Source: Flagellimonas sp. MMG031
GTDB lineage: Bacteria; Bacteroidota; Bacteroidia; Flavobacteriales; Flavobacteriaceae
Direction of reading: 5' to 3'
Length of the DNA stretch: 64,000 nucleotides
NCBI RefSeq assembly: GCF_040112705.1
Contig: NZ_CP157804.1
Location: 3,094,001-3,158,000 of the forward strand
Below, piece after piece: positions 1-64,000 of the stretch; positions within the stretch are counted from its first letter, which is position 1, and each line of letters begins with the position of its first letter. The notes beneath the pieces are model-generated. The model had not been told where the DNA came from, searched no databases, and worked only from the letters and a program-made list of their open reading frames with translations. The translations under genes and the position numbers were made by a program.

Positions 1-2
1 AA

Positions 3-536
3 TTTTATACAAAATCAATGTGGAGCGATTTGGAAAACAAAACAGAATCTTTTGTTTTTGAGAATAGGGAAATGGACTTTAAAGAAATTTGTCTGAATGC
101 AATATTTACTTATGATACTTCAAGTGAGATAATGGATTATCAATACAAAAACAGAAAGGATATGGAACGAACTTCTGAAATTTTTATATCATATTTTCCA
201 TATAAACACAAATCTATTTTACTAATGGGCTATCATAAGGATGATACAGCAAAATTAAAATCATATGTAAATCTTTTTTTCAAGGAAAATATTAAAAGAA
301 CTCATAAAAGATTATCAAGCCTAATAATTTTCAATTGTGAAACTTGGGTTTGTTCTAACTCATTTTACAAAGAGAAATTTGAAGGACTTGATTCTGAATT
401 TTTCAAAGCGATGAAGTTCTCTGCAAAAAATGGAAATGAAAGAAAGACATTTAACTTTGATTTATTTAAAACAGATTTTAAAATGGCCTTTAAGAATTTT
501 ATTAATAAAAGTGTTGGCCAACAAAGAAGGCTATAA
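3..536 (+). CDS. Hypothetical protein, 5' end probably outside the window
   Basis: I do not recognise this protein. An ATG lies at 18, but the frame stays open to the window edge (codons for F-Y-T-K-S precede it), so the gene may begin upstream. The visible 172 residues are rich in Phe, Lys and Asn, have no signal peptide and no clear membrane segment, and end in VGQQRRL. The gene is markedly more AT-rich than the KAP NTPase gene that follows, which suggests a separate origin. About 90 bp of non-coding DNA separate it from the next gene on the same strand. Confidence 0.55.
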   Translation, partial: FYTKSMWSDLENKTESFVFENREMDFKEICLNAIFTYDTSSEIMDYQYKNRKDMERTSEIFISYFPYKHKSILLMGYHKDDTAKLKSYVNLFFKENIKRTHKRLSSLIIFNCETWVCSNSFYKEKFEGLDSEFFKAMKFSAKNGNERKTFNFDLFKTDFKMAFKNFINKSVGQQRRL

Positions 537-629
537 GTAATTGCTTCTTTTTAACTACTACTGAATATGTGTGAGAATTTTCAGTTTAATGATTAAACGT
601 ACCATCCTAAATTTTGGTGTGTCTAAACT

Positions 630-3266
630 ATGAAAAATTGGTTTGCCAAAAATATGATAAAGAAAGAGGTCAGGTTGTTTCTATTGGCGATAGGACTGGT
701 AATCATCTTTCAGAATCCTTTGGAAGACGTATTCAATTCATTAATAGTGAAGCCAATTCTTGGCCAAGTTCAATCCAACATTTTTATTGACCTTACAATG
801 CTTGGTTTTTTAATCTGGATGTGGCATGATATCCGGGGAAAATTCACCAAACCTACCGATTTGGGAAGAGGATATTCAGCTGTGTTGGTCTTTGTATTGG
901 GGATTTACATCTACTACCGATTTTTCTCGATTCGATATCAGTTTACCGGCCTTCATCTGATTTCGGAAATTGCTTATTTGGATATAGTCATGCTGTATTG
1001 CTTTTTGCTGGTGATTCTTCGGCCTATTAATCAAATGAAAGGCAAGAAGGGCCCTGAAGTCAGCCAATCTTCTGGATTGGTGGATGAACCCATAGATGAT
1101 GAAGAGGAGGATGTACTGGAACGTATGCCCAAGGTCCGATTACTTGTTGATGAAATCGTTGCAGCTACAAATAAGAATTCCATAGCATTTGGGGTGACCG
1201 GTGAATGGGGATCCGGCAAGACCTCGTTTTTGAATTTAGTTGAGCGTGAAATCAGCAACAGAGACCAAAAGGATTTATTGGTAATAAACTTCAATCCATG
1301 GTTGAATTTGGGTACAAACACAATAATCCAAGAATTTTTTGAACTTCTACGATTAAAAATTCGTCCCCACAGTTTTGACATCTATATGGATATGGGCAAG
1401 TACTCCAGAAACATTTTGAAATCAAGCCCAAGTTCCTTTTTTAAGTTTATAGGGCATCTATTGGAATTCGGCAAAGACAATAGTGTCACGGAAGATTTTA
1501 AGCGGATCAACATTTCTTTGAAAAACTTGGGAAAAAAGTTTTTGATTGTGCTGGATGATATGGATCGGTTAAAAGCGGATGAAGTATTTGAAATATTGAA
1601 GCTGATAAGGAACACGGCCAATTTTGACAACTTCATATATCTGGTTGCCTATGACAAGACCTATATTTCAGAATCCTTGAGTAAGATTGGTATACCTAAA
1701 AACGATGCCTTCGCAGAAAAAATCTTTCTCAAGGAAGAGCACCTCCTACCAATTACTGAGGCCAAGATCAAGAAGTATCTCGCCGATCGGTTAAAAGAAG
1801 AACTCCCCTCAAAAAAACAGGAAATTGACAATTACTTTGGTTATTTAGTACGTTACTTGACCAGGGACAGAGGAAACTTTTGCCTAAAACATATCCGCGA
1901 TGTAAAACGGTTTCTAAAAAATTTCCTTAGAGAGTACAAGGAAATGGAACAAGAAGTGGACTTTAAGGACTATCTCAATGTCAAACTTTTGAAATTCAAA
2001 TTTTATGATGTGTACAGAATACTATTTTTGGATTCTTATTACTACCTACATCCTTCACAGAATACACGCAGTGCCAGTGGGGTGGCCCGAGATGCCCTAT
2101 TATTGGCATATGAAGGCGAGAATAACACCGGACTAGCCATCCGTCATAGAAAATTCGAGGAATCAAGGTTGGGGATCTATGCAACACAGGTGCTCAATAT
2201 GGGGAATGATTCCCTGAAAGATTTAAAAAAGCTGGTATCCGACCTATTTACGAACAACACCTATGCATCGAAAAGCCATCTATCCATTGTTTTCCCCTCA
2301 CACTATTATCGATATTTCCAGGATATGTTGCAAGAACACGAAATTTCAGAGGAGGTATTCAAATCTGAGATTAGAAGGGATTTGGACAGTATACAGGATG
2401 CAATTTCAAGATGGAACGGAGAAGGCAAGTTGGATGCGGTACGCGCACGGTTTTATGAGGTAAGTATCTATAATCTCCCCGATAGGGCGTCATTCGAAAA
2501 ATTTATACGTGCAATCTTTGTTCTAGCCAGCATTCCCATTGAAAAAGAGGAACACACCATTGGGTTCTATGGCTATGACTTGGACAATCTAAGAAATGTG
2601 ATTGGGGATTATGAAGAAAGAACTTCAAAGAAATTCTATAATGGAAAACGGGAAAGTTTAAAAGCGTTTACAATTGAGTTGCTCAACTTCGAAGATTACT
2701 CCTTGGAGTTTTGTGCCTGTTTGCTGAATAGATGGTACAGCTATTACCATGGGTATCAGTGGATTCTCAGTAAACCGGAAATCAAAGCCTTGCTTATCGG
2801 AGCCTTTAAAAATTATACTCAGACAGTACGCTTCCCTGATGATGATGTTTGGAACTATTACGGATATTGCCTAGTCACAGAATGGGATCCCTCAGGTCCC
2901 AATTCACGAACGTCTAGAAGGGTTCGGTTTACTGAGGCTAATGACATTTTTATCGCTTTCATCAAGGATCATCTAGATCAATTTCTGATTAGGTTCATAC
3001 AAACTCCCCATGGATTAACAGAGGCAAATAAATTAGGCATTGAAAGTATTGTAAACGATATATTTGGCAATAGATCCAACTTTATGTCATTTCTTGATGA
3101 TATGAAAATGAAGAAGGATGAAGGACAATTAACTTCTGAATTTATCGATGAATTTCAAGAATTTGCAATGCAATTGGAAGCTTCTGGGAAAGATGGAATT
3201 GAGTTTGAATTTGAATTCCCTCCAGCCATGGAGGTTGTGGCATCCCAGGTATGGCGAAGGGCATAG
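630..3266 (+). CDS. KAP family P-loop NTPase with N-terminal membrane segments
   Basis: This 878-residue protein has the layout of KAP NTPases, membrane-anchored STAND-like ATPases often found in phage-defence loci. Four hydrophobic segments lie at about residues 13-28, 51-65, 84-99 and 114-130, followed by an acidic linker near 152-164. The Walker A is GEWGSGKT at 191-198; the Walker B with the DDMDR signature is at 309-313 inside KKFLIVLDDMDRL. The KAP-typical VINFNPW follows the P loop. The C-terminal half (about 450-878) matches nothing I know and may be the sensor or effector part. It heads a same-strand series with the graspetide-like genes; the gap to the next gene is 60 bp. A defence role is inferred from family and context. 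Other KAP proteins have unrelated roles. Confidence 0.85.
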   Translation: MKNWFAKNMIKKEVRLFLLAIGLVIIFQNPLEDVFNSLIVKPILGQVQSNIFIDLTMLGFLIWMWHDIRGKFTKPTDLGRGYSAVLVFVLGIYIYYRFFSIRYQFTGLHLISEIAYLDIVMLYCFLLVILRPINQMKGKKGPEVSQSSGLVDEPIDDEEEDVLERMPKVRLLVDEIVAATNKNSIAFGVTGEWGSGKTSFLNLVEREISNRDQKDLLVINFNPWLNLGTNTIIQEFFELLRLKIRPHSFDIYMDMGKYSRNILKSSPSSFFKFIGHLLEFGKDNSVTEDFKRINISLKNLGKKFLIVLDDMDRLKADEVFEILKLIRNTANFDNFIYLVAYDKTYISESLSKIGIPKNDAFAEKIFLKEEHLLPITEAKIKKYLADRLKEELPSKKQEIDNYFGYLVRYLTRDRGNFCLKHIRDVKRFLKNFLREYKEMEQEVDFKDYLNVKLLKFKFYDVYRILFLDSYYYLHPSQNTRSASGVARDALLLAYEGENNTGLAIRHRKFEESRLGIYATQVLNMGNDSLKDLKKLVSDLFTNNTYASKSHLSIVFPSHYYRYFQDMLQEHEISEEVFKSEIRRDLDSIQDAISRWNGEGKLDAVRARFYEVSIYNLPDRASFEKFIRAIFVLASIPIEKEEHTIGFYGYDLDNLRNVIGDYEERTSKKFYNGKRESLKAFTIELLNFEDYSLEFCACLLNRWYSYYHGYQWILSKPEIKALLIGAFKNYTQTVRFPDDDVWNYYGYCLVTEWDPSGPNSRTSRRVRFTEANDIFIAFIKDHLDQFLIRFIQTPHGLTEANKLGIESIVNDIFGNRSNFMSFLDDMKMKKDEGQLTSEFIDEFQEFAMQLEASGKDGIEFEFEFPPAMEVVASQVWRRA

Positions 3267-3326
3267 TTATGAATCAATCGTTTTTTTGACCATCAAAGTA
3301 TGTGGCTGAAAGAATTAAACTAAAAA

Positions 3327-3839
3327 ATGGAAAAATACAATATTGAACTTTATACCAACCCGGAACTAAGTTACCACAATTCATTACTGGACAAGTTAAA
3401 GGTCGGCCACTTTATTTATAATATTCGGCAACAAAGAATTGTATTGGTGGACATAGCGGTTCTGGAGGAAATCCTTGAATATGAAAACAAAAAGGAGAAG
3501 ACATCCGAACCTAATTTTGTCCCATTGTACCTAACCCATGAATGGTTGGTCAATGTCTTCAACTTTAAGGCAAAACATATGGCTACAAATGGCATTACAG
3601 TTTATACCTCTGATCGTAATGGTATGAAGATACACGGACAAAGAGGTCAGTTTTTTGTTGGAGTTACCATTAGGGAAAAAATCAATTCCAAAGGCTGGAA
3701 GGGTACCCATGCCAGCAAACCACCCATCTGTTTTGTCAATGAGCTAATGGACTATTGTTTTTTATTGAAACGTGATATGATTACCTTTAATGAGTATGAT
3801 TTGGCTCAAATCAATATATTGATGAAGTATAATCTTTAA
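3327..3839 (+). CDS. Hypothetical protein of a phage/mobile-element type
   Basis: This is a 170-residue soluble protein of unknown function. The stretch LKVGHFIYNIRQQRIVLVD followed by VPLYLTHEWLVNVFNF resembles small proteins common in Bacteroidota phages and mobile elements that read roughly as a short 'identity - becomes - PxxLTxEWLxxF' fold; this likeness is from memory and weak. No catalytic motif is evident. Its TAA stop shares one base with the ATG of the next gene (TAATG at 3837-3841), so it is probably translationally coupled to the graspetide-like precursor and may belong to that pathway. Confidence 0.6.
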   Translation: MEKYNIELYTNPELSYHNSLLDKLKVGHFIYNIRQQRIVLVDIAVLEEILEYENKKEKTSEPNFVPLYLTHEWLVNVFNFKAKHMATNGITVYTSDRNGMKIHGQRGQFFVGVTIREKINSKGWKGTHASKPPICFVNELMDYCFLLKRDMITFNEYDLAQINILMKYNL

Positions 3840-4201
3840 TGCCTAATAAATTGCCTTTTATGAAGCCAATCACATTTCAATTTTTGGAACAATGCGCTGA
3901 GGATGGATTTAATGATTCAGTGTTGTATTACGATGAAGACCTAAATTTATCCGTAGACCGTAAAACGGGATTGCCCGCCTTTGATGTGCTATCCATGGAT
4001 ACCAGCACTGGGACAAAAGATTATGTAGAAGTTTCCGATGCGGATGACTCCTTGAAGGCCTCCTATATGGACACTGCAACTCGTACCAATACGCAAATGG
4101 AATCCACGGATTTGGACAACAATGTGCACCACCTTATCCAAATGATGGATACTTCAACGGCCACAAGGACGTATGATGAGGCAGCAGATTCTGATGTTTG
4201 A
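3839..4201 (+). CDS. Graspetide-like (omega-ester RiPP) precursor with three core repeats
   Basis: A 120-residue protein that reads as the substrate of the adjacent ATP-grasp ligase. The N-terminal part contains KPITFQFLEQ (residues 9-18), similar to the PFFxRFLE leader helix that microviridin ligases bind. The C-terminal half has three copies of M-D-T-[SA]-T-x-T-x(4)-E-x-x-D-x-D at residues 53-69, 77-93 and 103-119, all with identical spacing of Thr and acidic residues. Thr side chains are the usual donors and Glu/Asp the acceptors of macrolactone rings in graspetides, so each repeat could form up to three esters. Start is the ATG overlapping the previous stop; ATG at 3860 is an alternative. 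No double-Gly cleavage site is obvious. The modification itself is inferred. Confidence 0.85.
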   Translation: MPNKLPFMKPITFQFLEQCAEDGFNDSVLYYDEDLNLSVDRKTGLPAFDVLSMDTSTGTKDYVEVSDADDSLKASYMDTATRTNTQMESTDLDNNVHHLIQMMDTSTATRTYDEAADSDV

Positions 4202-4206
4202 CAGGT

Positions 4207-5121
4207 ATGATTCTTATAATAACCCATAGAACCGATTATACTACTGATTTCCTTATTAATAAATTAAACCAAAGGAATATTCCGTACCAAAGATTGAACT
4301 GTGAGAACTTGATTTCCCAGGATTATGCCTTTGAAATTAACTATACCTTTAATTTCCACTTTAAAGGTATCAAAACGTTCACGTCGGGTTGGTTCCGAAG
4401 AACAAAGCTCCCTCAAATCCAAGGTGTGTCCGAGGAAGAAAGGTTATATTTATTGGGGGAGTACGATGCACTTGTTCAAAATATAGTATCATCGATTGAT
4501 TGTCAATGGTTAAGCGAACCCAGACACATCTATTTTGCAGAAAACAAAACAGTACAATTAAAGAAAGCCAAAGGTTTGGGATTTAATATCCCCCCGACCT
4601 TGATTACGAACAAAAGGGACTTGGTCAAAACGTTTTATGATCAGCATGATGGAAACATTGTCATCAAGCCAATTTCCAAAACTCGGATTGACTATCAGGA
4701 CCAGCCAGGATTTATCTTTACAAACGTGGTTGGGAAGGATGTAATTAAAGACCTTGATTCGTTCGATATGAATCCTTGTATTCTCCAAAAAAACATACAA
4801 AAGGAATATGAAATTCGGGTCACTGTAGTAAAAGACAAGGTTTTTGCCGCCGCTGTTGATAGTCAAGAAGATGAGGCCACCAAGGTGGATTGGAGACGGA
4901 AAAAATTGGATTTCAGGGAAACTAGACTACCCAAAACAATAGAAAAGAAGTGTGTTCAACTGGTAAAGGAATGCAAATTGGGATTTGGGGCCATCGATAT
5001 GATAAAGACAATGGAAAATGAATATTTTTTTCTAGAACTGAACCCTAATGGTCAATGGGCATGGATTGAATTGCAAACAGGCCAAAAAATATCCGAGGCA
5101 ATAATAAATGGTCTGACTTAA
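4207..5121 (+). CDS. MvdC/MvdD-family ATP-grasp peptide ligase
   Basis: This protein of about 304 residues has the architecture of the ATP-grasp ligases that close ester or amide rings in microviridins and other graspetides. It begins MILIITH with a small N-terminal fold, carries the WFRR segment common in this family, a nucleotide-binding lysine in NIVIKPISK, the core acidic stretch AAAVDSQEDEATKVDWRR, and the C-terminal metal/phosphate motif FLELNPNGQWAWIE. I prefer the ATG at 4207. A TTG at 4198 also lies in frame and would overlap the precursor stop. Either way precursor and ligase are tightly coupled, which supports one substrate-enzyme pair. No second ligase, acetyltransferase or exporter/peptidase is encoded nearby. 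Confidence 0.9.
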   Translation: MILIITHRTDYTTDFLINKLNQRNIPYQRLNCENLISQDYAFEINYTFNFHFKGIKTFTSGWFRRTKLPQIQGVSEEERLYLLGEYDALVQNIVSSIDCQWLSEPRHIYFAENKTVQLKKAKGLGFNIPPTLITNKRDLVKTFYDQHDGNIVIKPISKTRIDYQDQPGFIFTNVVGKDVIKDLDSFDMNPCILQKNIQKEYEIRVTVVKDKVFAAAVDSQEDEATKVDWRRKKLDFRETRLPKTIEKKCVQLVKECKLGFGAIDMIKTMENEYFFLELNPNGQWAWIELQTGQKISEAIINGLT

Positions 5122-5129
5122 ATTATCCC

Positions 5130-5867
5130 ATGAGTTTTTTCAAATTTCTTTTCTTACCCCGGCAATTGAAATCAAAAAAACCCTTTGATTATGATAAAAA
5201 TAATTATCGGAATCTAAGGAGAGAGCAATTGGAGTTACATAAATCCTATCTAAAAGAAATGGAATCCGAGGAGAATTCAAGGTTGTTAATGATTGAAAAT
5301 AAGACCGCACAATTGGTTTCGCAAACAGGGCTTGTATTTGCACTACTGAGTTTGTTCGTTCCTTTCATCGTTGAATTCGTTCTGAATGTGCATATTATTT
5401 TTCGGGTGGTTTTCATAATGTTGTTAATCATATGCTTTCTGTGCTACATTTTAGCGATAATCAACTCGTTAAAAAATTTCAATGTAAAGAAGTTTAATTA
5501 TGGGTACAAGTCCCCAATGACCATATTGAACCACCAATCTTTGAGTGAAAAAAAATTTATGCAAATGGAAATCAAGGATGCGTTGTATTGCATCAACAAT
5601 AACATCGAAATGAACAACCGAAAGGCAACCCATCTGATAAGGGGATATCATTTTTTCAAATTTGGTATCGTGTCAACCGCGGTACTGGTAGTTTTTCTCT
5701 GTGCATCGCTTCTGTTCATCAACGGTAAAGAAAGTGAAAATGGCACCAAACAACCCTTGGAAACACAAATTAAAAAAGAGTTTTTAGATAATACAACGAA
5801 CAGAGATTTTGAAAAAGTCCATGATACAATCAAGATAGATACAATGTCCAAGGCTAAAATTGATTGA
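5130..5867 (+). CDS. Multi-pass membrane protein, SLATT/PycTM-like
   Basis: A 245-residue protein starting 8 bp after the ATP-grasp gene, so likely the last gene of the operon. Residues about 1-60 are charged; two hydrophobic helices follow (about 70-92 and 95-118), then a soluble stretch with KDALYCINNNIEMNNRKATHLIRGYHFFKFGI, a further membrane helix near 183-205, and a charged tail. The pattern IENKTAQLVSQTGLVFALLS plus a second K/N-rich helix before another TM pair recalls SLATT and Pycsar TM effectors, which form membrane pores in phage defence. That likeness is my reading of the helix layout, not a domain hit. Other roles (export or immunity for the peptide) are possible. Confidence 0.6.
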   Translation: MSFFKFLFLPRQLKSKKPFDYDKNNYRNLRREQLELHKSYLKEMESEENSRLLMIENKTAQLVSQTGLVFALLSLFVPFIVEFVLNVHIIFRVVFIMLLIICFLCYILAIINSLKNFNVKKFNYGYKSPMTILNHQSLSEKKFMQMEIKDALYCINNNIEMNNRKATHLIRGYHFFKFGIVSTAVLVVFLCASLLFINGKESENGTKQPLETQIKKEFLDNTTNRDFEKVHDTIKIDTMSKAKID

Positions 5868-5899
5868 ATAACTTCAATCCAAAAATTTTATAGATTGAT

Positions 5900-6919
5900 C
5901 TATTGCGATAATTCTCTGCTGTTCAAATCATAGGTTGTTACCTTATGAAGGTTAACACTTGTACAATCCATAAGGTCTTGGTCAAAAATGACAACATTTT
6001 TTCCGGAGGGATGCAATGAACTGGCAAATCGTATGCCACTGGCTCCAGTATAGATTCGGATAAATTCGCAGACATACTGAGTTGGGATATATTCTATTTC
6101 CGAATCATACCGCCTCATAGGCTTGGACAAATCTCGACTGACCCTTTCCCGTAATAACTTGGCCATAATCGTCTCCCGTACCATTTCTGGCTGGAACAGA
6201 GGTGTGTCCTCAGTAAAATCCACTATATTGACAAATTCATTTTCCTCTTTGAGTTGAAATGTGGCTATGCTGAGTTCATCCAAATAGGATGCCCGTACTT
6301 CATAAAGCACCGTCTTCGGATTATCACATAAATATAAGTAGGGTATTCCCATAGGGTTAGCCCTACCTCCTTTTGCAAAATCGCGTGTAGGTGCATACAT
6401 CTTATCATGGGGATAGGCTTGGTTCCCGCTTTGGTGATGGACCCTGGCCCTATATAGAAAAGTGTCTGGTGTCAAGCCATATTGTGTATTGAAGAATCCA
6501 TCCCAACCCAATTCAAGCAGCTGGTCCAGATTGGACAAAAATCGATGGGACCATTTCAACTCTTTTTTAAGAATTTCCCAATATTCATGGTTGTTGTTTA
6601 TTTCCTGGATATAATCAACAGGGCTACTGGCATTATTTATCTCGGTATCGATTTTTGGCAAAACATAGTTTAAGATACTTTCGGCCACTTGATGATTAGA
6701 AAAAAAACTCCAATTTCCTTGGATTTTGTTTTTGATACTATCCCCATCTTCGACAAGTCTATAATTATCGATGAGTTCCTGAAAAAAATCCATGAGCTCG
6801 TTGATGTCCATGATAGGCTGATCTGTGGCGGTACAAATAGCACAATCCCCTTTTGAGTTCGAGGCGGAAACAAAGGCTTTCAATTCAGTATCGGTAAAAC
6901 AACTAGGGCAAACTTCCAT
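5900..6919 (-). CDS. RES domain protein with N-terminal zinc ribbon
   Basis: 339 residues. An N-terminal C4xxC7 ... C26xxC29 pair suggests a zinc ribbon, followed by a helical part (HEPN/RES N-terminal-like) and a C-terminal RES domain. RES landmarks are LYRAR (Arg157/159), TVLYEVRASY with Glu207, and GIRFASSLHPSGKNVVIFD with the conserved serines. Stand-alone RES toxins degrade NAD+; here the domain is embedded in a larger protein without a Xre-type antitoxin beside it. It is the last gene of a trio: 3 bp separate it from the sce7725-like gene. Such RES proteins often accompany sce7725/sce7726 genes, which suggests one functional system. Function as NAD+-degrading effector is inferred. Confidence 0.85.
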   Translation of the reverse strand: MEVCPSCFTDTELKAFVSASNSKGDCAICTATDQPIMDINELMDFFQELIDNYRLVEDGDSIKNKIQGNWSFFSNHQVAESILNYVLPKIDTEINNASSPVDYIQEINNNHEYWEILKKELKWSHRFLSNLDQLLELGWDGFFNTQYGLTPDTFLYRARVHHQSGNQAYPHDKMYAPTRDFAKGGRANPMGIPYLYLCDNPKTVLYEVRASYLDELSIATFQLKEENEFVNIVDFTEDTPLFQPEMVRETIMAKLLRERVSRDLSKPMRRYDSEIEYIPTQYVCEFIRIYTGASGIRFASSLHPSGKNVVIFDQDLMDCTSVNLHKVTTYDLNSRELSQ

Positions 6920-6922
6920 GTA

Positions 6923-7855
6923 TCAATATTGGCTAAGATAGTTTTGAAGGATAAGAAGATGGTTCTTGATACTGATTTTCTTTACGGTTCCAAGCCCAGG
7001 ATAATGTTGACGGTCGTAGTAATCCTCCAATTCCGCAATCGCTGGGTTGTTGAATCCGTTAGCCCTACAAAATCCTACAGCTTTTTCAGCAGCTTCGGCG
7101 AATTTCCCTTGAACGTTGGCAATGGAATCATTGGTGTCGGAAGTAAAATGCCTGATCCAAATTTGGTTGTCGGCTTTCATATATGTCAAATGGATAACCA
7201 CTGCCCTAGGAGTGCTCCCACTATCACTGAATTCACTGGGAAGCACCGTATAATCAGAAAAACCACTGAAGCTTTCATTTACATAATGGAGATGTTCCTC
7301 GGAAAATCGATGCTCCTGAATGTCAAGAAAATCACTGTTCCGCTGTTGCTTCTCGAAAAAATCATCCAAACGGATATAGGTTTTGCCTAAGCCCCTGACA
7401 TAACGATCCAAGGCTCTATTTCTTCCCGGGTCTTCCACAACAACGGACTGAACTGAAGCGGACTCCACTAGCCTCCTGAACTCAGGATCATCAGGATTAA
7501 GATCATTTTGACAAATGACCATACAATCCCCCAATCCGTAATCTGCTATTGCCTTTAAAATGTAGTCGGCATTGTTTCTGAAATAAAATGCTCTTCCTAT
7601 CGAGAACTGACCCTGCTGCAGGTATTCCAAAAAAACCTCACGATCACCGGTCACCTCACCGACCAAAGGGTTCACAATGATAAACGCTTGTTGACTGGTA
7701 GCGGCAAATGTTGAAAGTGCAATGTTTAAATTGTTGAACGATTCTTTGACCGGTTCCAAAATAGGCACAATGGTACCTTGGGAAGTGTTTGTATTGGCCA
7801 AATCCCGTAGTGCAATCAATTCAAATTGCCGTGCCCTAAGTAGTGGATAATACAT
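6923..7855 (-). CDS. sce7725-family (beta) protein
   Basis: 310 residues, beginning MYYPLLRARQFELIALRDL and containing IVPILEPVKE early in the chain, the signature of the sce7725 / beta protein family (named from a phage T4-type beta protein). No catalytic residues are established for the family. The start codon lies inside the end of the sce7726-like gene (20 bp overlap), and the RES gene follows after 3 bp, so the three are almost certainly co-transcribed and probably act together. I infer a role as scaffold or regulator of the trio, without direct evidence. Confidence 0.85.
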   Translation of the reverse strand: MYYPLLRARQFELIALRDLANTNTSQGTIVPILEPVKESFNNLNIALSTFAATSQQAFIIVNPLVGEVTGDREVFLEYLQQGQFSIGRAFYFRNNADYILKAIADYGLGDCMVICQNDLNPDDPEFRRLVESASVQSVVVEDPGRNRALDRYVRGLGKTYIRLDDFFEKQQRNSDFLDIQEHRFSEEHLHYVNESFSGFSDYTVLPSEFSDSGSTPRAVVIHLTYMKADNQIWIRHFTSDTNDSIANVQGKFAEAAEKAVGFCRANGFNNPAIAELEDYYDRQHYPGLGTVKKISIKNHLLILQNYLSQY

Positions 7856-8726
7856 GGGTAGGTTTAATTGGTGATTTAAGATGATCCATCAATGCTTTCC
7901 TGTCCGCTGTTGACAACTTCAGGGCAAGACTCATTTGATTGAATTCCTTGTAATGTTTCTTATTGAGGGCAATGGGCTTTTGCCTAGCCTTCATAACAGA
8001 AATGAAATAGGAATTGAGTTCATCATTTGGAATCTGTAAGATCAATTCCCTACATCTCTCAAATTGGTTGAAACTAGTCATTTTTGGCAAGCTTCCAAAA
8101 TGTCTTTTGACCAGATTTTTGTATTCGTGTGTGTGCAATACTTTCATTATGGTATTTTTGTCCAATTCACTATTGGGAATGGCCTTGCGGTGAACCTGAA
8201 ATTTTTCATTACTATCGGGCCGATACAAAATTATTCCGATTTCCTTTCCAAAATGCTCATATTGACCAAGTCTTGATTCTGAAAGTACTAAGTAGATTTC
8301 GTTGAATGCCCTTTGATAATTTACCAATTGGAAATCCAAACGTTTGGCCGAGTCCATCTCAGTCTTTATCTCAAAGACCTTGGAAGTCCCATTGAACATG
8401 GCAAGGTCGGCGACTGAATTTCCTACTCTGAATTCCGAGAAAACCTGTGAATCACCGGCGTTGACCTCCTGAATCAAACATTCATTCAAAAAGCTATTCT
8501 TAAATATATACTCGTTCTGGTAATGACCTTCAAGAATTTTATAAACGTACCTAAGGTATTCAACAAATGTGGTATTGTCCATGGTCAACCAATCCTCATC
8601 ATATCTTATTATTTTATGGTAAATGGAGGTAAAATCATTTTTGAACCATGATTTGACCTGATTTCTGGAAAACAAGGAGGAATAATCCCGTAATTGATTA
8701 ATTGAAAAGGAGGAAGTACTTGCCAT
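7836..8726 (-). CDS. sce7726-family protein with PD-(D/E)XK-like core
   Basis: 296 residues. The sce7726 core is seen as SVADLAMFNGTSKVFEIKTEMDSAKRLDFQLVNYQRAFNEIYLVLSE. Within it Asp107, Glu119-x-Lys121 and Gln133 follow the spacing of a PD-(D/E)XK nuclease active site. The N-terminal 60 and C-terminal 100 residues are helical and of unknown role. It is the promoter-proximal gene of the sce7726-sce7725-RES trio. About 200 bp of AT-rich DNA precede it and presumably hold the promoter. Nuclease activity is an inference from the motif. Confidence 0.85.
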   Translation of the reverse strand: MASTSSFSINQLRDYSSLFSRNQVKSWFKNDFTSIYHKIIRYDEDWLTMDNTTFVEYLRYVYKILEGHYQNEYIFKNSFLNECLIQEVNAGDSQVFSEFRVGNSVADLAMFNGTSKVFEIKTEMDSAKRLDFQLVNYQRAFNEIYLVLSESRLGQYEHFGKEIGIILYRPDSNEKFQVHRKAIPNSELDKNTIMKVLHTHEYKNLVKRHFGSLPKMTSFNQFERCRELILQIPNDELNSYFISVMKARQKPIALNKKHYKEFNQMSLALKLSTADRKALMDHLKSPIKPTHVLSTT

Positions 8727-8923
8727 AAAACAAAGTTAGGTTTAAAATTTAATTTTCATTGCTTTTCAAGAAATTACAAGTTTTGGTTATGGTATTAATC
8801 GTCTCAAAATGCAAAAGGCAATATTTTGGCATTAGATTACTGGACATTTGCAAATTCCTTGAAAAAACTTTGGTTTTTAAAGAAATCTAAACCTATCAAG
8901 AACAACTAAACAATCCTATTGTT

Positions 8924-10510
8924 TCAACTAAAAATCGTCCCAATATCATGATGCACTTTTAGATAATGCTGCTCCAACTCCAATTCTGAAATCCCTAAAG
9001 GCTTGGGTAATCCCCTTTCAATTCTTGGTTTCTGAAACTGCACTTTCCTGTCCTTACCATCAGCGAATACCACAAACTCCCCCTGTCGCAACCGAAAGAA
9101 CACTTCTGCCCTTCGTTTGGATACCTCTTTCTCCCCTTCAGTGATACGCCGCTCCAGATTCAGCCCCGAACTCTTGCTCACACTTCGAGTCGGAATCTTG
9201 ACCAACTCAAAAAAACGTTCATAGTATCGTGCCGTGTCCGGGTCGTTCACCTTCCCAAAAAACTGATATGATAGATTGGAAAGGATTGCCTTGCTCGCCT
9301 TCTCCCCGTACATCATATCATTTTGAATTTTGTCCTGCAGCACATAAACACTAACGATGTCATAGCTCCTGAGTGTGGCCGGTATTCGATGCATGTTCAA
9401 TAGCCGTAGGGTCGAGGCTTCTTCCAACAACATAAAGGATGGTTTCCGATTGCGTTGGCTCATCTGCTTTGAGATCGTATGGATGATCGTGGCGATCACA
9501 GGAGAAAGGGAAGCATCCTTTTGAGGGTTATTCACTAAGGCAATGACGGAAGGGTGGTCTTCATTATTGATATCCAAGGAAATCTCATCCTTGGAAAGCA
9601 CCATAAAGATCTTTCGGGTACTGATCTTTTTAAAACCGTTGGCCAGGGTACTGAGCACCCCTGCTGTTTGCCTTTCCGACCCAATGCCACTGATAAAGGC
9701 ATCCGACATGGCCCGAGAAGTGATGTTCCCTTTTAAAAACTTAATCAAGCTCTTGGTGGCCAATTGTTGGAAAACAGCCATTAGATGCGGGAGGGTACAA
9801 TAGTGCGGATAATCGGTCTTTAATCGCCAAATCAATCCACTGATCAAGCCCTCTGCTGCATCCTTGAAGAACCGGGAGGTACTATTCTCATCCGAGTCCC
9901 GATGTTCCATCAAATTCTCCAACAGCACCCGGGATACCTCATGGACACTCTCCTCATCAGGAAGGTATCGGGGAGCTATTGGATTGACCCGATTATAAAT
10001 AGGTCCAAAGGAAACAATCTTAAAAGGCACCTGTTCCCCCTTCCAAAGGGGATAGGCCATTTCTGTAATCTCAAAATCCTTGTAATCATGGATGACCCCT
10101 GAAAAATGCTCCTTTTGAAAATGCTTTAAGAAATTATAGATGACGCTCTCCGTCTTTCCGCTCCCTGCAGAAGCCATGACAGAAACCCCTCGCCTGATAT
10201 TACTCAACACCAAGGGCATCCCTCTTACTTTCATTTTCACCTCAAAAACTTTGGAGGGTTTCTTATCGTCTTTATAGTGATCTACAAGGCCATAGATCAC
10301 CACATGGACAAAAAACAACGGCAACCAAAGTGCCAATGACCCCTTAATAAAAACATCCCATCCCCAAAATAAACCATTGGCCACAGCCAAAAGAACAATG
10401 CCCAAAAACCATATCACAAACCCAAATTTGAGATACCGATTGGCCAAATAGGAAATTCCTCCCCCGAACACCATACCAGATACTATTTCAATCCATCCTA
10501 AATTTTCCAT
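8924..10510 (-). CDS. mobC: TraG/VirD4-like coupling protein (MobC type)
   Basis: Conjugative coupling ATPase that brings the relaxase-DNA complex to a type IV secretion channel. The N-terminus has three to four membrane helices (within about the first 80 residues). The P loop is MASAGSGKTESVIYN, the Walker B is SFMLLEEASTLRLL, and the segment KNDPDTARYYERFF-type region near the C-terminus is typical of Bacteroidota MobC proteins. About 528 residues, a usual length. I chose ATG at 10510; the in-frame TTG at 10531 would overlap the relaxase gene. It is the last gene of the bfmA-relaxase-T4CP set, 10 bp after the relaxase stop. No channel (Tra) genes are in the window. Confidence 0.92.
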   Translation of the reverse strand: MENLGWIEIVSGMVFGGGISYLANRYLKFGFVIWFLGIVLLAVANGLFWGWDVFIKGSLALWLPLFFVHVVIYGLVDHYKDDKKPSKVFEVKMKVRGMPLVLSNIRRGVSVMASAGSGKTESVIYNFLKHFQKEHFSGVIHDYKDFEITEMAYPLWKGEQVPFKIVSFGPIYNRVNPIAPRYLPDEESVHEVSRVLLENLMEHRDSDENSTSRFFKDAAEGLISGLIWRLKTDYPHYCTLPHLMAVFQQLATKSLIKFLKGNITSRAMSDAFISGIGSERQTAGVLSTLANGFKKISTRKIFMVLSKDEISLDINNEDHPSVIALVNNPQKDASLSPVIATIIHTISKQMSQRNRKPSFMLLEEASTLRLLNMHRIPATLRSYDIVSVYVLQDKIQNDMMYGEKASKAILSNLSYQFFGKVNDPDTARYYERFFELVKIPTRSVSKSSGLNLERRITEGEKEVSKRRAEVFFRLRQGEFVVFADGKDRKVQFQKPRIERGLPKPLGISELELEQHYLKVHHDIGTIFS

Positions 10511-10520
10511 ATAGCTAATT

Positions 10521-11540
10521 TTAAATTCCAATCGATCCTGACTCCATGGCCTTTCCGATACCTTTTTTCAGTTGCATCATCGCTTTATAGGCCAACTGCG
10601 CTTTATTGGTGGGGATGCTTGGCACTTTGATTCCCGCCTTGAACAACAATTGTCTGGCAGCCTGTTTTTCATTGGTTGGCAATCCCAAAAGGGCTGCAAA
10701 GAATTGCTTGGGATCCTTATCCAACAAGTTTCGGGCATGGTAGGTCTCCACAAAGTTCCGGCGGTACCCGAATTGTTTGTCAAAGGTCTTTTCAGCCGTC
10801 CGATAGAATCTGTCCCGATCAAAGCCCTGTTTTACCTTTTCCCCATTAAGTGTGGTTTCCGAGTTCCGGAACTTGGACCCTGGGGAGAGGCTATGGGAAT
10901 TGGTGACATCCTTACGACTGACAATGATATGGATATGGCTCTGGTGGCCTTCCTTGGCCATGCCTGGAACAATGCGTTTCCCATTCTGTTTATGGGGTAC
11001 CTCCATTTCCAGAGCCTTGATTTTTTCCTGAAGTTTGTCCATGTCCCCTTGCTCCCTACCCTCTTTTATGGCCCTGATCTGGTGTTGCAGTTCCAAAATC
11101 TTACTGGCATAAGCTTGGTTCTCCTTGACCTTTTTGTCCTTTTCGGAATAGGTACGTTCCCTTTCCAGTTTCGCGAAATACAATACCTCATTGACCGTCA
11201 CCTCTTTGTCCCTATAAAAGGAAGCCGCATAGGTCTTCATCAGTTCCCGGGTGTACTGCTTCAGTTTTTCAAGATCATTTCCGATATGCTTGAGCTCGGC
11301 TTGGGAGGGGCTGACCATGATCGAATAGAACTTCGGATCCCGTTTCGAAAGTTTGGCCGTATTGGCATCGATCTCGGCAATGACCCTTTGGGCATCAATG
11401 TCATTTTCGGTCTGGTTGAAAAAAAGTTCTTGCTCTTCCAAGGCCTTCCCTTCGTTCTCCTTTTCCAAATACTTGACAAAATCACCGGCACTGCCATGAT
11501 AGTTATTTCCCAAGTGTTGTCTTGTGATGGCGATGTACAT
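10521..11540 (-). CDS. mobB: DUF5712/MobB-type relaxase
   Basis: 339 residues. The N-terminus MYIAITRQHLGNNYHGSAGDFVKYLE and the HQSHIHIIVSRKD motif (paired histidines for the metal site of relaxases) identify a MobB-like relaxase of Bacteroidota mobilizable elements (DUF5712). It would nick the transfer origin and stay bound to the DNA end. The catalytic Tyr is not assigned; several lie in the C-terminal third (for example RRNFVETYHARN). It starts 2 bp after the BfmA/BtgA gene and is followed closely by the coupling protein, the normal gene order. Confidence 0.9.
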   Translation of the reverse strand: MYIAITRQHLGNNYHGSAGDFVKYLEKENEGKALEEQELFFNQTENDIDAQRVIAEIDANTAKLSKRDPKFYSIMVSPSQAELKHIGNDLEKLKQYTRELMKTYAASFYRDKEVTVNEVLYFAKLERERTYSEKDKKVKENQAYASKILELQHQIRAIKEGREQGDMDKLQEKIKALEMEVPHKQNGKRIVPGMAKEGHQSHIHIIVSRKDVTNSHSLSPGSKFRNSETTLNGEKVKQGFDRDRFYRTAEKTFDKQFGYRRNFVETYHARNLLDKDPKQFFAALLGLPTNEKQAARQLLFKAGIKVPSIPTNKAQLAYKAMMQLKKGIGKAMESGSIGI

Positions 11541-11542
11541 GC

Positions 11543-12130
11543 TTATAGATTTTTGAGTTTGGTGCGGTACTGTTCAATGGCCCCTGGTTTGAGGTCCAGT
11601 TTAAGATGATCCTTCCCGAAGCGGTTCTTGGCCATCGATACATGGTCCAGTACATGGCCAAAATCCTGTTTCAGTTCCTCCAGTTGTTCCTTCAGCAGTT
11701 CATGGACGATCTTGGGCACCGTGGTCTCCTTATCCAAGAGTTCAGGGTTGGTAGGGGTATTGATCTCGGTCAATTGTTTTTCAAAAAATTCAAAGTCCCC
11801 TTCCCATTCGTCCCCCTCCTCGGGGTCCAGTTCCTGCTGAAAGAGGGCCTGCATCATACTGACGGTGGGCAGGGTCTGTTCCTTTTCGATGCTTCGCATG
11901 ATGGCCACCATGGCATTGAAGCGTCGCTTTATGAACAATTTCATACTGGCGATGGTCTCCCCAAAATGTTGGTCCGGGGAAATCCCATGTCGTTCAAAAA
12001 ATTCCATCATGGCCAAAAGGGTCAGGGATTGTGATTTCCCAAACGTTTTGGAAAACCGCCTAAATTTCCTAGCAACGGAAACTTTGACCTTCATGGCCGC
12101 AAACCGTTCTTTTTCGTATCCTTTATCCAT
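11543..12130 (-). CDS. BfmA/BtgA-type mobilization protein
   Basis: 195 residues, starting MDKGYEKERFAAMKVKVSVARKFRRFSKTFGKSQSLTLLAMMEFFERHGISPDQHFG. This N-terminal ribbon-helix-like DNA-binding segment is characteristic of the BfmA/BtgA accessory mobilization proteins of Bacteroidota, which help the relaxase recognise oriT. The C-terminal half is acidic then coiled. It is the first gene of the transfer operon, and the candidate oriT lies in the 470 bp upstream of it. It could be called mobA in the Bacteroidota naming. Confidence 0.88.
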   Translation of the reverse strand: MDKGYEKERFAAMKVKVSVARKFRRFSKTFGKSQSLTLLAMMEFFERHGISPDQHFGETIASMKLFIKRRFNAMVAIMRSIEKEQTLPTVSMMQALFQQELDPEEGDEWEGDFEFFEKQLTEINTPTNPELLDKETTVPKIVHELLKEQLEELKQDFGHVLDHVSMAKNRFGKDHLKLDLKPGAIEQYRTKLKNL

Positions 12131-12599
12131 TTTTTCACCAAATATTCCTTGTTTTTATTGGCCTCGGGGGACTTTTTCACCAAAAGCAGATTGCCTGAAA
12201 TCTTCAAGATTCCCCAAAACCCCCATAAACAGGGCCTTGCGGAGCAACCATGATCGGTAGCGCTGCGCCAGCACGCTATCCTCTTGCTTCTCCTTTTTGC
12301 GCCAAAGGCCCAAAAAGCATCGCACAAACCATCTTAAAAAGACCGTCGTCCCTTATCCTATTTTACCCTATGGAGCACGGACTTTCGGAAAGTCAGATCA
12401 AGTTGTAATGCCGTGCAAACTTGACTACGATGTAGCCTCTTAAATATACCCACATTCCTCTAGGTACAAAAATGCGTTCTGCGGGCAAATGCATCATTTG
12501 CCCGCAACATATATGAAACGGGCATTTTTCGTTTTCCCCAGCGTCAGATGCGCTACGGAACGCCAAAAAAAAGACCCTTTTTCAAGGGTCTTGTTCCCG
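12131..12599. other. Non-coding region upstream of the mobilization operon, candidate oriT
   Basis: About 470 bp without a convincing gene. The most structured part is 12375-12424: a 7-bp palindrome gactttc/gaaagtc with a 1-nt loop (12380-12394), arms gcacgg/ccgtgc (12375-12380 and 12411-12416) and arms tcaagtt/aacttga (12398-12404 and 12418-12424). Nested inverted repeats directly upstream of relaxase-accessory genes are the usual setting for an oriT; no nick site can be named. A minus-strand open frame (12091-12327) runs into the BfmA gene, but it is Cys/Arg/Trp-rich and I judge it non-coding. Confidence 0.45.
12571..12592 (-). terminator. Rho-independent terminator of the small gene at 12600-12779
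   Basis: A 9-bp stem (aagaccctt at 12571-12579 and aagggtctt at 12584-12592) with a 4-nt loop. On the minus strand it is followed by a run of about eight T, directly after the stop codon of the small gene. Confidence 0.8.
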
Positions 12600-12779
12600 T
12601 CAGTCCTCCGATGGGACAGTAGTGGTCTGTTCCCTGTAGTATTCATACCTGAATATCCAGAGATTGACCACTAAGGAGTAGGTTTTGTCCACCGTGGCAT
12701 CCGCTGTCTTTTTGACAACGCTTTTCTTTGGATGTTTCTTTGCAGGGATCTCCAATGACTTTTTTACAATTGCTTTCAT
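12600..12779 (-). CDS. Small basic protein, 59 residues
   Basis: Reads MKAIVKKSLEIPAKKHPKKS and on to VVPSED-like acidic end. The first half is rich in Lys and Pro, the second contains DKTYSLVVNLWIFRYEYYREQ. I do not recognise it; a small DNA-binding or accessory protein of the element is possible. ATG at 12779 is preferred over an upstream start because it places the conserved leader (12795-12895) upstream and gives a basic N-terminus. A strong terminator follows the stop, and the leader closely resembles that of the ParB-like gene, which supports a real gene. Confidence 0.6.
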   Translation of the reverse strand: MKAIVKKSLEIPAKKHPKKSVVKKTADATVDKTYSLVVNLWIFRYEYYREQTTTVPSED

Positions 12780-12794
12780 AATACATGATTTTAG

Positions 12795-12895
12795 ATTATT
12801 AATTATTTGAGGGCATCCCCGCACTTCCCAAAAATTTCAGCTCAAAAGGAAACGGAATAAGGAGTGAGGTACGAACGGTTTATGCCGTAGTCTTT
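12795..12895 (-). promoter_or_regulatory. Leader shared with the ParB-like gene
   Basis: Read on the minus strand, this stretch has ACGGCATAAACCGTTCGTA, then TTATTCCGTTTCCTT about 10 nt later, then AAATTTTTGG and finally CTCAAATAATTAA, ending about 15 nt before the ATG at 12779. The same blocks in the same order and at almost the same distance occur before the ParB-like gene (33495-33600). The first block is a hairpin (cgg-cataaa-ccg). The conservation suggests a common promoter/operator or an RNA leader. Confidence 0.6.
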
Positions 12896-13042
12896 TGATG
12901 GGAACATTTTTGAAGGGCGAACTTGCGGTCAAATAAGGGATAGGTATTCTTTGGGGTTGCCCAGTACTTTGCAAACAAGAATTTCCCAAATTGGTTTTTG
13001 GGTGTTCGACCCACCTAAAAACCAACCATGAACCCATAAAAA

Positions 13043-13066
13043 AAGCCCATCGTGATGGATGGGCTT
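13043..13066 (-). terminator. Rho-independent terminator after the SSB/RadC gene group
   Basis: Stem aagcccatc (13043-13051) with gatgggctt (13058-13066) and a 6-nt loop, followed on the minus strand by about seven T. It lies 20 bp past the stop of the 73-residue gene at 13086, so it probably ends the ssb-radC-small gene transcript. Confidence 0.8.
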
Positions 13067-13085
13067 CGATGGTGTGTTTTGGCAT

Positions 13086-13307
13086 TCACATATTGAATAC
13101 GAAATCATAATGGTATAGGTTTCGCAAAGCTTCCCTTCGACTCCGCTCAGGGCAGGCATCTTCCAAGAGGGTATCATAGTCCTTATCATGCGTTTCTGCA
13201 AATTGGAGCAATTCGGTCCCGGAACGGCTTTCCACATCTTCTTTGGATACGGAAAGCAAACGTTCCTGGGTCTCGCTATCAAGGTTGGTAACGTTCAAAT
13301 AGACCAT
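13086..13307 (-). CDS. Small acidic protein with an in-frame PERSRR repeat insertion
   Basis: 73 residues, starting MVYLNVTNLDSETQERLLSVSKEDVESRSGTELLQFAETHDKDYDTLLED and then ACPERSRREALRN before YHYDFVFNM. The ACPERSRRE segment is the translation of a short genomic repeat (see 13129-13157) that has landed in frame, so the original protein was about 9-10 residues shorter. Otherwise unrecognised; acidic and probably an element-specific accessory protein. ATG at 13307; 26 bp separate it from the 37-residue gene upstream. Confidence 0.6.
   Translation of the reverse strand: MVYLNVTNLDSETQERLLSVSKEDVESRSGTELLQFAETHDKDYDTLLEDACPERSRREALRNLYHYDFVFNM
13129..13157. repeat. Palindromic PERSRR-type repeat inside a coding region
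   Basis: The core ccttcgactccgctcagg, flanked by cttc and gcaggc, is the dispersed repeat known from many Bacteroidota and Cyanobacteria genomes for producing CPERSRR peptides in predicted proteins. It is partly self-complementary (cct..agg, ctgagcgga against tccgctcag on the other strand). Only one copy was noticed here. Confidence 0.7.
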
Positions 13308-13333
13308 TATTCAAAACTTTGATAGTTCATTGC

Positions 13334-13447
13334 TCACAGATCATATAGGCTTGGATCGAACCCATCGGGGTAATACCTTGGGTCATATTGTTCTTCCAAC
13401 CATTTTTCAAATTCCGTCATTTCTGTATTCGCTGTATTCGCTTCCAT
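13334..13447 (-). CDS. Very small acidic protein, 37 residues
   Basis: An open frame from ATG at 13447 to TGA at 13334 encodes MEANTANTEMTEFEKWLEEQ and then YDPRYYPDGFDPSLYDL. It is acidic and aromatic, with amino-acid use that looks natural rather than random. It begins 10 bp after the stop of the RadC-like gene and is followed by the 73-residue gene, on the same strand. Unknown function; likely co-transcribed with ssb and radC. Confidence 0.55.
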   Translation of the reverse strand: MEANTANTEMTEFEKWLEEQYDPRYYPDGFDPSLYDL

Positions 13448-13457
13448 GACCATTGGA

Positions 13458-13907
13458 TTAAAGAATTCCATTATCAGCAAAACTGTAATACCTACCATCG
13501 GGCGCTAGGATAAGATGATCCAAAATCTTGACGTCAAAAAGCTGTGCCGCCTTTTTGATCTTTTGGGTCAATTGTTTGTCCTGATAACTTGCCTTGAGTT
13601 GTCCAGAAGGATGGTTATGGGCGAGGATGATCCCCACGGAAAGGGTCTTTAGGGTAATGGCAAAAAGGATGCGCAGATCTACCAAGGTACCTGTGATGCC
13701 CCCATGGGATAGTGGATAAATGCCCTTTACCTTGTTGGACTGGTTGAGCAGCACGATCTTAAAGGTCTCGTGCAGGCCTATGGTCTTGTTGTCCCAATTT
13801 TGGAACAATAGATTCGCCACCTCATTGGAGTTCGTCACGGACAGGGATTTCAGGGTACTGAGCTTTTCCCGATAACTGATCTGTATTTCATTGACACGGT
13901 GTTCCAT
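13458..13907 (-). CDS. RadC-like JAB-domain protein
   Basis: 149 residues from ATG 13907 (MEHRVNEIQISYREK). It has the JAB/MPN metal site: LSVGIILAHNHPSG...D, with HNHPSGQLKAS and the downstream Asp in SYQDKQLTQKIKKA. RadC-type proteins without the N-terminal HhH part are frequent on mobile elements of Bacteroidota; their function is unproven (peptidase fold, possibly anti-restriction or DNA repair). A longer ATG at 13946 is possible but adds a hydrophobic stretch not seen in the family. 62 bp lie between it and ssb. Confidence 0.88.
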   Translation of the reverse strand: MEHRVNEIQISYREKLSTLKSLSVTNSNEVANLLFQNWDNKTIGLHETFKIVLLNQSNKVKGIYPLSHGGITGTLVDLRILFAITLKTLSVGIILAHNHPSGQLKASYQDKQLTQKIKKAAQLFDVKILDHLILAPDGRYYSFADNGIL

Positions 13908-13969
13908 TTCAAATGTGTTAAGGATGAAAAAGAAAGGGATGCCCAAAGACTGGACACCCCCTATCCATT

Positions 13970-14323
13970 TTACTCGGTGGTATTGTTATCACCACCGCCC
14001 AAAAGCAGGATCTCACTGGCCACCACTTCGGTCACATATTTTTTATTGCCCTCTTTGTCCTCATAGGATCGGGAGGTCAATTTCCCTTCGATGGCAACTT
14101 CCTTGCCCTTGGTCACGAAGCCTTCGATGATGTCGGCTAATTTCCCCCATGCGATGATGGTGTGCCATTCGGTATTGGTCACCCGTTCCCCTTCGGAGTT
14201 CTTGTAATGTTCGTTGGTGGCCATGGTGAACCTTGCCACACGTTTGCCTTTGTCAAGGTCTGTGATGGTAGGGTCTTGCCCCACGTTTCCAATAAGTTGC
14301 ACTTTGTTTCTCAATGTACTCAT
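13970..14323 (-). CDS. ssb: Single-stranded DNA-binding protein
   Basis: 117 residues with the OB fold of SSB: MSTLRNKVQLIGNVGQDPTI, FTMATNEHY, TEWHTIIAWGKLADI, GKEVAIEGKLTSRSYEDKEGNKKYVTEVVASEILLL. It lacks the long disordered tail and acidic DDDIPF-type tip of the chromosomal SSB and ends GGGDNNTTE, a common form for element-borne SSB. It would protect single-stranded DNA during transfer. The structured non-coding region lies upstream. Confidence 0.95.
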   Translation of the reverse strand: MSTLRNKVQLIGNVGQDPTITDLDKGKRVARFTMATNEHYKNSEGERVTNTEWHTIIAWGKLADIIEGFVTKGKEVAIEGKLTSRSYEDKEGNKKYVTEVVASEILLLGGGDNNTTE

Positions 14324-14399
14324 GATAAAAAGTTTTAAAGGCCTGCCGTCCTCCAGTATGGACAGATCAGCAAACAGGGTTAAAAATTTCCCCTCTATT

Positions 14400-14900
14400 T
14401 TTTTGGTTTTTGTCTCCCAAATTTTAAGGGGCGTTTGTTTGCTTCTTACGTGCGTAGCACAATAAAAGAAGGGGGTTCTGTCAAGGCTTTTGGACAGAAA
14501 TCGGGAGGCTCCGCGACGTAGTAAAACCTTAAGGTTTTCAAGGAAGTGGAAACCCTATTTATGGACAAAACCTGCCTTGGCCTTGACAGGTTCGATGAGG
14601 GCCCTAGGAATTCCATCCGACCCATTGGCAAGGGAGCGTACGGGAAGTTAAGCGACTGCAGGCGATGGTGTCCTGATTGGAAGTCCTTGGGCCCTGCCCT
14701 GTTTTTCGATGCCCCGAAAAACAATCAGGGCTTCTTTTATTACGGGACCCTTAAAATTTGATGGGCGGACAAGCGGATTTGCGGCCTTATAGGCAAAACC
14801 CCAAGAAGGGTTTGCAAAGGAAGGACGCACCAAAAATCCGTTTGGGCGACTTCCGTTTTGCCCAAATGAAGTTTCATCAAACATTACGACAATAAGGGAA
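14400..14900. ncRNA. Structured non-coding region, candidate RNA or replication/transfer site
   Basis: No gene is convincing between 14324 and 15206. The part 14440-14890 is GC-rich for this genome and full of inverted repeats: a perfect 16-bp palindrome at 14523-14538 (aaaaccttaaggtttt); gtttttcg/cgaaaaac at 14701-14708/14715-14722 extended by gccct/agggc across a bulge; cctgattg (14672-14679) against caatcagg (14722-14729) as an alternative partner; tttgggc/gcccaaa at 14841-14847/14860-14866; atgaa/ttcat at 14866-14877. Competing helices suggest a structured RNA or an origin. Strand unknown. Confidence 0.4.
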
Positions 14901-15206
14901 CAAAAGTATTGGAGTTACCCTACGACCGGATTATTTTTCATCTACAGTGATAAGCATTTCGTAATTGTTCGGATAAGATTCTTTATGCCCGGAAGCTTTC
15001 ATATTGTCTCATAAGTCCTGTCGCCGTTTCTCGAAGAATCAGACCCCTAACCTTCCTGAAGTCCCCTCCAAAACAAGGACAGTTGTTTGGGTGTCACAAC
15101 CTGCGAAGTGTCTCATATACAATTTTATTGAAGGTCTTGGCCAACCATGGAGCTGCCAACAACGGCTGAAATATAAGTTAGCCCAAAAAATGGTTCCTCT
15201 TTGAAA

Positions 15207-17174
15207 CTAAGTGTTCCACTTCATCCGCTGAAGTCGAACAGCATTCAATATTGCCAATAAGGCAACCCCCACATCAGCAAAAACTGCTTCCCACATCGTG
15301 GCTAGGCCTCCCGCTCCAAGGATGAGCACAAATGCCTTCACGCCAAAAGCGAGCCCAATATTTTGCCAAACTATCTTTCGGGTGGAGCGTCCTATTTTAA
15401 TGGCTCGTGCCATCTTGCTCGGTTGGTCGGTCTGAATGATGACATCGGCTGTTTCAATGGCCACATCACTACCCAAGCCTCCCATGGCAATGCCCACATC
15501 GCTGACGGCCAGAACAGGCGCATCATTAATGCCATCGCCCATAAAAGCCACTTTTGTGTCGGATTGTTTTTTGAGTTCTTCAACTTCGCTGAGCTTATCT
15601 TCTGGTAACAGGCCGCCCTTTGCCCAATCAATGTTCAACTTTTTCGAGACATGTTGCGTTATGGAATCTTTGTCACCCGAAAGCATTATGATTTTCGAAA
15701 TCCCAGCATCCCTGATTTGTTTGATGGCTTGATGGGCATCTTCCTTGAGTTCGTCCGCAATGGTAACATAGCCGACAAATTTTTCATCAATGGCCAACAT
15801 TACAATTGAATTTACAATATCATCGGTTTCTGGAGGCACATCAATGTTGTTTGAGGCCATTAGGGCTTTATTGCCCACCAGCACTGTATTCCCATTGACC
15901 GTTCCCTTTAATCCCTTTCCCGCAACTTCCGTTACATCGGTTGCCTTCATATCCGTGCCTTCGGCTTTATATTCCAAAATAGCCTTTGCTATGGGATGGG
16001 TAGATTGTTCCTCCATGGCCATCAAGTATTTCATAAGCTCGACTTCCTCAAATTTGACAGCCTTGATTTCCTTGATTTTAAAAACCCCTTTGGTAACGGT
16101 TCCCGTTTTGTCCATCACTACCGTGTTCACTTTGGTGATTGCTTCCAAAAAAGATGCACCTTTGAAGAGGATCCCGTTTCGGGATGCCGCTCCCAGACCA
16201 CCAAAATAGCCGAGCGGAATGGAAATAACCAAGGCACAGGGACAGGAAACCACAAGGAATATTAAAGCGCGATAGAGCCAATCCCTAAAAACATAGTCAT
16301 TTAAAAAAAAGTAGGGCAAGAACGTTAAACCGATGGCAAGGAAAACCACAATGGGTGTATAAATTCTTGCAAATCTTCTAATGAACAGTTCTGTCTTTGA
16401 TTTTCTGGCTGTAGCGTTTTGTACCATATCCAAGATTCGAGTGATGGAACTGTCCTTGAATTCTTTGGATGTTTCTACATCGATAACACCATCGAGATTT
16501 ATACTTCCGGCGAAGACCTTTTCACCCTTGTTTATGGTGTCGGGCCTACTTTCGCCAGTAATTGCCGCCGTATTGAGGGAAGCTCTTTCGGATAAGAGAA
16601 TACCGTCCAAGGGGATTTTCTCCCCCACACGTACTTGTATCCTTTCGCCAATTTCGACGGTTTCGGGGTTTACGGTAACGAAATTCCCGTTACGAAGCAC
16701 CAAAGCTTCGTCCGGTCGCGCATCCAAAAGGGCCTTAATATTTCCCTTTGCCCGATTGACTGCTGCATTTTGGAACAGTTCGCCCACGGCGTAAAACAAC
16801 ATTACGGCCACGCCCTCTGGGTATTCGCCTATGGCAAAGGCCCCTAGAGTGGCAATGGACATCAGGAAAAATTCAGTAAAGAAATCACCATGCTTTATAC
16901 TGTTCCAACCTTCTCTGATGACAGGGAAACCAACAGGCAAATAGGCAAGGGTGTACCATGCGATCCTTATCCAGCCCTTGAAAAACGGGAAAGCATCAAA
17001 ATAGTCCACTGCTATGCCGATGATGAGCATTACAAAACTGAAAATGGCCGGTAAATAGGTCTTGAATTTAGATACACCTTCAGGACCGCCATGGTTATGG
17101 CCACTCTCGTGTCCGTGTTCGCCTTGGCGTTCCTTTGAACCTAGATCACGTAGTTTTACTTTTTTCTTTTTCAT
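15207..17174 (-). CDS. P1B-type heavy-metal ATPase (Zn/Cd/Pb type)
   Basis: 655 residues. Exports divalent soft metals from the cytoplasm at the cost of ATP. Signatures: phosphatase loop AAITGESRPDT, the intramembrane metal site SCPCALVISIP, the phosphorylation motif DKTGTVTKG, the STHPIAKAI histidine motif, MLSGDKD, and GDGINDAPVLAVSDVGIAMG. The last helix has ADVGVALLAILNA, where the Asp-x-Gly fits the P1B-2 (Zn/Cd/Pb) subgroup. There is no N-terminal HMA domain; instead a His-rich HGHESGHNHGG tail precedes the first helix. I chose ATG 17174 over 17216. A Fur-family gene lies 42 bp upstream. Confidence 0.93.
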   Translation of the reverse strand: MKKKKVKLRDLGSKERQGEHGHESGHNHGGPEGVSKFKTYLPAIFSFVMLIIGIAVDYFDAFPFFKGWIRIAWYTLAYLPVGFPVIREGWNSIKHGDFFTEFFLMSIATLGAFAIGEYPEGVAVMLFYAVGELFQNAAVNRAKGNIKALLDARPDEALVLRNGNFVTVNPETVEIGERIQVRVGEKIPLDGILLSERASLNTAAITGESRPDTINKGEKVFAGSINLDGVIDVETSKEFKDSSITRILDMVQNATARKSKTELFIRRFARIYTPIVVFLAIGLTFLPYFFLNDYVFRDWLYRALIFLVVSCPCALVISIPLGYFGGLGAASRNGILFKGASFLEAITKVNTVVMDKTGTVTKGVFKIKEIKAVKFEEVELMKYLMAMEEQSTHPIAKAILEYKAEGTDMKATDVTEVAGKGLKGTVNGNTVLVGNKALMASNNIDVPPETDDIVNSIVMLAIDEKFVGYVTIADELKEDAHQAIKQIRDAGISKIIMLSGDKDSITQHVSKKLNIDWAKGGLLPEDKLSEVEELKKQSDTKVAFMGDGINDAPVLAVSDVGIAMGGLGSDVAIETADVIIQTDQPSKMARAIKIGRSTRKIVWQNIGLAFGVKAFVLILGAGGLATMWEAVFADVGVALLAILNAVRLQRMKWNT

Positions 17175-17216
17175 AGACGGTAAGGTCGTAATTAGTTTCG
17201 TGCAACGGAAGTGCAT

Positions 17217-17634
17217 TTATTGACCGCTGCATTTGTCGCAGATTCCCTTAATGACCAAATTGGCATTTTCTGCCACATACCCATCAGGTAGATTGATATG
17301 GGGAATCTTATGCTCAGTGAGACAGACCGTTTCATCACAGTTATCGCAATGAAAGTGCAGGTGCAGATCTTGTTCCATTTCACAATTGCAACCTGGTTCG
17401 CACAGGGCATACTTTGAAATATTGGTGCCATCATCTATTTGGTGCACAATTCGTTTTTCCTCAAAGGTCTTCAGGGTCCGGTACAATGGTTCTGTCCGCT
17501 TTTGAGAAAGCGTTCTCCATATCGGTCAGGGCAATGGCCACTTCCTTTTCAGCCAAATATTTATAGATCAAAATACGCATCGCCGTTGGGCGTACACCTT
17601 TGTTTTCCAATGTTTTTTCAATGTCTGTCATCAT
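17217..17634 (-). pseudogene. Fur-family metalloregulator, split by a frameshift
   Basis: The N-terminal part (ATG at 17634) reads MMTDIEKTLENKGVRPTAMR and on to MENAFSKADRT, a Fur winged-helix start. The frame then breaks at about 17486-17488, and the rest (LYRTLKTFEEKRIVHQIDDG ... HLHFHCDNCDETVCLTEHK ... CDKCSGQ) continues in another frame. A codon expected between the ACC and TTG is reduced to one base, so two bases seem lost. The intact parts contain the Fur metal ligands HLHFHCDNC and CDKC. Neighbours are a metal ATPase and an RND pump, so a metal-responsive repressor is likely. Whether the break is real or a sequencing error cannot be told. Confidence 0.85.
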
Positions 17635-17646
17635 ATTGTAATTTTA

Positions 17647-18844
17647 TCAATGGCTATGTCCCGCATCCCCTTTTTTCATTTGGGCCATTAAATAGTAGGC
17701 ATTGTTGTATGCAAATGTAGTATATGGCCCAACGGAATCTACAAAATCGATGGCGACCCAATCCCCGTCATTTGGGCCTGTGTTAATTTCGACAGGTTTG
17801 AAGCTCCAGTCATTGCCTTCACGCTCCGCTTTAAAAATATACTTCTTTCCCTCGTTCGAACTTATTGCACTTTCAGGCACCGCAACGGTCTCGGATTTTT
17901 GGATTTCAATCCGTCCTTCAACATACATCCCTGGAATCAGCTGCCCTTCCTTGTTCTCGATTTCAGCATGGACGTGTATCGCTTTGGGATTTTGCTCGAA
18001 AGTTTTCCCTACGGAATAAATTTTCGCAGTAAGTTCCTTTCCGGGAATGGATTGTACATTGAAGGATACTTGCTGGCCTACCTTTACTTTGTACACATCC
18101 TTTTCAAACACCATTAAATCGGCATGGACGTGATGGGTGTCAACGATTTCAAATAGGTCGGTCTGCGGTTCTACGTACTGCCCGGTCTTCACCGCTACTT
18201 TTTGGACAAATCCCTCAATGGGACTTCGCAATGCCACCCGTTGGTAAATCGTACCGTTTCTGACCCCGGATGCACTAATGTTCAATTGTTCCAACTGTGC
18301 TTCCAATCCTTTTGCCAGGCTTTGGGAGGCCCGGTATTCCGCTTCGGCCTTTTGAAAGTTGGCCCCGCTGCCCACCCCGGCATCATACAGGGTTTTTTGT
18401 CTTTCAAATTCCTTCTTAAGAAACTGGCTGTTACTGTAGGCGTTCAGGAAATCGGTCTGTTTCTGGATGATATTGGGGTGGGACAGAGGCAACCGTTTGA
18501 CCTTTGCTTACTTTGTCGCCTTCAATGACCTCTATGGACACCACATTGGCACCCACGACGGTAGTAATGGTCGCTTCGTTCTGTGGTGGGACCTCCAGTT
18601 GGCCATTGGCCTCCACATATTGCTTCATAACACGTGGGGCAACGGTATCGATTTTCATGTTAAGGTTGCGGAATTGCGTTTCCGTTAGCATGGCTTCTTT
18701 GGCTTCACCTTCTTTGTGCATTTCACCCACTTCAGGATTTTTTTGCTTTGCTTCCTCAGTATCGGCTTTGGAATTCCCACAGGAAGTAAGAACCAAGAGC
18801 ATCGTCACGAGCCCGATAACGCTATATTTAAAAAGATTGTTCAT
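17647..18844 (-). pseudogene. RND efflux periplasmic adaptor (CusB/CzcB-like), split by a frameshift
   Basis: From ATG 18844 the product is a lipoprotein (MNNLFKYSVIGLVTMLLVLTSC) with the adaptor start VEANGQLEVPPQNEATITTVVGANVVSIEVIEGDKVSKGQTVA. At about 18484-18488 the frame changes, and LSHPNIIQKQTDFLNAYSNSQFLKKEFERQ continues as the expected helical hairpin, then lipoyl and beta-barrel parts to residue ending DAGHSH. Between GCC and CTG only one base remains of a codon, so a net loss of two bases. Without correction the RND pump next to it would lack its adaptor. The start lies 4 bp after the pump's stop codon, so it is the second gene of the operon. Confidence 0.88.
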
Positions 18845-18848
18845 TTGT

Positions 18849-21800
18849 CTATTGTTTAAAATATTGTAGTTCAAATACTGATTCCAGATAGTTGTCAAGA
18901 GCGTCAAGTGCATCCATTTCCGTGTTTATGGCATCCCGAATAATCTGTGTGAACGCTGCATAGTCCACCGCACCCTCCGCGTAGGCCAACAATGCTCCCC
19001 TGCGCTGCTCTTGGGCAAGCGGCAAGGCCTTGTCCCTATAAAATTGCCACGATGCGCTCCATTTCCGATAGGCTTGCACCGCCTGCCGATATTCGGATTG
19101 CAGCTGGCGTTTGGTATAATCCGCATTGGTCTTTGCGATTTCACTTTCAATTTTGGCGGCCTTGGCTTGACTACGCTGTCCACCTGAAAACAAAGGAACC
19201 GAAATGCCGGCTTGATAGGTGTAGAACCCGCTATTGCCATTGACCTGTTGCAGTCCGCCCTGAAGGTTGAACTTAGGCAGCAGGTCAGCCCGTGCCGCAT
19301 CATATGTCGCCTCGGCCTCTTCGATGCGCCTTTGTGAAAGTTCCAGCTCTGGGTGTTTTCCCAAATCCCCGTCCCATCCCAAAACCGTTACCGCACTTTC
19401 ATCAAGCTTTTCTGGAACGGAATAGTAGATGTCCGAAACCAACCAAAGATTGAGCTTTTGCAGGGCGATGGCATAATCACTTTCGGCCTGTTGCAGTTGA
19501 TTGTTGATTTGTAAGGCCTGATTTGTGGCCGATGAATATTCCAGCCGGGAAATGGCTTCTACCTTGAAGTTGAGTTCTATTGCTTTTTTAAACTGTGAAT
19601 AAATGGAATCCAGTTCACGGTACAGTTCAAATTTCTGTCGTTGTCGATAGGCTTCTGACCAAGCCTTTTTGACCTCCTGTTCCACTTGCAGTTCGGAAAG
19701 GTCAAGAGCTGTCTCGGCCAAAGCGATGCGTTGTCTCTGCAAACGCCTTTTTGCACTGATGCCCAACAGGTCGATATTCTGTTGTCCAACCCCAACCAAG
19801 GTATAAATTCCTTGTCCGTCCGCAATTTCTTCGCCACCTGTAAAGACTTGGGTATTGCCAAGGTCGTAAGCCATACCTTTTAGGGCGGTTTGTTTTTGGA
19901 CCTCCCATTGTTTCGCTTTCAACAGCGGGTAGTTTTTCTTGGAAACTTCCACCGCCTTTTCCAATGAAATAGCGGGCAGTGAATCTTTAGGCTGGATCTG
20001 CCGTGCATTTTCAAAACCTTCTTGCGCATGCATTTTGGCAGGCAGTGCGGTGGCGAACAAAAGAAGGACCATGACCACAGGGGTACCCCATTTCGGGTCG
20101 GGTTTCCTCATCCGTTCCGAACGTCCCTCGACCCATTGGTAAAAGATGGGTAGGATAAAGAGGGTCAAGAGGGTCGAAGTTATCAAGCCACCAATGACCA
20201 CGGTGGCCAAAGGTCGCTGTACCTCTGCCCCGGCCGAAGCCGAAACGGCCATGGGAAGAAACCCTAAAATATCCGTAAAGGCCGTGAGCATAATGGGACG
20301 AATCCGTCTTTTGGTGCCTTCTATAATTCTACCTTTAAGATTGGTCACGCCTTCTTCCTTCAGTTCATTGAGACCACTTATCATGACGAGTCCGTTCAGA
20401 ACGGCCACGCCAAAAAGCACGATAAAGCCGACCCCCGCGGAAATACTAAAGGGCATATCCCTTAACCAGAGGGCGAACACACCGCCAATGGTGGCCATCG
20501 GGATGGCGAGGTAGATCATCAAGGTCTGTGGAAAGGACTTTAGCGCAAAATAAATCAATATGAAAATCAGGAACAAGGCAATAGGGACCACAGTTTGCAA
20601 TCTATTGCTGGCGCGTTCCAGATTTTCGAAAGCTCCACCATACCGAATGTAATATCCTGTGGGCAGGTCAAACTGGGCATCCAATTTTTCTTGGATATCC
20701 TCTACAACGGATTTTACGTCACGGTCGCGAATATTGATGCCCACATAGGTCCGCCTATTGGTATTGTCACGGCTTATCTGCATGGGGCCGGGTTCATAAC
20801 TTACCTCGGCAATTTCCCGTAATGGGATTTGCGAACCATTGGGCAGGTTGATGAACAGGTTCTGGATGTCCTCGATGCCTTGGCGGTTTTCCTCTTGAAG
20901 CCTTACGACCAGGTCAAACCGTTTTTCACCCTCGAAGATTACGCCCGCCTTTCCTCCTGCAAAGGCGGCCTGTACCACTTTATTGAGCTGTTCGATCTTT
21001 AGACCGTACTGTGCCAATTTATTGCGGTTATAGTCAATGGTGATTTGTGGCAGGCCGTCCGTGGCCTCAACTTTCATATCTGCCACACCGGGAACGGTGG
21101 CAATGATTTCCCCCATTTCCTCGGCCTTGCTTGCCAATATGCCGAGGTCTTCCCCGAACAATTTAATGGCCACATCCTCACGAACACCCGTAAGCAATTC
21201 GTTGAAGCGCATTTCTATAGGTTGGGTAAACTCAAAATTCACACCGGGAACGATACTGATGGCCTCCTTCATTTTTTCCACCAATTCATCCTTGCTTTCT
21301 GCAGATGTCCATTCATCCGTTGGTTTGAGGATAACGAAGACATCGGCGATATCCATGGGCATCGGGTCCGTTGGTACATCGGCGACACCGATACGGCTGA
21401 GAACGGTTTCCGCTTCGGGAAATTCGGCCTTCACGATACGTTCAATCTTTGTCGTGGTTTCGATGGTTTCCGACAGGGAACTGCCGGGTTTCAAGATGGC
21501 ATGAAAGGCAATATCACCTTCGTCCAATTGCGGGATAAACTCACCACCCATTCTCGTAAAGGCGAAAATGGCAATGGCAAAAAGGCCAAGTGCAATGCTT
21601 ACGACCATTTTGGCCTTGGAAAGTGATTTGGTCAACAACGGTTCATATTTCTGCTCAATCCAATGCACGAACCTATCGCCATAGGATTGTTTTTTGGATT
21701 TTGGCGGCCGTAGGAACAATGCCGAAACCATGGGCACATAGGTAAGACACAATAGCATGGCCCCGATCATGGCAAAAATGAAGGTGAGGGCCATGGGCCG

Positions 21801-23222
21801 GAACATTTTCCCTTCGACACCCTCCAAGGCCAAAATGGGCAGGAACACGATCAGAATGATCAGCTGGCCAAAGAAAGCGGCGTTCATCATTTTTTTGGAG
21901 GCCTTAGCGGCGATGTCATCCCGTGTTTCTGCACTAACGCCATTCTTTTTGACCACATAGGAGTACATTAAAAAAACGGTGCCCTCTACGATGATCACCG
22001 CACCATCCACGATGATTCCAAAATCGATAGCCCCCAAGCTCATCAAGTTTGCCCATACATCAAAAACATTCATCAGAATAAAGGCAAACAATAGGGATAA
22101 GGGTATGGTCGAAGCCACAATGAGTCCGCCACGCCAATTCCCCAACAGCAAGACCAACACGAAGATCACGATAAGCCCACCTTCCAAAAGGTTCCCAGTT
22201 ATCGTGCCTGTTGTCTCGGCGATCAATTCGCTGCGGTCAAGGAAAGGTTTGATGGACACCCCTTCAGGAAGGGACCGTTGTATCTGTTCCACACGTCGGG
22301 TCACGTTCTCGATCACCTCGTTGGAATTTGCCCCTTTGAGCATCAAGATCATTCCGCCCACGGCTTCGCCCTTTCCATCTTTGGTAAGCGCACCATAGCG
22401 TACCGCACTTCCCATGCTTACCTTACCTATATCCTTCACTTTGATGGGAATGCCATTAACGGCCTTGACCACCATGTTTTCGATATCCGATATGGTCCTG
22501 GCCAGCCCTTCACCACGAATGAAGTTGGCTTGGTGGTTACGCTCGATGTAGGCCCCGCCTGTATTCTGGTTGTTGTTTTCAAGGGCCGAGAACACTTCTG
22601 TAATGGTTATACCAATGGCGCGAAGTTCGTCCGGGTCAACCGCCACTTCGTATTGCTTTTTGTTTCCGCCAAAGGCGTTTACCTCCACCACGCCGGGCAC
22701 CATGGCCATCTGTCTCCGTACAATCCAGTCCTGGATCGTACGCAGTTCGGTTGCCGAATATTCACCTTGATGTTCATCATCTACTTCAAGGGTATATTGA
22801 TAGATTTCGCCCAATCCCGTTGAAATTGGACCCATAACGGGTTTGCCAAAACCCGAAGGGATCTGTTCTTGAACCTCGGGCAGTTTTTCGGCTACAAGTT
22901 GTCTGGGCAAATAAGTGCCCACCTCATCGTCAAATACAATGGTCACCACAGAAAGCCCAAAACGGGAAACAGAGCGGATTTCCTTGACATTGGGTAGGTT
23001 GCTCATCGCAACTTCCACGGGATAGGTCACGAATTGCTCAATATCCTCTGTTCCCAGATTAGGTGATTGAGTGATGACCTGCACTTGATTATTGGTGATA
23101 TCCGGTACGGCATCGATGGGAACTTGGGTCATGCTATAAACGCCCGCACCAATCAATGCGAGGGTCAGCAGACCTATAATAAATTTGTTATTGATTGAAA
23201 AATCAATGATTCTGTTGATCAT
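18849..23222 (-). CDS. CzcA-type heavy-metal RND pump fused to a TolC-like outer-membrane factor
   Basis: 1457 residues. The first about 1040 residues are a complete RND transporter, from MINRIIDFSINNKFIIGLLTLALIGAGVYS to the last helix before PIFYQWVEG. The motif AIDFGIIVDGAVIIVEG carries the Asp/Asp/Glu proton-relay set typical of CzcA/CnrA (divalent Co, Zn, Cd, Ni) rather than CusA. After a signal-like segment (VVMVLLLFATALPAKMHAQ) the C-terminal about 400 residues are TolC/CzcC-like (coiled helices, FQLQ repeats, ESVFELQYF end). Such fusions are known in Bacteroidota. It is the first gene of the pump operon; DUF6660 lies 120 bp upstream on the same strand. Confidence 0.93.
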   Translation of the reverse strand: MINRIIDFSINNKFIIGLLTLALIGAGVYSMTQVPIDAVPDITNNQVQVITQSPNLGTEDIEQFVTYPVEVAMSNLPNVKEIRSVSRFGLSVVTIVFDDEVGTYLPRQLVAEKLPEVQEQIPSGFGKPVMGPISTGLGEIYQYTLEVDDEHQGEYSATELRTIQDWIVRRQMAMVPGVVEVNAFGGNKKQYEVAVDPDELRAIGITITEVFSALENNNQNTGGAYIERNHQANFIRGEGLARTISDIENMVVKAVNGIPIKVKDIGKVSMGSAVRYGALTKDGKGEAVGGMILMLKGANSNEVIENVTRRVEQIQRSLPEGVSIKPFLDRSELIAETTGTITGNLLEGGLIVIFVLVLLLGNWRGGLIVASTIPLSLLFAFILMNVFDVWANLMSLGAIDFGIIVDGAVIIVEGTVFLMYSYVVKKNGVSAETRDDIAAKASKKMMNAAFFGQLIILIVFLPILALEGVEGKMFRPMALTFIFAMIGAMLLCLTYVPMVSALFLRPPKSKKQSYGDRFVHWIEQKYEPLLTKSLSKAKMVVSIALGLFAIAIFAFTRMGGEFIPQLDEGDIAFHAILKPGSSLSETIETTTKIERIVKAEFPEAETVLSRIGVADVPTDPMPMDIADVFVILKPTDEWTSAESKDELVEKMKEAISIVPGVNFEFTQPIEMRFNELLTGVREDVAIKLFGEDLGILASKAEEMGEIIATVPGVADMKVEATDGLPQITIDYNRNKLAQYGLKIEQLNKVVQAAFAGGKAGVIFEGEKRFDLVVRLQEENRQGIEDIQNLFINLPNGSQIPLREIAEVSYEPGPMQISRDNTNRRTYVGINIRDRDVKSVVEDIQEKLDAQFDLPTGYYIRYGGAFENLERASNRLQTVVPIALFLIFILIYFALKSFPQTLMIYLAIPMATIGGVFALWLRDMPFSISAGVGFIVLFGVAVLNGLVMISGLNELKEEGVTNLKGRIIEGTKRRIRPIMLTAFTDILGFLPMAVSASAGAEVQRPLATVVIGGLITSTLLTLFILPIFYQWVEGRSERMRKPDPKWGTPVVMVLLLFATALPAKMHAQEGFENARQIQPKDSLPAISLEKAVEVSKKNYPLLKAKQWEVQKQTALKGMAYDLGNTQVFTGGEEIADGQGIYTLVGVGQQNIDLLGISAKRRLQRQRIALAETALDLSELQVEQEVKKAWSEAYRQRQKFELYRELDSIYSQFKKAIELNFKVEAISRLEYSSATNQALQINNQLQQAESDYAIALQKLNLWLVSDIYYSVPEKLDESAVTVLGWDGDLGKHPELELSQRRIEEAEATYDAARADLLPKFNLQGGLQQVNGNSGFYTYQAGISVPLFSGGQRSQAKAAKIESEIAKTNADYTKRQLQSEYRQAVQAYRKWSASWQFYRDKALPLAQEQRRGALLAYAEGAVDYAAFTQIIRDAINTEMDALDALDNYLESVFELQYFKQ

Positions 23223-23345
23223 ATAAAATGTGTTTTAATTCAGTTGAACCAATGCAATAGGGTTGCAAGTATGAGGGAACAGGTCTTTGAAAAGTTCAAA
23301 GTCCATAAACCTCATAATCGGATATAGCTATCCTGTAAAACTGAA

Positions 23346-23654
23346 TTAAACCTGTGGAGGTTGAAATAGTGGGTCGGTAAATTCCTTGCCCAATCCTTCA
23401 AAATGGGTGAAAACCTCTTCAAGGTAAGTCTCTTGAAGCGGCTGGAATCGAGCTATACCAAAATCCACCGTGTGCACATGGCAGCAATGGCAGTGGCAAA
23501 ATGGTGAGCATAGTTCACAATTCTCGCTGTGTTCACCATCAAATTGAACCAGATAAACACCTTGGGAGTCTTCTGTTACGTTACCCGCATCACTGCAAGG
23601 AACCACATTGAGTGCCAACACGTAGATGGATAATATGACGGTAAAAAATTTCAC
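23346..23654 (-). CDS. DUF6660-type small exported protein
   Basis: 102 residues: signal peptide MKFFTVILSIYVLALNVVPCSDA, then a Cys/His cluster ENCELCSPFCHCHCCHVHTVDFG, then FEGLGKEFTDPLFQPPQV. This layout is that of the DUF6660 proteins found directly upstream of CzcA/CusA genes in Flavobacteria. The cluster would bind metal in the periplasm; the function is unproven. It precedes the RND gene by 123 bp, likely the first gene of the operon. The 620 bp between it and arsR hold no gene I can support. Confidence 0.8.
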   Translation of the reverse strand: MKFFTVILSIYVLALNVVPCSDAGNVTEDSQGVYLVQFDGEHSENCELCSPFCHCHCCHVHTVDFGIARFQPLQETYLEEVFTHFEGLGKEFTDPLFQPPQV

Positions 23655-24220
23655 TTTGCAAAGATAACAGAACTTTGGTGCAACTGCATTGCAAAATCCG
23701 GAAAGGACCTATTGAAGATTTAGTGTGTGGAACCAAGAGCATTCCATTTCAAATTTCAAGGGATGATCAAATGGGGCAATCCGGACCATCCAAAATTCAA
23801 GACAGGAAATTTCCAATCCATTCCAACGCCCCAAAAGGCTATGGCTTTACCAGAGCACGTCCCAATCCCAATTCGTCTGGAAAAAATCAAAGTATCCAAG
23901 AACGCTCATATAACCGAAAAAATAAATCACTGCTGGAACAAGCCTCTACAACTGCCATGCAACACGAAACAAAGTACAGTTGGCAAGTGGAACAAGCAAA
24001 CGTTCCTTGTAATGGACAGGTGTCCAACTGACCGTAATAAACGGTCTTAATCATAGTACAAAATGGTGGCCTAAAAGATTCAATTTCTGTAGCGGGCAGT
24101 ACTAAAGGCCACGTCGGATGTATAAAAGTCCTATTCAAAAGGGGCAAGTTGACCTGTAATGGGATGCTTCCTTGAAGGATAAGCCAGTCGTTCCATAAAC
24201 CGGTCATAAAAAAACACAAT
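23655..24220. other. Intergenic region between the RND operon and arsR
   Basis: Divergent region that must contain the promoter of the leftward DUF6660-RND operon and leads up to the arsR operator. Several short frames overlap here on both strands, but none has a natural composition or a recognisable product. Nothing else is supported. Confidence 0.5.
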
Positions 24221-24263
24221 TTATTTAAGCATTTGCTTATATAATGATATAACCTTATCTTTA
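24221..24263 (+). promoter_or_regulatory. Promoter with ArsR-type palindromic operator
   Basis: An 11-2-11 imperfect palindrome (24221-24231, tt, 24234-24244; 10 of 11 positions pair; core taagca-tt-tgctta) has the form of ArsR/SmtB operators. Within it TTTG at 24232-24235 serves as a -33 element and TATCTTTA at 24256-24263 as a -7 element (Bacteroidota consensus TAnnTTTG), 20 bp apart. The ATG of arsR follows at 24278. Autoregulation by metal-released repressor is the natural reading. Confidence 0.75.
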
Positions 24264-24277
24264 ATAAAATTTTTATC

Positions 24278-24649
24278 ATGGCCCTTGAATTAAGTTGCAC
24301 CCGCGCCGAGGCGGACCAAAAGCAGTTGATGCGCTGTCGCGAGACACTACGGATGAGTTCGAATTCAATCAACACTATTGGTAAGGTACTGGCCCTAGCA
24401 GGAAATGAGACCAGATTGAAGATTCTTTTCCTGCTGAACAAGGAAGGTGAGCTCTGCCCTTGTGATTTTTCAGATATACTGGAAATGACCGTACCCGCAA
24501 TTTCGCAGCATATCCGTAAGATGAAGGATGCTGGTCTAATTACCTCCAGACGGGAAGGCCAAACCTTGTATTACTCACTGGTAAAAGGCCAAAGCGAGGT
24601 GTTGGAAGGCATCTTCAGCAGGCTTCAGGAAAACAAAAAAGTTGCATAG
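24278..24649 (+). CDS. ArsR/SmtB-family metalloregulator
   Basis: 123 residues with the winged helix of ArsR proteins: KVLALAGNETRLKILFLLNKEGELCPCDFSDILEMTVPAISQHIRKMKDAGLITSRREGQTLYYSL. ELCPCDFSDIL carries the two Cys of an alpha3 metal site (CxC, ArsR/CadC type), and a third Cys is in ELSCTRAEADQKQLMRC near the N-terminus, as in CadC. This points to a soft metal (Hg, Cd, Pb). It heads the mercury-type cluster and has the palindromic operator directly in front. It ends 1 bp before the merTP ATG. Confidence 0.9.
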   Translation: MALELSCTRAEADQKQLMRCRETLRMSSNSINTIGKVLALAGNETRLKILFLLNKEGELCPCDFSDILEMTVPAISQHIRKMKDAGLITSRREGQTLYYSLVKGQSEVLEGIFSRLQENKKVA

Positions 24650-24650
24650 A

Positions 24651-25253
24651 ATGAACATAGAAAGATCATCATATTCAGCAATGTTCACTGGAGTTTTTAC
24701 AGCGATCACAGCCTCATTATGCTGCATCACACCTGTGCTTGCATTGATTGCGGGCACCAGCGGAATGGCATCTACCTTTGCATGGCTGGAAGCTTTCAGA
24801 CCATTTTTTATAGGCCTGACCGTATTGGTACTTGGATTTGCCTGGTACCAGAAGCTAAAGTCAAAATCGCAGCAAGAAATTGATTGTGCCTGTGAAAATG
24901 ATGTAAAACCTTCCTTTCTACAATCAAAAAGGTTCCTGCTATTTGTTACCCTCTTTGCGGGACTGATGCTGGCATTTCCATATTTCTCAGGGCTTTTTTA
25001 TGCCCAACCGACCAAGGAAATCATATATGTGCCCCAGGACAACATGGTAGATATAACCTTTACAGTGGAAGGAATGACCTGTTCCGGCTGCGAAAACCAC
25101 ATTGAGAACGAGGTCAACAAATTGGACGGTATCGTTTCAGTAAAAGCAAGCTATGAAAAAAGCAATACTACAGTTAAATATGACCGTACCAAAGTTACGG
25201 AGCAACGAATCATAAAGGCCATCAACAATACGGGCTATAAGGTTTCCGAATAA
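24651..25253 (+). CDS. merTP: Mercuric transport fusion protein MerTP
   Basis: 200 residues. The first 120 are MerT-like: ITASLCCITPVLALIAGTSG (vicinal Cys pair of MerT in the first helix), two more membrane helices and the DCACEND loop. The last 70 are a MerP-like HMA domain: VDITFTVEGMTCSGCENHIENEVNKLDGIVSVKASYEKS. The protein takes up Hg(II) and passes it inward. A TTG at 24642 would add three residues; ATG 24651 is preferred. It follows arsR at once, but no mercuric reductase gene is present in the window. Confidence 0.92.
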   Translation: MNIERSSYSAMFTGVFTAITASLCCITPVLALIAGTSGMASTFAWLEAFRPFFIGLTVLVLGFAWYQKLKSKSQQEIDCACENDVKPSFLQSKRFLLFVTLFAGLMLAFPYFSGLFYAQPTKEIIYVPQDNMVDITFTVEGMTCSGCENHIENEVNKLDGIVSVKASYEKSNTTVKYDRTKVTEQRIIKAINNTGYKVSE

Positions 25254-25254
25254 T

Positions 25255-25461
25255 ATGGATACAAAAATATTATCTACCATTACCTGTCCCAAATGTGGGT
25301 ACCAAGAAGAGGAAGAAATGCCAACCGATGCTTGCCAGTACTTTTATGAATGTAAAAACTGTCACGAAGTAATTCGACCTAAAGAAGGCGATTGCTGTGT
25401 TTTTTGTTCCTATGGCTCTGTCGCCTGTCCACCCATACAGAATAAATCTTCCTGTTGTTGA
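25255..25461 (+). CDS. GDCCVxC-motif putative metal-binding protein
   Basis: 68 residues with CPKCGYQEEEEMPTDACQYFYECKNCHEVIRPKEGDCCVFCSYGSVACPPIQ. The GDCCVFC motif and two CxxC pairs place it among GDCCVxC-domain proteins, which sit beside MerTP in Bacteroidota. One base separates it from merTP. It probably hands over or buffers Hg(II) or another soft metal; not proven. Confidence 0.9.
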   Translation: MDTKILSTITCPKCGYQEEEEMPTDACQYFYECKNCHEVIRPKEGDCCVFCSYGSVACPPIQNKSSCC

Positions 25462-25519
25462 CGAGAATAGTGGTTGACCAACCTTTTCACAACCATATAT
25501 TGCAGATAAAATATAAATT

Positions 25520-25882
25520 ATGATACCAAAAGATTTAAGCCAGGACATCAAAACAAGACTTCAAAGCATCAATGGACAGGTAAACGGTTTGGTCAGGTTA
25601 TTGGACGAAAGTTCCGACCCCGAGAAGATTTTGGTACAGTTCAAAGCAGTGAAGAACGCCTTGGACAAGGCACATCACCTGCTCCTCGATGAGACCTATC
25701 GAAAGACCCTCGCCATCAAGATATCCGAGACTGTCGAGGCCTGTCCAGGAAATTGCGGCAATGAAGAACGTATCGAATTTATACGAAAGCAATTTCCAGA
25801 TTTGGAATTGGACAGCCTAACGGAAAAGATGAAGGAAATAGATGCGCTCAAGGCCAAACTCGAAAACCACAAAAATGCTTGA
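25520..25882 (+). CDS. CsoR/RcnR-family metal-sensing repressor
   Basis: 120 residues: DIKTRLQSINGQVNGLVRLLDESSDPEKILVQFKAVKNALDKAHHLLLDETYRKTL is the four-helix CsoR/FrmR fold. The usual Cys on helix 2 is absent: the KNALDKAHHLL helix has a His pair, and Cys are at EACPGNCGNEE in the C-terminal part, so metal selectivity is unclear. It is 58 bp after the GDCCVxC gene and is closed by a terminator, so a separate regulator within the cluster. Confidence 0.75.
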   Translation: MIPKDLSQDIKTRLQSINGQVNGLVRLLDESSDPEKILVQFKAVKNALDKAHHLLLDETYRKTLAIKISETVEACPGNCGNEERIEFIRKQFPDLELDSLTEKMKEIDALKAKLENHKNA

Positions 25883-25910
25883 CCTCCCCATAATCACTAC
25901 CGATTGGATG

Positions 25911-25937
25911 GCCTGCACGATGCGGGCTTTTTTTTTT
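25911..25937 (+). terminator. Rho-independent terminator after the CsoR-like gene
   Basis: Stem gcctgc (25911-25916) with gcgggc (25922-25927), five of six pairs plus one G-T, loop acgat, followed by ten T. It ends the arsR-merTP-GDCCVxC-csoR transcript. Confidence 0.75.
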
Positions 25938-26041
25938 GAAATTTTATTTGGAGACCACCCTACCCACCATTCTACCTTTGATGCATTGTTTGAATTCCAT
26001 GTCGCGTACAGGAAATTTTAAACTATTTAAAAAACAGAAAC

Positions 26042-26311
26042 ATGAAACGTCAAGTAGAAGTATTTACGGCCAATTGTCCGGTCTGTGACCCCGTGGTCAA
26101 AAAGATAAAGGAACTGGCCTGCGATACATGTGAGGTAACGACCTATGATCTGGTCAGGCAATGTGAGGACAAGACCTGTCTTGATAAGTTGGATGAATAC
26201 GGCATCAAGAAAGTGCCTGCTGTGGTCGTGAACGGTGAGCTCTTGGAATGCTGTAAGGATTCGGCCATTACCGAAATGGAATTGGTGGAAGCAGGAATTG
26301 GGCAGTCATAA
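26042..26311 (+). CDS. Thioredoxin-like small protein
   Basis: 89 residues: VEVFTANCPVCDPVVKKIKELA with CPVC as the redox pair and KKVPAVVVNGELLECCKDS as the cis-Pro region. A further Cys-rich part (CDTCEVTTYD, QCEDKTCLDK) could bind metal. It starts a second gene group with its own 160-bp intergenic region. In mer clusters lacking a reductase such proteins may serve thiol transfer; this is inference. Confidence 0.85.
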   Translation: MKRQVEVFTANCPVCDPVVKKIKELACDTCEVTTYDLVRQCEDKTCLDKLDEYGIKKVPAVVVNGELLECCKDSAITEMELVEAGIGQS

Positions 26312-26328
26312 TTGAAAAGTGTTTGCAT

Positions 26329-27186
26329 ATGATTTGCAGAATATTCCTGAACATTCGCTATGTCAAATTGATATTGCTATTGGCCATATCAGGATCGGTG
26401 ATGGCCCAGGGCCACGGCCCCCTCTATGGGCTACAGACACCGACCCTTGCCAAAGGCGGTGTGGATTTGAACGTGGCCGGGATGAGCCTAGGCACAGAAA
26501 CCGAAACCTCCTATATGTTGCGCTACCTATTTTCCTATGGCATTACAGAAGATCTACAGGTAAACCTTACCACGCCCACACTGATAGAACGGTTGGGCGA
26601 GACGCCAAGGACACGGGGCAATAGCAATATGCCCGCCAATGGGGATATCGAGGCTTCCCTTTGGTACCGTTTTTTCTCGAACGCCTTTGGTGTGGGAAAG
26701 CGGTTTGAGTCCACTGCCATCGTGGGTGTTTCCGCTCCTACCGATAATGTCAGGGGACAGGTCAATGTCGGCAACGCTATACATGCGGCCATTTCCACGG
26801 GCTATGCCTCACGCACTTGGTATGCATGGATCGGTGGCGGTTACCAATATTATTTTGAAAGAGATGACGAACGATTGGGCGACCTGCCCTATGCGAGTGC
26901 CGTTGTGGGGTACCGGCCCAATATCTTTATGGGTGATTACCCAAAACCCGATTGGCGCATCTTTATCGAATCATTGGCCGAATTCCCTGGAGGCAATAAA
27001 ATTGATGGACAACTGGATTTTAGCGATACGCGCAGTACAAAGGTTTTGGTGGGACCTTCTTTCCTAGGACTTTACGGTGCTTGGGGCATATCCTTTGGTG
27101 CGATGGTTCCAGTAGTACAGGATTTGACACCCGGTTCGGTAAAAGAAAGGTATCGGATTGCCGTAAATTTAAGTTATTGGTTGTAA
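26329..27186 (+). CDS. Exported beta-barrel protein, outer membrane
   Basis: About 285 residues with signal peptide (NIRYVKLILLLAISGSVMAQG) and alternating strands ending in SYWL, the C-terminal aromatic typical of beta barrels. The start GPLYGLQTPTLAKGGVDLNVAGMS and EDLQVNLTTPTLIERLGE recall outer-membrane transporter-like proteins found with metal genes. ATG at 26329 is used; the TTG at 26323 would add two residues. 17 bp lie between it and the thioredoxin-like gene. Its substrate is unknown. Confidence 0.75.
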   Translation: MICRIFLNIRYVKLILLLAISGSVMAQGHGPLYGLQTPTLAKGGVDLNVAGMSLGTETETSYMLRYLFSYGITEDLQVNLTTPTLIERLGETPRTRGNSNMPANGDIEASLWYRFFSNAFGVGKRFESTAIVGVSAPTDNVRGQVNVGNAIHAAISTGYASRTWYAWIGGGYQYYFERDDERLGDLPYASAVVGYRPNIFMGDYPKPDWRIFIESLAEFPGGNKIDGQLDFSDTRSTKVLVGPSFLGLYGAWGISFGAMVPVVQDLTPGSVKERYRIAVNLSYWL

Positions 27187-27214
27187 ACACAGTATAAATT
27201 AAAAAGCACATATA

Positions 27215-27700
27215 ATGAAAAACATCAAAATGATGGCCCTGATCGGTATTCTTGGAATAGGCACGATAAGCGGCCAAATCGCCAGGGTTGACCAAGAAGT
27301 CTATGGAATGGACTGCGCGCCCTGTGCCTATGGATTGGAACGCGGGTTGAAAAAGATGGACGGGCTTCAGGAGGTTCGCGTCAGCCTGAACGATGGAAAA
27401 GCGTATTTGGGATTGGCCGAAAAAAATGACCTTACCTTACGTAGCATTCAGGAAGAGGTCAAAAAGAACGGTTTTTCGGCAAAGAAAGCCGAAGTGGTTC
27501 TAATGGGTAACGCAACGAAAGAGGATGGCCAATGGTACATCGAGACCGATAACGAACGGTTTGCGGTATCGCAGGATACATCTATCGAATTGGTTCAAAA
27601 ATTGGCGGTGGGCAGGACAACGCTAAGTGGCACGGTACAGGATGAAGATGATGATAATCTCTCGGACCAATGGGAGATCATACTGTCCAAAATAGAATAG
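27215..27700 (+). CDS. Exported heavy-metal-associated (HMA) domain protein
   Basis: 161 residues: signal peptide MKNIKMMALIGILGIGTISGQ, then IARVDQEVYGMDCAPCAYGLERGLKKMDGLQEVRVSLNDGKAYLGL, an HMA domain with the C-x-x-C site CAPC, then a second half of unknown fold (GQWYIETDNERFAVSQD). A periplasmic metal chaperone role fits. 28 bp after the outer-membrane protein, 5 bp before the MerF/MerT-like gene. Confidence 0.85.
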   Translation: MKNIKMMALIGILGIGTISGQIARVDQEVYGMDCAPCAYGLERGLKKMDGLQEVRVSLNDGKAYLGLAEKNDLTLRSIQEEVKKNGFSAKKAEVVLMGNATKEDGQWYIETDNERFAVSQDTSIELVQKLAVGRTTLSGTVQDEDDDNLSDQWEIILSKIE

Positions 27701-27705
27701 GCCTT

Positions 27706-28011
27706 ATGAAAGTAATTCTCAAAATGGTATTGGGCACCAGCTTGGTAGCGGCCCTTCTTCCGGTAATGTGCTGTTTGGCCCCGACCTTGTTGTCGGTCGT
27801 GGCGGGACTGGGTTTCTTGGGTGGGAATTTTGAATGGGTACATCCCGTGCAGCCCTATCTGACCACTATTTCGGCAGGAACGCTTGGGTTCGCCCATTTT
27901 AAAAACATCAAAAATGAAAGGAAATGTGGGAATGCAGGTCCTTGTCAAAACCATGGACAAAAGCACCACATTAATTCGTGGACGCTTGGACCGTTACATT
28001 TCTGGTTTTAA
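27706..28011 (+). CDS. Small MerF/MerT-like membrane protein
   Basis: 101 residues from ATG 27706: MKVILKMVLGTSLVAALLPVMCCLAPTLLSVVAGLGFLGGNFEW, with a vicinal Cys pair (MCC) in the first helix as in MerT/MerF, and a second helix near PYLTTISAGTLGFAHF. A Cys-x(n)-Cys and two His-rich ends (ECGNAGPCQNHGQKHH) follow. A second mercury-transport-like protein in this cluster. Start at 27670 would run inside the previous gene and is less likely. Confidence 0.7.
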   Translation: MKVILKMVLGTSLVAALLPVMCCLAPTLLSVVAGLGFLGGNFEWVHPVQPYLTTISAGTLGFAHFKNIKNERKCGNAGPCQNHGQKHHINSWTLGPLHFWF

Positions 28012-28029
28012 TACTTACGATAGTAAACT

Positions 28030-28857
28030 ATGGATATGAATATTAGACCCGCACATATTATTCAGGTTGTTTTTTTACTGTCCCTTATGTCAAGTTGTGA
28101 GCAGCCCGAGAAACAATGGCAGTTCGAACGGAAGATCATGCTGCCCGAGGAAGCCCGACCCTTGGCTTTGGCCAAAGATGGTGATGCGATATGGTTTTCC
28201 GATCCTGATTATTTTAGGCTTTACAAGATCGACCGGGACGGAGAGCTGTTGGATTCGATTACTGGTATCCAGCGACCAATGAACATCCATACTGACAATG
28301 GCACCCTGTTTATTCCCGAATTTTTGACGGACACCATCTGGCAATATAGAGATGACAAAAGATGGCCTTTGAAACTATCCAAAAGACCACAGGCCCCAGC
28401 AGGGGTTTCCATTTACGGAGATACAGTTCTTGTAGCCGATTTTTATAACCACCGAATCATCGTACAGACACCGAATGAATGCTTCACTATTGGTAGGCAG
28501 GGGCACAAAGATGGGGAGCTGTACTATCCGTTAGACGTAAAGATGAAGGATAACAGGATATATGTGGCCGATGCGTACAACAGCAGAATACAGGTCTTCG
28601 GGTTCGATGGAACACACCTAAAAACCATTGGTGGAAATGAAAAAATGAACGTCGCTTCCGGTATTGCAATGGGGGGAAGGGAGTTCGCAATTACCGACCA
28701 AGAAAATGGCCGGGTGTTGATTTACAGCTTTGATGGATCATTGCGGCAAGTCTTGACCGAAAGCATCAAGTATCCAACGGATGTGCAATTCGACGGGGAA
28801 TACCTATACAGCACGAATTTTAAGGAGAACGCAATTTTAATCTGGTCAAGAAAATAG
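28030..28857 (+). CDS. NHL-repeat lipoprotein
   Basis: 275 residues. Lipoprotein signal IIQVVFLLSLMSSCEQP. NHL-type repeats of the form PLDVKMKDNRIYVADAYNSRIQVFGFDGTHLKTIG recur about five times (residues about 60-270), forming a beta propeller. No enzyme signature. It is the last gene of the metal cluster, 18 bp after the MerF/MerT-like gene; role unknown, perhaps binding of a partner or of metal thiols at the cell surface. Confidence 0.8.
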   Translation: MDMNIRPAHIIQVVFLLSLMSSCEQPEKQWQFERKIMLPEEARPLALAKDGDAIWFSDPDYFRLYKIDRDGELLDSITGIQRPMNIHTDNGTLFIPEFLTDTIWQYRDDKRWPLKLSKRPQAPAGVSIYGDTVLVADFYNHRIIVQTPNECFTIGRQGHKDGELYYPLDVKMKDNRIYVADAYNSRIQVFGFDGTHLKTIGGNEKMNVASGIAMGGREFAITDQENGRVLIYSFDGSLRQVLTESIKYPTDVQFDGEYLYSTNFKENAILIWSRK

Positions 28858-29301
28858 TGGGGGACATTGGACAATTCACTTGTTCCTTAAAAAGTTCGCT
28901 TTACAAAACGACCATCCTTTAAACTGAGCGGGAAACCGATTAAGCCATTACTGAAAACAAGATTCCCAGAATCATGTTTTTGTCCCAAATTTCAAGGTTC
29001 ACATTCCCGCTTGTTGTTTGAACAATCCAATCGAAAAACGTAAATGATTGAACCTTCATTGATTTAAAATTTCAGAACCAATGTTCTACGTATACAGACC
29101 AGGATCCTTGACCTCTTTAATCAAAAAAATCCAATGTGTTTCTAAGTATGCCGTATCATCTGTGAGCCCTATCGTAGGGAGTCCGAACCATCATTCCATG
29201 TAGTCGGCATTGTATTGGGCCTGTTTGACCCAAGTAGGGTTTGACGTATGCCAATTGTTATATTACTGAAACAAATAATAAATCCTTAAATCTTAATTTT
29301 T
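28858..29301. other. Intergenic region
   Basis: About 440 bp without a gene, between the metal cluster and the DUF4382 gene. The last 50 bp must hold the promoter of the latter. I see no hairpin or repeat worth naming. Confidence 0.5.
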
Positions 29302-30255
29302 ATGAAGACCCTTTTGAAAAACTTGGGAATTATCTTTGGAACAATGCTTTTGATAGTATCCTGTAGTGACAACAATGAAAATGACAATGTAGAGAAGGAA
29401 TCTTATCAAACAACCCTTAAAATGACCGATGCACCCATTGACAATGCGAACGTGGAAGCGGTGTTCATCACGGTCTCCGATGTAAAGGTGGACGGAAACT
29501 CCATTGAGGGGTTCTCCAAGACCACTTTTGACCTTTCGGCCTTGGTCAACGGCCAGACGAAGACCTTGGGCAATCTCCAAATGGAGGCAGGGACCTATTC
29601 CAACATTGAATTGGTCCTGGACTATGCCAATGACATGAACGGCAACAGTCCCGGATGTTATGTGGAAATGGCCGATGGGACCAAGGACAGGATAGAGGCC
29701 TCTTCCAATACTGTGGACATCACGGATTCCTTTGAGGTCTTTGCCACCAATACCAATGAGATCATCATCGATTTCGACCTGCGAAAGACCATAAAGGAAG
29801 AACAGGGGACCTTGGAATCGGACTTTGATTTCGTGACGCTTTCTGAGCTTTCCGCAGGTATTCGGACCGTAAACAAAGAAGCGACGGGAGAGATTTCGGG
29901 TACGGTCAACGATTCCCAAGATACTTCCGATAAAATTGTGGTGTATGCCTATGAAAAGGGCACATACAATGCCGAAGTGGAGACCCAGGGCCAGGGCGAG
30001 AGCAGTATCAGGTTCGCCAATGCCGTGACCAGTGCTGAAGTGGGCGGAATCAACAACTCCTATAGCCTTAACTTTTTGGCCGAAGGGGAGTATGAACTCA
30101 TCTTTGCTTCCTATACCCAAGATGGTACTGAGTTTTATTTCAACTCACAATTGGAAGTGGAGTCCACCACAGGTCTCGACCTGGGGGCCATCAATATCAC
30201 ATCGGCCCTACAGTTGAGCGCCAATGTCACCGTGACCGGGACCGCTTCGCTATAG
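29302..30255 (+). CDS. DUF4382-domain lipoprotein
   Basis: 317 residues: lipoprotein signal LGIIFGTMLLIVSCSDN; then the DUF4382 pattern TTLKMTDAPIDNANVEAVFITVSDVKVDG, FDLSALVNGQTKTLGNLQMEAGTYSNIELVLDYAND. The C-terminal third (EISGTVNDSQDTSDKIVVYAYEKGTYNAEV) is a carboxypeptidase-regulatory-like beta domain. Surface or periplasmic, function unknown; frequent in Bacteroidota. It has its own terminator. Confidence 0.85.
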   Translation: MKTLLKNLGIIFGTMLLIVSCSDNNENDNVEKESYQTTLKMTDAPIDNANVEAVFITVSDVKVDGNSIEGFSKTTFDLSALVNGQTKTLGNLQMEAGTYSNIELVLDYANDMNGNSPGCYVEMADGTKDRIEASSNTVDITDSFEVFATNTNEIIIDFDLRKTIKEEQGTLESDFDFVTLSELSAGIRTVNKEATGEISGTVNDSQDTSDKIVVYAYEKGTYNAEVETQGQGESSIRFANAVTSAEVGGINNSYSLNFLAEGEYELIFASYTQDGTEFYFNSQLEVESTTGLDLGAINITSALQLSANVTVTGTASL

Positions 30256-30278
30256 GCAATCCCATCGATTATAACAAG

Positions 30279-30301
30279 AAAAGCCCCAGAACGGGGCTTT
30301 T
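30279..30301. terminator. Bidirectional terminator between convergent genes
   Basis: Stem aaaagcccc (30279-30287) with ggggctttt (30293-30301) and a 5-nt loop; A and T runs on both sides allow it to serve the DUF4382 gene on the plus strand and the metalloprotease gene on the minus strand. Confidence 0.85.
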
Positions 30302-30317
30302 TTTATGGTCAAAGGTT

Positions 30318-31124
30318 TTATTTGCCACCATTGGCCTGTAAATCTGCCAAACAGGCTGCATCCAATCCTGGAATGGTGCCGCCACTAATCATATTGATGA
30401 GCCCCTCACCGGTTTCCGCTGTCCAATACATCAGACAATCCTCAGTGGTACAATGCTTTCCGTGTGTCTCATCCTGATGCGTACTTTGCAATGGGGTACC
30501 GGCATTTACCAATCCCAATAGATGTCCAAACTCATGGTCAAGGACCGTGGTCTCCAGAACCGTAGTGCTCGGGGCCAAGGGTTGTCCGCTAAATTCCCGG
30601 ATGGTATCTGCAAAGATGACAAAGGAGGTGTTCCTGTAGGCTACCCCCAATACGGAACCGTTTTCCGTGTTCTCGGAATATTCCCCATCAATAAAAAGGC
30701 CAAAAACCTTTAGGATACCCTCTTGGTTATAGGCTGTACGTATATCATCCTCCAAGTTCCTGATATCCGTAATGGAATAAACGGCCTGCCCCGAGGATGA
30801 AATCTCTGTAAGCGCAATGGTAACCCCATCGGGTTTATGGAGCCGTTCCATCAAGAAGGACTCAAAATTGTCCAAGGTTGTTGCACTGGGCTTTAGACCT
30901 TCCACATAGAATATTTCAAGGTGCAGTGCTGGAAAACGGGAACCATCCAACAGATCTGCGGCCGAATCCCCGACGGACTTACGGTTCTGTGAAACATCCA
31001 TTGTGTCGTTCAATCCATTTCCATCATCCGCTTGTCCCGAGTCGGCACTGCAGCCAAGACCCAAAATACCAAGCAATCCCATTAAACAAATGGAACAAAA
31101 TCTTTTTCTTACATGTAATTCCAT
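30318..31124 (-). CDS. Lipoprotein zinc metalloprotease (metzincin-like)
   Basis: 268 residues: lipoprotein signal ICLMGLLGILGLGCSAD, then an acidic linker. The zinc site is TVLDHEFGHLLGLVNAGTPLQSTHQD, i.e. HExxHxxGxxxxG...H with a Met-turn candidate in DCLMYWTAETGEG. The protein resembles membrane metalloproteases of Bacteroidota in the archaemetzincin/pregnancy-type region. It acts outside the inner membrane, substrate unknown. Two Cys flank the third His (HCTTEDC). Confidence 0.75.
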   Translation of the reverse strand: MELHVRKRFCSICLMGLLGILGLGCSADSGQADDGNGLNDTMDVSQNRKSVGDSAADLLDGSRFPALHLEIFYVEGLKPSATTLDNFESFLMERLHKPDGVTIALTEISSSGQAVYSITDIRNLEDDIRTAYNQEGILKVFGLFIDGEYSENTENGSVLGVAYRNTSFVIFADTIREFSGQPLAPSTTVLETTVLDHEFGHLLGLVNAGTPLQSTHQDETHGKHCTTEDCLMYWTAETGEGLINMISGGTIPGLDAACLADLQANGGK

Positions 31125-31682
31125 ATTTACCCAACGGCAGATAAAAAAGGATAGTATGCCCTTGTCCCGTTTATTTTTAAACCATATTCCCTCGACCTAA
31201 CGTTTCGAAAGACCTTTTTGGACAATCGCCTGAGCACCACCTTGCGGTGGCAAAATATCGATCTTTTGCTTTTGGGCAGCAAAGAGTAGCTTTCACGACC
31301 TTTGGGGAAGGGGAATTTTTTACCACCATCAAATATATCATTGTGGTGGACATAATTATCCCAAGTCTATCCTATACCTTCAGTAACGCAAAGAACAAAT
31401 CGCGGTTCATTGATAGTGAGTTTGGCAAAAAAGAATTTTAAAAGTAATACCCTAGATAAAAAACATGTCCCCCACTCTTTTTTTGGTGTCCATGCCCATA
31501 ATGGAACCATAGGTTTAATTAAGGGAAGGGATAAAGGAAGCTATCCCATTACCTTGGTCCATTCAGTAGAACCCTGGGAGCACAATAATCAGTTGGACAT
31601 TATAGCTTACATAACGATGTAGATAAACAATGGATGTCCAAAAAAAAGAGACCTGGTGACAGGCCCCTTCCATCAATCTTTG
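31125..31682. other. Intergenic region with a possible terminator of the ParB-like gene
   Basis: About 560 bp. Short frames here (for example 31247-31441) lack natural composition. At 31650-31665 gacctg/caggcc with a 4-nt loop is followed on the minus strand by an 8-T run, a plausible terminator for the ParB-like gene. A promoter for the metalloprotease must lie just upstream of 31124. Confidence 0.5.
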
Positions 31683-33479
31683 TTAATCCTCAATTGCCTT
31701 GGCCTGCCGTTCCAGAACTATAATCCTTTCCTTGATCCTTGCTTCACGCTTTTGACGACTTTCTGCATATGTTTCTTCAATGGCCGAGATCTTTTTTTTG
31801 TAAAAGGATAGCATCGCCACATAGAAAGATTGGTTGGTCAGGTCATTGGTATGGTTGCTTTCCCCAAGGTGTACCTGCCGGGTCAACAAAAACCGTATCA
31901 GTTTATAGAAGGTCTCTTTCTTGAAGTTTTGTTTGAACCGGGCCACCAGCTCCTCTCGGGACAATTTGGAATCCTCCCCAATGAACCCCTCAAAATGTTC
32001 CCTTTGACTATAATATCCAATGTTGTTCTCGAACAGTGAGATGGAGATGGCCACCATTTCATCCGTGGTCAAAGGTTTGTTCCTATTGATGTAATCCGTT
32101 TCCCGGATCATATCCACCACTTCCTTGAACTGGTGGTTGTTCTCGATCTGTTTTTTCCTAAGTTCCCGTGCATGAATCTTGATGATCTGTTCCTCTGGGG
32201 AACATTCGGCCATCTTCCGTTCCTCCAAGGACTTGGCACCTGAACTTCCATTATTGGTTTCTTCCCTGACCTTTACAAAAATGGACTGTGTCAAGTAGGT
32301 ATCCGTTTCCAGTAGAATACCCTTTTCAAATCCATTTTCCACGGCCTTGTCCCATGCCTCCTTTTCCTCGGTGAAGGATTCCAAAGCTTCGTCAAGGAAT
32401 TCAGCCAATTCTTCCTCGGTGTATTCATAGTGCCGGTGCTCTTCTTTAATGCTTTTCATGGTAGGCTCAAGAGGCTCCTTTAAAATTTCCAGTTCATTGG
32501 TCAAATGTACCTCAAGACCTTCTTTTTCCATTTGGGCCATGACCCATTGGTTGTGTTCCTCATCCACCCAATATTTGCTGATGTTGGGTACCAGTTTCAG
32601 TCCCTCCTTTTTCACCCTTTTCAAGAGTTGCATAAATGTCTTGGTCTTTTTGTTCTCAAAACAGGATGTCCGGGTACAGACCATCTTCCCTTCCCCGAAC
32701 AAGTTACCTTGGTTAGCGGCATTGAAGGGACAGACAACACATGCCCCTGCTTTGGGCACCAAAGTTTTGTCCGTTACATCAAAGCAGGCTTTGGTCAGGT
32801 CAAAGGTCCGGCTTTCAATCATCCGTTTGATCCGATGCCCTTGGTATTCTCCTTCAAGGCTTTCTAGCATCATCTGTTGTTCCCCAGGTTCAAAAAGGGC
32901 CACTGCCACCCCAAGGGAAATGGTCATTTCCCCATTTCGGACAAAGACCCTAAACCCTTCGATCAAGCCTGCTAGTTTGATGCGCTGGCGGATATAGTTC
33001 TCGGAACGACCCAACCGTTTGGCAATCTCGTTCGGTTCGTAGCGGTCCAACAGAAACTGGATGGCCTCTGCCTCCTCTGTGGGTTCCACATCCTTCCGTT
33101 GCAGGTTCTCAATGATCTGCACTTCCAGAACTTCCGTATCGACATAGTTCCTTACCATGGCAGGGATAGTGGACAATCCTGCCAATCTACTGGCACGGAA
33201 CCGACGTTCCCCCATGACGATGATATAGCCATCATCTGATTTTCGTACCGTGATCGGCTGTAACACCCCATGTTCGGCAATGCTCTGTGCCAAATGATGG
33301 AGACTTTGCTCATCAAAGGTCTTTCGGGGTTGTGTCGGATCTGGAGAAACCGAACCGATTTCCAACATCTGGATTTGTGGAACAGCATTCCGTTCCTTCT
33401 GCGGTGTGGGTCGCTTTACTTTTGATGATTGCTTGGCGTTTCCCTTGCGTGTCGCTCTTTGTTTTGTTTGTGCTTCCAT
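31683..33479 (-). CDS. ParB-like partition/regulatory protein
   Basis: 598 residues from ATG 33479 (MEAQTKQRATRKGNAKQSSK). ParB N-terminal domain: IQMLEIGSVSPDPTQPRKTFDEQSLHHLAQSIAEHGVLQPITVR, the CTP-binding box MGERRFRASRLAG, ENLQRKDVEPTEEAEA, then the HTH EIAKRLGRSENYIRQRIKLAG. A four-Cys patch follows (CVVCPFNAANQG...CTRTSCF), as in many plasmid ParB-like proteins. The long C-terminal part is coiled and charged. No ParA lies beside it. Starts upstream of 33479 are in poor composition. The leader is shared with the small gene at 12600. Confidence 0.9.
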   Translation of the reverse strand: MEAQTKQRATRKGNAKQSSKVKRPTPQKERNAVPQIQMLEIGSVSPDPTQPRKTFDEQSLHHLAQSIAEHGVLQPITVRKSDDGYIIVMGERRFRASRLAGLSTIPAMVRNYVDTEVLEVQIIENLQRKDVEPTEEAEAIQFLLDRYEPNEIAKRLGRSENYIRQRIKLAGLIEGFRVFVRNGEMTISLGVAVALFEPGEQQMMLESLEGEYQGHRIKRMIESRTFDLTKACFDVTDKTLVPKAGACVVCPFNAANQGNLFGEGKMVCTRTSCFENKKTKTFMQLLKRVKKEGLKLVPNISKYWVDEEHNQWVMAQMEKEGLEVHLTNELEILKEPLEPTMKSIKEEHRHYEYTEEELAEFLDEALESFTEEKEAWDKAVENGFEKGILLETDTYLTQSIFVKVREETNNGSSGAKSLEERKMAECSPEEQIIKIHARELRKKQIENNHQFKEVVDMIRETDYINRNKPLTTDEMVAISISLFENNIGYYSQREHFEGFIGEDSKLSREELVARFKQNFKKETFYKLIRFLLTRQVHLGESNHTNDLTNQSFYVAMLSFYKKKISAIEETYAESRQKREARIKERIIVLERQAKAIED

Positions 33480-33494
33480 GATTTTTGGATTTTG

Positions 33495-33600
33495 GTTAAA
33501 CAATATTTGAGCAAAAACCAAGCGGAAGACAAAATTTTGGGGTGGCAAGGAAACGGAATAAAAAGAGACTTACGGAACGGCTTTATGCCGTCCCTTGTCC
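33495..33600 (-). promoter_or_regulatory. Leader of the ParB-like gene, shared with the small gene at 12.7 kb
   Basis: On the minus strand: ACGGCATAAAGCCGTTCCGTA (hairpin with arms acggc/gccgt), TTATTCCGTTTCCTT, AAAATTTTG, and GCTCAAATATTG, ending about 18 nt before the ATG at 33479. The blocks correspond to those at 12795-12895 in the same order and at the same distance from the start codon. Confidence 0.6.
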
Positions 33601-33862
33601 GAGAAAATTATGCGAGCTTAACTTTCGGGAATATTGGTAAGAAAATAAAAGTTATAAGGCAAAATTCAAGCGTTGGTACCTGATGTGATTTATAATGGTT
33701 TCAAAAGCGCTCCTTGGGAACCCAATGGTTGCCCTTGCCATGCATATAGACAAGTTTAAGAATTTTGGCCCAAGAGCACACTGTTCATTAATTTGTTTAT
33801 AACACACCGTCGACAAAGCCCCTACCCCATTGACTTTCTTCCTGGAAAAAACTAACTTCACT

Positions 33863-33935
33863 ACATGGTAAACATCGGTGTTCACAATTCACTCGAAATA
33901 TCAAAATAGCTCATGAACACCGATGTTTACCATGT
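33863..33935. repeat. Long inverted repeat with 22-bp arms
   Basis: Arms at 33863-33884 and 33914-33935 are perfect inverted copies (acatggtaaac... against ...gtttaccatgt), separated by 29 nt. It lies between the ParB-like gene and the abiE operon. It may be a binding site of the ParB-like or AbiEi protein, or a remnant of a tiny transposable element; no target duplication is evident. Confidence 0.7.
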
Positions 33936-33945
33936 GGAAAATTTG

Positions 33946-33979
33946 CCTAGTGCTGTTGGTCTTGACCAACAGCACTAGG
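33946..33979. repeat. 34-nt near-perfect palindrome
   Basis: cctagtgctgttggtc (33946-33961), tt, gaccaacagcactagg (33964-33979): 16 perfectly paired bases around a 2-nt centre. No T run follows on either side, so a simple terminator is less likely; such a palindrome looks like a protein-binding or centromere-like (parS-type) site next to the ParB-like gene. Confidence 0.75.
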
Positions 33980-34032
33980 TTTACACCCTCCATCTTTTGT
34001 GATTTTCACTCTTGTCTCCCCAAAAATTTATT

Positions 34033-34061
34033 CGTCACATTTTTTTACTAAATTTGTGACG
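34033..34061 (+). promoter_or_regulatory. Promoter and palindromic operator of the abiE operon
   Basis: TAAATTTG at 34049-34056 matches the Bacteroidota -7 consensus exactly. Arms cgtcaca (34033-34039) and tgtgacg (34055-34061) form an inverted repeat over it. The ATG of the antitoxin is 17 bp further. AbiEi proteins repress their own operon by binding inverted repeats, so this is a likely operator. Confidence 0.65.
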
Positions 34062-34077
34062 GAAAATAAGTTACAAA

Positions 34078-34692
34078 ATGCCCATACCCACTGAAAAACT
34101 TATAAAAAATTCAATTTCGAACCATAAGCGTGGAAAAATTTTTTTCCCGAAAAACTTTTCCAAATTCGGTACATCTGAAGCGATAAGGCAAGCATTGAAA
34201 AGGTTAGAGGACAAAGGTTTTTTGATCCGATTGGCCCAAGGCATTTATCTATATCCCAAAGAACACAAGCTACTTGGGACGTTATATCCGTCTTTGGAAG
34301 AAATTGCCAAAGCAATCTCTAAAAGGGATAAGGCCAGAATTATTCCCACTGGGATTCAGGCACTCAACCAACTGGGGCTTTCCACACAGGTACCTTTGAA
34401 TTTAGTTTACTTGACGGACGGAACTTCCCGTACCATATCCGTTGGGGAAAATACAATAAAGTTTAAAAAGGCTTCCCCTAAAATTCTAGCCGTCAAGAGT
34501 GAGACCAATATTCTTATCATGCAAGCCCTGCGCCAATTGGGCAAACACAATATAGATGACAAAACCTTGGAGAAAATAAATATGATACTCCAAAAGGTTG
34601 ATAGAGAATCAATAGTTCATGATATGAAGCTAGCTCCTGTTTGGATTTCTGAAATTATGCAAAATTCACTATCAAAAAGGGAACCGACATGA
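34078..34692 (+). CDS. abiEi: AbiEi-type antitoxin (DUF6088)
   Basis: 204 residues. Winged-helix N-terminus: KIFFPKNFSKFGTSEAIRQALKRLEDKGFLIRLAQGIYLYPKEH, then the AbiEi body (IIPTGIQALNQLGLSTQVPLNLVYLTDGTSRTISVGENTIKFKKASPK). It represses the operon and counters the toxin without direct binding (type IV). Its stop overlaps the toxin start as ATGA at 34689-34692, so translation is coupled. Confidence 0.92.
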   Translation: MPIPTEKLIKNSISNHKRGKIFFPKNFSKFGTSEAIRQALKRLEDKGFLIRLAQGIYLYPKEHKLLGTLYPSLEEIAKAISKRDKARIIPTGIQALNQLGLSTQVPLNLVYLTDGTSRTISVGENTIKFKKASPKILAVKSETNILIMQALRQLGKHNIDDKTLEKINMILQKVDRESIVHDMKLAPVWISEIMQNSLSKREPT

Positions 34693-35687
34693 AGGAATGG
34701 TTTGATTTATCCGAACAGGACAGAAGAGAAGTGATTGTTCAAACAAGTATTTTAAAAGGCCTTCCACAGGCGGCCATAGAAAAGGATTGGTGGGTGGTCG
34801 CTGTCCTTCGCACCCTATTCGAAACCAAATATTCAAACCATCTGGTTTTCAAAGGAGGTACATCCTTGAGCAAGGCATGGAGACTTATTGAGCGCTTTTC
34901 GGAGGACATAGATCTGGGTATGGATAAATCCTTTTTTGAATTTGAGGGAGATCTTTCCCGAAAACAGGTTAAAAAACTTAGAAAGGCATCATGCAAGTTT
35001 GTGAGCGAGATACTGCCACAAGATTTAGAGGATAAGCTTCATGAAATGGGCATCAAGGATTTTACCATCCATGTCCGCGATTTTGAAGAATCAGATACTG
35101 ATCCCTTGGCCATTGAAATCCGCTATAAGTCATTGGTCGACAAGGTTCCCTATTTAGAACCCAGAATACTGGTTGAAATAAGCTCCAGGTCACTTCGGGG
35201 ACCCTTTGAAAATAGAGAGGTTATATCGTTTATTGGGGAAATGTACAAAGGCCTATCCTTTGCTGATAAAGCCGTTTATATACCCACAGTTTTGCCTCAA
35301 CGCACATTTTTGGAAAAACTGTTCCTATTGCATGAGGAATTTCAGAAACCAAAAGAACGGGGACCAATAAGAGGTCATCGAATGACAAGGCATTTATATG
35401 ATGTATCCAGAATGATGGATACAGGATTTGGGGAATCGGCAATAAAGGACAAAGCATTGTACGACAAAATTGTGGCACACCGAGAAGTATATGCACGAAT
35501 ATCTTGGATCGATTATTCAAAGCATGGTTATAAAACTTTGAATTTCATTCCACCTGAAGAAGTTATGGCAGAATGGGAAGAAGATTATGCGGAGATGAAA
35601 GAGAGCATGTTCTATGGTAAAACGGAAAGCTTTCAAGATTTAATCAACAAGCTAACCGGCTTGAGAGATAGGTTTAATTCAGCCTAG
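34689..35687 (+). CDS. abiEii: AbiEii nucleotidyltransferase toxin
   Basis: 332 residues with the DNA-polymerase-beta-like NTase core: LVFKGGTSLSKAWRLIERFSEDIDLGMDKSFFEFEG, i.e. GGTSLSK and the catalytic SEDIDL. AbiEii toxins transfer nucleotides to tRNA acceptor ends and cause abortive infection. The full DUF1814 body is present (PTVLPQRTFLEKLFLLHEEF..., RHLYDVSRMM). Forms the AbiE phage-defence pair of this element. Confidence 0.93.
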   Translation: MKEWFDLSEQDRREVIVQTSILKGLPQAAIEKDWWVVAVLRTLFETKYSNHLVFKGGTSLSKAWRLIERFSEDIDLGMDKSFFEFEGDLSRKQVKKLRKASCKFVSEILPQDLEDKLHEMGIKDFTIHVRDFEESDTDPLAIEIRYKSLVDKVPYLEPRILVEISSRSLRGPFENREVISFIGEMYKGLSFADKAVYIPTVLPQRTFLEKLFLLHEEFQKPKERGPIRGHRMTRHLYDVSRMMDTGFGESAIKDKALYDKIVAHREVYARISWIDYSKHGYKTLNFIPPEEVMAEWEEDYAEMKESMFYGKTESFQDLINKLTGLRDRFNSA

Positions 35688-35792
35688 TTCATTTTGATTC
35701 CAATTGTTCTCAAATAGCCCAGAAACAGGACTCAAATGTTAAAGTAGCGTTGAAGTAGAGTCCCTTTCCGCGACAGCTGACTTTTGACCCCT

Positions 35793-35884
35793 TGAAACTA
35801 AGTGTCCTGTCTTATCTGTTGAAGTCGAACTGCATTCGATATTGCGCATAAAACAACCCGCTCATCAGCAAAAACTGCTTTCCT
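35793..35884. repeat. Relic copy of the 3' end of the P1B ATPase gene
   Basis: About 92 bp closely resemble 15202-15291: both have tgaaactaagtg, gaagtcgaac, gcattc, atattg and catcagcaaaaactgctt at the same order and spacing. At 15.2 kb this is the stop codon and last residues (leftward) of the metal ATPase gene. Here only the end survives, diverged, next to the integrase. It is not translated. Confidence 0.85.
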
Positions 35885-35924
35885 GAAAGGTATTCTAAAT
35901 AGAAATAACAATACCCCTACAGCT

Positions 35925-37199
35925 CTACCGTACAATTCTCAAATTGGGAACCCCACTGTTATCTTGAATTTTATGGCTGCTCTCATCCAATATGTTTTTC
36001 AATTGGGCCATGTCCTTACTGATTTTCTTTTCCACCACCCTTGCATACTTTTGGGTCGTAGAAAGCTTGGTATGCCCCAAGAGCTTGGAAACGGTCTCTA
36101 TGGGTACGTCGTTCATAAGGGTGATTGTTGTTGCAAAGGTATGTCTGGCCACATGGAACGTTAGGTGCTTATCAATATTTGCCCTTTGTGCAATGATCTT
36201 TAGGTATTGATTCACCTTTTGATTTGAGTACACAGGAAGAACAATATCTTCATTTTTGGGAAAATCCGCATACTTCTCCAAGATTTTCTTGGCTTTGGTC
36301 AATAGGGGGACCTTGACTTCGGTCTTGGTCTTTTGGCGCTTTACATCGATCCATAGTTCCCCATCGATGCCGGATACGATACCGTTGGGTTTGAGAAGTT
36401 TGATCTCAATGTAGCTCAGTCCAGTATAGCATGCAAAAAGGAAAATATCGCGGACCAGTTCCATCCCCTTTTCCTCGAATTTCAATTGGCCCAGTGCCAA
36501 GATTTCCTCCTCTTCCAGAAAAGCACTGTCATAATCCTCCATTTTCACTTTATAGAGGTTGAAGGGATTCTTGGGGATGCAATCAAATTTATAGGCCATG
36601 GTCACCAATTTCTTGAACCGTAGCATATGTTTCATGATGCCATTGTTGTTCAATGTTTGGAACGACTTGATGGGTTCGCAGTTCCGCAGGAAGTTTTCAA
36701 ATTCAATCAAAAAGGCATAGTCAATGGAGGCCAACCCAATATCGGGCACCCGATATTTTTTGGCAATGAAACATTTCAGGTAGGTCTCTGTAGAAGAATA
36801 GTTCTTGACTGTCCCTTTGGCCAGTTTGGGCAACTCATAGGTTCGGTTATACTCCAAAAGGTCCAATAGGGTGAGCATCACCTTGTCCTTCCCCAGATAT
36901 CTAAGCTTGATGGATTGTGCCGTTATAAAGTTGCTCTCCGCACAGAGTTGTCGGTGGCATTCCAGCAATTTTGCCCGGACGTCGTCCAAATATTTGTTGA
37001 CAACAACGGATTCACTGGCCCTATGGTCCATTTTTCCCAAAACAGGACACCATCGTTCTTCAAAAGTTGATCGATGGACACTGAGATCTGCATTTTTTCC
37101 TTTACATCTGATTCGGACATAAATTGGAAAACGTCCATCTTTTTTTCTTCCTGATTTTTTCAGCCAAAAACTGATACTGAAGGCGTTAGAGGTATTCAT
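35925..37199 (-). CDS. int: Tyrosine recombinase / integrase of the element
   Basis: 424 residues: an arm-type N-terminus (SISFWLKKSGRKKDGRFPIYVRIRCKGKNADLSVHRSTFEERW), a core-binding helical part and the catalytic domain. Catalytic residues: LTFHVARHTFAT (His-x-x-Arg), LLGHTKLSTTQKYARV (His and nucleophile Tyr). At the place of the first Arg the chain has FACYTGLSYIEI, Ser instead of Arg, as in the CTnDOT integrase. It drives excision and integration of the 1-37 kb element; it points towards the element and its start faces the right junction. Confidence 0.93.
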   Translation of the reverse strand: MNTSNAFSISFWLKKSGRKKDGRFPIYVRIRCKGKNADLSVHRSTFEERWCPVLGKMDHRASESVVVNKYLDDVRAKLLECHRQLCAESNFITAQSIKLRYLGKDKVMLTLLDLLEYNRTYELPKLAKGTVKNYSSTETYLKCFIAKKYRVPDIGLASIDYAFLIEFENFLRNCEPIKSFQTLNNNGIMKHMLRFKKLVTMAYKFDCIPKNPFNLYKVKMEDYDSAFLEEEEILALGQLKFEEKGMELVRDIFLFACYTGLSYIEIKLLKPNGIVSGIDGELWIDVKRQKTKTEVKVPLLTKAKKILEKYADFPKNEDIVLPVYSNQKVNQYLKIIAQRANIDKHLTFHVARHTFATTITLMNDVPIETVSKLLGHTKLSTTQKYARVVEKKISKDMAQLKNILDESSHKIQDNSGVPNLRIVR

Positions 37200-37800
37200 G
37201 TGTTCTCGCTTTAAGTTAAACTTTGGATTAAGCGAAAGTCAAATCACACGAAAAATCAATTACAGAAGTACAATTTAGGGAATTTTTCCCGACAAAAATA
37301 GGACACTCTATAGGACATCCTCATCGATGGTTTCAGATGGAAATAAAAAAAACCAGAAAAAATTAATTTTCTGGTTTTCAATTAATTAAGGTTTTACTTA
37401 GTGTCATAAAACCATGGTTCGTCGGGATGACTGAACCATCCATATGATTGTAAGTTGTTGTTAATCAACAACTAGCACCAATATTATAAATCCTGCACAC
37501 CTTATTGCACATTTCTGTAAGGATTGAGCATAGGAACATGTCCTCAAAGAATAAAAATAATCAAAACTCGTCAAAAAGTACCGTTTTTTTTAAAACGAAA
37601 TCCATGTTATTTCAAATCTGGATAATCATTCCAAATTAAATGCTGAATCACTTTTTGATCGAAACGCCGAAAGTATTTTACCCGTCTTGCCTTATAAGTC
37701 TAGTCTCCTCCATACTATTTGCATTTATGATCAACGGAATTCGATACAGTCCTTTATTTCCTGTAATAGTAGAATAAAAACTAAATATAAGCTCATTGAA
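37200..37800. other. Intergenic region with a candidate attachment site
   Basis: 600 bp between the integrase and galM. Besides the terminator it holds arms atggttc (37414-37420) and gaaccat (37433-37439) around gtcgggatgact (37421-37432), and agttgttg/caacaact (37453-37460/37466-37473). The core cgtcgggatgactg equals the reverse complement of the 3' end of a Bacteroidota proline-type tRNA (…CAGTCATCCCGAC). It is not a full tRNA gene, which suits an att site left by integration into a tRNA gene. Confidence 0.4.
37349..37378. terminator. AT-rich terminator hairpin
   Basis: Perfect 12-bp arms aaaaccagaaaa (37349-37360) and ttttctggtttt (37367-37378) with a 6-nt loop, A run on the left side. 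Usable by leftward transcripts of the galactose operon or by rightward ones. Confidence 0.7.
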
Positions 37801-38868
37801 TCAATGGCTTGAAAGCTTAAACAGCGTTCTTGAAAAATAAGTTTCCTCCGGCTTTAAGGTAACCGTTGGAAAATGCGTATGATTAGGAGTATCAGGAAAA
37901 TGTTGTGTTTCCAAACAAAAACCGCATCGATTTGAATAAGAGCTCTCCGATTTGCCAGGTAATTTCACGTCCAAAAAGTTTCCGCTATAAAATTGAATTC
38001 CTGGTTCCGATGTATAGACCTGTAAAAAGCGACCTGATTTACCGTGATATGCCGAAGCAGCCAATTGAAATTTATTTTCAGCTGTGTTGAGCGACCAACA
38101 ATGATCATATCCGTTTCCAAAACTTAACTGTTCATGATGCTTCTCTATGTCCTTCCCTATCAACTTGGGTTTTCTAAAATCAAACGGGGTTCCGCAAACA
38201 TCACGAAGTTCACCTGTAGGAACCAATTCGTCATCCACTGGAAGAAAACTATCGGCATTCAAAAAGATTTCATGGTCCAAAACGGGACTACAAAGGTTAC
38301 CTGATAGATTAAAATAGCTATGTTGGGTTAGATTTACTATAGTAGGCCTATCTGTTTTTGCCAAGTACCGAACATCAAGTTCATTGGTATCCAATAGTGT
38401 ATATGTTACGGTTACCTGCAGTTTGCCAGGGTAGCCTTCCTCTCCGTGAGGACTGGTATATGATAATTCCAAAGCGGTACCTTTGGATGTATCCAATACC
38501 GATATATCCCAAAACACTTTATCGAACCCCTTAAAACCACCATGGAGATGGTGCTTTCCATGGTTTTTACATAACGTAAAGGTGTTGCCGTCAAGGGTAA
38601 ATTGTCCATTGGCAATCCGATTGCCATATCTGCCGATCAATGCACCTAAAAAAGGATTTTCGGTCAGGTATTGCATGGGGTCATCAAAACTGAGAACCAC
38701 ATTCTCAAATTTTCCTTGTTTGTCCGGGGCTGTCCAACGGCTAATGATTCCACCGTAGTTCAGCACATCCACTTCCATCCCGTTTTTGTTGGCCAAAGTG
38801 TATTTCCTGACTTCCCTTCCTTGAAACATACCTGAAACCGTCATAACATCCTGGTTTGCCATTCCCAT
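37801..38868 (-). CDS. galM: Aldose 1-epimerase
   Basis: 355 residues: GMFQGREVRKYTLANKNGMEVDVLNYGGIISRW, FLGALIGRYGNRIANGQF, NHGKHHLHGGFKGFDKVFWD (catalytic His), LNLTQHSYFNLSG, DHCWSL, GIQFYSGNFLD and CLETQHFPDTPNHTHFP. Interconverts alpha- and beta-galactose for galactokinase. Cytoplasmic, no signal. It is the last gene of the galactose operon and overlaps galE by 28 bp if the first ATG is used; ATG 38862 and ATG 38844 are alternatives. Confidence 0.95.
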   Translation of the reverse strand: MGMANQDVMTVSGMFQGREVRKYTLANKNGMEVDVLNYGGIISRWTAPDKQGKFENVVLSFDDPMQYLTENPFLGALIGRYGNRIANGQFTLDGNTFTLCKNHGKHHLHGGFKGFDKVFWDISVLDTSKGTALELSYTSPHGEEGYPGKLQVTVTYTLLDTNELDVRYLAKTDRPTIVNLTQHSYFNLSGNLCSPVLDHEIFLNADSFLPVDDELVPTGELRDVCGTPFDFRKPKLIGKDIEKHHEQLSFGNGYDHCWSLNTAENKFQLAASAYHGKSGRFLQVYTSEPGIQFYSGNFLDVKLPGKSESSYSNRCGFCLETQHFPDTPNHTHFPTVTLKPEETYFSRTLFKLSSH

Positions 38869-39854
38869 GCCGTTTTTATTGCATAATCAATGTCGTGTTC
38901 CGCCTTCCAACCCAATATTTCATTTGCCCTTGTGGTATTCGCATAGGCCTGTACCACATCACCAGCTCTTCTATCGATAATTTCATAGTTCAGTTTTTTG
39001 CCGGAAATACGTTCAAAACTTTGGATCACCTCCAATACCGAACTTCCTTTTCCCGTTCCTAAATTGAAGACTTCATAATCGCTGTCATTTTTACCTTCCA
39101 AAAGCCGTAACAATGCAACCACATGTGCTCGGGCGAGATCGACAACATATATATAATCCCTGATACAGGTTCCGTCTTTTGTGGGATAATCGTTACCAAA
39201 AACTGAAAGCTGGGCCCTTAGGCCCGCACCGGTCTGTGTTATAAAAGGCACTAAGTTTTGGGGCATACCAATGGGCAGTTCGCCGATTTTACCGGAAGGA
39301 TGGGCTCCGATCGGATTAAAATACCGCAGTGCTATGGCGTTGAGCATTGGGCACACCTTACAGGTATCACGAATAATTTCCTCGCTCACTTGCTTGGTAT
39401 TGCCATAAGGGGACTCCGCTGGTTTTACCTGGGCATCCTCGGAAATTGGCATCTCATCGGCCTGACCATATACCGTACAGGAGCTACTAAAAATGAAACT
39501 GCCTTTCCGTCGCTTCTTCAGTTCCTGAAGAATATTGATTAAGCTAACCAAATTATTCTCGTAATATAAAAGTGGTTCATCAACACTTTCACCAACAGCC
39601 TTGGAGGCAGCAAAATGAATCACACCTTCAATATCGGTGTATTTCTGAAAAAACAATCGGACCTTTGCTTTGTCCCTCAGGTCAAACTCCTCAAAAAAGG
39701 GTCGCATTCCCGTGATGTTTTCGATGCCGTCCAAAACATCCAATGAGGCATTGGAAAGATTGTCCACGACTACAACCTCATAACCATCATTTTGAAGTTC
39801 AACAACGGTATGGGAACCTATAAAGCCCAGTCCCCCTGTTACAAGTATTTTCAT
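38841..39854 (-). CDS. galE: UDP-glucose 4-epimerase
   Basis: 337 residues. NAD-binding MKILVTGGLGFIGSHTVVEL, VVVVDNLSNAS, catalytic FSSSCTVYG with YGNTKQVSEEI (Tyr-x-x-x-Lys), and the substrate site RYFNPIGAHPSGKIGE. Length normal. Converts UDP-galactose to UDP-glucose. 4 bp overlap with the FGE gene stop region, which fits an operon. Confidence 0.97.
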   Translation of the reverse strand: MKILVTGGLGFIGSHTVVELQNDGYEVVVVDNLSNASLDVLDGIENITGMRPFFEEFDLRDKAKVRLFFQKYTDIEGVIHFAASKAVGESVDEPLLYYENNLVSLINILQELKKRRKGSFIFSSSCTVYGQADEMPISEDAQVKPAESPYGNTKQVSEEIIRDTCKVCPMLNAIALRYFNPIGAHPSGKIGELPIGMPQNLVPFITQTGAGLRAQLSVFGNDYPTKDGTCIRDYIYVVDLARAHVVALLRLLEGKNDSDYEVFNLGTGKGSSVLEVIQSFERISGKKLNYEIIDRRAGDVVQAYANTTRANEILGWKAEHDIDYAIKTAWEWQTRML

Positions 39855-40975
39855 TTTTTGATTTTTGAGATTGACTTCACTGTCCTGAACCCCAAATGCT
39901 CCATTCCAGAATCCGGACTGGTGGCCATGCGAGCTGAAATTCTATAGCTGGCACAATATGAGGCACTGCAGAGGAAAGACCCTCCTTTAATTACACGTTC
40001 CTTGACATAAGTATTGTTCGGGTTGAATGCATTTGTTGCTCCTTTTGGGTTTTGGTCCACCTCTCCATTCGACGCTAGTGTTTGATAGTAATTGGTGTTA
40101 TACCAATCACTGGTCCATTCCCAAACGTTGCCGGCCATATCATAAAGACCAAAATCGTTTCTAGGATAACTCATAACAGGGGCACTGTTCTCAAAACCGT
40201 CTTCCATCGTGTTCTTTACTGGAAACTCCCCTTCCCAGGAATTGGCGAAGAAGCTCAATTGGGAATGGTCATTACCCCAGAAAAAAATACTTTCTTCCAT
40301 TCCAGCACGGGCAGCATATTCCCATTCTGCCTCCGTTGGTAATCTGCGTCCCGCCCATTTGCAATAGGCTTGGGCATCTTCATAAGCTATGTGTACCACG
40401 GGATGGTCTTCCTTGCCTTCGATACTGCTTCCAGGACCATTGGGTTCTTTCCATTTCGCGCCCATTTTCCATTCCCACCACTGTGAATAATCATAAAGGT
40501 TGGGTACACTTGATTTTGTTTTTTTGAATACTAAAGACCCTGGCTGTAAAATAGAGTCATGGGGTTTGGGGGTCCCTTCAGGAAGTTGTTGTTTCAATTC
40601 TTCCCAATCTATCTCACGTTCGGCAACCGTCACATAACCAGTTTCTTCTACAAATCTTGAAAATTGGGCGTTGGTCACTTCATGGATGTCCATGAAAAAA
40701 CCATCTACCGCCACTTGGTGTACTGGTTTCTCATGGGCCATGGCCATCTTATCCGAAGCCACCGCACCTTGGTAAAATATACCTCCAGGAATCCAAACCA
40801 TACCATCAGGGGTTTCCAAGCTTTTGGGTTGATCCATCATTATATCGATGCTGATATTGGATTGACCCTCCTTTGGCACCGTATCTTTTTCTTTCTTCCC
40901 ATTGCACCCTATCGCCATCAATAATGTGGCCAATATGGTGCAAGACGGAACAAGTGAACGTTTTTTTTGTATCAT
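39851..40975 (-). CDS. Formylglycine-generating enzyme family lipoprotein
   Basis: 374 residues. Lipoprotein signal VPSCTILATLLMAIGCNGKK, then a full SUMF1/FGE domain: MVWIPGGIFYQGAV, HEKPVHQVAVDGFFMDIHEVTNAQF, CKWAGRRLPTEAEWEYAARAG, NVWEWTSDWYN and at the end GGSFLCSASYCASYRISARMATSPDSGMEHLGFRTV. The Cys pair (C-x4-C) matches the two catalytic Cys of aerobic FGE, which oxidises the Cys in CxPSR of sulfatases to formylglycine. An exported position is unusual for maturation; the four sulfatases in this locus are likely clients. Confidence 0.88.
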   Translation of the reverse strand: MIQKKRSLVPSCTILATLLMAIGCNGKKEKDTVPKEGQSNISIDIMMDQPKSLETPDGMVWIPGGIFYQGAVASDKMAMAHEKPVHQVAVDGFFMDIHEVTNAQFSRFVEETGYVTVAEREIDWEELKQQLPEGTPKPHDSILQPGSLVFKKTKSSVPNLYDYSQWWEWKMGAKWKEPNGPGSSIEGKEDHPVVHIAYEDAQAYCKWAGRRLPTEAEWEYAARAGMEESIFFWGNDHSQLSFFANSWEGEFPVKNTMEDGFENSAPVMSYPRNDFGLYDMAGNVWEWTSDWYNTNYYQTLASNGEVDQNPKGATNAFNPNNTYVKERVIKGGSFLCSASYCASYRISARMATSPDSGMEHLGFRTVKSISKIKK

Positions 40976-41011
40976 CAGTTTTATCTATTATTTTTTCCTA
41001 TTTGCATATGC

Positions 41012-42022
41012 TCAATTAGTGGTTTCCCTAAGCAATAATTCGGGTTTAATGACCATATTTTGGATTTTTCCGTACCCCTTTGTCAATCTGCCCCTCAATA
41101 ATTCAAAGGCCATTGATCCCATTTTCTCCGCTTGTTGTGACACCACACTTAACGCAGGAAAAGCGGACTGCGCCATAGGACCATCTGTAAACCCTATAAT
41201 TGAGATCTCCCCCGGTACCTGATAGCCCAATTGCTTCAGGGTATTTAACGCATAGACGGCCGAAAGCTCATCCGCGGCAAGGATTCCATCCAATTTATAT
41301 TCCTTCATTCCTTTGGCCAAAATGCTTTTGAAATTTCGATAGCTACCGAATTCTATACTACAGGGCTTTTTATTAAAGAGCCCATGCTCTTTCAGTGCCT
41401 TCCGATACCCTCTTTTTCTGGCCCGACCCACACTGGTGCCTGAAATTGATGATAAGAACCCTATGGAATTGCAGCCTGAATTGCATAAATGTTGCGTTGC
41501 TTTGAAGGCCCCCTGAAAATCATCGATAGAAACAGAATCCAAAGCAAGTTCATGATATATCCGATCAAACATCACAATTGGCATTCCGTGACCCATAACC
41601 CGCTCCACAGTACCATAATCGTTGTTTTTTTGTGTTCCCTTTGAAAAGGAAATCAGAATCCCATCCACACAATGGTTGACCAGACTGATTAGATTTTTGA
41701 TTTCATTTGCCTTTCTATCGTTTGAAAACGTAACTAAGACGGTGAAACCATGGTTTGAAGCCTCCCTTTCGATTCCGTGCAACACTTTAGCGAAAAAATC
41801 ATCAATGACATTGGGTACGATAACACCAATTGTTTTCGTCTGTTTTGATTTCAAGCTTCGCGCATAGTGGTTGGGAACATAGCCCATGGATTCAGCCATT
41901 TTCCTTACACGACTTTTTGTCTCCCTGCTTATCTCGGGACTATCGGACAAGGCTTTGGATATTGTGGACGGTGAAACTTTCAGAATTGCCGCCAGATCTT
42001 TTATACCGGTTATGGCTGCCAT
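41012..42022 (-). CDS. LacI-family transcriptional regulator
   Basis: 336 residues: N-terminal HTH GIKDLAAILKVSPSTISKALSDSPEISRETKSRVRKMAESMGYVPNHYARSLKSKQTKTIGVIVPN, hinge included, then a periplasmic-binding-like sensor domain ending LRETTN. Lies inside the galactose operon between galT and the FGE gene, so it probably senses a galactose-derived effector and controls this locus. No operator could be identified with confidence. Confidence 0.93.
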   Translation of the reverse strand: MAAITGIKDLAAILKVSPSTISKALSDSPEISRETKSRVRKMAESMGYVPNHYARSLKSKQTKTIGVIVPNVIDDFFAKVLHGIEREASNHGFTVLVTFSNDRKANEIKNLISLVNHCVDGILISFSKGTQKNNDYGTVERVMGHGMPIVMFDRIYHELALDSVSIDDFQGAFKATQHLCNSGCNSIGFLSSISGTSVGRARKRGYRKALKEHGLFNKKPCSIEFGSYRNFKSILAKGMKEYKLDGILAADELSAVYALNTLKQLGYQVPGEISIIGFTDGPMAQSAFPALSVVSQQAEKMGSMAFELLRGRLTKGYGKIQNMVIKPELLLRETTN

Positions 42023-42026
42023 TATT

Positions 42027-43073
42027 TTAGTTAGTTTTTAAAGTATAGTGGGTATTTGAAAGCCCCAATAAGGTCGATGCCGCTTGTTCCGCCGTAATAT
42101 CCCTTTGCGGATTGGCGAACATTTCATATCCGACCATAAACTTCTTGACCGTTGCAGATCGCAGCAATGGTGGATAGAATGACATGTGGAAATGCCACTC
42201 TTGATGGTCTTTTCCATCCGTTGGTGCTTGATGTATGCCAGATGAATATGGAAATGAAATCTCAAATAAATTATCATACTTTATGGTGACCACTTTAATG
42301 ATTTCAGCAAAACTACTTCTTTCAGCATTTGAAAGCTGTGCAATGTTCTGGTAGTGTTTTTTTGGGGCGATCATAACCTCAAATGGCCATACGGCCCAAA
42401 ACGGAACAAGGGCGATAAAGTCTTCGTTTTGGAAGATTATTCGTTCATCGGCCTCTATTTCTTGTATGAGGTAATCCTGCAATAGACTTCCGCCATTTTT
42501 CTCCCAGTGATGAAGCTGTCGCATTGACTTTTTTTCTACCTCCAAGGGGATTGAATTTTGGGCCCATACTTGGCCGTGGGGGTGGGGGTTACTACAGCCC
42601 ATAATGGCACCCTTGTTCTCAAATATTTGGACATGGTTGATATTCTTTTCCTCTCCCAGTGACTTATACTCTTTTTGCCAAAGTTGAACGACTTTTTCGA
42701 TATCTTCAGTTTTCATTAAGGGCAGGGTCAGAGAATGGTCAGGCGAAAAACATATTACCTTACAGATGCCACTTTCCCCCTTGGATATCAACAGCCCTTC
42801 TTCTATTTCAGTCGTAGGAGTGTCCTCTATTAAAGCAGAGTAATCATTGGTGAAAGAATAGACCGAATCATAATTTGGATTGGTGCTTCCACCGGCACGC
42901 ATATTTCCGGGACACAAGTAACAATTGGCATCATAGACCTCAGTTTTAGGAGAAGCTTTTTGTTCTTGCTTTCCCTGCCAAGGTCGCTTGGTCCGATGGG
43001 GAGAAACCAAAATCCATTCTCCAGTCAGGATATTGTATCTTTTATGTGTGTGTTTATTAAGTTTATTTGTCAT
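42027..43073 (-). CDS. galT: Galactose-1-phosphate uridylyltransferase
   Basis: 348 residues: YNILTGEWILVSPHRTKRPWQGKQE, zinc-site CYLCPGNMRAGG, NDYSALIEDTP, and the active site CSNPHPHGQVWAQNSIP (HPHGQ with nucleophilic His), then EWHFHMSFYPPLLRSATVKKFMVGYEMFANPQRDITAEQAA. Transfers UMP from UDP-glucose to galactose-1-phosphate. The ATG at 43073 is used; the start at 43088 is a TTG. 4 bp lie between it and lacI. Confidence 0.95.
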   Translation of the reverse strand: MTNKLNKHTHKRYNILTGEWILVSPHRTKRPWQGKQEQKASPKTEVYDANCYLCPGNMRAGGSTNPNYDSVYSFTNDYSALIEDTPTTEIEEGLLISKGESGICKVICFSPDHSLTLPLMKTEDIEKVVQLWQKEYKSLGEEKNINHVQIFENKGAIMGCSNPHPHGQVWAQNSIPLEVEKKSMRQLHHWEKNGGSLLQDYLIQEIEADERIIFQNEDFIALVPFWAVWPFEVMIAPKKHYQNIAQLSNAERSSFAEIIKVVTIKYDNLFEISFPYSSGIHQAPTDGKDHQEWHFHMSFYPPLLRSATVKKFMVGYEMFANPQRDITAEQAASTLLGLSNTHYTLKTN

Positions 43074-43108
43074 ATCGAAATCTGTCAATTGTTAATATCG
43101 CTTATGAA

Positions 43109-44770
43109 TCACCAAAGCAGCGCATAAAGTACTGTCAGTACTATCATGATGGCAAATGCACCAATATTGAACATAGGACCGGTCCTAAAGGTTTCCTTGG
43201 CAAATTTGATGCCCTTGGGGTCTTCCTTGCCGCTGTTCTGAAGATAACTGGCCAACATAATCACCATGACCGTAATCAAGAAGGTGAGGCCCATCTGGTC
43301 CATCCATGGAAGGGAGGGAAAAATGGGTTCCAGAGCACTTCCATTAACCCAACCCTTAGGTCCCACTTTGAAGAACATGGCCACAGGAATGGAGGCCAAA
43401 ACACCGATGATGGCTCCCCGGTTGGTGGTCTTCTTCCAGAAAAGGCCCAATAAAAACACGGCAAGGATACCCGGGCTCACCACTCCGGTATACTCCTGTA
43501 TGAACTGGAACGCCTGATCCAACCCACCCAAAAGAGGTGCCAAGACCATAGCGATGACCAGGGCGGCCGCGGCGGAAAGACGCCCAACCCCAACCAATGT
43601 CTTGTTGCTCGCATGATTGTTCATGTGCTGTTTATAAATATCCATGGTGAAAATGGTGGAGGTCGAGTTCAACATTGAGGCTAAGGAGGATACAATGGCC
43701 GCGGCAAGGGCCGCAATGGCAACTCCCTTGAGTCCGGTGGGCAAAAACTGCATCAACCACGGGTAGGCCTTGTCCGAGGCCCCAGAGGATGGAATGTTGT
43801 ACAGCCCGGTCTCACCAAGGCCCGCCAACAGACCAGGATCGTTTACAATGACATAGGCCGCAATTCCCGGGATCACCACGATCAATGGTATGATCAACTT
43901 CAGGAAAGCGGCAAACAATATCCCTTTTTGCGACTCCTTCAGGGACTTGGCCGCCAGGGTACGCTGAATAATATATTGGTTGAACCCCCAATAATACAGG
44001 TTGGCCACCCAGAGCCCTCCTACGAGCACCCCTATTCCGGGCAGATTTACATACTCAGGGTTGCTCTTGTCCAAAATTAAATCAAAATGGTCCGGTACGG
44101 TATCAAAGACCCTTTGGAGCCCGGCCATGACACCTTCTCCACCAGAAACGGTGTCCAATGCCAAATAGGTGGTGACCAATCCGCCTAAGACCAAGAACAC
44201 CACTTGGATAATATCTGTCCAGGCAACGGCCGCCAATCCACCGTAAAGGGAATAGGCCGCCGCGAAAAGCCCCAAGCCAATAATAGCATAGATCATATCA
44301 ACCCCCAGAATGGTCTCCAGTGCAAGTCCACCTAAATACAAAACTGAGGTAAGATTCACAAAGATGTAGAGGCAAACCCAGAACACCGCCAAAATCGATT
44401 TTAAATCGGAGGAATACCGTTTTTCAATGAATTCCGGGATAGTGTACAGTTTTTTCTCTATGAAGACAGGTAGGAAATACTTCCCCACGATCAAAAGTGT
44501 CAAGGCTCCCATCCATTCATAGGATGCAATACCAAGCCCTAAGGCAAAGCCCGAACCCGACATCCCGATGAACTGTTCCGCCGATATGTTGGCCGCTATC
44601 AGTGAGGCGCCAATGGCCCACCATGGCAGGGATTTACTGGCCAAAAAATAGTCCTCGGTGCTCTTTTTCGTCCCTTTTTTGGTCCTAGAGACCCATAGGC
44701 CCACGGTCAAAATGACCACTGCATACAATCCAAAGACCAAATAGTCCCAAAATTCAAAACTGCCTTCCAT
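43109..44770 (-). CDS. Sodium/solute symporter (SSS, sugar type)
   Basis: 553 residues, about 13-14 hydrophobic helices. MEGSFEFWDYLVFGLYAVVILTVGLWVSRTKKG, then ASLIAANISAEQFIGMSGSGFALGLGIASYEWMGA (sodium-site helix typical of SGLT-type proteins) and GALIASLASMLNST. Best guess a sodium/galactose transporter of the SglT kind, in line with galK, galT, galE and galM beside it. Inner membrane. Confidence 0.92.
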   Translation of the reverse strand: MEGSFEFWDYLVFGLYAVVILTVGLWVSRTKKGTKKSTEDYFLASKSLPWWAIGASLIAANISAEQFIGMSGSGFALGLGIASYEWMGALTLLIVGKYFLPVFIEKKLYTIPEFIEKRYSSDLKSILAVFWVCLYIFVNLTSVLYLGGLALETILGVDMIYAIIGLGLFAAAYSLYGGLAAVAWTDIIQVVFLVLGGLVTTYLALDTVSGGEGVMAGLQRVFDTVPDHFDLILDKSNPEYVNLPGIGVLVGGLWVANLYYWGFNQYIIQRTLAAKSLKESQKGILFAAFLKLIIPLIVVIPGIAAYVIVNDPGLLAGLGETGLYNIPSSGASDKAYPWLMQFLPTGLKGVAIAALAAAIVSSLASMLNSTSTIFTMDIYKQHMNNHASNKTLVGVGRLSAAAALVIAMVLAPLLGGLDQAFQFIQEYTGVVSPGILAVFLLGLFWKKTTNRGAIIGVLASIPVAMFFKVGPKGWVNGSALEPIFPSLPWMDQMGLTFLITVMVIMLASYLQNSGKEDPKGIKFAKETFRTGPMFNIGAFAIMIVLTVLYALLW

Positions 44771-44813
44771 GTGTTTGCATTTTGTTAGTTAGTATTTTAC
44801 TTTCAAATTCCTG

Positions 44814-45137
44814 TTATACCTTTCCATAATGTTGAGTCAGAAGATTTCTTAATCTGACCGCCGTCGACTCCTCTGGAGGTGTGTCCTCCAGAAGGGCCGA
44901 AAAATCATTGGCAAAGCTGGACACCTGTTCGTATCCAGGATTTTTGTGGGCGTGAGCCCTCATATTTCGCGGGCATAGATAGCAATCCTTGTCGTTAGAT
45001 GGTTTGGTTTTCTTGGTAAGCTCTTCCTGTGTGCCCTGCCATGACCTTTTGATCCTGTTCGTTGATACGAGCGTCCACTCCCCAGTGAGGATGTTGTAGC
45101 TGCGGTACGGTATTTGGTTCCATTGGTTTTCAGCCAT
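44814..45137 (-). pseudogene. Truncated second galT copy
   Basis: 107 residues: MAENQWNQIPYRSYNILTGEWTLVSTNRIKRSWQGTQEE, CYLCPRNMRAHAHKNPGY, SFANDFSALLEDTPP. This is the N-terminal about 95 residues of GalT, with the same order of motifs as the full gene at 42027, then an unrelated end. The catalytic HPHGQ part is missing, so it cannot be an active enzyme. It overlaps the galK stop region and sits where a full galT might once have stood. It may be a small intact remnant or a dead gene. Confidence 0.85.
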
Positions 45138-46251
45138 CCTGTTTCATAATTGTTGTCCCTTGGCTGGGAACCGTTTGAAAGGAAGATAGTTCTATTCCGA
45201 ATTTGCGCTTATATTCCGATGAGGCAATGGCCAAATATTCTTCGACCGCACTCTTGTGAATAATGTTTAATGTACAGCCGCCAAATCCACCACCGACCAT
45301 TCGGGACCCAAGAATCTTTCGTTCGCCTTTTGAAAAATCCACCAAAAAGTCAAGTTCCGGACAGCTCACTTCATATTTTTCGCGCTGTCCTTTGTGTGAT
45401 TTATAAAGAAGCTCACCCAAAGCGATGATATCCCCTCTCTTTAAAGCCTCCGCAGCATCCAACACCCTCTGGTTTTCTTCCAAAACATAGGAGCACCTTC
45501 TATATCTTATTTCCCCAAGCATGGTACTACATTCCTCTACCATATCCTTCGTAATGGACCTGAATGAATTATTGACCCCAAAAAACTCCGAGATGAGCTT
45601 AAGTCCTGAAGCACTTTCCTCCCTTCTGGTGTTGTAGGCACTTGCGGCCAAGTTGTGTGAAACATTGGTGTTCAACATCAAAATGACATAGGGATCTAGA
45701 TTTGTGGGGATGTATTCATAGTCAAGGTCTCTACAGTCCAATAACATGGAATGTCCTTCCTTGCCCATCATGGAAGCAAACTGGTCCATAATCCCACATT
45801 GGGTGCCCACAAAGTTATGCTCCGCTCTTTGGCACAATTTGATAAGTTCCCATTTCTCCAACCCTAGTCCAAACAATTCGTTCAATCCATAGGCAAGGCC
45901 ACATTCCAGTGCAGCCGAGGAGCTCATGCCAGACCCTATGGGAACATTGGTTTGCATTGTGCAGTCAAAACCCTTCAACTCTTGGGTAAGGGCTTGAAGC
46001 TCTTTAAGTACCCCAAGTACATAGTCGTGCCAACCCTCCGTCCCATGCTTCAGATCATACAAGTCTGCCACATAAGTGTTTTCGAATCCCTCGCTTTTTA
46101 TCGTGCACCTGTTCTTGGTCCCATTCTTTTTAAGCTTTAAGAAAAGATGTTTGTCTATGGCAGCCGGCAATACAAAACCGTCGTTGTAATCCGTGTGCTC
46201 GCCGATTAAATTAATCCTACCCGGGGAGGCAATCGATAAATCCCATGTCAT
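45130..46251 (-). CDS. galK: Galactokinase
   Basis: 373 residues: GRINLIGEHTDYNDGFVLPAAID (galactose-binding), NVPIGSGMSSSAALECGLAYGL (GHMP ATP loop), CGIMDQFASMMG and VGGGFGGCTLNI. Phosphorylates galactose. Starts with an ATGA overlap to the small upstream gene and overlaps the truncated galT by 8 bp. Confidence 0.96.
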   Translation of the reverse strand: MTWDLSIASPGRINLIGEHTDYNDGFVLPAAIDKHLFLKLKKNGTKNRCTIKSEGFENTYVADLYDLKHGTEGWHDYVLGVLKELQALTQELKGFDCTMQTNVPIGSGMSSSAALECGLAYGLNELFGLGLEKWELIKLCQRAEHNFVGTQCGIMDQFASMMGKEGHSMLLDCRDLDYEYIPTNLDPYVILMLNTNVSHNLAASAYNTRREESASGLKLISEFFGVNNSFRSITKDMVEECSTMLGEIRYRRCSYVLEENQRVLDAAEALKRGDIIALGELLYKSHKGQREKYEVSCPELDFLVDFSKGERKILGSRMVGGGFGGCTLNIIHKSAVEEYLAIASSEYKRKFGIELSSFQTVPSQGTTIMKQDG

Positions 46252-46523
46252 ATGTTTTCATGTTTTATTTCAAGCTCTTGAAGATTATCCAGATGATTGC
46301 ACTGGGCCTCTTGGGATCGCTTCAGGCTTTCAAGTGTCAACCCATCATCTTCATATCCTACTTTTCGAACAGATACTATTGGGGATAAAAGCCATAGACC
46401 GCAATTGGAAAAAGAGGCCTCAATATCCTTATTGTTTTGAGGCATATAACATCCAGAATTGGGATTATCGATGGAATACCCCAAGTTATCGTAGCTCAAA
46501 TTTGTTTTGATTTCTTTATTCAT
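46248..46523 (-). CDS. Hypothetical small protein upstream of galK
   Basis: 91 residues, MNKEIKTNLSYDNLGYSIDNPNSGCYMPQNNKDIEASFSNCGLWLLSP... No signal peptide or known motif. ATGA overlap with galK suggests translation coupling, but the sequence could also be the end of a decayed gene. I do not recognise it. Confidence 0.45.
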   Translation of the reverse strand: MNKEIKTNLSYDNLGYSIDNPNSGCYMPQNNKDIEASFSNCGLWLLSPIVSVRKVGYEDDGLTLESLKRSQEAQCNHLDNLQELEIKHENI

Positions 46524-46761
46524 TTTCTAGTTGGAAATGACTTGTTAATTATTTCGACAGTGGCATGGATTGAATTTTAGATTTAATCCACCATGTTCGA
46601 AATTCATACTTGATTTCCAAGATTGAGTACTTGATTTACAGCCTAGCTTAAATTCCCATTGGTCCAAAATGAAGCCCTGAAAATATTTGGAAATGCTTCG
46701 CTGTGAAAAACCAATGATCCTTAGGATATGGTTTTCTTTCATTTCTCCACAAAAGAAAAAA

Positions 46762-46779
46762 GGGCCTGCGAACAGGCCC
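46762..46779 (-). terminator. Terminator after the sulfatase gene
   Basis: gggcctg (46762-46768) and caggccc (46773-46779), loop cgaa, followed on the minus strand by a T-rich run of about ten. It separates the susC-susD-sulfatase transcript from the galK operon. Confidence 0.85.
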
Positions 46780-46831
46780 ATTCCCAGCTGATCTGCACAT
46801 GTCAACTAACTCAAAATAACTAAACTAAACA

Positions 46832-48319
46832 TTATGGAGTATTCAAATAGGTGCTTTGATCAAACTTGAATACTTCTGAAGAAGTCCTTGCCTGTGAGAA
46901 CAAAGCTTCAAATTGTTCTACCTTTTCAGGATACTGATCTGCCAAATTGTGCTCCTCTGCAATATCCTTGGAGAGATCATACAACTCTATGGCTGAATCA
47001 TCTTTGAAAACATTGTATTTTACGGCTTTCCAGTCACCTTTTCGAATAGCTTGTCTCCCACCCTTCTCATGAAACTCCCAATAAAGGTATTCATGTTTCT
47101 TTTGCTTTTTGGGGTTTCCCAAAAGTGTTGGTGCCAAGGATATACCATCTAAATTTTCAGGAATGCTTGCACCGACCAAATCCAAAAATGTGGGAAAAAC
47201 GTCCCAAAAGGCAGATATATGGTCCGTTTTTGAGCCTTCGGGGATTGTGCCCTCCCATTTGGCCAACATTGGAACACGAATTCCTCCTTCATACAAATCC
47301 CTTTTATATCCCTTAAATGGACCGTTACTATCAAAATAATCAGGATCGCCACCCCCTTCTTTGTGTGGCCCATTATCCGAAGTAAATATGATCAGGGTGT
47401 TTTCCTCAATTCCAAGTTCCTTTACCTTATCCATTATTTCGCCAACCTGTTTATCCAACAAAGTCACCATGGCAGCAAACGCAGCATGTGTTTCCGGTTG
47501 GGATTCATAGGGCCCTTTCCGGTATTCAGGACCTTCGTCATAGCCTTGAAACGATTTTTCCGGTGGATATTTACCCCTGTGTTGCTCCATCATTTCTGGA
47601 GTCGCGGCCAATTCTGCATGCGGTATAATGGAGGCAACGTACAGAAAAAACGGATTGCTCTTGTTTCTAACCAGAAACTCCATGGTCTTTTCATGAATTA
47701 ATTTTGGTGCATACTGGTTTTTATTGGTTCCGGAATTTCCCAACAATGGAATGGAATCATGATCCGACCAAAGATGATGTGGATAATAGTGATGTCCAAA
47801 TCGTTGGCAATTATACCCATAAAATGTATCAAAACCCTGATTTAACGGGTCACCTTCAGAACCTGGAAACCCAAGTCCCCACTTTCCAAAAGCCCCGGTC
47901 GCATATCCGTTTTCCTTCAATGCTTCCGCCAAGGTATGGGTATCCTCAGGAATGGGATACTGCCCCTCGGGTAGCACCTCATGATTGCCCCTAACCACGG
48001 TATGCCCGGTATGCATTCCGGTAAGAAGTGCAGAGCGTGATGGGGCACATACCGTGCTTCCTGAATAGTGTTGGGTAAACAACATACCTTCCGCGGCCAA
48101 CCTATCAATATTAGGGGTTTCAAATTTAGATTGACCATAAACTCCAACATCGCCATAACCGAGATCGTCCGCCAGTATATAAATAATATTAGGTTTTGAC
48201 AATGAGGAAGAAGTCTTCACATTATCGCTGCTCCTGTTTTTTTGTTTGGGATGACATGCCAAAACAAATACACCCAAAACAACCCACAAATTAAAAAATA
48301 GAAACTTTTTCTCCTTCAT
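46832..48319 (-). CDS. Sulfatase, lipoprotein, formylglycine type
   Basis: 495 residues. Signal with lipobox NLWVVLGVFVLACHPK. Type I sulfatase: PNIIYILADDLGYGDVGVYGQ (metal site), STVCAPSRSALLTGMHTGH where Cys in CAPSR becomes formylglycine, YATGAFGKWGLG, HAELAATPEM, IIFTSDNGPHKEGGGD. It removes sulfate esters from oligosaccharides. Follows susD after 18 bp, so it is the third gene of the SusCD transcript. Confidence 0.95.
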   Translation of the reverse strand: MKEKKFLFFNLWVVLGVFVLACHPKQKNRSSDNVKTSSSLSKPNIIYILADDLGYGDVGVYGQSKFETPNIDRLAAEGMLFTQHYSGSTVCAPSRSALLTGMHTGHTVVRGNHEVLPEGQYPIPEDTHTLAEALKENGYATGAFGKWGLGFPGSEGDPLNQGFDTFYGYNCQRFGHHYYPHHLWSDHDSIPLLGNSGTNKNQYAPKLIHEKTMEFLVRNKSNPFFLYVASIIPHAELAATPEMMEQHRGKYPPEKSFQGYDEGPEYRKGPYESQPETHAAFAAMVTLLDKQVGEIMDKVKELGIEENTLIIFTSDNGPHKEGGGDPDYFDSNGPFKGYKRDLYEGGIRVPMLAKWEGTIPEGSKTDHISAFWDVFPTFLDLVGASIPENLDGISLAPTLLGNPKKQKKHEYLYWEFHEKGGRQAIRKGDWKAVKYNVFKDDSAIELYDLSKDIAEEHNLADQYPEKVEQFEALFSQARTSSEVFKFDQSTYLNTP

Positions 48320-48337
48320 TTGGTTTTCTTGTGTTTA

Positions 48338-49885
48338 TTATCCACCTCGATAACCATTATTGGATGGGTCGGATGTAAGCAAGTTTGGATTTAGAATAAG
48401 TTCATCTTGGGGTATCGGCAACAAAACATGATAGGGTTGAATATTATCGCCAGGATTATTCCAAGGCCTATGCTCCGTCGATTTGACCGTCTCCAATAAT
48501 ATGCCCCAACGAATCAAATCCATTTTTCGATAACCTTCCGTACACAATTCATATTTCCGTTCATCGTACATCGCTGTCCTAAAAGATTCCTGTGTCATTC
48601 CCCCCCATGGCTTGTCTGGCTCAAATGCCCTTTCTCTTACCTTGTTCACATAGGGATAGGCTCCATTGGGACCATTGAGTTCATTTTCAGCCTCTGCAGC
48701 CATCAAATAAATATCAGCTAGTCGAAACATCACATAATTCTCGTGATGGTCGGCCCGTGGGGAAGTATTGTTCAAGTTCCAATTTTTCCTGTAATAAGGA
48801 AACTGTAATTCAAATCCGGCGTATTCCGTTACTATCGTTGCATCATATCGTAAATCATCTGGGTCCCAATTGTTCCGATCGGCAATTTCAGGTAAGGGAA
48901 CAGCCCATCCAAATCCACTCATATCTTGATTTAAAGTCTGCAATGTGTCTCGAAGCAACTGCCACCTTTGAGGGGTGCCAGGACCTCCTGGCCTATTGTT
49001 ACGGTTACTTGGCTCATCCCTTAATCTAGGATTGTAATCATCTGTTCGCCGCGTTCCTGCGTCATTAAAAATACCTTCGGTGGTAAAATCAACTACAAAA
49101 ATCTGCTCGTCATTATATTGATCAGCTCTGTCCGTTTGATCAAAAACATCTGCAAAATTTTCCAGCAATCGATGCGGGGAATTATCGATAATTTCATCGC
49201 ATTCAGCCTTGGCTTCCGCCCATTCGCTATCGAATAAATGAAATTTGGCCTTTAAAGCTGCAGCAGCCCACTTGGAAGCTCTGCCCAAATCTGGTTCGCT
49301 GGGCAATAATTCAAATGCCAAGGACAAATCAGCCTTCATGTCGGATCGTATCTCGTCTTTTGAGAATCGGCCTAACGATCCCAACTCCTCTAAAGGCAAC
49401 AACTCCCTGTAATATGGAACGTCGCCCCAAAGATTGGTCAAATGGAAATAAGCCAATGCCCTTAAAAAATACGATTCGCCAAGGGTCTGGTTCCTTATAT
49501 CTTCGGAGATGTTCTCATTACCTTCGATATTGGAAATGTTCAGGGAGGCATTTCGCACAATCTCATAACATGAAGACCAAATGGCGTTCCCATCTGCAAC
49601 ACCCTCTTGAATCAAATAATTGTGTATTTGACCGTTTACATTACGGCTAGGCCCCACTTCATCCGCCCCATTGACATAATAATTGTCAATGCCCCGGGTT
49701 CCGTACATATTTCCGCGAAGCAAAATCCTATAAAGACCATTGGTAGCTAGCAATGCTTCCTGATCGTTATTAAAGAAATTCTCCACGGCAATTTGATCCC
49801 GTAAATCTTCCTCTAAATATTTTTCACAACTCGTAAGCACAAGCATTAAAGTGAATAAAATTGTTGTATTTCGTATGTTTTTCAT
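48338..49885 (-). CDS. SusD/RagB-family glycan-binding lipoprotein
   Basis: 515 residues: lipoprotein signal TILFTLMLVLTSCEKYLEED, then NFFNNDQEALLATNGLYRILLRG and the helical SusD body with RALAYFHLTNLWGDVPYYRE and the C-terminal RKMDLIRWGILLETVKSTEHRPWN...LLPIPQDELILNPNL. Surface-exposed partner of the TonB-dependent receptor; binds the oligosaccharide before import. Confidence 0.96.
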   Translation of the reverse strand: MKNIRNTTILFTLMLVLTSCEKYLEEDLRDQIAVENFFNNDQEALLATNGLYRILLRGNMYGTRGIDNYYVNGADEVGPSRNVNGQIHNYLIQEGVADGNAIWSSCYEIVRNASLNISNIEGNENISEDIRNQTLGESYFLRALAYFHLTNLWGDVPYYRELLPLEELGSLGRFSKDEIRSDMKADLSLAFELLPSEPDLGRASKWAAAALKAKFHLFDSEWAEAKAECDEIIDNSPHRLLENFADVFDQTDRADQYNDEQIFVVDFTTEGIFNDAGTRRTDDYNPRLRDEPSNRNNRPGGPGTPQRWQLLRDTLQTLNQDMSGFGWAVPLPEIADRNNWDPDDLRYDATIVTEYAGFELQFPYYRKNWNLNNTSPRADHHENYVMFRLADIYLMAAEAENELNGPNGAYPYVNKVRERAFEPDKPWGGMTQESFRTAMYDERKYELCTEGYRKMDLIRWGILLETVKSTEHRPWNNPGDNIQPYHVLLPIPQDELILNPNLLTSDPSNNGYRGG

Positions 49886-49896
49886 CGCTGTATATT

Positions 49897-52800
49897 TTAA
49901 AATTCTACTTTCACGCCCGTTACTATACTTCTGGCGTAGGGATATTGACCGTTTGCAAAACCTTGAGATACCGAACCGAAACCGTTACTCGCCGAAAAGT
50001 TGTTCACTTCCGGGTCACCCAGGGTAAAATCCGATATCAGCCATAGATTTTGGCCTGTCACATAGACATTGAAAGACTTAAAGACCTTATCCAAGCCCGC
50101 CTTTTTCAAAGGAATATCATAGGACAGTGTCAATGTTCGCAATCGAACAAAAGAGCCATCTTCAATGTTTGCCGTACTGTTGGGATTGAAGGTGCTGGTT
50201 GATGTACCAGCCCTCGGAATATTAGAGGTTTCATTGACTCCCTCTACCCATCTATCCAACACTCTCGGGTCGACATTTTCATCACCTCGTCCAAAAAGGG
50301 AGCGCTGGGTCACGACATTGAAAATATCAGCCCCAAAGGAATACTGGAAGAATATGTCCAAGTTAAGCCCCTTCCAAGAAAATCGGTTTCTGAGCCCTCC
50401 AAAGAAATCAGGCTGTGGACTACCCAATATGGAATAATCTTCTTGGTTTATGGTCCCATCTTCGTTTACATCCCTATATCGTGGACTTCCCAAAAACGCC
50501 CTTCCTACAGCTCCATCATCTACAATCTCTTGCGGATCTTTATAAGTTCCCAAATATTCTGCCCCAAAGAAAACCGGAAATGCCTCTCCCGGTATAAGGC
50601 GGGCGGATGGCCCCCCTTGGTTTCCTGTAGACTGCAAATTGATGAATTCCTCATCCCCCAAGTCCAAGACCTCACTATCGTTGGATGTTAACGTAAAAGT
50701 TGTATTCCATGTGAAATTATCGTTTACAACATTTCTGGTGTTCAACAAAAATTCGAAGCCTCGGTTCTCGACACCTCCAACATTTTCCAAGACCCTGTTA
50801 CCGGCCGTATTGGGCAAATCCCTAAAGAGCAGTAAATCTTCTGTGGTTTTCTTATAATATCCTGCTTCGAATGATATCCGATTTTTAAAAAGACCAACTT
50901 CGATACCTAGATCCAATTGCTTCGTTGTTTCCCAGGTCAAGTCGTTGGTCCCCGGATTTGCTAAAAGCACTGCAGGAGTGAGCACTTCATTAAAATAAAC
51001 GTATTGGGAATCTAACAGATCAAAACTGTTGTACGTACTAACACCCTGCTCACCGACAAGACCATAACTGGCCCTGAGTTTTAAGATGTCAAAGGTTTGT
51101 GAATCCTGTAAAAAAGGTTCTTCGTCAACGTTCCATACAACTCCGGCCGAGGGAAAAAAGGAGTATTTATTCCCTGCCTCAAACACAGAAGACCCATCCT
51201 GTCTCCCGACAAGGGTCAATATGTATCTATCCTTGTATCCATAGGTAATCCTTCCCAAAACAGATGTCAATGTTCTTTGATTGTAGCCAGAGTCCACCTG
51301 GAATGTTTCCGGGTCTGACCCCAGGGATAAATTGTTGAATTCCACCACATCATTAGGAAATCCTTCCGCTGAAGATGACATTCCCTCGCTCGTTATTTTT
51401 TGTGCGGTAAATCCTCCTAGGACATTTAGGGAATGGTCTCCCAATTGTTTGTCCCACTGAAAGGTGGTCTCGCTGAGCAAATCCTTGGTTTGATTGGTTG
51501 CAATTTCCGCAAACCCGCCAACATTATTGGACAAGATTCGTTCAGGCAAGCTTCCAGGTAAGTAGTCATTGCCTTTATAGAAATTAAAGGTGCCCCCAAA
51601 ACTTGTCTTAAGTTTAAAATCCTTGAAAAGCTCATATTCCGCATATAGATTGGCCACTATATTGGTTACCAAATTATGATCCACCCGCAATTGATAATCC
51701 GCTACCGGATTACGTTGCAATGTACCACTTATCGGGTTCGTGCCGGTAAAATTACCCTCCTCATCAAAAACGGTTCTAATGGGCAGGACATTGGCTATGA
51801 TTTGCGAAAAATTCACCTTGGGGTTCTCTCGCCTAAATGTACTTAGATTCAATCGTGTTCCAAATTTGAAACGTTTTGACAAATTAACATCAAAATTGGT
51901 TCTGAACGTAACCCTTTCAAGTCCGGAATTTTTAATCAAGCCCTCCTGATTAAAGTAATTGATGGAAGCGTAATAATTGGTTTTTTCCGTTCTACCCGTG
52001 ACTGACAGGTCAGTGTTGTAAATTACCCCGGTAGTGGTAACTTCGTCAATCCAATCCGTTGTGGGAATGTCTCCCTCAAATTGCAAAGGTAAATTCGGGT
52101 CTGTAAAACCGATAGGTACTGGTGTACCATTTACATCGATGGGGTCGCCCGGGATAAATTGACCTGCCTCATTCACATAATCGACATAATCCTGACCTCC
52201 TAAAATATTGATTTTATTGGCCATTTCATCCATACTGATATAGGAGTTGACGGCGAACGTCGGTTTACCTATGGGCAATGACTTACCACTTTTGGTGGTA
52301 ATTATAACAACTCCTGACGCCCCCCTTGTTCCATAAATGGCCAAGGCCGTTGCATCCTTTAAAATCTCCAATGACTCAATATCATTGATATTGATATTGT
52401 TTAAGTTGAAATCATTTCCAACAATAAAACCATCGACCACAAAAAGTGGACTGTTGTTGCCGTTGATGGAACTATTCCCTCTAATACGAATCGTGGAACC
52501 GGTTCCAGGGGCCCCGTTGTTCGATGTCACCTCAACACCTGCAGCTCTTCCCTGTAAGGCCTGATCCACCCGTGCAACAGGTTGGTTTTCAATTTCATCG
52601 GCCTTAACAGAAGATATTGCTGAAACCAATCTTTTCTTAGATGAGGTACCGTAACCAATTACCACGACCTCATCAAGTAATTCTGTGTCTTCTTGAAGGC
52701 TAACATTGATGGTCTGTGCAGTACCTACGGTTCTGGTGGTGGTAATAAAACCAACGGAGGAAAACCTGAGTACATCGCCTTGCTTGGCACTAATGGAGTA

Positions 52801-52965
52801 ATTGCCATCAAAATCGGCAGCTACCCCGTTTGTGGTTCCTTCAACCAACACCGTCACACCCGGTACTGGTACCCCATTGGAATCGGTCACTGTACCCGAT
52901 ATGGTCTGTTGGGCATGCCCAAAGGACCATATGGAAATACATAAAAATAATACTAGTAGTCTCAT
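49897..52965 (-). CDS. SusC/RagA-family TonB-dependent transporter
   Basis: 1022 residues: signal peptide, carboxypeptidase-like domain (TISGTVTDSNGVPVPGVTVLVEGTTNGVAADFDGNYSI), TonB box region LLDEVVVIGYGTSSKKRLVSAISSVKADEI, plug (PVARVDQALQGRAAGVEVTSNNGAPGTGSTIRIRGNSSINGNNSPLFVVDGF) and a beta barrel ending GVKVEF. Imports oligosaccharides with the SusD protein, 11 bp downstream. Promoter region is the 680 bp shared with the GH gene. Confidence 0.97.
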   Translation of the reverse strand: MRLLVLFLCISIWSFGHAQQTISGTVTDSNGVPVPGVTVLVEGTTNGVAADFDGNYSISAKQGDVLRFSSVGFITTTRTVGTAQTINVSLQEDTELLDEVVVIGYGTSSKKRLVSAISSVKADEIENQPVARVDQALQGRAAGVEVTSNNGAPGTGSTIRIRGNSSINGNNSPLFVVDGFIVGNDFNLNNININDIESLEILKDATALAIYGTRGASGVVIITTKSGKSLPIGKPTFAVNSYISMDEMANKINILGGQDYVDYVNEAGQFIPGDPIDVNGTPVPIGFTDPNLPLQFEGDIPTTDWIDEVTTTGVIYNTDLSVTGRTEKTNYYASINYFNQEGLIKNSGLERVTFRTNFDVNLSKRFKFGTRLNLSTFRRENPKVNFSQIIANVLPIRTVFDEEGNFTGTNPISGTLQRNPVADYQLRVDHNLVTNIVANLYAEYELFKDFKLKTSFGGTFNFYKGNDYLPGSLPERILSNNVGGFAEIATNQTKDLLSETTFQWDKQLGDHSLNVLGGFTAQKITSEGMSSSAEGFPNDVVEFNNLSLGSDPETFQVDSGYNQRTLTSVLGRITYGYKDRYILTLVGRQDGSSVFEAGNKYSFFPSAGVVWNVDEEPFLQDSQTFDILKLRASYGLVGEQGVSTYNSFDLLDSQYVYFNEVLTPAVLLANPGTNDLTWETTKQLDLGIEVGLFKNRISFEAGYYKKTTEDLLLFRDLPNTAGNRVLENVGGVENRGFEFLLNTRNVVNDNFTWNTTFTLTSNDSEVLDLGDEEFINLQSTGNQGGPSARLIPGEAFPVFFGAEYLGTYKDPQEIVDDGAVGRAFLGSPRYRDVNEDGTINQEDYSILGSPQPDFFGGLRNRFSWKGLNLDIFFQYSFGADIFNVVTQRSLFGRGDENVDPRVLDRWVEGVNETSNIPRAGTSTSTFNPNSTANIEDGSFVRLRTLTLSYDIPLKKAGLDKVFKSFNVYVTGQNLWLISDFTLGDPEVNNFSASNGFGSVSQGFANGQYPYARSIVTGVKVEF

Positions 52966-53642
52966 TGTTTGTAAGGTTATTCAGTTAATTCTTGTTTCGT
53001 TGATAGTTATTCAACAAAAACAAATGTAAGACCAATACCCTCGCCTGAAGGCTTCCCTTATCTCAATCCAGGTGTAATTCTGTCTCAAAATTCAATAATT
53101 CAAAACCCAAAACGCTTTTCGTAATCCGATTGCAACATTTTTATCTAAAATATTGGACAAAGGCAACTTCTTTAAATAAGCTTATTCATCAGAAGGGATG
53201 ATATCCATAGTTTTTTGGGAAAGGATTCAACTTGACAGGTAAACGAACATGATGCTCAAAAACAGCATTATATAGGCTGCATAAATCCACGAAGTCAATA
53301 ATCCCCAAGTAAAGAACCAGGGCTGAACGCAACGTAAACTCATCCAAATTTTGAAATCGTGCCCTTTACAAAACCTAGATTCACATCCTTAACACAAAAG
53401 CCAATAAATAGAAATCAATGCACCAGACGTCCTTATGTTAAACCATTCCCTTCTTGTATATGCAACAATTTTATCCGCAATATGAGCATTATGACTCCTA
53501 CTTATATATGAGCACCATCATAAATTTGATGCAGGTGCAGAACCTTAAGTTGAAAATTCAAAACATCTTTCTTGGCCATTGGTTTTCCAAATTGTCCGAA
53601 AACCAAAACAAGTTGAACAATGATTAACCTAAAAACCACAAA
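52966..53642. other. Divergent regulatory region between susC and the glycoside hydrolase gene
   Basis: About 680 bp without a gene. An inverted repeat ttggttttc (53579-53587) and gaaaaccaa (53598-53606), 10 nt apart, lies 37 bp before the ATG at 53643 and may be a regulator site. The transcriptional starts for both directions must be here; I could not assign a clear Bacteroidota promoter. Confidence 0.5.
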
Positions 53643-55070
53643 ATGAAACTACTTAGATACCAAAAAACAGCCTTGGCCTTAATTGTCGGGATTCTTTTTT
53701 CATGTTCCCACGAACTACAGCAGGTTGATTTAACCCATAGTGATATGTCAATTTTGGAATCTTCTAACTCCTTTAACTTAGTTTCCTCTATTTCAAACCA
53801 TCATTATGTTCAAAATCTTGACATCGTCCTCGGAGATGTGAAACAAGGTCAGATTTATAATTTGTACACCACTACCACAGAGATCGATAACATACTGGAC
53901 GGATTTGAGAGCATGGGCGTTGGAGGTATAAGAATTACCATTTTTGCTGAAGGCGTAAATCCAAATAAACCAATGTTCGATTACTTCTATACCGAGGCAA
54001 AGGCAAGAGGCTTTAAAATTTTTGCAAACCCTATGGAATACAGGGGAGGTCAGAAGATAGCAAATGGGATGGGGCCTGATCAAGGAACCGGACCATCGGT
54101 TCTTGGCAGTACTACAGCAACGGAAACCTTGATCAATCGCGTAATTGATTTCGCCCAAGAATATGCAGTGGATTGGATATGCCCCTTTAATGAAGATGGA
54201 GGGCCTGGCAAACACTGGACCGCAGCTCAGATGAACACCATTTTCTCTTCCGTCCATGCTGCCAATCTTAACGGCGCCCAACTTATAGGTCCATGTACAT
54301 ATGGAATACCAGAGGGAATTGCGGTACTGAACAATACCAACATCAAAGACTACATATCCATTGCAACAACACATAATCTAGGCTTCCATCATGATAAATG
54401 GCCAGATTTTATTGCTGCCGCTGGACCATTGCCTGTTTGGGATTCCGAGACAAACAACAGAAAAAAGTTCCCAGATAAGGATGTAAGAATTGATGCTGCC
54501 ATAAATGCCGGTGTTGACGGACTTGTCCTTTACAACAGTTTAAAAGGGATTGACTGGACCGATGGTACTTTAACCGGTACCGGGGTGAATGCGAATTCAG
54601 GTCAGGACTTCAAGGATAAAATCACACAGTATTATTTTGTTCAGAATAAGGAAACAGGTGATAGGATAAAACCTTATACCAATTTCGATAATAATTCCTT
54701 GATAGTAGAGGTGCCCAGCTATTGGAATGGCGTATACTCCCAATGGGAATTGGTCCCGGTGGAAAATGGATGGTATCGCCTAAAGAATAGAGGGGGCGGA
54801 ACCTATGTAAGGCCAGAAACCAACAATGATTTTTCAAACATCCTCTCCAAAACCTCCTTTTATGGTACCGCATTGCATGTCCAATGGAGAACAAATGATG
54901 CTGGAAATGGATTTGTCTTCATCGAGAATAGAGGGACGGGTAAAGTACTCAATGCAAGAAATTACGATGACCTGGGAAACAATAATGATGTGGAGGTTAT
55001 TAAAATTCAGCAAGTACCTAATTTCTGGACAGGGAACTGGTCTCAATGGCAGTTGATAGAGGCCAACTAA
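53643..55070 (+). CDS. Glycoside hydrolase (clan-A type) with C-terminal ricin-like domain
   Basis: 475 residues. Lipoprotein signal TALALIVGILFSCSHEL. TIM-barrel part about 60-310: GIRITIFAEGVNPNKPMFDYFYTEAKARGFKIFANPMEY; candidate acid/base Glu in ICPFNEDGGPGKHW and candidate nucleophile in LPVWDSETNN. From about 330 on there are QWELVPVENGWYRLKNRGGGTYVRP-type repeats of a ricin/CBM13-like beta trefoil, with three QW-type motifs. The GH family cannot be named. No T9SS tail, so it is surface-anchored as a lipoprotein. Likely acts on the polysaccharide of this locus. Confidence 0.75.
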   Translation: MKLLRYQKTALALIVGILFSCSHELQQVDLTHSDMSILESSNSFNLVSSISNHHYVQNLDIVLGDVKQGQIYNLYTTTTEIDNILDGFESMGVGGIRITIFAEGVNPNKPMFDYFYTEAKARGFKIFANPMEYRGGQKIANGMGPDQGTGPSVLGSTTATETLINRVIDFAQEYAVDWICPFNEDGGPGKHWTAAQMNTIFSSVHAANLNGAQLIGPCTYGIPEGIAVLNNTNIKDYISIATTHNLGFHHDKWPDFIAAAGPLPVWDSETNNRKKFPDKDVRIDAAINAGVDGLVLYNSLKGIDWTDGTLTGTGVNANSGQDFKDKITQYYFVQNKETGDRIKPYTNFDNNSLIVEVPSYWNGVYSQWELVPVENGWYRLKNRGGGTYVRPETNNDFSNILSKTSFYGTALHVQWRTNDAGNGFVFIENRGTGKVLNARNYDDLGNNNDVEVIKIQQVPNFWTGNWSQWQLIEAN

Positions 55071-55497
55071 AAAAGAAGATGGGTTTTAAACGTTCAAGGC
55101 CAGATTTTTATATCGACGCTTTAACTCAACATAAAATAAAACTTGGAAATATCATCCTTTGTCGAAATAACATATCAGCCCAAGGAGAATGATTTCGACT
55201 GACGCCTACAGAAACCGGGAGAATTAGAAGTATTTACCAGAATACATCGGTTCAATCGGAAAGCTTTTGATTCCATTGGAAATGGTAATGCTTTATGAAA
55301 AATAAGGGTTCCTGGGTTGAAAGAAATTTAAATAAAAGATTGAACTGGTTGATTTTCCATTGGCAAAAAATAATGGTAAATGGCCAAACCATTTCAGCAT
55401 GTGAAGAATTGAAGCAGGTATTGACAAGTCGATCATTTATCATAAAAAGACAAAAAGTACAGCTCCATCATTAATGTAATTAAGAAAAACACATATT
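55071..55497. other. Intergenic region
   Basis: About 430 bp between the two glycoside hydrolase genes. A small leftward frame (55252-55443) has no natural composition. Nothing else is supported; the second gene's promoter must lie near its end. Confidence 0.5.
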
Positions 55498-58400
55498 ATG
55501 AAACAGAATAAATACTTTCTATACCTACTTGTATGCCTCTTGGCAATTGTACATACACCAAAACTATTAGGTCAAAATGTGCAGGTCAACGTTGAGGTAT
55601 CCAATACATTGACAAATATTGCCCAAAACCCTGTTGGACTTTGTTTAAGCTATCCTCATGATGATACCGACTATTTTCCAAATCGGGTTAGGTCCACAAC
55701 GGAAGCATTCAATTCCATACAAGGAGGTACCCTACGATTTCCAATGGGTGCACTTGCCGATAATTATCTTTGGCATGAACCCGGTGATTATCAAAATGCA
55801 GTAAATGGTTTAAATCCTCGAATAGCTTCAGAGGGGAGAAATCCAGCACCCTGGGATTGGTTGGTAAATACTGATGGTACCATTAAGGACAGCGCCCTTG
55901 ACTTTGATGAGTTCGTCGACCTGTACCAACAAACAGGAACAGAACCAATTATTATGGTCAATGCATTCGGGCACGTTGATGCGGAATCCCTTTACTCTTA
56001 CGAACAAATTAAAACCAATGCTGTTGAATGGGTACGGTATGCCAACATAACCAAAAACCTCAATATTAAATATTGGGAAATTGGCAACGAGCTAAGTGTG
56101 GAAGTCAATAAGGGACATATCACTGTGCAAGAATACATTGATCTTTTCAATGATTTTGCGGATGCTATGAAGGCGGTTGACCCAACCATAAAAGTGGGCT
56201 TGGGATTAGGATTTGGACATTTCGACCAAGTACTTGCAGGAACTTACACCAAAGCAGATTTTGTGGTGCCCCATCAATATCAGGGATTTGAAAATTATAA
56301 CGAATACAAAAATTTGATTTCGCCCCCTCCCCTGACCTATATTACCAATGCGAACAATGCCATCAGTAACCTGCCGGCACCCTACAGGGATACGATAGAA
56401 ATCTTAGCAACAGAATTTAGCTCCTTTAGTCCACAAGGCAGCTGGAAGTCTCCAAATGGCAGTAATGACCCAGCCAATACCATTGGAAAATCCTTGGTGA
56501 CATTTGAAATGATCACAAGTGCATTGGCACAATATGACCGGATTGCTTACATGCATTTTTGGACCACTCACTCCGCTTTTAACGCAATGGGATTCAGTGA
56601 TAAATATGCAAATGCCTTTGACCAGTATTTGAACACACTTCCCCAAGGTAATGCGCTTACCATATTCAATATGTTCAGAAAAGACCGGATGGTTCAGACC
56701 TCATCAACCTCTTCCTTGATACGTTCGTATGCTTCATATTCGCCAAATTCAGAAGAATTAAGTATCTATTTAATAAATAAAGATACCAATCCAGTACCAG
56801 TAGACATCAACAATATCGATAATGCATCCCAATTGGGTTCTGGCAACATATGGACGTACGCAGGGAATACTGGGTCGCCAGAGGATACAGCTACCTCGAT
56901 TTCTCAAACCGGTACCGCTAGTCCTCAAGGAAATGGCTATAGCATAACATTGCCCCCTGTTTCGGTAACCGTAATCAATACAACGCAAATACTGCTACAG
57001 TTATACCTCCAACAGGTCCGACCAGCATCGACAATGAATCGCTTGGTGGTGCTCTTCAATGGACCACATTACCCGACCCTTCGGGTTCCAGTTATAAGGA
57101 AGTGAGATTACTATCGAATTCAGCTCCCCAAAACGGTATTTCCTGGGAATTCGTTCCCAGCTCAGAGCCTGGATGGTATAATATTTTTACCGAAAGCGGG
57201 GAAGTTCTGCAACTTACAAACATCCCGGATACATTGGGTAGTGTTACGGGCAAGGCACTTAGAACCACCGACATCACCTCTGATGGTAGTTGGAAAAGAT
57301 TTCGTTTGGTGCAGGCCCCCAATGGTAAAGTATTTATAGAAAACCAACAATTCAACAGCTATATACGAGCTACGAATATTGAACAAGATACCAATTTACC
57401 GGCCTATTTCGTTCATGGTGCAGATAATACCAATACAGGGGTTTGGACTCAATGGACCATTACTTCCCAACAAGTGGAAGAGTGTTCAATAGTACCTCAT
57501 TTCCAAATAAATGGAGGTGTGTGGCAGGATAGCATTACCACAATAAACGCGACCCTTGGTGATACTGTATTATTGGGTCCTGAGTCAAATGAATTTGGTG
57601 ATGTGGGAGGCAACTGGAACTGGGTTGGACCAAATGGTTTCTCCGCTTCAACCAGAGAAATCACACTGAACAACATTCAATTACATCAGGCCGGCACCTA
57701 TACCGTTTCCAATTCCGATCAAAATGGTTGCACATCAACGCTGGATTTTATGATAGCCGTAACAGGTTTCACCGATGAATATTACATAGACAACGTAGGG
57801 CTTAACCTAAGGCTGAAAAGCAATGGGACCGATACTGGTGCCATTGCGACCAATACAGGGGATATGGAGGAGAGAACCCATTGGAATCTGGTCGATGCCG
57901 GTAATGGCAAGTATTTTATTGAATCTTCTCCCAGCGGTAAGCGGTTGAGATGTAATAATGCCAATGGCAACGACACTGGCTCTGTTGATTTGGTCGCCAA
58001 TACGTATTCAGGGTCATGGGTACAATGGGAACTTATCCCAATAGGCTCATATTATTTTATAGAAAACGAATTCCATGGTGCTAGGTTAAGAGCTAACTCA
58101 AACCAGGAAATTGTCGTAGGAACCATTGCCAGTTCAGGTCTCTGGGTACAATGGGAGTTGAATGGCACAGGAACAGGAACGTCTGCAAAATCCACACAAT
58201 CCTCGCTTTCCCCAAAGTCCGAACCAACGGCTGAAAGCGAGGTTTTCAATACAGAGTCACTATCAAATCCTAATTTATCAATGGCCATTTTCCCTAATCC
58301 GGTCAACGCCTCTTTTACTATAAAATTCAACAAAAAGGATGAAGGAAATTTATTTATTTATAACCCATCCGGCCAACTGGTATACGCTCAGAAATATAAC

Positions 58401-58511
58401 GGGGACACCATTGATATTGACAATGGTGCCAAATTCAAATCGGGACTATATTTTGTCAAATGTGTTTCAGCTACCGGAGAAGTGAATGATAGAAGGATCC
58501 TAGTGAAGTAA
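55498..58511 (+). pseudogene. Large secreted glycoside hydrolase with ricin-like, Ig-like and T9SS domains, split by a frameshift
   Basis: Reads as one gene of about 1000 residues with a frame change near 56980-56984. First part: signal peptide, then a clan-A-like barrel with GGTLRFPMGAL, KYWEIGNELSVEV (acid/base Glu), DFVVPHQYQGF and EILATEFSSFS (nucleophile Glu). After VTVIN the original frame runs into nonsense and stops at 57105, while the other frame gives NANTATVIPPTGPTSIDNES... EVRLLSNSAP and continues unbroken through a ricin-like part, an Ig-like part, a second ricin-like part and a T9SS type A sorting domain (AIFPNPVNASFTIKFN...SGLYFVK). One base seems lost. GH family not named (GH51/GH39/GH86-like layout). 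Confidence 0.85.
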
Positions 58512-58597
58512 CATCAAAAGTCGGTTTCAGTTAGAGCTGAAATTAAATTTTCTGAAACATGAAAACAATGACATCCTTATGGAATTGACAACTTAAT

Positions 58598-60085
58598 ATG
58601 ATTTCTATGAATCGATATCAAAAAATAATAATTATACTCTGTCTTGGAGGCTTCCTTTTGGCATTGACTGCCATTCAGGTCTTCCGTGGTGAAAATGCAC
58701 TTCTGAAAAAAGAAGTGACCATTAAAAAACCCAACATTGTCCTTATTAATATTGACGACCTAGGCTGGAAAGATCTAGGGTTTATGGGCAGCCATTATTA
58801 TGATACACCTCATTTGGATAGGCTGGCCAAAGAAGGCATGGTCTTTACCAATGCATATGCCAATGCTGCCAACTGTGCACCAAGCAGGGCATGTCTACTT
58901 TCTGGGTTGAACACACCAAGACACGGGGTATTTACCGTAGGCTCATCAGAAAGAGGGGACAGTCGAACCCGTAAACTTGTTCCCATAAAGAATAGATTGT
59001 ATCTGCATGATTCCATTTATACCCTCCCCGAAATGATGAAATCGGCTGGATATATTACGGCCAATATTGGCAAATGGCATGTAGGAAAAGATCCTACAAC
59101 TCAAGGAATCGATTACAATGTAGGGGGAAGCAGTCGAGGCAATCCTGGAACAAAAGGGTATTTTTCACCCTATAACATTGATTTCATTAAAGATGGTCCC
59201 AAAGGAGAATATTTGACCGATAGATTGGTACAGGAAGCTATCTCCTTCATTACTAAAAATAAGGATAGCAGTTTTTTCGCCTACCTTCCTCTTTACACTG
59301 TACACACCCCCCTTCAAGGAAAAAAAGCATGGTTGGAAAAATATAAAGATAAAGCAGGAACGAACGGACAAGACAACCCTGTTTATGCTGCGATGGTAAG
59401 TTCCATGGACGAGAATGTGGGAAAAATATTGAGGGCGTTGGACACATTGAAACTATCAGAAAGCACATTGGTCGTTTTCACTTCGGACAATGGAGGAATT
59501 CGTGCCATTTCCAACCAACATCCTTTACGGGGGGGTAAGGGTTCTTACTATGAAGGTGGTATTCGTGTACCGTTGATCATTCGTTGGCCTGGTCATGTAC
59601 TCCCTGGGACACAAAACAATAATCGCGTGAGCAATCTCGATCTGATGCCAACCTTCCAGGAAATCTCATATCCTAGAAAAAAGACTCGTTTTCTGGATGG
59701 GATAAGTTTTGCAAATCAGTTCATGGATGTATCCAAGACTGAGCGAGATCTTTTTTTTCATTTCCCCATATACTTACAGGCCTATAACCCAAAGCAAGAC
59801 GATGGTCGAGACCCCTTGTTCAGAACAAGGCCAGGTGCTGTTGTGATTTCCGGGGACTGGAAGCTCCACCACTATTTTGAGGACGATGGCCTAGAATTAT
59901 ATCATCTAAATGAAGACCCCGGCGAAAGAGAAAATATGGTAGAGCTGTATCCCGATAAGACTCGAGAACTGTTAAAAAAACTCAGCGTTTGGCAAAAAAA
60001 TGTAAACGCTCCCATTCCTAATGAAAAAAATGCAAATTATGATTCGAACTATGAACATCAAAAGTTGGCGCAAGCGATTAAGTAA
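58598..60085 (+). CDS. Sulfatase, formylglycine type
   Basis: 495 residues with an N-terminal membrane/signal helix (IIIILCLGGFLLALTAIQVF). Metal site PNIVLINIDDLGWKDLGFMGS; NCAPSRACLLSGLNTPRHGVF with the CAPSR modification site; GYITANIGKWHVG; YLPLYTVHTPLQGKKAW; VVFTSDNGGIRAISNQ; GGKGSYYEGGIRVPLIIRWPG. Length normal. It is followed by another sulfatase whose start overlaps its end by 35 bp. Confidence 0.93.
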   Translation: MISMNRYQKIIIILCLGGFLLALTAIQVFRGENALLKKEVTIKKPNIVLINIDDLGWKDLGFMGSHYYDTPHLDRLAKEGMVFTNAYANAANCAPSRACLLSGLNTPRHGVFTVGSSERGDSRTRKLVPIKNRLYLHDSIYTLPEMMKSAGYITANIGKWHVGKDPTTQGIDYNVGGSSRGNPGTKGYFSPYNIDFIKDGPKGEYLTDRLVQEAISFITKNKDSSFFAYLPLYTVHTPLQGKKAWLEKYKDKAGTNGQDNPVYAAMVSSMDENVGKILRALDTLKLSESTLVVFTSDNGGIRAISNQHPLRGGKGSYYEGGIRVPLIIRWPGHVLPGTQNNNRVSNLDLMPTFQEISYPRKKTRFLDGISFANQFMDVSKTERDLFFHFPIYLQAYNPKQDDGRDPLFRTRPGAVVISGDWKLHHYFEDDGLELYHLNEDPGERENMVELYPDKTRELLKKLSVWQKNVNAPIPNEKNANYDSNYEHQKLAQAIK

Positions 60086-61955
60086 ATTATCAATAGTAAT
60101 GGTACTTATCTTTTTGGGATGTGTACCTCAAAAAAAAGTGAGCAAGCCCAACGTCCTTTGGCTGGTAGTTGAGGATATGAGCCCATACCTATCCTTTTAT
60201 GGCAATACGTTTACCCATACGCCAACACTGGATTCCCTGGCCCGGAAAAGTATCATTTTTGACAATGCCCATTCAAATGGAGCACAATGCTCACCGGCAC
60301 GCAGCACATTGATTTCCGGTATCTATGCACCCATGTTGGGCACAGATTGGCATCGCCTAGCAAGACCGGTGCCCCAAGAGTTTTACTATCCCCTATACTT
60401 AAAAAAAGCGGGGTTCTACACTACAAATAATAGCAAAACCGATTACAACGACAGCAATCGCCCAAAAAATGTATGGGACCTATCCAAAAAAGGAGCGACC
60501 TATGTAGGGCGCACTGATACAAGTAAACCGTTTTTCTCGGTCATGAACTACGGTGGCACGCATACATCACGGATCGCAACGCGCGATACCCTGGGACGGA
60601 GTCCGAGAAGGATTCATCCCGACTCCGTAATAGTTCCTGACTATTTACCTGATATTCCAGAAGTTCGGAACGATTTAGCCTGGCATTATGATTCCGTTTC
60701 AGAAATGGATCAATGGGTGAAAGAAAAATTGGAGGAACTTAAGGACTCCGGTGAGCTTGAAAATACGATCATATTCTTCTACTCCGACCATGGGGGATGT
60801 CTACCGCGAGCAAAGGCTTTTACATATGAAGTCGGCACAAAAGTGCCATTATTGGTTCATTTTCCGGAAAAATTCAAACATTTGGCAAATGGTAAAACCA
60901 CGGGGCGAGACGATCGTTTGGTCGGTTTTGTGGACTTTGCGCCAACAATTTTCAATCTTTTGGACATTGAAATACCCGACTTTATGATGGGTAGGCCATT
61001 TTTAGGAAAAAACCAGCCCAAGCCGAAAAATACACTTTTTACCTATCGCACCAACCAAGAACAGAATTATATTCCCTCGCGTGCATTGTCCGATGGCAAG
61101 TACCGTTTAATCTGGAACTTTAATACCGCCTACCCTAACGGTGCAAGACAATCATACCAATGGCAAATGCCCTCTTACCAAGGTTGGGACAAAGCCTTCC
61201 TGGAGAAAAGAACCGATTCTTTGGAAAGTGTCTTTTGGAAACCTATGCAACCCTTCGAATTTTATGATACCGAAAACGACTTTTACGAATCCAAGAATCT
61301 CATCAACGCACCTGAACATAAAGTCAAAATCGATGAAATGAAAGAAGAACTTTTAGCGCTAATGAAACAGGAAAAGGATTTGGGACTCTATCCGTGGTCA
61401 ATACGCAAAAAAGAGGACAGTATACCTTTCTATCATTATGTGCGAAGAACAGATCAAGATGTCGAAGCGGTTATTGATGCCGCTGTTTTGGCCAGTACGG
61501 CCACGATTAACGAGTTACAGGCCTTGATTGAAAACATACAAAGTGATGAAGACGCCATTAGATACTGGGGCGTTCTTGGGGTTTTGGCTTTGTATGAGCA
61601 TGGGCAACTCGAGGAAATTCCAAATGAAATCACTACTGTGTTTGAAGAAGATTCCGAAACAGAAATAAGGCTCATAGCCGCGGAACTACTGGTAAAGGGA
61701 AAAGGTGACAAAAATGCCCTGAACTTTATTTTGGAACAGGTAAAAGCCAATTATTTTATTGCTTTTTCGGTGCTCCAAAATTTAGGTTCCCATGCCAAAC
61801 CCATAGAAAAAGAATTGTTGGAATTAGAGGACAATCCCAAACTAAAACAATTTTATATACGCTCTGCGTTGATAAACACAGGCTACTATCAGTATGACGA
61901 CCTTTATCGCGACAAAAAGGATATAAATTTGGGCTACCAAGAACCAAAATCTTGA
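60051..61955 (+). CDS. Sulfatase, SGSH-like, with C-terminal helical repeats
   Basis: About 634 residues from ATG 60051. Lipoprotein signal SKLSIVMVLIFLGCVPQ. Sulfatase core: PNVLWLVVEDMSPYLSFYGN, GAQCSPARSTLISGIYAP (CSPAR modification site, an Ala in place of Ser), GFYTTNNSKTDYN, FFSVMNYGGTHTS, IIFFYSDHGGCLPRAKAF. After about residue 440 there is a HEAT-like helical part (ATINELQALIENIQSDEDAIRYWGVLGVLALYEHGQL). The family resembles N-sulfoglucosamine sulfohydrolase-type (S1_8) enzymes. Likely co-transcribed with the sulfatase before it. Confidence 0.88.
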   Translation: MNIKSWRKRLSKLSIVMVLIFLGCVPQKKVSKPNVLWLVVEDMSPYLSFYGNTFTHTPTLDSLARKSIIFDNAHSNGAQCSPARSTLISGIYAPMLGTDWHRLARPVPQEFYYPLYLKKAGFYTTNNSKTDYNDSNRPKNVWDLSKKGATYVGRTDTSKPFFSVMNYGGTHTSRIATRDTLGRSPRRIHPDSVIVPDYLPDIPEVRNDLAWHYDSVSEMDQWVKEKLEELKDSGELENTIIFFYSDHGGCLPRAKAFTYEVGTKVPLLVHFPEKFKHLANGKTTGRDDRLVGFVDFAPTIFNLLDIEIPDFMMGRPFLGKNQPKPKNTLFTYRTNQEQNYIPSRALSDGKYRLIWNFNTAYPNGARQSYQWQMPSYQGWDKAFLEKRTDSLESVFWKPMQPFEFYDTENDFYESKNLINAPEHKVKIDEMKEELLALMKQEKDLGLYPWSIRKKEDSIPFYHYVRRTDQDVEAVIDAAVLASTATINELQALIENIQSDEDAIRYWGVLGVLALYEHGQLEEIPNEITTVFEEDSETEIRLIAAELLVKGKGDKNALNFILEQVKANYFIAFSVLQNLGSHAKPIEKELLELEDNPKLKQFYIRSALINTGYYQYDDLYRDKKDINLGYQEPKS

Positions 61956-62395
61956 AAGGAACCAGTTGATTTCCTTTAAACTGAAATCAATGTGATGTTG
62001 ATGGGCAATCAGGCCAATTTCCTAAGTACACTTTGATAACTCTATATGATTAATTATGTATTTGGGAAATTGGCTTGAATCCTTATTGTGCGTTCTGATA
62101 TTGTTTTTGGCACAAGATTCAATCATAGCCAAGGTACGGCATGGCTTTCAAAGGCAAAAAAAATCCTGACTGACACTTGATACTTAAGTTTTTCAAATTA
62201 CAGCAATCCCAAAATACAGCCTATGGAAATGAAGCACTACTTGTTCAATGTAATTAATTGCGAGTAGTCACTACATTTTTGCGCTGGCAATCATAGTAAT
62301 ACAAACAATCTTGCCAATTATCGTTTCATGGAACAATATTCAGAATAAAACACATCCAAAAATATGATTCTGGGCTTGTTTTTTGTTTACCGTAG
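61956..62395. other. Intergenic region between convergent genes
   Basis: About 440 bp. No gene, terminator hairpin or repeat that I could support. Confidence 0.5.
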
Positions 62396-63241
62396 TTATC
62401 CTTGTTTTTCCAACCAGCCCAAAGATTGTATGAACAAATCAGCTTGCTCAAGTGTTTTTTGATAATATTCCAAGCTTCTGTTATAATTAAAAAAACCATG
62501 TTTCTGACCATCATATAGATGTAACTCACAGCGACTCCCCAACCTTTCCATTTGCATGGTGAAATACCTCGCCGTTTCAACAGGAACAAGATGATCTTTG
62601 GTCCCCAGCAAAATAATGGTGGGTGGCGCACCTTTCTTTATATTGTGCAAAGGAGAAAATTGATGGTATTGCTCCTTGATGCGATCATATCCATAACCCG
62701 CAGGACCATTATCAAATACAGGATTAAATAAAACCAGAGCATTCGGTTTACAACTAATATCCAAATCATCCGTGAATTCGTTAAATCCCTCTATCAATGC
62801 GGTTGCGGAAGCAAGATGACCACCAGCCGATCCCCCACTGGCGATTATTTTGTTCGCATCTATTCCTAGACTATCTGCATTTTTTCGCAAAAAACGAATA
62901 GCGGATTTAGCATCCCTTAACGAGGCAAAAGGTGTTGTACCGTCCCTTTTATATACCCGGTAATCGACCAGTGCGGTCGCTAAACCTCTTTTTGTAAAAT
63001 GCTCGGCATAGGGTCGAAATTGCTCTATGGTTCCCGTATTCCATCCACCACCAAAGTAAAACACCAATAATGGAACTGGCCTTTTAAATTGTTCATCCGG
63101 TAAATTCAGTTCAAGAAACAAGGAATCCTTGCCCACCGTTTTGTAAATCATTTGGGATTGGCTGAACCCCTTCAGATAAAAAAATAGAATAAAAATGAGA
63201 AGACCTCCAAACCTAATAATGGAACTGTATGATTTGTTCAT
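62396..63241 (-). CDS. Exported alpha/beta-hydrolase (esterase)
   Basis: 281 residues. Signal peptide GGLLIFILFFYLKGFSQ. LLVFYFGGGWNTGTIEQFRPYAEHF holds the oxyanion-loop glycines; nucleophile Ser in ASGGSAGGHLASATAL; Asp in IILLGTKDHLVPVET; His in GQKHGFFNYN. It resembles carbohydrate esterases/lipases of the BD-FAE kind that remove acyl groups from sugars. Neighbour of a sulfatase on the same strand (gap 46 bp). Confidence 0.87.
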   Translation of the reverse strand: MNKSYSSIIRFGGLLIFILFFYLKGFSQSQMIYKTVGKDSLFLELNLPDEQFKRPVPLLVFYFGGGWNTGTIEQFRPYAEHFTKRGLATALVDYRVYKRDGTTPFASLRDAKSAIRFLRKNADSLGIDANKIIASGGSAGGHLASATALIEGFNEFTDDLDISCKPNALVLFNPVFDNGPAGYGYDRIKEQYHQFSPLHNIKKGAPPTIILLGTKDHLVPVETARYFTMQMERLGSRCELHLYDGQKHGFFNYNRSLEYYQKTLEQADLFIQSLGWLEKQG

Positions 63242-63287
63242 GGATTTAGTATTTAGTGATTAAAAAAGTTTAGTGCATTATAAAATC

Positions 63288-64000
63288 CTATTTGAACATA
63301 GGATTACGAATGTCTGAATAATCAACGCCTCGAATTTCCTTAAATGACATAATCATTGCATTCAACGTATCAGGATAGACCTTGGCCAAATTGTTCTGCT
63401 GCCCAATATCATCTTTTAAGTTATAGAGTTGAAAAACCGGTGCGTTCCCAGTTTCTATGTTCACCTGCTCTATCAAGGTTCTTCCCCCGTAGGGTGGGAT
63501 CATTAACCAGTCGCCTTTTCTTAAAGCAGTTCTTGAAGTGGCTTCTATAACCAGCTCATCCCTTCCCTGATCACTTTTACCCAACAGTGCCTCCAACATA
63601 TTTTTGCTGTCAGGCCCTTTCTCCGGACTCCCTACCAGATGGGCCAAAGAATTTAACAAATCGATTTGGCATACCAAGGCATCAGATACTTTAGGTTGGG
63701 TTTTGCCCTCCCAGTAGGCTATAAAAGGAACTCGAGTTCCAGCTTCGTACAAACTGTATTTCCCTCCTCGAAGTGGGCCTCCCGGTTTATGATTCCCTAA
63801 CTTTTCAACCGCCCCGTCATAATATCCGTCATTTAAAACCGGGCCATTATCACTTGTAAAGATAATTAAGGTATTATCCATTAGGCCCTCCTTCTTTAAG
63901 GTTTTCAAAAGCTCACCCACACACCAATCCGCTTCCAAAATAACATCTCCTCTTGGTCCCATGCCCGACTTTCCAGCAAATCTCGGGCTCGGTGTCCTCG
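63288..64000 (-). CDS. Sulfatase, C-terminal part, continues past the window
   Basis: The frame is open to the window end: before the ATG at 63962 lie codons for RTPSPRFAGKSGM, typical of sulfatases. Visible: GPRGDVILEADWCVGELLKTLKKEGLMDNTLIIFTSDNGPVLNDGY (Asp-Asn metal site), LRGGKYSLYEAGTRVPFIAYWEG and the closing domain LRKGDWLMIPPYGGRTLIEQV...YNLKDDIGQQNNLAKVYPD. The modification site lies outside the window. Fourth sulfatase of the locus. Confidence 0.9.
   Translation of the reverse strand, partial: RTPSPRFAGKSGMGPRGDVILEADWCVGELLKTLKKEGLMDNTLIIFTSDNGPVLNDGYYDGAVEKLGNHKPGGPLRGGKYSLYEAGTRVPFIAYWEGKTQPKVSDALVCQIDLLNSLAHLVGSPEKGPDSKNMLEALLGKSDQGRDELVIEATSRTALRKGDWLMIPPYGGRTLIEQVNIETGNAPVFQLYNLKDDIGQQNNLAKVYPDTLNAMIMSFKEIRGVDYSDIRNPMFK

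Follow-up and report, generated by a model that had tools for sequence, protein, structure and literature searches.

A probable graspetide and membrane-protein module found beside several anti-phage systems suggests an exchangeable component of bacterial immunity not recognised before

A peptide module that stands next to several anti-phage systems suggests a swappable part of bacterial immunity that has gone unrecognised. The window, a stretch of 64,000 nucleotides from Flagellimonas sp. MMG031, carries an operon of five plus-strand genes at 630-5867, designated A-B-C-D-E. The last three (C-D-E, 3860-5867) encode a graspetide precursor, an ATP-grasp ligase and a membrane protein, and may constitute a swappable effector module that various infection sensors trigger, a reading to which we give an even chance. 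What the sequences provide is gene content and order, conservation, joint exchange of the front genes and B, enrichment of defence genes nearby and a distant similarity of E to PycTM, and on these grounds a role of the module in defence seems likely.

As called, the five genes are separated by 60, -1, 5 and 8 bp, as the preliminary description had it. The C genes of relatives begin at what corresponds to position 3860 (M-[KR]-P or M-K-K-P), so the true B-C gap is probably 20 bp, with no overlap. A (630..3266, + strand; 878 aa) is a KAP NTPase, as first described, matching PF07693 with 108.9 bits (3.6e-31; cut-off 20); in its P-loop domain, Walker A lies at 1200 and a Walker B-like motif at 1539. 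A shares this domain with the PifA/KAP exclusion proteins, and PifA is its best PADLOC family (5.8e-47); it differs from them in being linked to C-D-E, and the match covers only part of the PifA model. B (3327..3839, + strand; 170 aa) was thought to be a phage-type protein, a label that we drop, as it has no match of meaningful score in Pfam, NCBIfam, PADLOC or PHROG. Because B is swapped along with the front, as detailed below, the pattern of exchange points to it as a partner of the front module.

C (3860..4201, + strand) is 113 aa long from the conserved start seen in an alignment of five relatives, the ORF itself opening at 3839. It has the repeated Thr donors and Glu/Asp acceptors of a graspetide precursor, arranged in three TxTxTx4ExxDxD cores on the plus strand: TSTGTKDYVEVSDAD (4001..4045), TATRTNTQMESTDLD (4073..4117) and TSTATRTYDEAADSD (4151..4195). 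Many relatives begin with an MKPLIL-like sequence, which by eye fits the leader motif Phhx(1,2)h; the window's C begins MKPITFQF, where T occupies the second h. Our survey drew on the best 80 of 440 relatives, and motifs and neighbours were counted over 82 loci. A looser core motif occurs 2.73 times per precursor versus 0.039 times in shuffles of the same ORFs, a comparison that somewhat favours the real count, since the precursor was picked as the ORF before D with the most matches; at least one match is present in 77 of the 82 loci. D (4207..5121, + strand; 304 aa) is an ATP-grasp ligase of the graspetide type, matching NCBIfam TIGR04187 (9.5e-63, 212 bits) and TIGR04185 (4.2e-60, 203 bits) below their curated cut-offs of 350 and 425. 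The graspetide pair reported earlier for this operon is upheld, with the ligase models at these sub-cut-off scores. None of the five genes encodes an exporter or a leader peptidase. Relatives of D are present in 76 of 72,556 plasmid records, all at less than 60% identity. Membership of the module does not extend to every ATP-grasp of the genus: those of genomes G011, G027 and G043 are only 27-29% identical, and no B, C or E relatives lie beside them in the stretches examined.

E (5130..5867, + strand) is a membrane protein of 245 aa whose predicted structure consists of three long helices (pLDDT 79.7). It had been described as SLATT/PycTM-like. The window's E scores 11.9 bits against NCBIfam SLATT_1 (NF033634; cut-off 41), and the other Pfam SLATT models do not match it. 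In a profile-profile comparison with PycTM the score is 34.1, against 12.0-17.0 for seven scrambled or reversed controls; the match probability is 53% with the fuller PycTM domain, the only version set against controls, and 1% with a shortened PycTM profile. Across 48 E proteins, 40 Pfam families each weakly match one to six, and among the matches listed, which cover 25 of the 40 families, PF18967 (PycTM) matches none and no transporter family has a match of weight. Since PF18967 is unmatched, yet the profile score lies above the controls, we name E PycTM-like, in the sense of distantly similar, rather than PycTM. With Foldseek, no PDB or viral structure matches E at E<=1e-3; the second rank in the viral search is a 149-aa viral protein with probability 0.99 and an E value of 0.23.

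The case for a module comes from what stands in front of it. Relatives of D, 62-98% identical, occur in four further genomes of a 60-genome genus sample that includes the window's own, and in all five genomes B-C-D-E is contiguous, with C-D-E directly behind B. The front is KAP in three genomes and an OloA-OloB pair in two. In PADLOC the pair in G008 matches OloA at 1.3e-59 and OloB at 7.1e-136, and the pair in G040 is 84 and 83% identical to the G008 copies. Olokun is a two-gene system, and the adjacent OloA and OloB of these sister loci (L022/L030 and L023/L031) qualify as one; the window has neither gene. The sister operons thus carry OloA-OloB where KAP stands here, and they differ from Olokun, for which the PADLOC models under that name are OloA and OloB only, in that B-C-D-E trails the pair, beginning 10 bp behind it. 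Between several of the operon genes the spacing is no more than 10 bp. In genus samples of 60 genomes, KAP was found in three and OloB in two, only with B-C-D-E and in these same five genomes; between the samples for D, KAP and OloB, a single genome varies (G059 or G875).

Nucleotide identity between the KAP-type G000 and the Olo-type G008 stays at 44-58% from a point ahead of B until C begins; it then rises to 72% and on to 82-88% and 92-99% along C, D and the greater part of E. There is no such step at the B/C junction when G000 is compared with KAP-type Croceitalea. The B protein of G000 is 64% identical to that of Croceitalea and 45% to that of G008; for E, the values are 67% and 91%. We found no conflict between B and D trees on shared rows without a root, and the argument for exchange therefore rests on the B and E identities.

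At the family level, a D clade defined at 1e-70 is present in 7 of 397 genomes, as KAP-B-C-D-E in three, C-D-E-KAP in two and with no front gene in view in two. The C-D-E-KAP loci, from two further genera, have a full-length KAP that is 34% identical and lack B. Six KAPs were detected at 1e-200 in the 397-genome sample, and five of them adjoin C-D-E; the KAP of G438, from the same clade, is partnered by a different small gene. Because other genomes share the arrangement, it is by this comparison more than chance adjacency. The expectation that the five genes stay together held insofar as the arrangement recurs elsewhere in the genus and family, and failed for a fixed five-gene unit. Such a unit is ruled out by the occurrence of KAP with B, or of OloA-OloB with another B, before closely related C-D-E, and the frequency of C-D-E without KAP and the G438 KAP with its other small gene also speak against it. 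KAP and graspetide genes are, in this sense, found apart, an outcome that the preliminary description took as grounds for refutation: the KAP front is replaceable and C-D-E is widespread without it, which counts against a fixed system and in favour of a modular one. This replacement pattern points to modular defence, not chance.

C-D-E also stands beside other defence systems. At one locus of an elusimicrobial genome (L038, outside the window), the three signature proteins of type II CBASS, a CD-NTase (5e-135), an E1-E2 protein (2.8e-173) and a 161-aa JAB protein (2e-54), precede C-D-E by an 82-bp gap, and the operon consists only of these genes and C-D-E. The difference from type II CBASS is that, at this single locus, C-D-E occupies the position expected of the effector gene. 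QatA and QatC lie near triads L082 and L085, with QatD also near L082, at distances of 383-720 bp; GajA/GajB of Gabija are near further triads, and ShosA-like or restriction genes near others. We counted as neighbours same-strand genes of at least 200 aa within 150 bp, of which 30 qualified and 26 were scanned (all but L037_5, L053_8, L071_3 and L102_9). PADLOC matched 13 of the 26 at E<=1e-10, compared with at most 7 of 93 control genes (Fisher p 4e-6). The controls came from four genomes of the window's order and not from the triads' own genomes, and the enrichment therefore partly measures residence in a defence island. One neighbour scan was run at E<=0.01, where the others used 1e-10; every hit in it lay well under 1e-10, and the genes that it missed gave no match at all. 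Of the 13 matches, four are weak or concern candidate families only (L055 mad8, L061 caspase/PDC, L069 PDC-S06, L091 PDC-S73), three pairs of loci look like near-duplicates (L051/L053, L069/L071, L102/L103), and the other 13 scanned neighbours have no PADLOC match. The 200-aa rule leaves out L038 and, among the 82, the six loci with KAP or Olo genes, the nearest gene being shorter.

Many triads stand without a close same-strand neighbour, and at the family level no front gene is in view for two of seven. On this survey, a sensor gene is therefore not obligatory. The triad is also present in predicted prophage contigs. Among 12 loci on viral contigs, in seven (L157-L163) the ATP-grasp is 24-29% identical and no triad is visible, and L152 has D and an E-like gene in view with no clear precursor.

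We propose that D would cross-link the three Thr/Glu/Asp repeats of C into a trivalent graspetide, which would stay in the cell, there being no exporter or leader peptidase among the five genes, and act on the PycTM-like E. That the peptide is what controls E, as activator or inhibitor, is a tentative suggestion, somewhat short of an even bet; that a neighbouring sensor triggers the module could go either way. The sensing modules joined to C-D-E would be KAP here, OloA-OloB in the sister operons and CD-NTase/E1-E2/JAB in the elusimicrobial genome. On infection, sensed in the window's operon by KAP, the sensor may act on the peptide or on E to change its state; E would then open or disrupt the membrane, and growth would halt before phage release, as in abortive infection. 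The arrangement resembles Pycsar (PycC and PycTM) in placing a cyclising enzyme beside a membrane protein, with E distantly like PycTM; it differs in pairing a peptide with a peptide ligase where Pycsar has a nucleotide cyclase, and in an E that PF18967 does not match.

The closest likeness among known graspetide loci is to the thuringinin type, which the C-D-E triad resembles in sequence features: cores of Thr, Glu and Asp that recur along the precursor, three times here, a single ATP-grasp ligase, a membrane protein alongside and no transporter gene among the five. According to the accessible text of PMC8939145, thuringinin loci combine repeated T/E/D precursors with a specific membrane protein ("cluster 18"), proposed there as a peptide transporter, and every graspetide that had been characterised by 2022 was a protease inhibitor; thuringinin is trivalent (PMC12291112). 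The present loci differ in their core spacing (TxTxTx4ExxDxD) and in being joined to KAP, Olokun or CBASS genes, a defence context absent from the accessible account in PMC8939145. An ordinary thuringinin-type locus, making a protease inhibitor transported by E and riding on mobile elements with defence genes, would account for these parallels and for the mobile look of the window DNA, with its integrase-like gene (35925-37199). We nevertheless consider this reading very unlikely, given the operon fusion with KAP, OloAB and CBASS genes, the PADLOC matches of 13/26 neighbours versus at most 7/93 controls, the closer approach of E to PycTM than scrambled controls achieve, and the lack of a weighty transporter family among the Pfam matches listed.

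C-D-E might instead be an independent defence or toxin-antitoxin unit that settles in defence islands, with KAP, Olokun, CBASS and Gabija as mere neighbours. The many solitary triads, those in predicted prophage contigs and the spread of neighbours over numerous systems with no relation to each other, among them complete ones that could act alone (Gabija, Qat, restriction-modification), would fit, as would a PADLOC control set unmatched for defence islands. This view is harder to reconcile with a genus KAP and OloB seen only with B-C-D-E in the 60-genome samples, with intergenic distances of 10 bp or less, with the joint exchange of front and B at the B/C junction, and with a homologous full-length KAP that, in two further genera, comes after C-D-E rather than before it; we regard it as rather improbable. 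It is unlikely, though consistent with a constant C, D and E behind varying fronts, with a small, membrane-bound and distantly PycTM-like E and with five genes lacking an exporter, that the cross-linked peptide from C and D restrains a membrane toxin E, which infection or the neighbouring sensor would free by halting the ligase or breaking down the peptide. Here the PycTM profile similarity is weak (53%), E toxicity is putative, and sequences do not separate an activator from an inhibitor.

Returning to the sensor-triggered effector module, a still broader idea, which we consider doubtful, is a class of immunity in which a ribosomal peptide serves as alarm or effector, with KAP, Olokun, CBASS and other systems acting via one graspetide and PycTM-like module. 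Such a class would mirror Pycsar at the peptide level, a peptide cyclase and peptide replacing the nucleotide cyclase and cyclic nucleotide. Thuringinin-type loci are known from genome mining, and protease inhibition is the only cellular role given to them in the accessible text of PMC8939145; should C-D-E prove to be an effector module of immunity, a graspetide role becomes testable by plaque assay. CBASS and Olokun would gain an unrecognised effector option, and a repeat precursor with an ATP-grasp and a three-helix membrane gene would mark new neighbouring sensors. KAP with B versus OloAB with B before one kind of C-D-E would be a natural experiment on which parts belong together. Graspetides would also join lanthipeptides as RiPPs used intracellularly against phage: the Streptomyces anti-phage lanthipeptides (PMC12360287) likewise have RiPP genes near defence systems and act inside the cell, and differ in peptide class and enzyme, with no sensor or membrane partner described in the accessible text. 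RiPP families are co-expressed with defence genes in the ocean (PMC11118758), where the defence examples in the available text are not graspetides. The main text of the DefensePredictor paper (PMC13092281) has no word beginning grasp, RiPP, Olokun or KAP, and among the literature matches listed there was no graspetide-defence link and nothing on the Olokun system, which is weak evidence as subscription papers and preprints are thinly covered.

The setting of the operon agrees with the preliminary description, which placed a KAP gene, two graspetide genes and a SLATT/PycTM-like membrane protein in one operon beside other defence genes: the window also carries the RES trio (5900-8726) and AbiE, as AbiEii (34806-35648), that it had listed. 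By our own reading, an integrase-like gene lies at 35925-37199, and the DNA of the window looks mobile.

Five genes occupy 630-5867 on the forward strand of a 3.76 Mb genome assembled as a single contig, separated by successive gaps of 60, -1, 5 and 8 bp. The preliminary description had observed this arrangement correctly and had also recognized the first gene, A (630-3266, +), as a KAP NTPase. The 878-aa product matches PF07693 above its cut-off (3.6e-31), with a Walker A motif, GEWGSGKTS, at 1200 and a Walker B-like motif, FLIVLDDMDRL, at 1539; its top PADLOC family is PifA (5.8e-47), and hydrophobic stretches upstream of the NTPase domain can be picked out by eye. The 170-aa protein B (3327-3839, +) gave nothing at a meaningful score in family searches. 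C (+) is a graspetide precursor with three TxTxTx4ExxDxD cores, and since four relatives open at, or adjacent to, the position equivalent to 3860, we take it to be 113 aa long. D (4207-5121, +; 304 aa) is an ATP-grasp protein whose nearest models are the graspetide ligases TIGR04187 and TIGR04185, with scores under their cut-offs. E (5130-5867, +; 245 aa) is a membrane protein, modeled with three long helices (residues 31-84, 89-117 and 140-196; mean pLDDT 79.7). Upstream, the tail of a 341-aa gene (18-536, +), which starts outside the window, ends 93 bp before the KAP gene. Its place is taken by an FRG-domain gene in G017 (PF08867, 6.6e-15) and, further up, by a VapE-like gene in G036, and because these genomes carry other genes there we place it outside the unit.

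Close relatives of D occur in 5 of 60 genomes of the genus, the window's own counted (itself, 98, 87, 87 and 62% identity), and all five keep B, C, D and E side by side. KAP stands upstream of B in three (G000, G017 and G036), whereas in G008 and G040 its place is held by two genes ending 10 bp upstream of B. The G008 pair matches the Olokun proteins OloA (1.3e-59) and OloB (7.1e-136), and the G040 pair is 84 and 83% identical to it. In 60-genome samples of the genus KAP was found in three and OloB in two, all of them B-C-D-E carriers. At the nucleotide level, bins between 150 bp upstream of B and the beginning of C are 44-58% identical in G000 and G008. Identity is 72% in the following bin, 82-88% over the remaining C and the bulk of D, 92-99% from the later part of D on into E, and 79% in the final complete bin. 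G000 and the KAP-type locus of Croceitalea share 51-81% without such a step. For B, the G000 protein shares 64% identity with its Croceitalea counterpart and 45% with the one in G008; for E the corresponding values are 67% and 91%. The nucleotide step and the disagreeing B and E identities indicate, from sequence comparison, that the front and B were exchanged as a pair ahead of one type of C-D-E.

The D clade was present in 7 of 397 sampled genomes of the family (E<=1e-70). The order KAP-B-C-D-E occurs in G000, G036 and G447 (Croceitalea); the Croceitalea copy (L116/L032) is decayed, with a KAP that ends early and a D split over two frames. G173 and G313, which belong to two genera yet have almost identical loci (D 99%), show the order C-D-E-KAP without B, the 868-aa KAP being 34% identical over 872 columns and lying 37 bp downstream of E. 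No front gene was seen in G314 or in G473, where the contig stops just past E. A KAP search of the same 397 genomes was positive in 15 at 1e-40, with six at 1e-200 or better, and five of these six accompany C-D-E. The exception, G438 (L213, 6166-9188), has a same-clade KAP whose gene shares 4 bp with a 138-aa gene, possibly a small nuclease from its sequence pattern; several genes reading like TIR proteins lie near this pair. Three of the nine weaker KAPs (G131, G255 and G278) had no C, D or E relatives in the stretches examined. Distant, shorter relatives of B (L117, 7983-8426; L118, 8897-9343) lie in divergent orientation next to genes reading like type I methyltransferases, and B may therefore be part of a broader defense-associated family. 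The five genes had been proposed as one candidate new defense system. The linkage holds for B-C-D-E in the genus and for most of the closest KAPs; the G438 KAP stands apart and the front varies. A fixed five-gene system is not supported, since KAP is exchanged for OloA-OloB and C-D-E is often found with no KAP. Our verdict is that a widespread graspetide module is exchanged between defense front ends, which is different from, and more interesting than, what had been stated.

Scanning GTDB genomes with D gave 440 relatives; the 80 best of these and two genus loci made up a set of 82. Of the 82 loci, 77 have a precursor carrying one or more T/E/D repeats, and in 69 a gene of at least 170 aa starts no more than 60 bp from the end of D. 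By a crude hydropathy rule, 61 of these 69 genes have at least three hydrophobic segments, mostly near residues 65-85, 93-113 and 180-200, and the other eight, the window's E included, have two. Two loci (L043, 4384-5104, and L044) have a tandem pair of precursor genes with a single ligase behind. Four predicted prophage contigs (L153-L156) contain C-D-E and another (L152) contains D and an E-like gene. Some prophage triads lie beside genes that we read as phage tail genes, and one (L154, 9633-11850) is flanked by a repressor-like gene and opposite-strand tail-like genes, by our reading a moron-like place.

Many triads lack a close same-strand neighbor; others adjoin defense genes. In L038 (Candidatus Ruminimicrobiellum, Elusimicrobiota), C-D-E lies 82 bp behind CD-NTase (5e-135), E1-E2 (2.8e-173) and JAB (2e-54) genes, in an operon without further genes; the nearest upstream plus-strand gene is 1.2 kb off, behind a minus-strand gene. 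GajA matches lie close to the triad in L091, L096 and L108, with a GajB match in L091. QatA and QatC occur in L082 and L085, where the Qat gene nearest to C is 720 and 383 bp away; QatD was matched in L082 and is 39% identical in L085. In L040, L043, L051, L080, L097 and L136 the triad adjoins or lies near restriction-modification genes of type I, II or III; in L048 the neighbor is a ShosA relative, in L067 an HNH endonuclease match and in L061 a caspase-family match. In L042, a 1354-aa gene (92-4156) with what we read as a caspase-like start lies 45 bp upstream of C-D-E and had no match in PADLOC. Thirty neighbors qualified as same-strand genes of at least 200 aa with a gap of at most 150 bp. 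Of the 26 scanned, 13 had a PADLOC match at <=1e-10 and 13 had none; four of the matches (L055, L061, L069 and L091) are weak or involve just candidate families. The controls were 93 genes taken from 15 evenly spaced stretches in four genomes belonging to the window's order. Here seven PADLOC families had a single matching gene apiece, which puts the number of matching genes at seven or fewer. Counting 7/93, the Fisher p is 4e-6, with controls unmatched by genome and island.

E had been called SLATT/PycTM-like. Pfam returned no family of weight for it. A profile of 48 E proteins, compared with 20 domains of PycTM, the Pycsar membrane effector, from loci found with PF18967, scored 34.1 (E 1.3e-4, probability 53%, 131 columns) against 12.0-17.0 for one reversed and six column-shuffled controls. 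Ahead of the first membrane helix the alignment pairs IENKTAQ with IADTKAN, and ahead of the third it sets the NNRKATHLIRGYHFFKFG stretch against RKYKILRLTYTVFMIG of PycTM. The score difference supports E as distant kin of PycTM, not a member. Once activated, PycTM disrupts membrane integrity, according to PMC11224242. The window's genome also has a PF18967 match (9.9e-12) at G000:C1:3279051-3279344, roughly 185,000 bases away from the operon.

Most likely, a sensor (KAP with B, OloAB with B, or CBASS enzymes) triggers the C-D-E module. By analogy with graspetide ligases, D would join side chains of C inside the cell, and E, once the module is set off, would harm the membrane. As judged from sequence, the peptide could either activate E or restrain it, and a toxin-antitoxin reading fits as well. 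C-D-E is of a kind known from thuringinin loci, which have repeated T/E/D core precursors and an associated membrane protein; PMC8939145 proposes that uncharacterized protein (cluster 18) as a peptide transporter. The five genes include neither an exporter nor a leader peptidase. Thuringinin is described in PMC12291112 as trivalent, each repeat having two esters, and the anti-phage lanthipeptides known to date are reported to work inside the cell (PMC12360287). A 2026 survey of 21,584 predicted graspetides, in which a DNA helicase is frequent in group 10, suggests that proteins of such groups may confer self-resistance (PMC13097080); the words "phage" and "defense" are absent from its main text. 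No paper among the matches listed links graspetides to an anti-phage system.

AbiE and the RES trio, both noted earlier, are borne out. Genes for a RES domain protein (PF08808) and sce7725- and sce7726-family proteins are consecutive at 5900-8726 (-); the trio also lies behind C-D-E in G008 and G040, and none was seen in G017 or G036. The AbiE pair (34078-35687, +) comprises AbiEii (PF08843, 34806-35648) and a preceding 204-aa gene that, by position and our own reading, is AbiEi; four more AbiEii matches occur elsewhere in the genome. By our reading, a ParB-like gene (31683-33548, -) and a tyrosine-recombinase-like gene (35925-37199, -) possibly mark one end of a mobile element.
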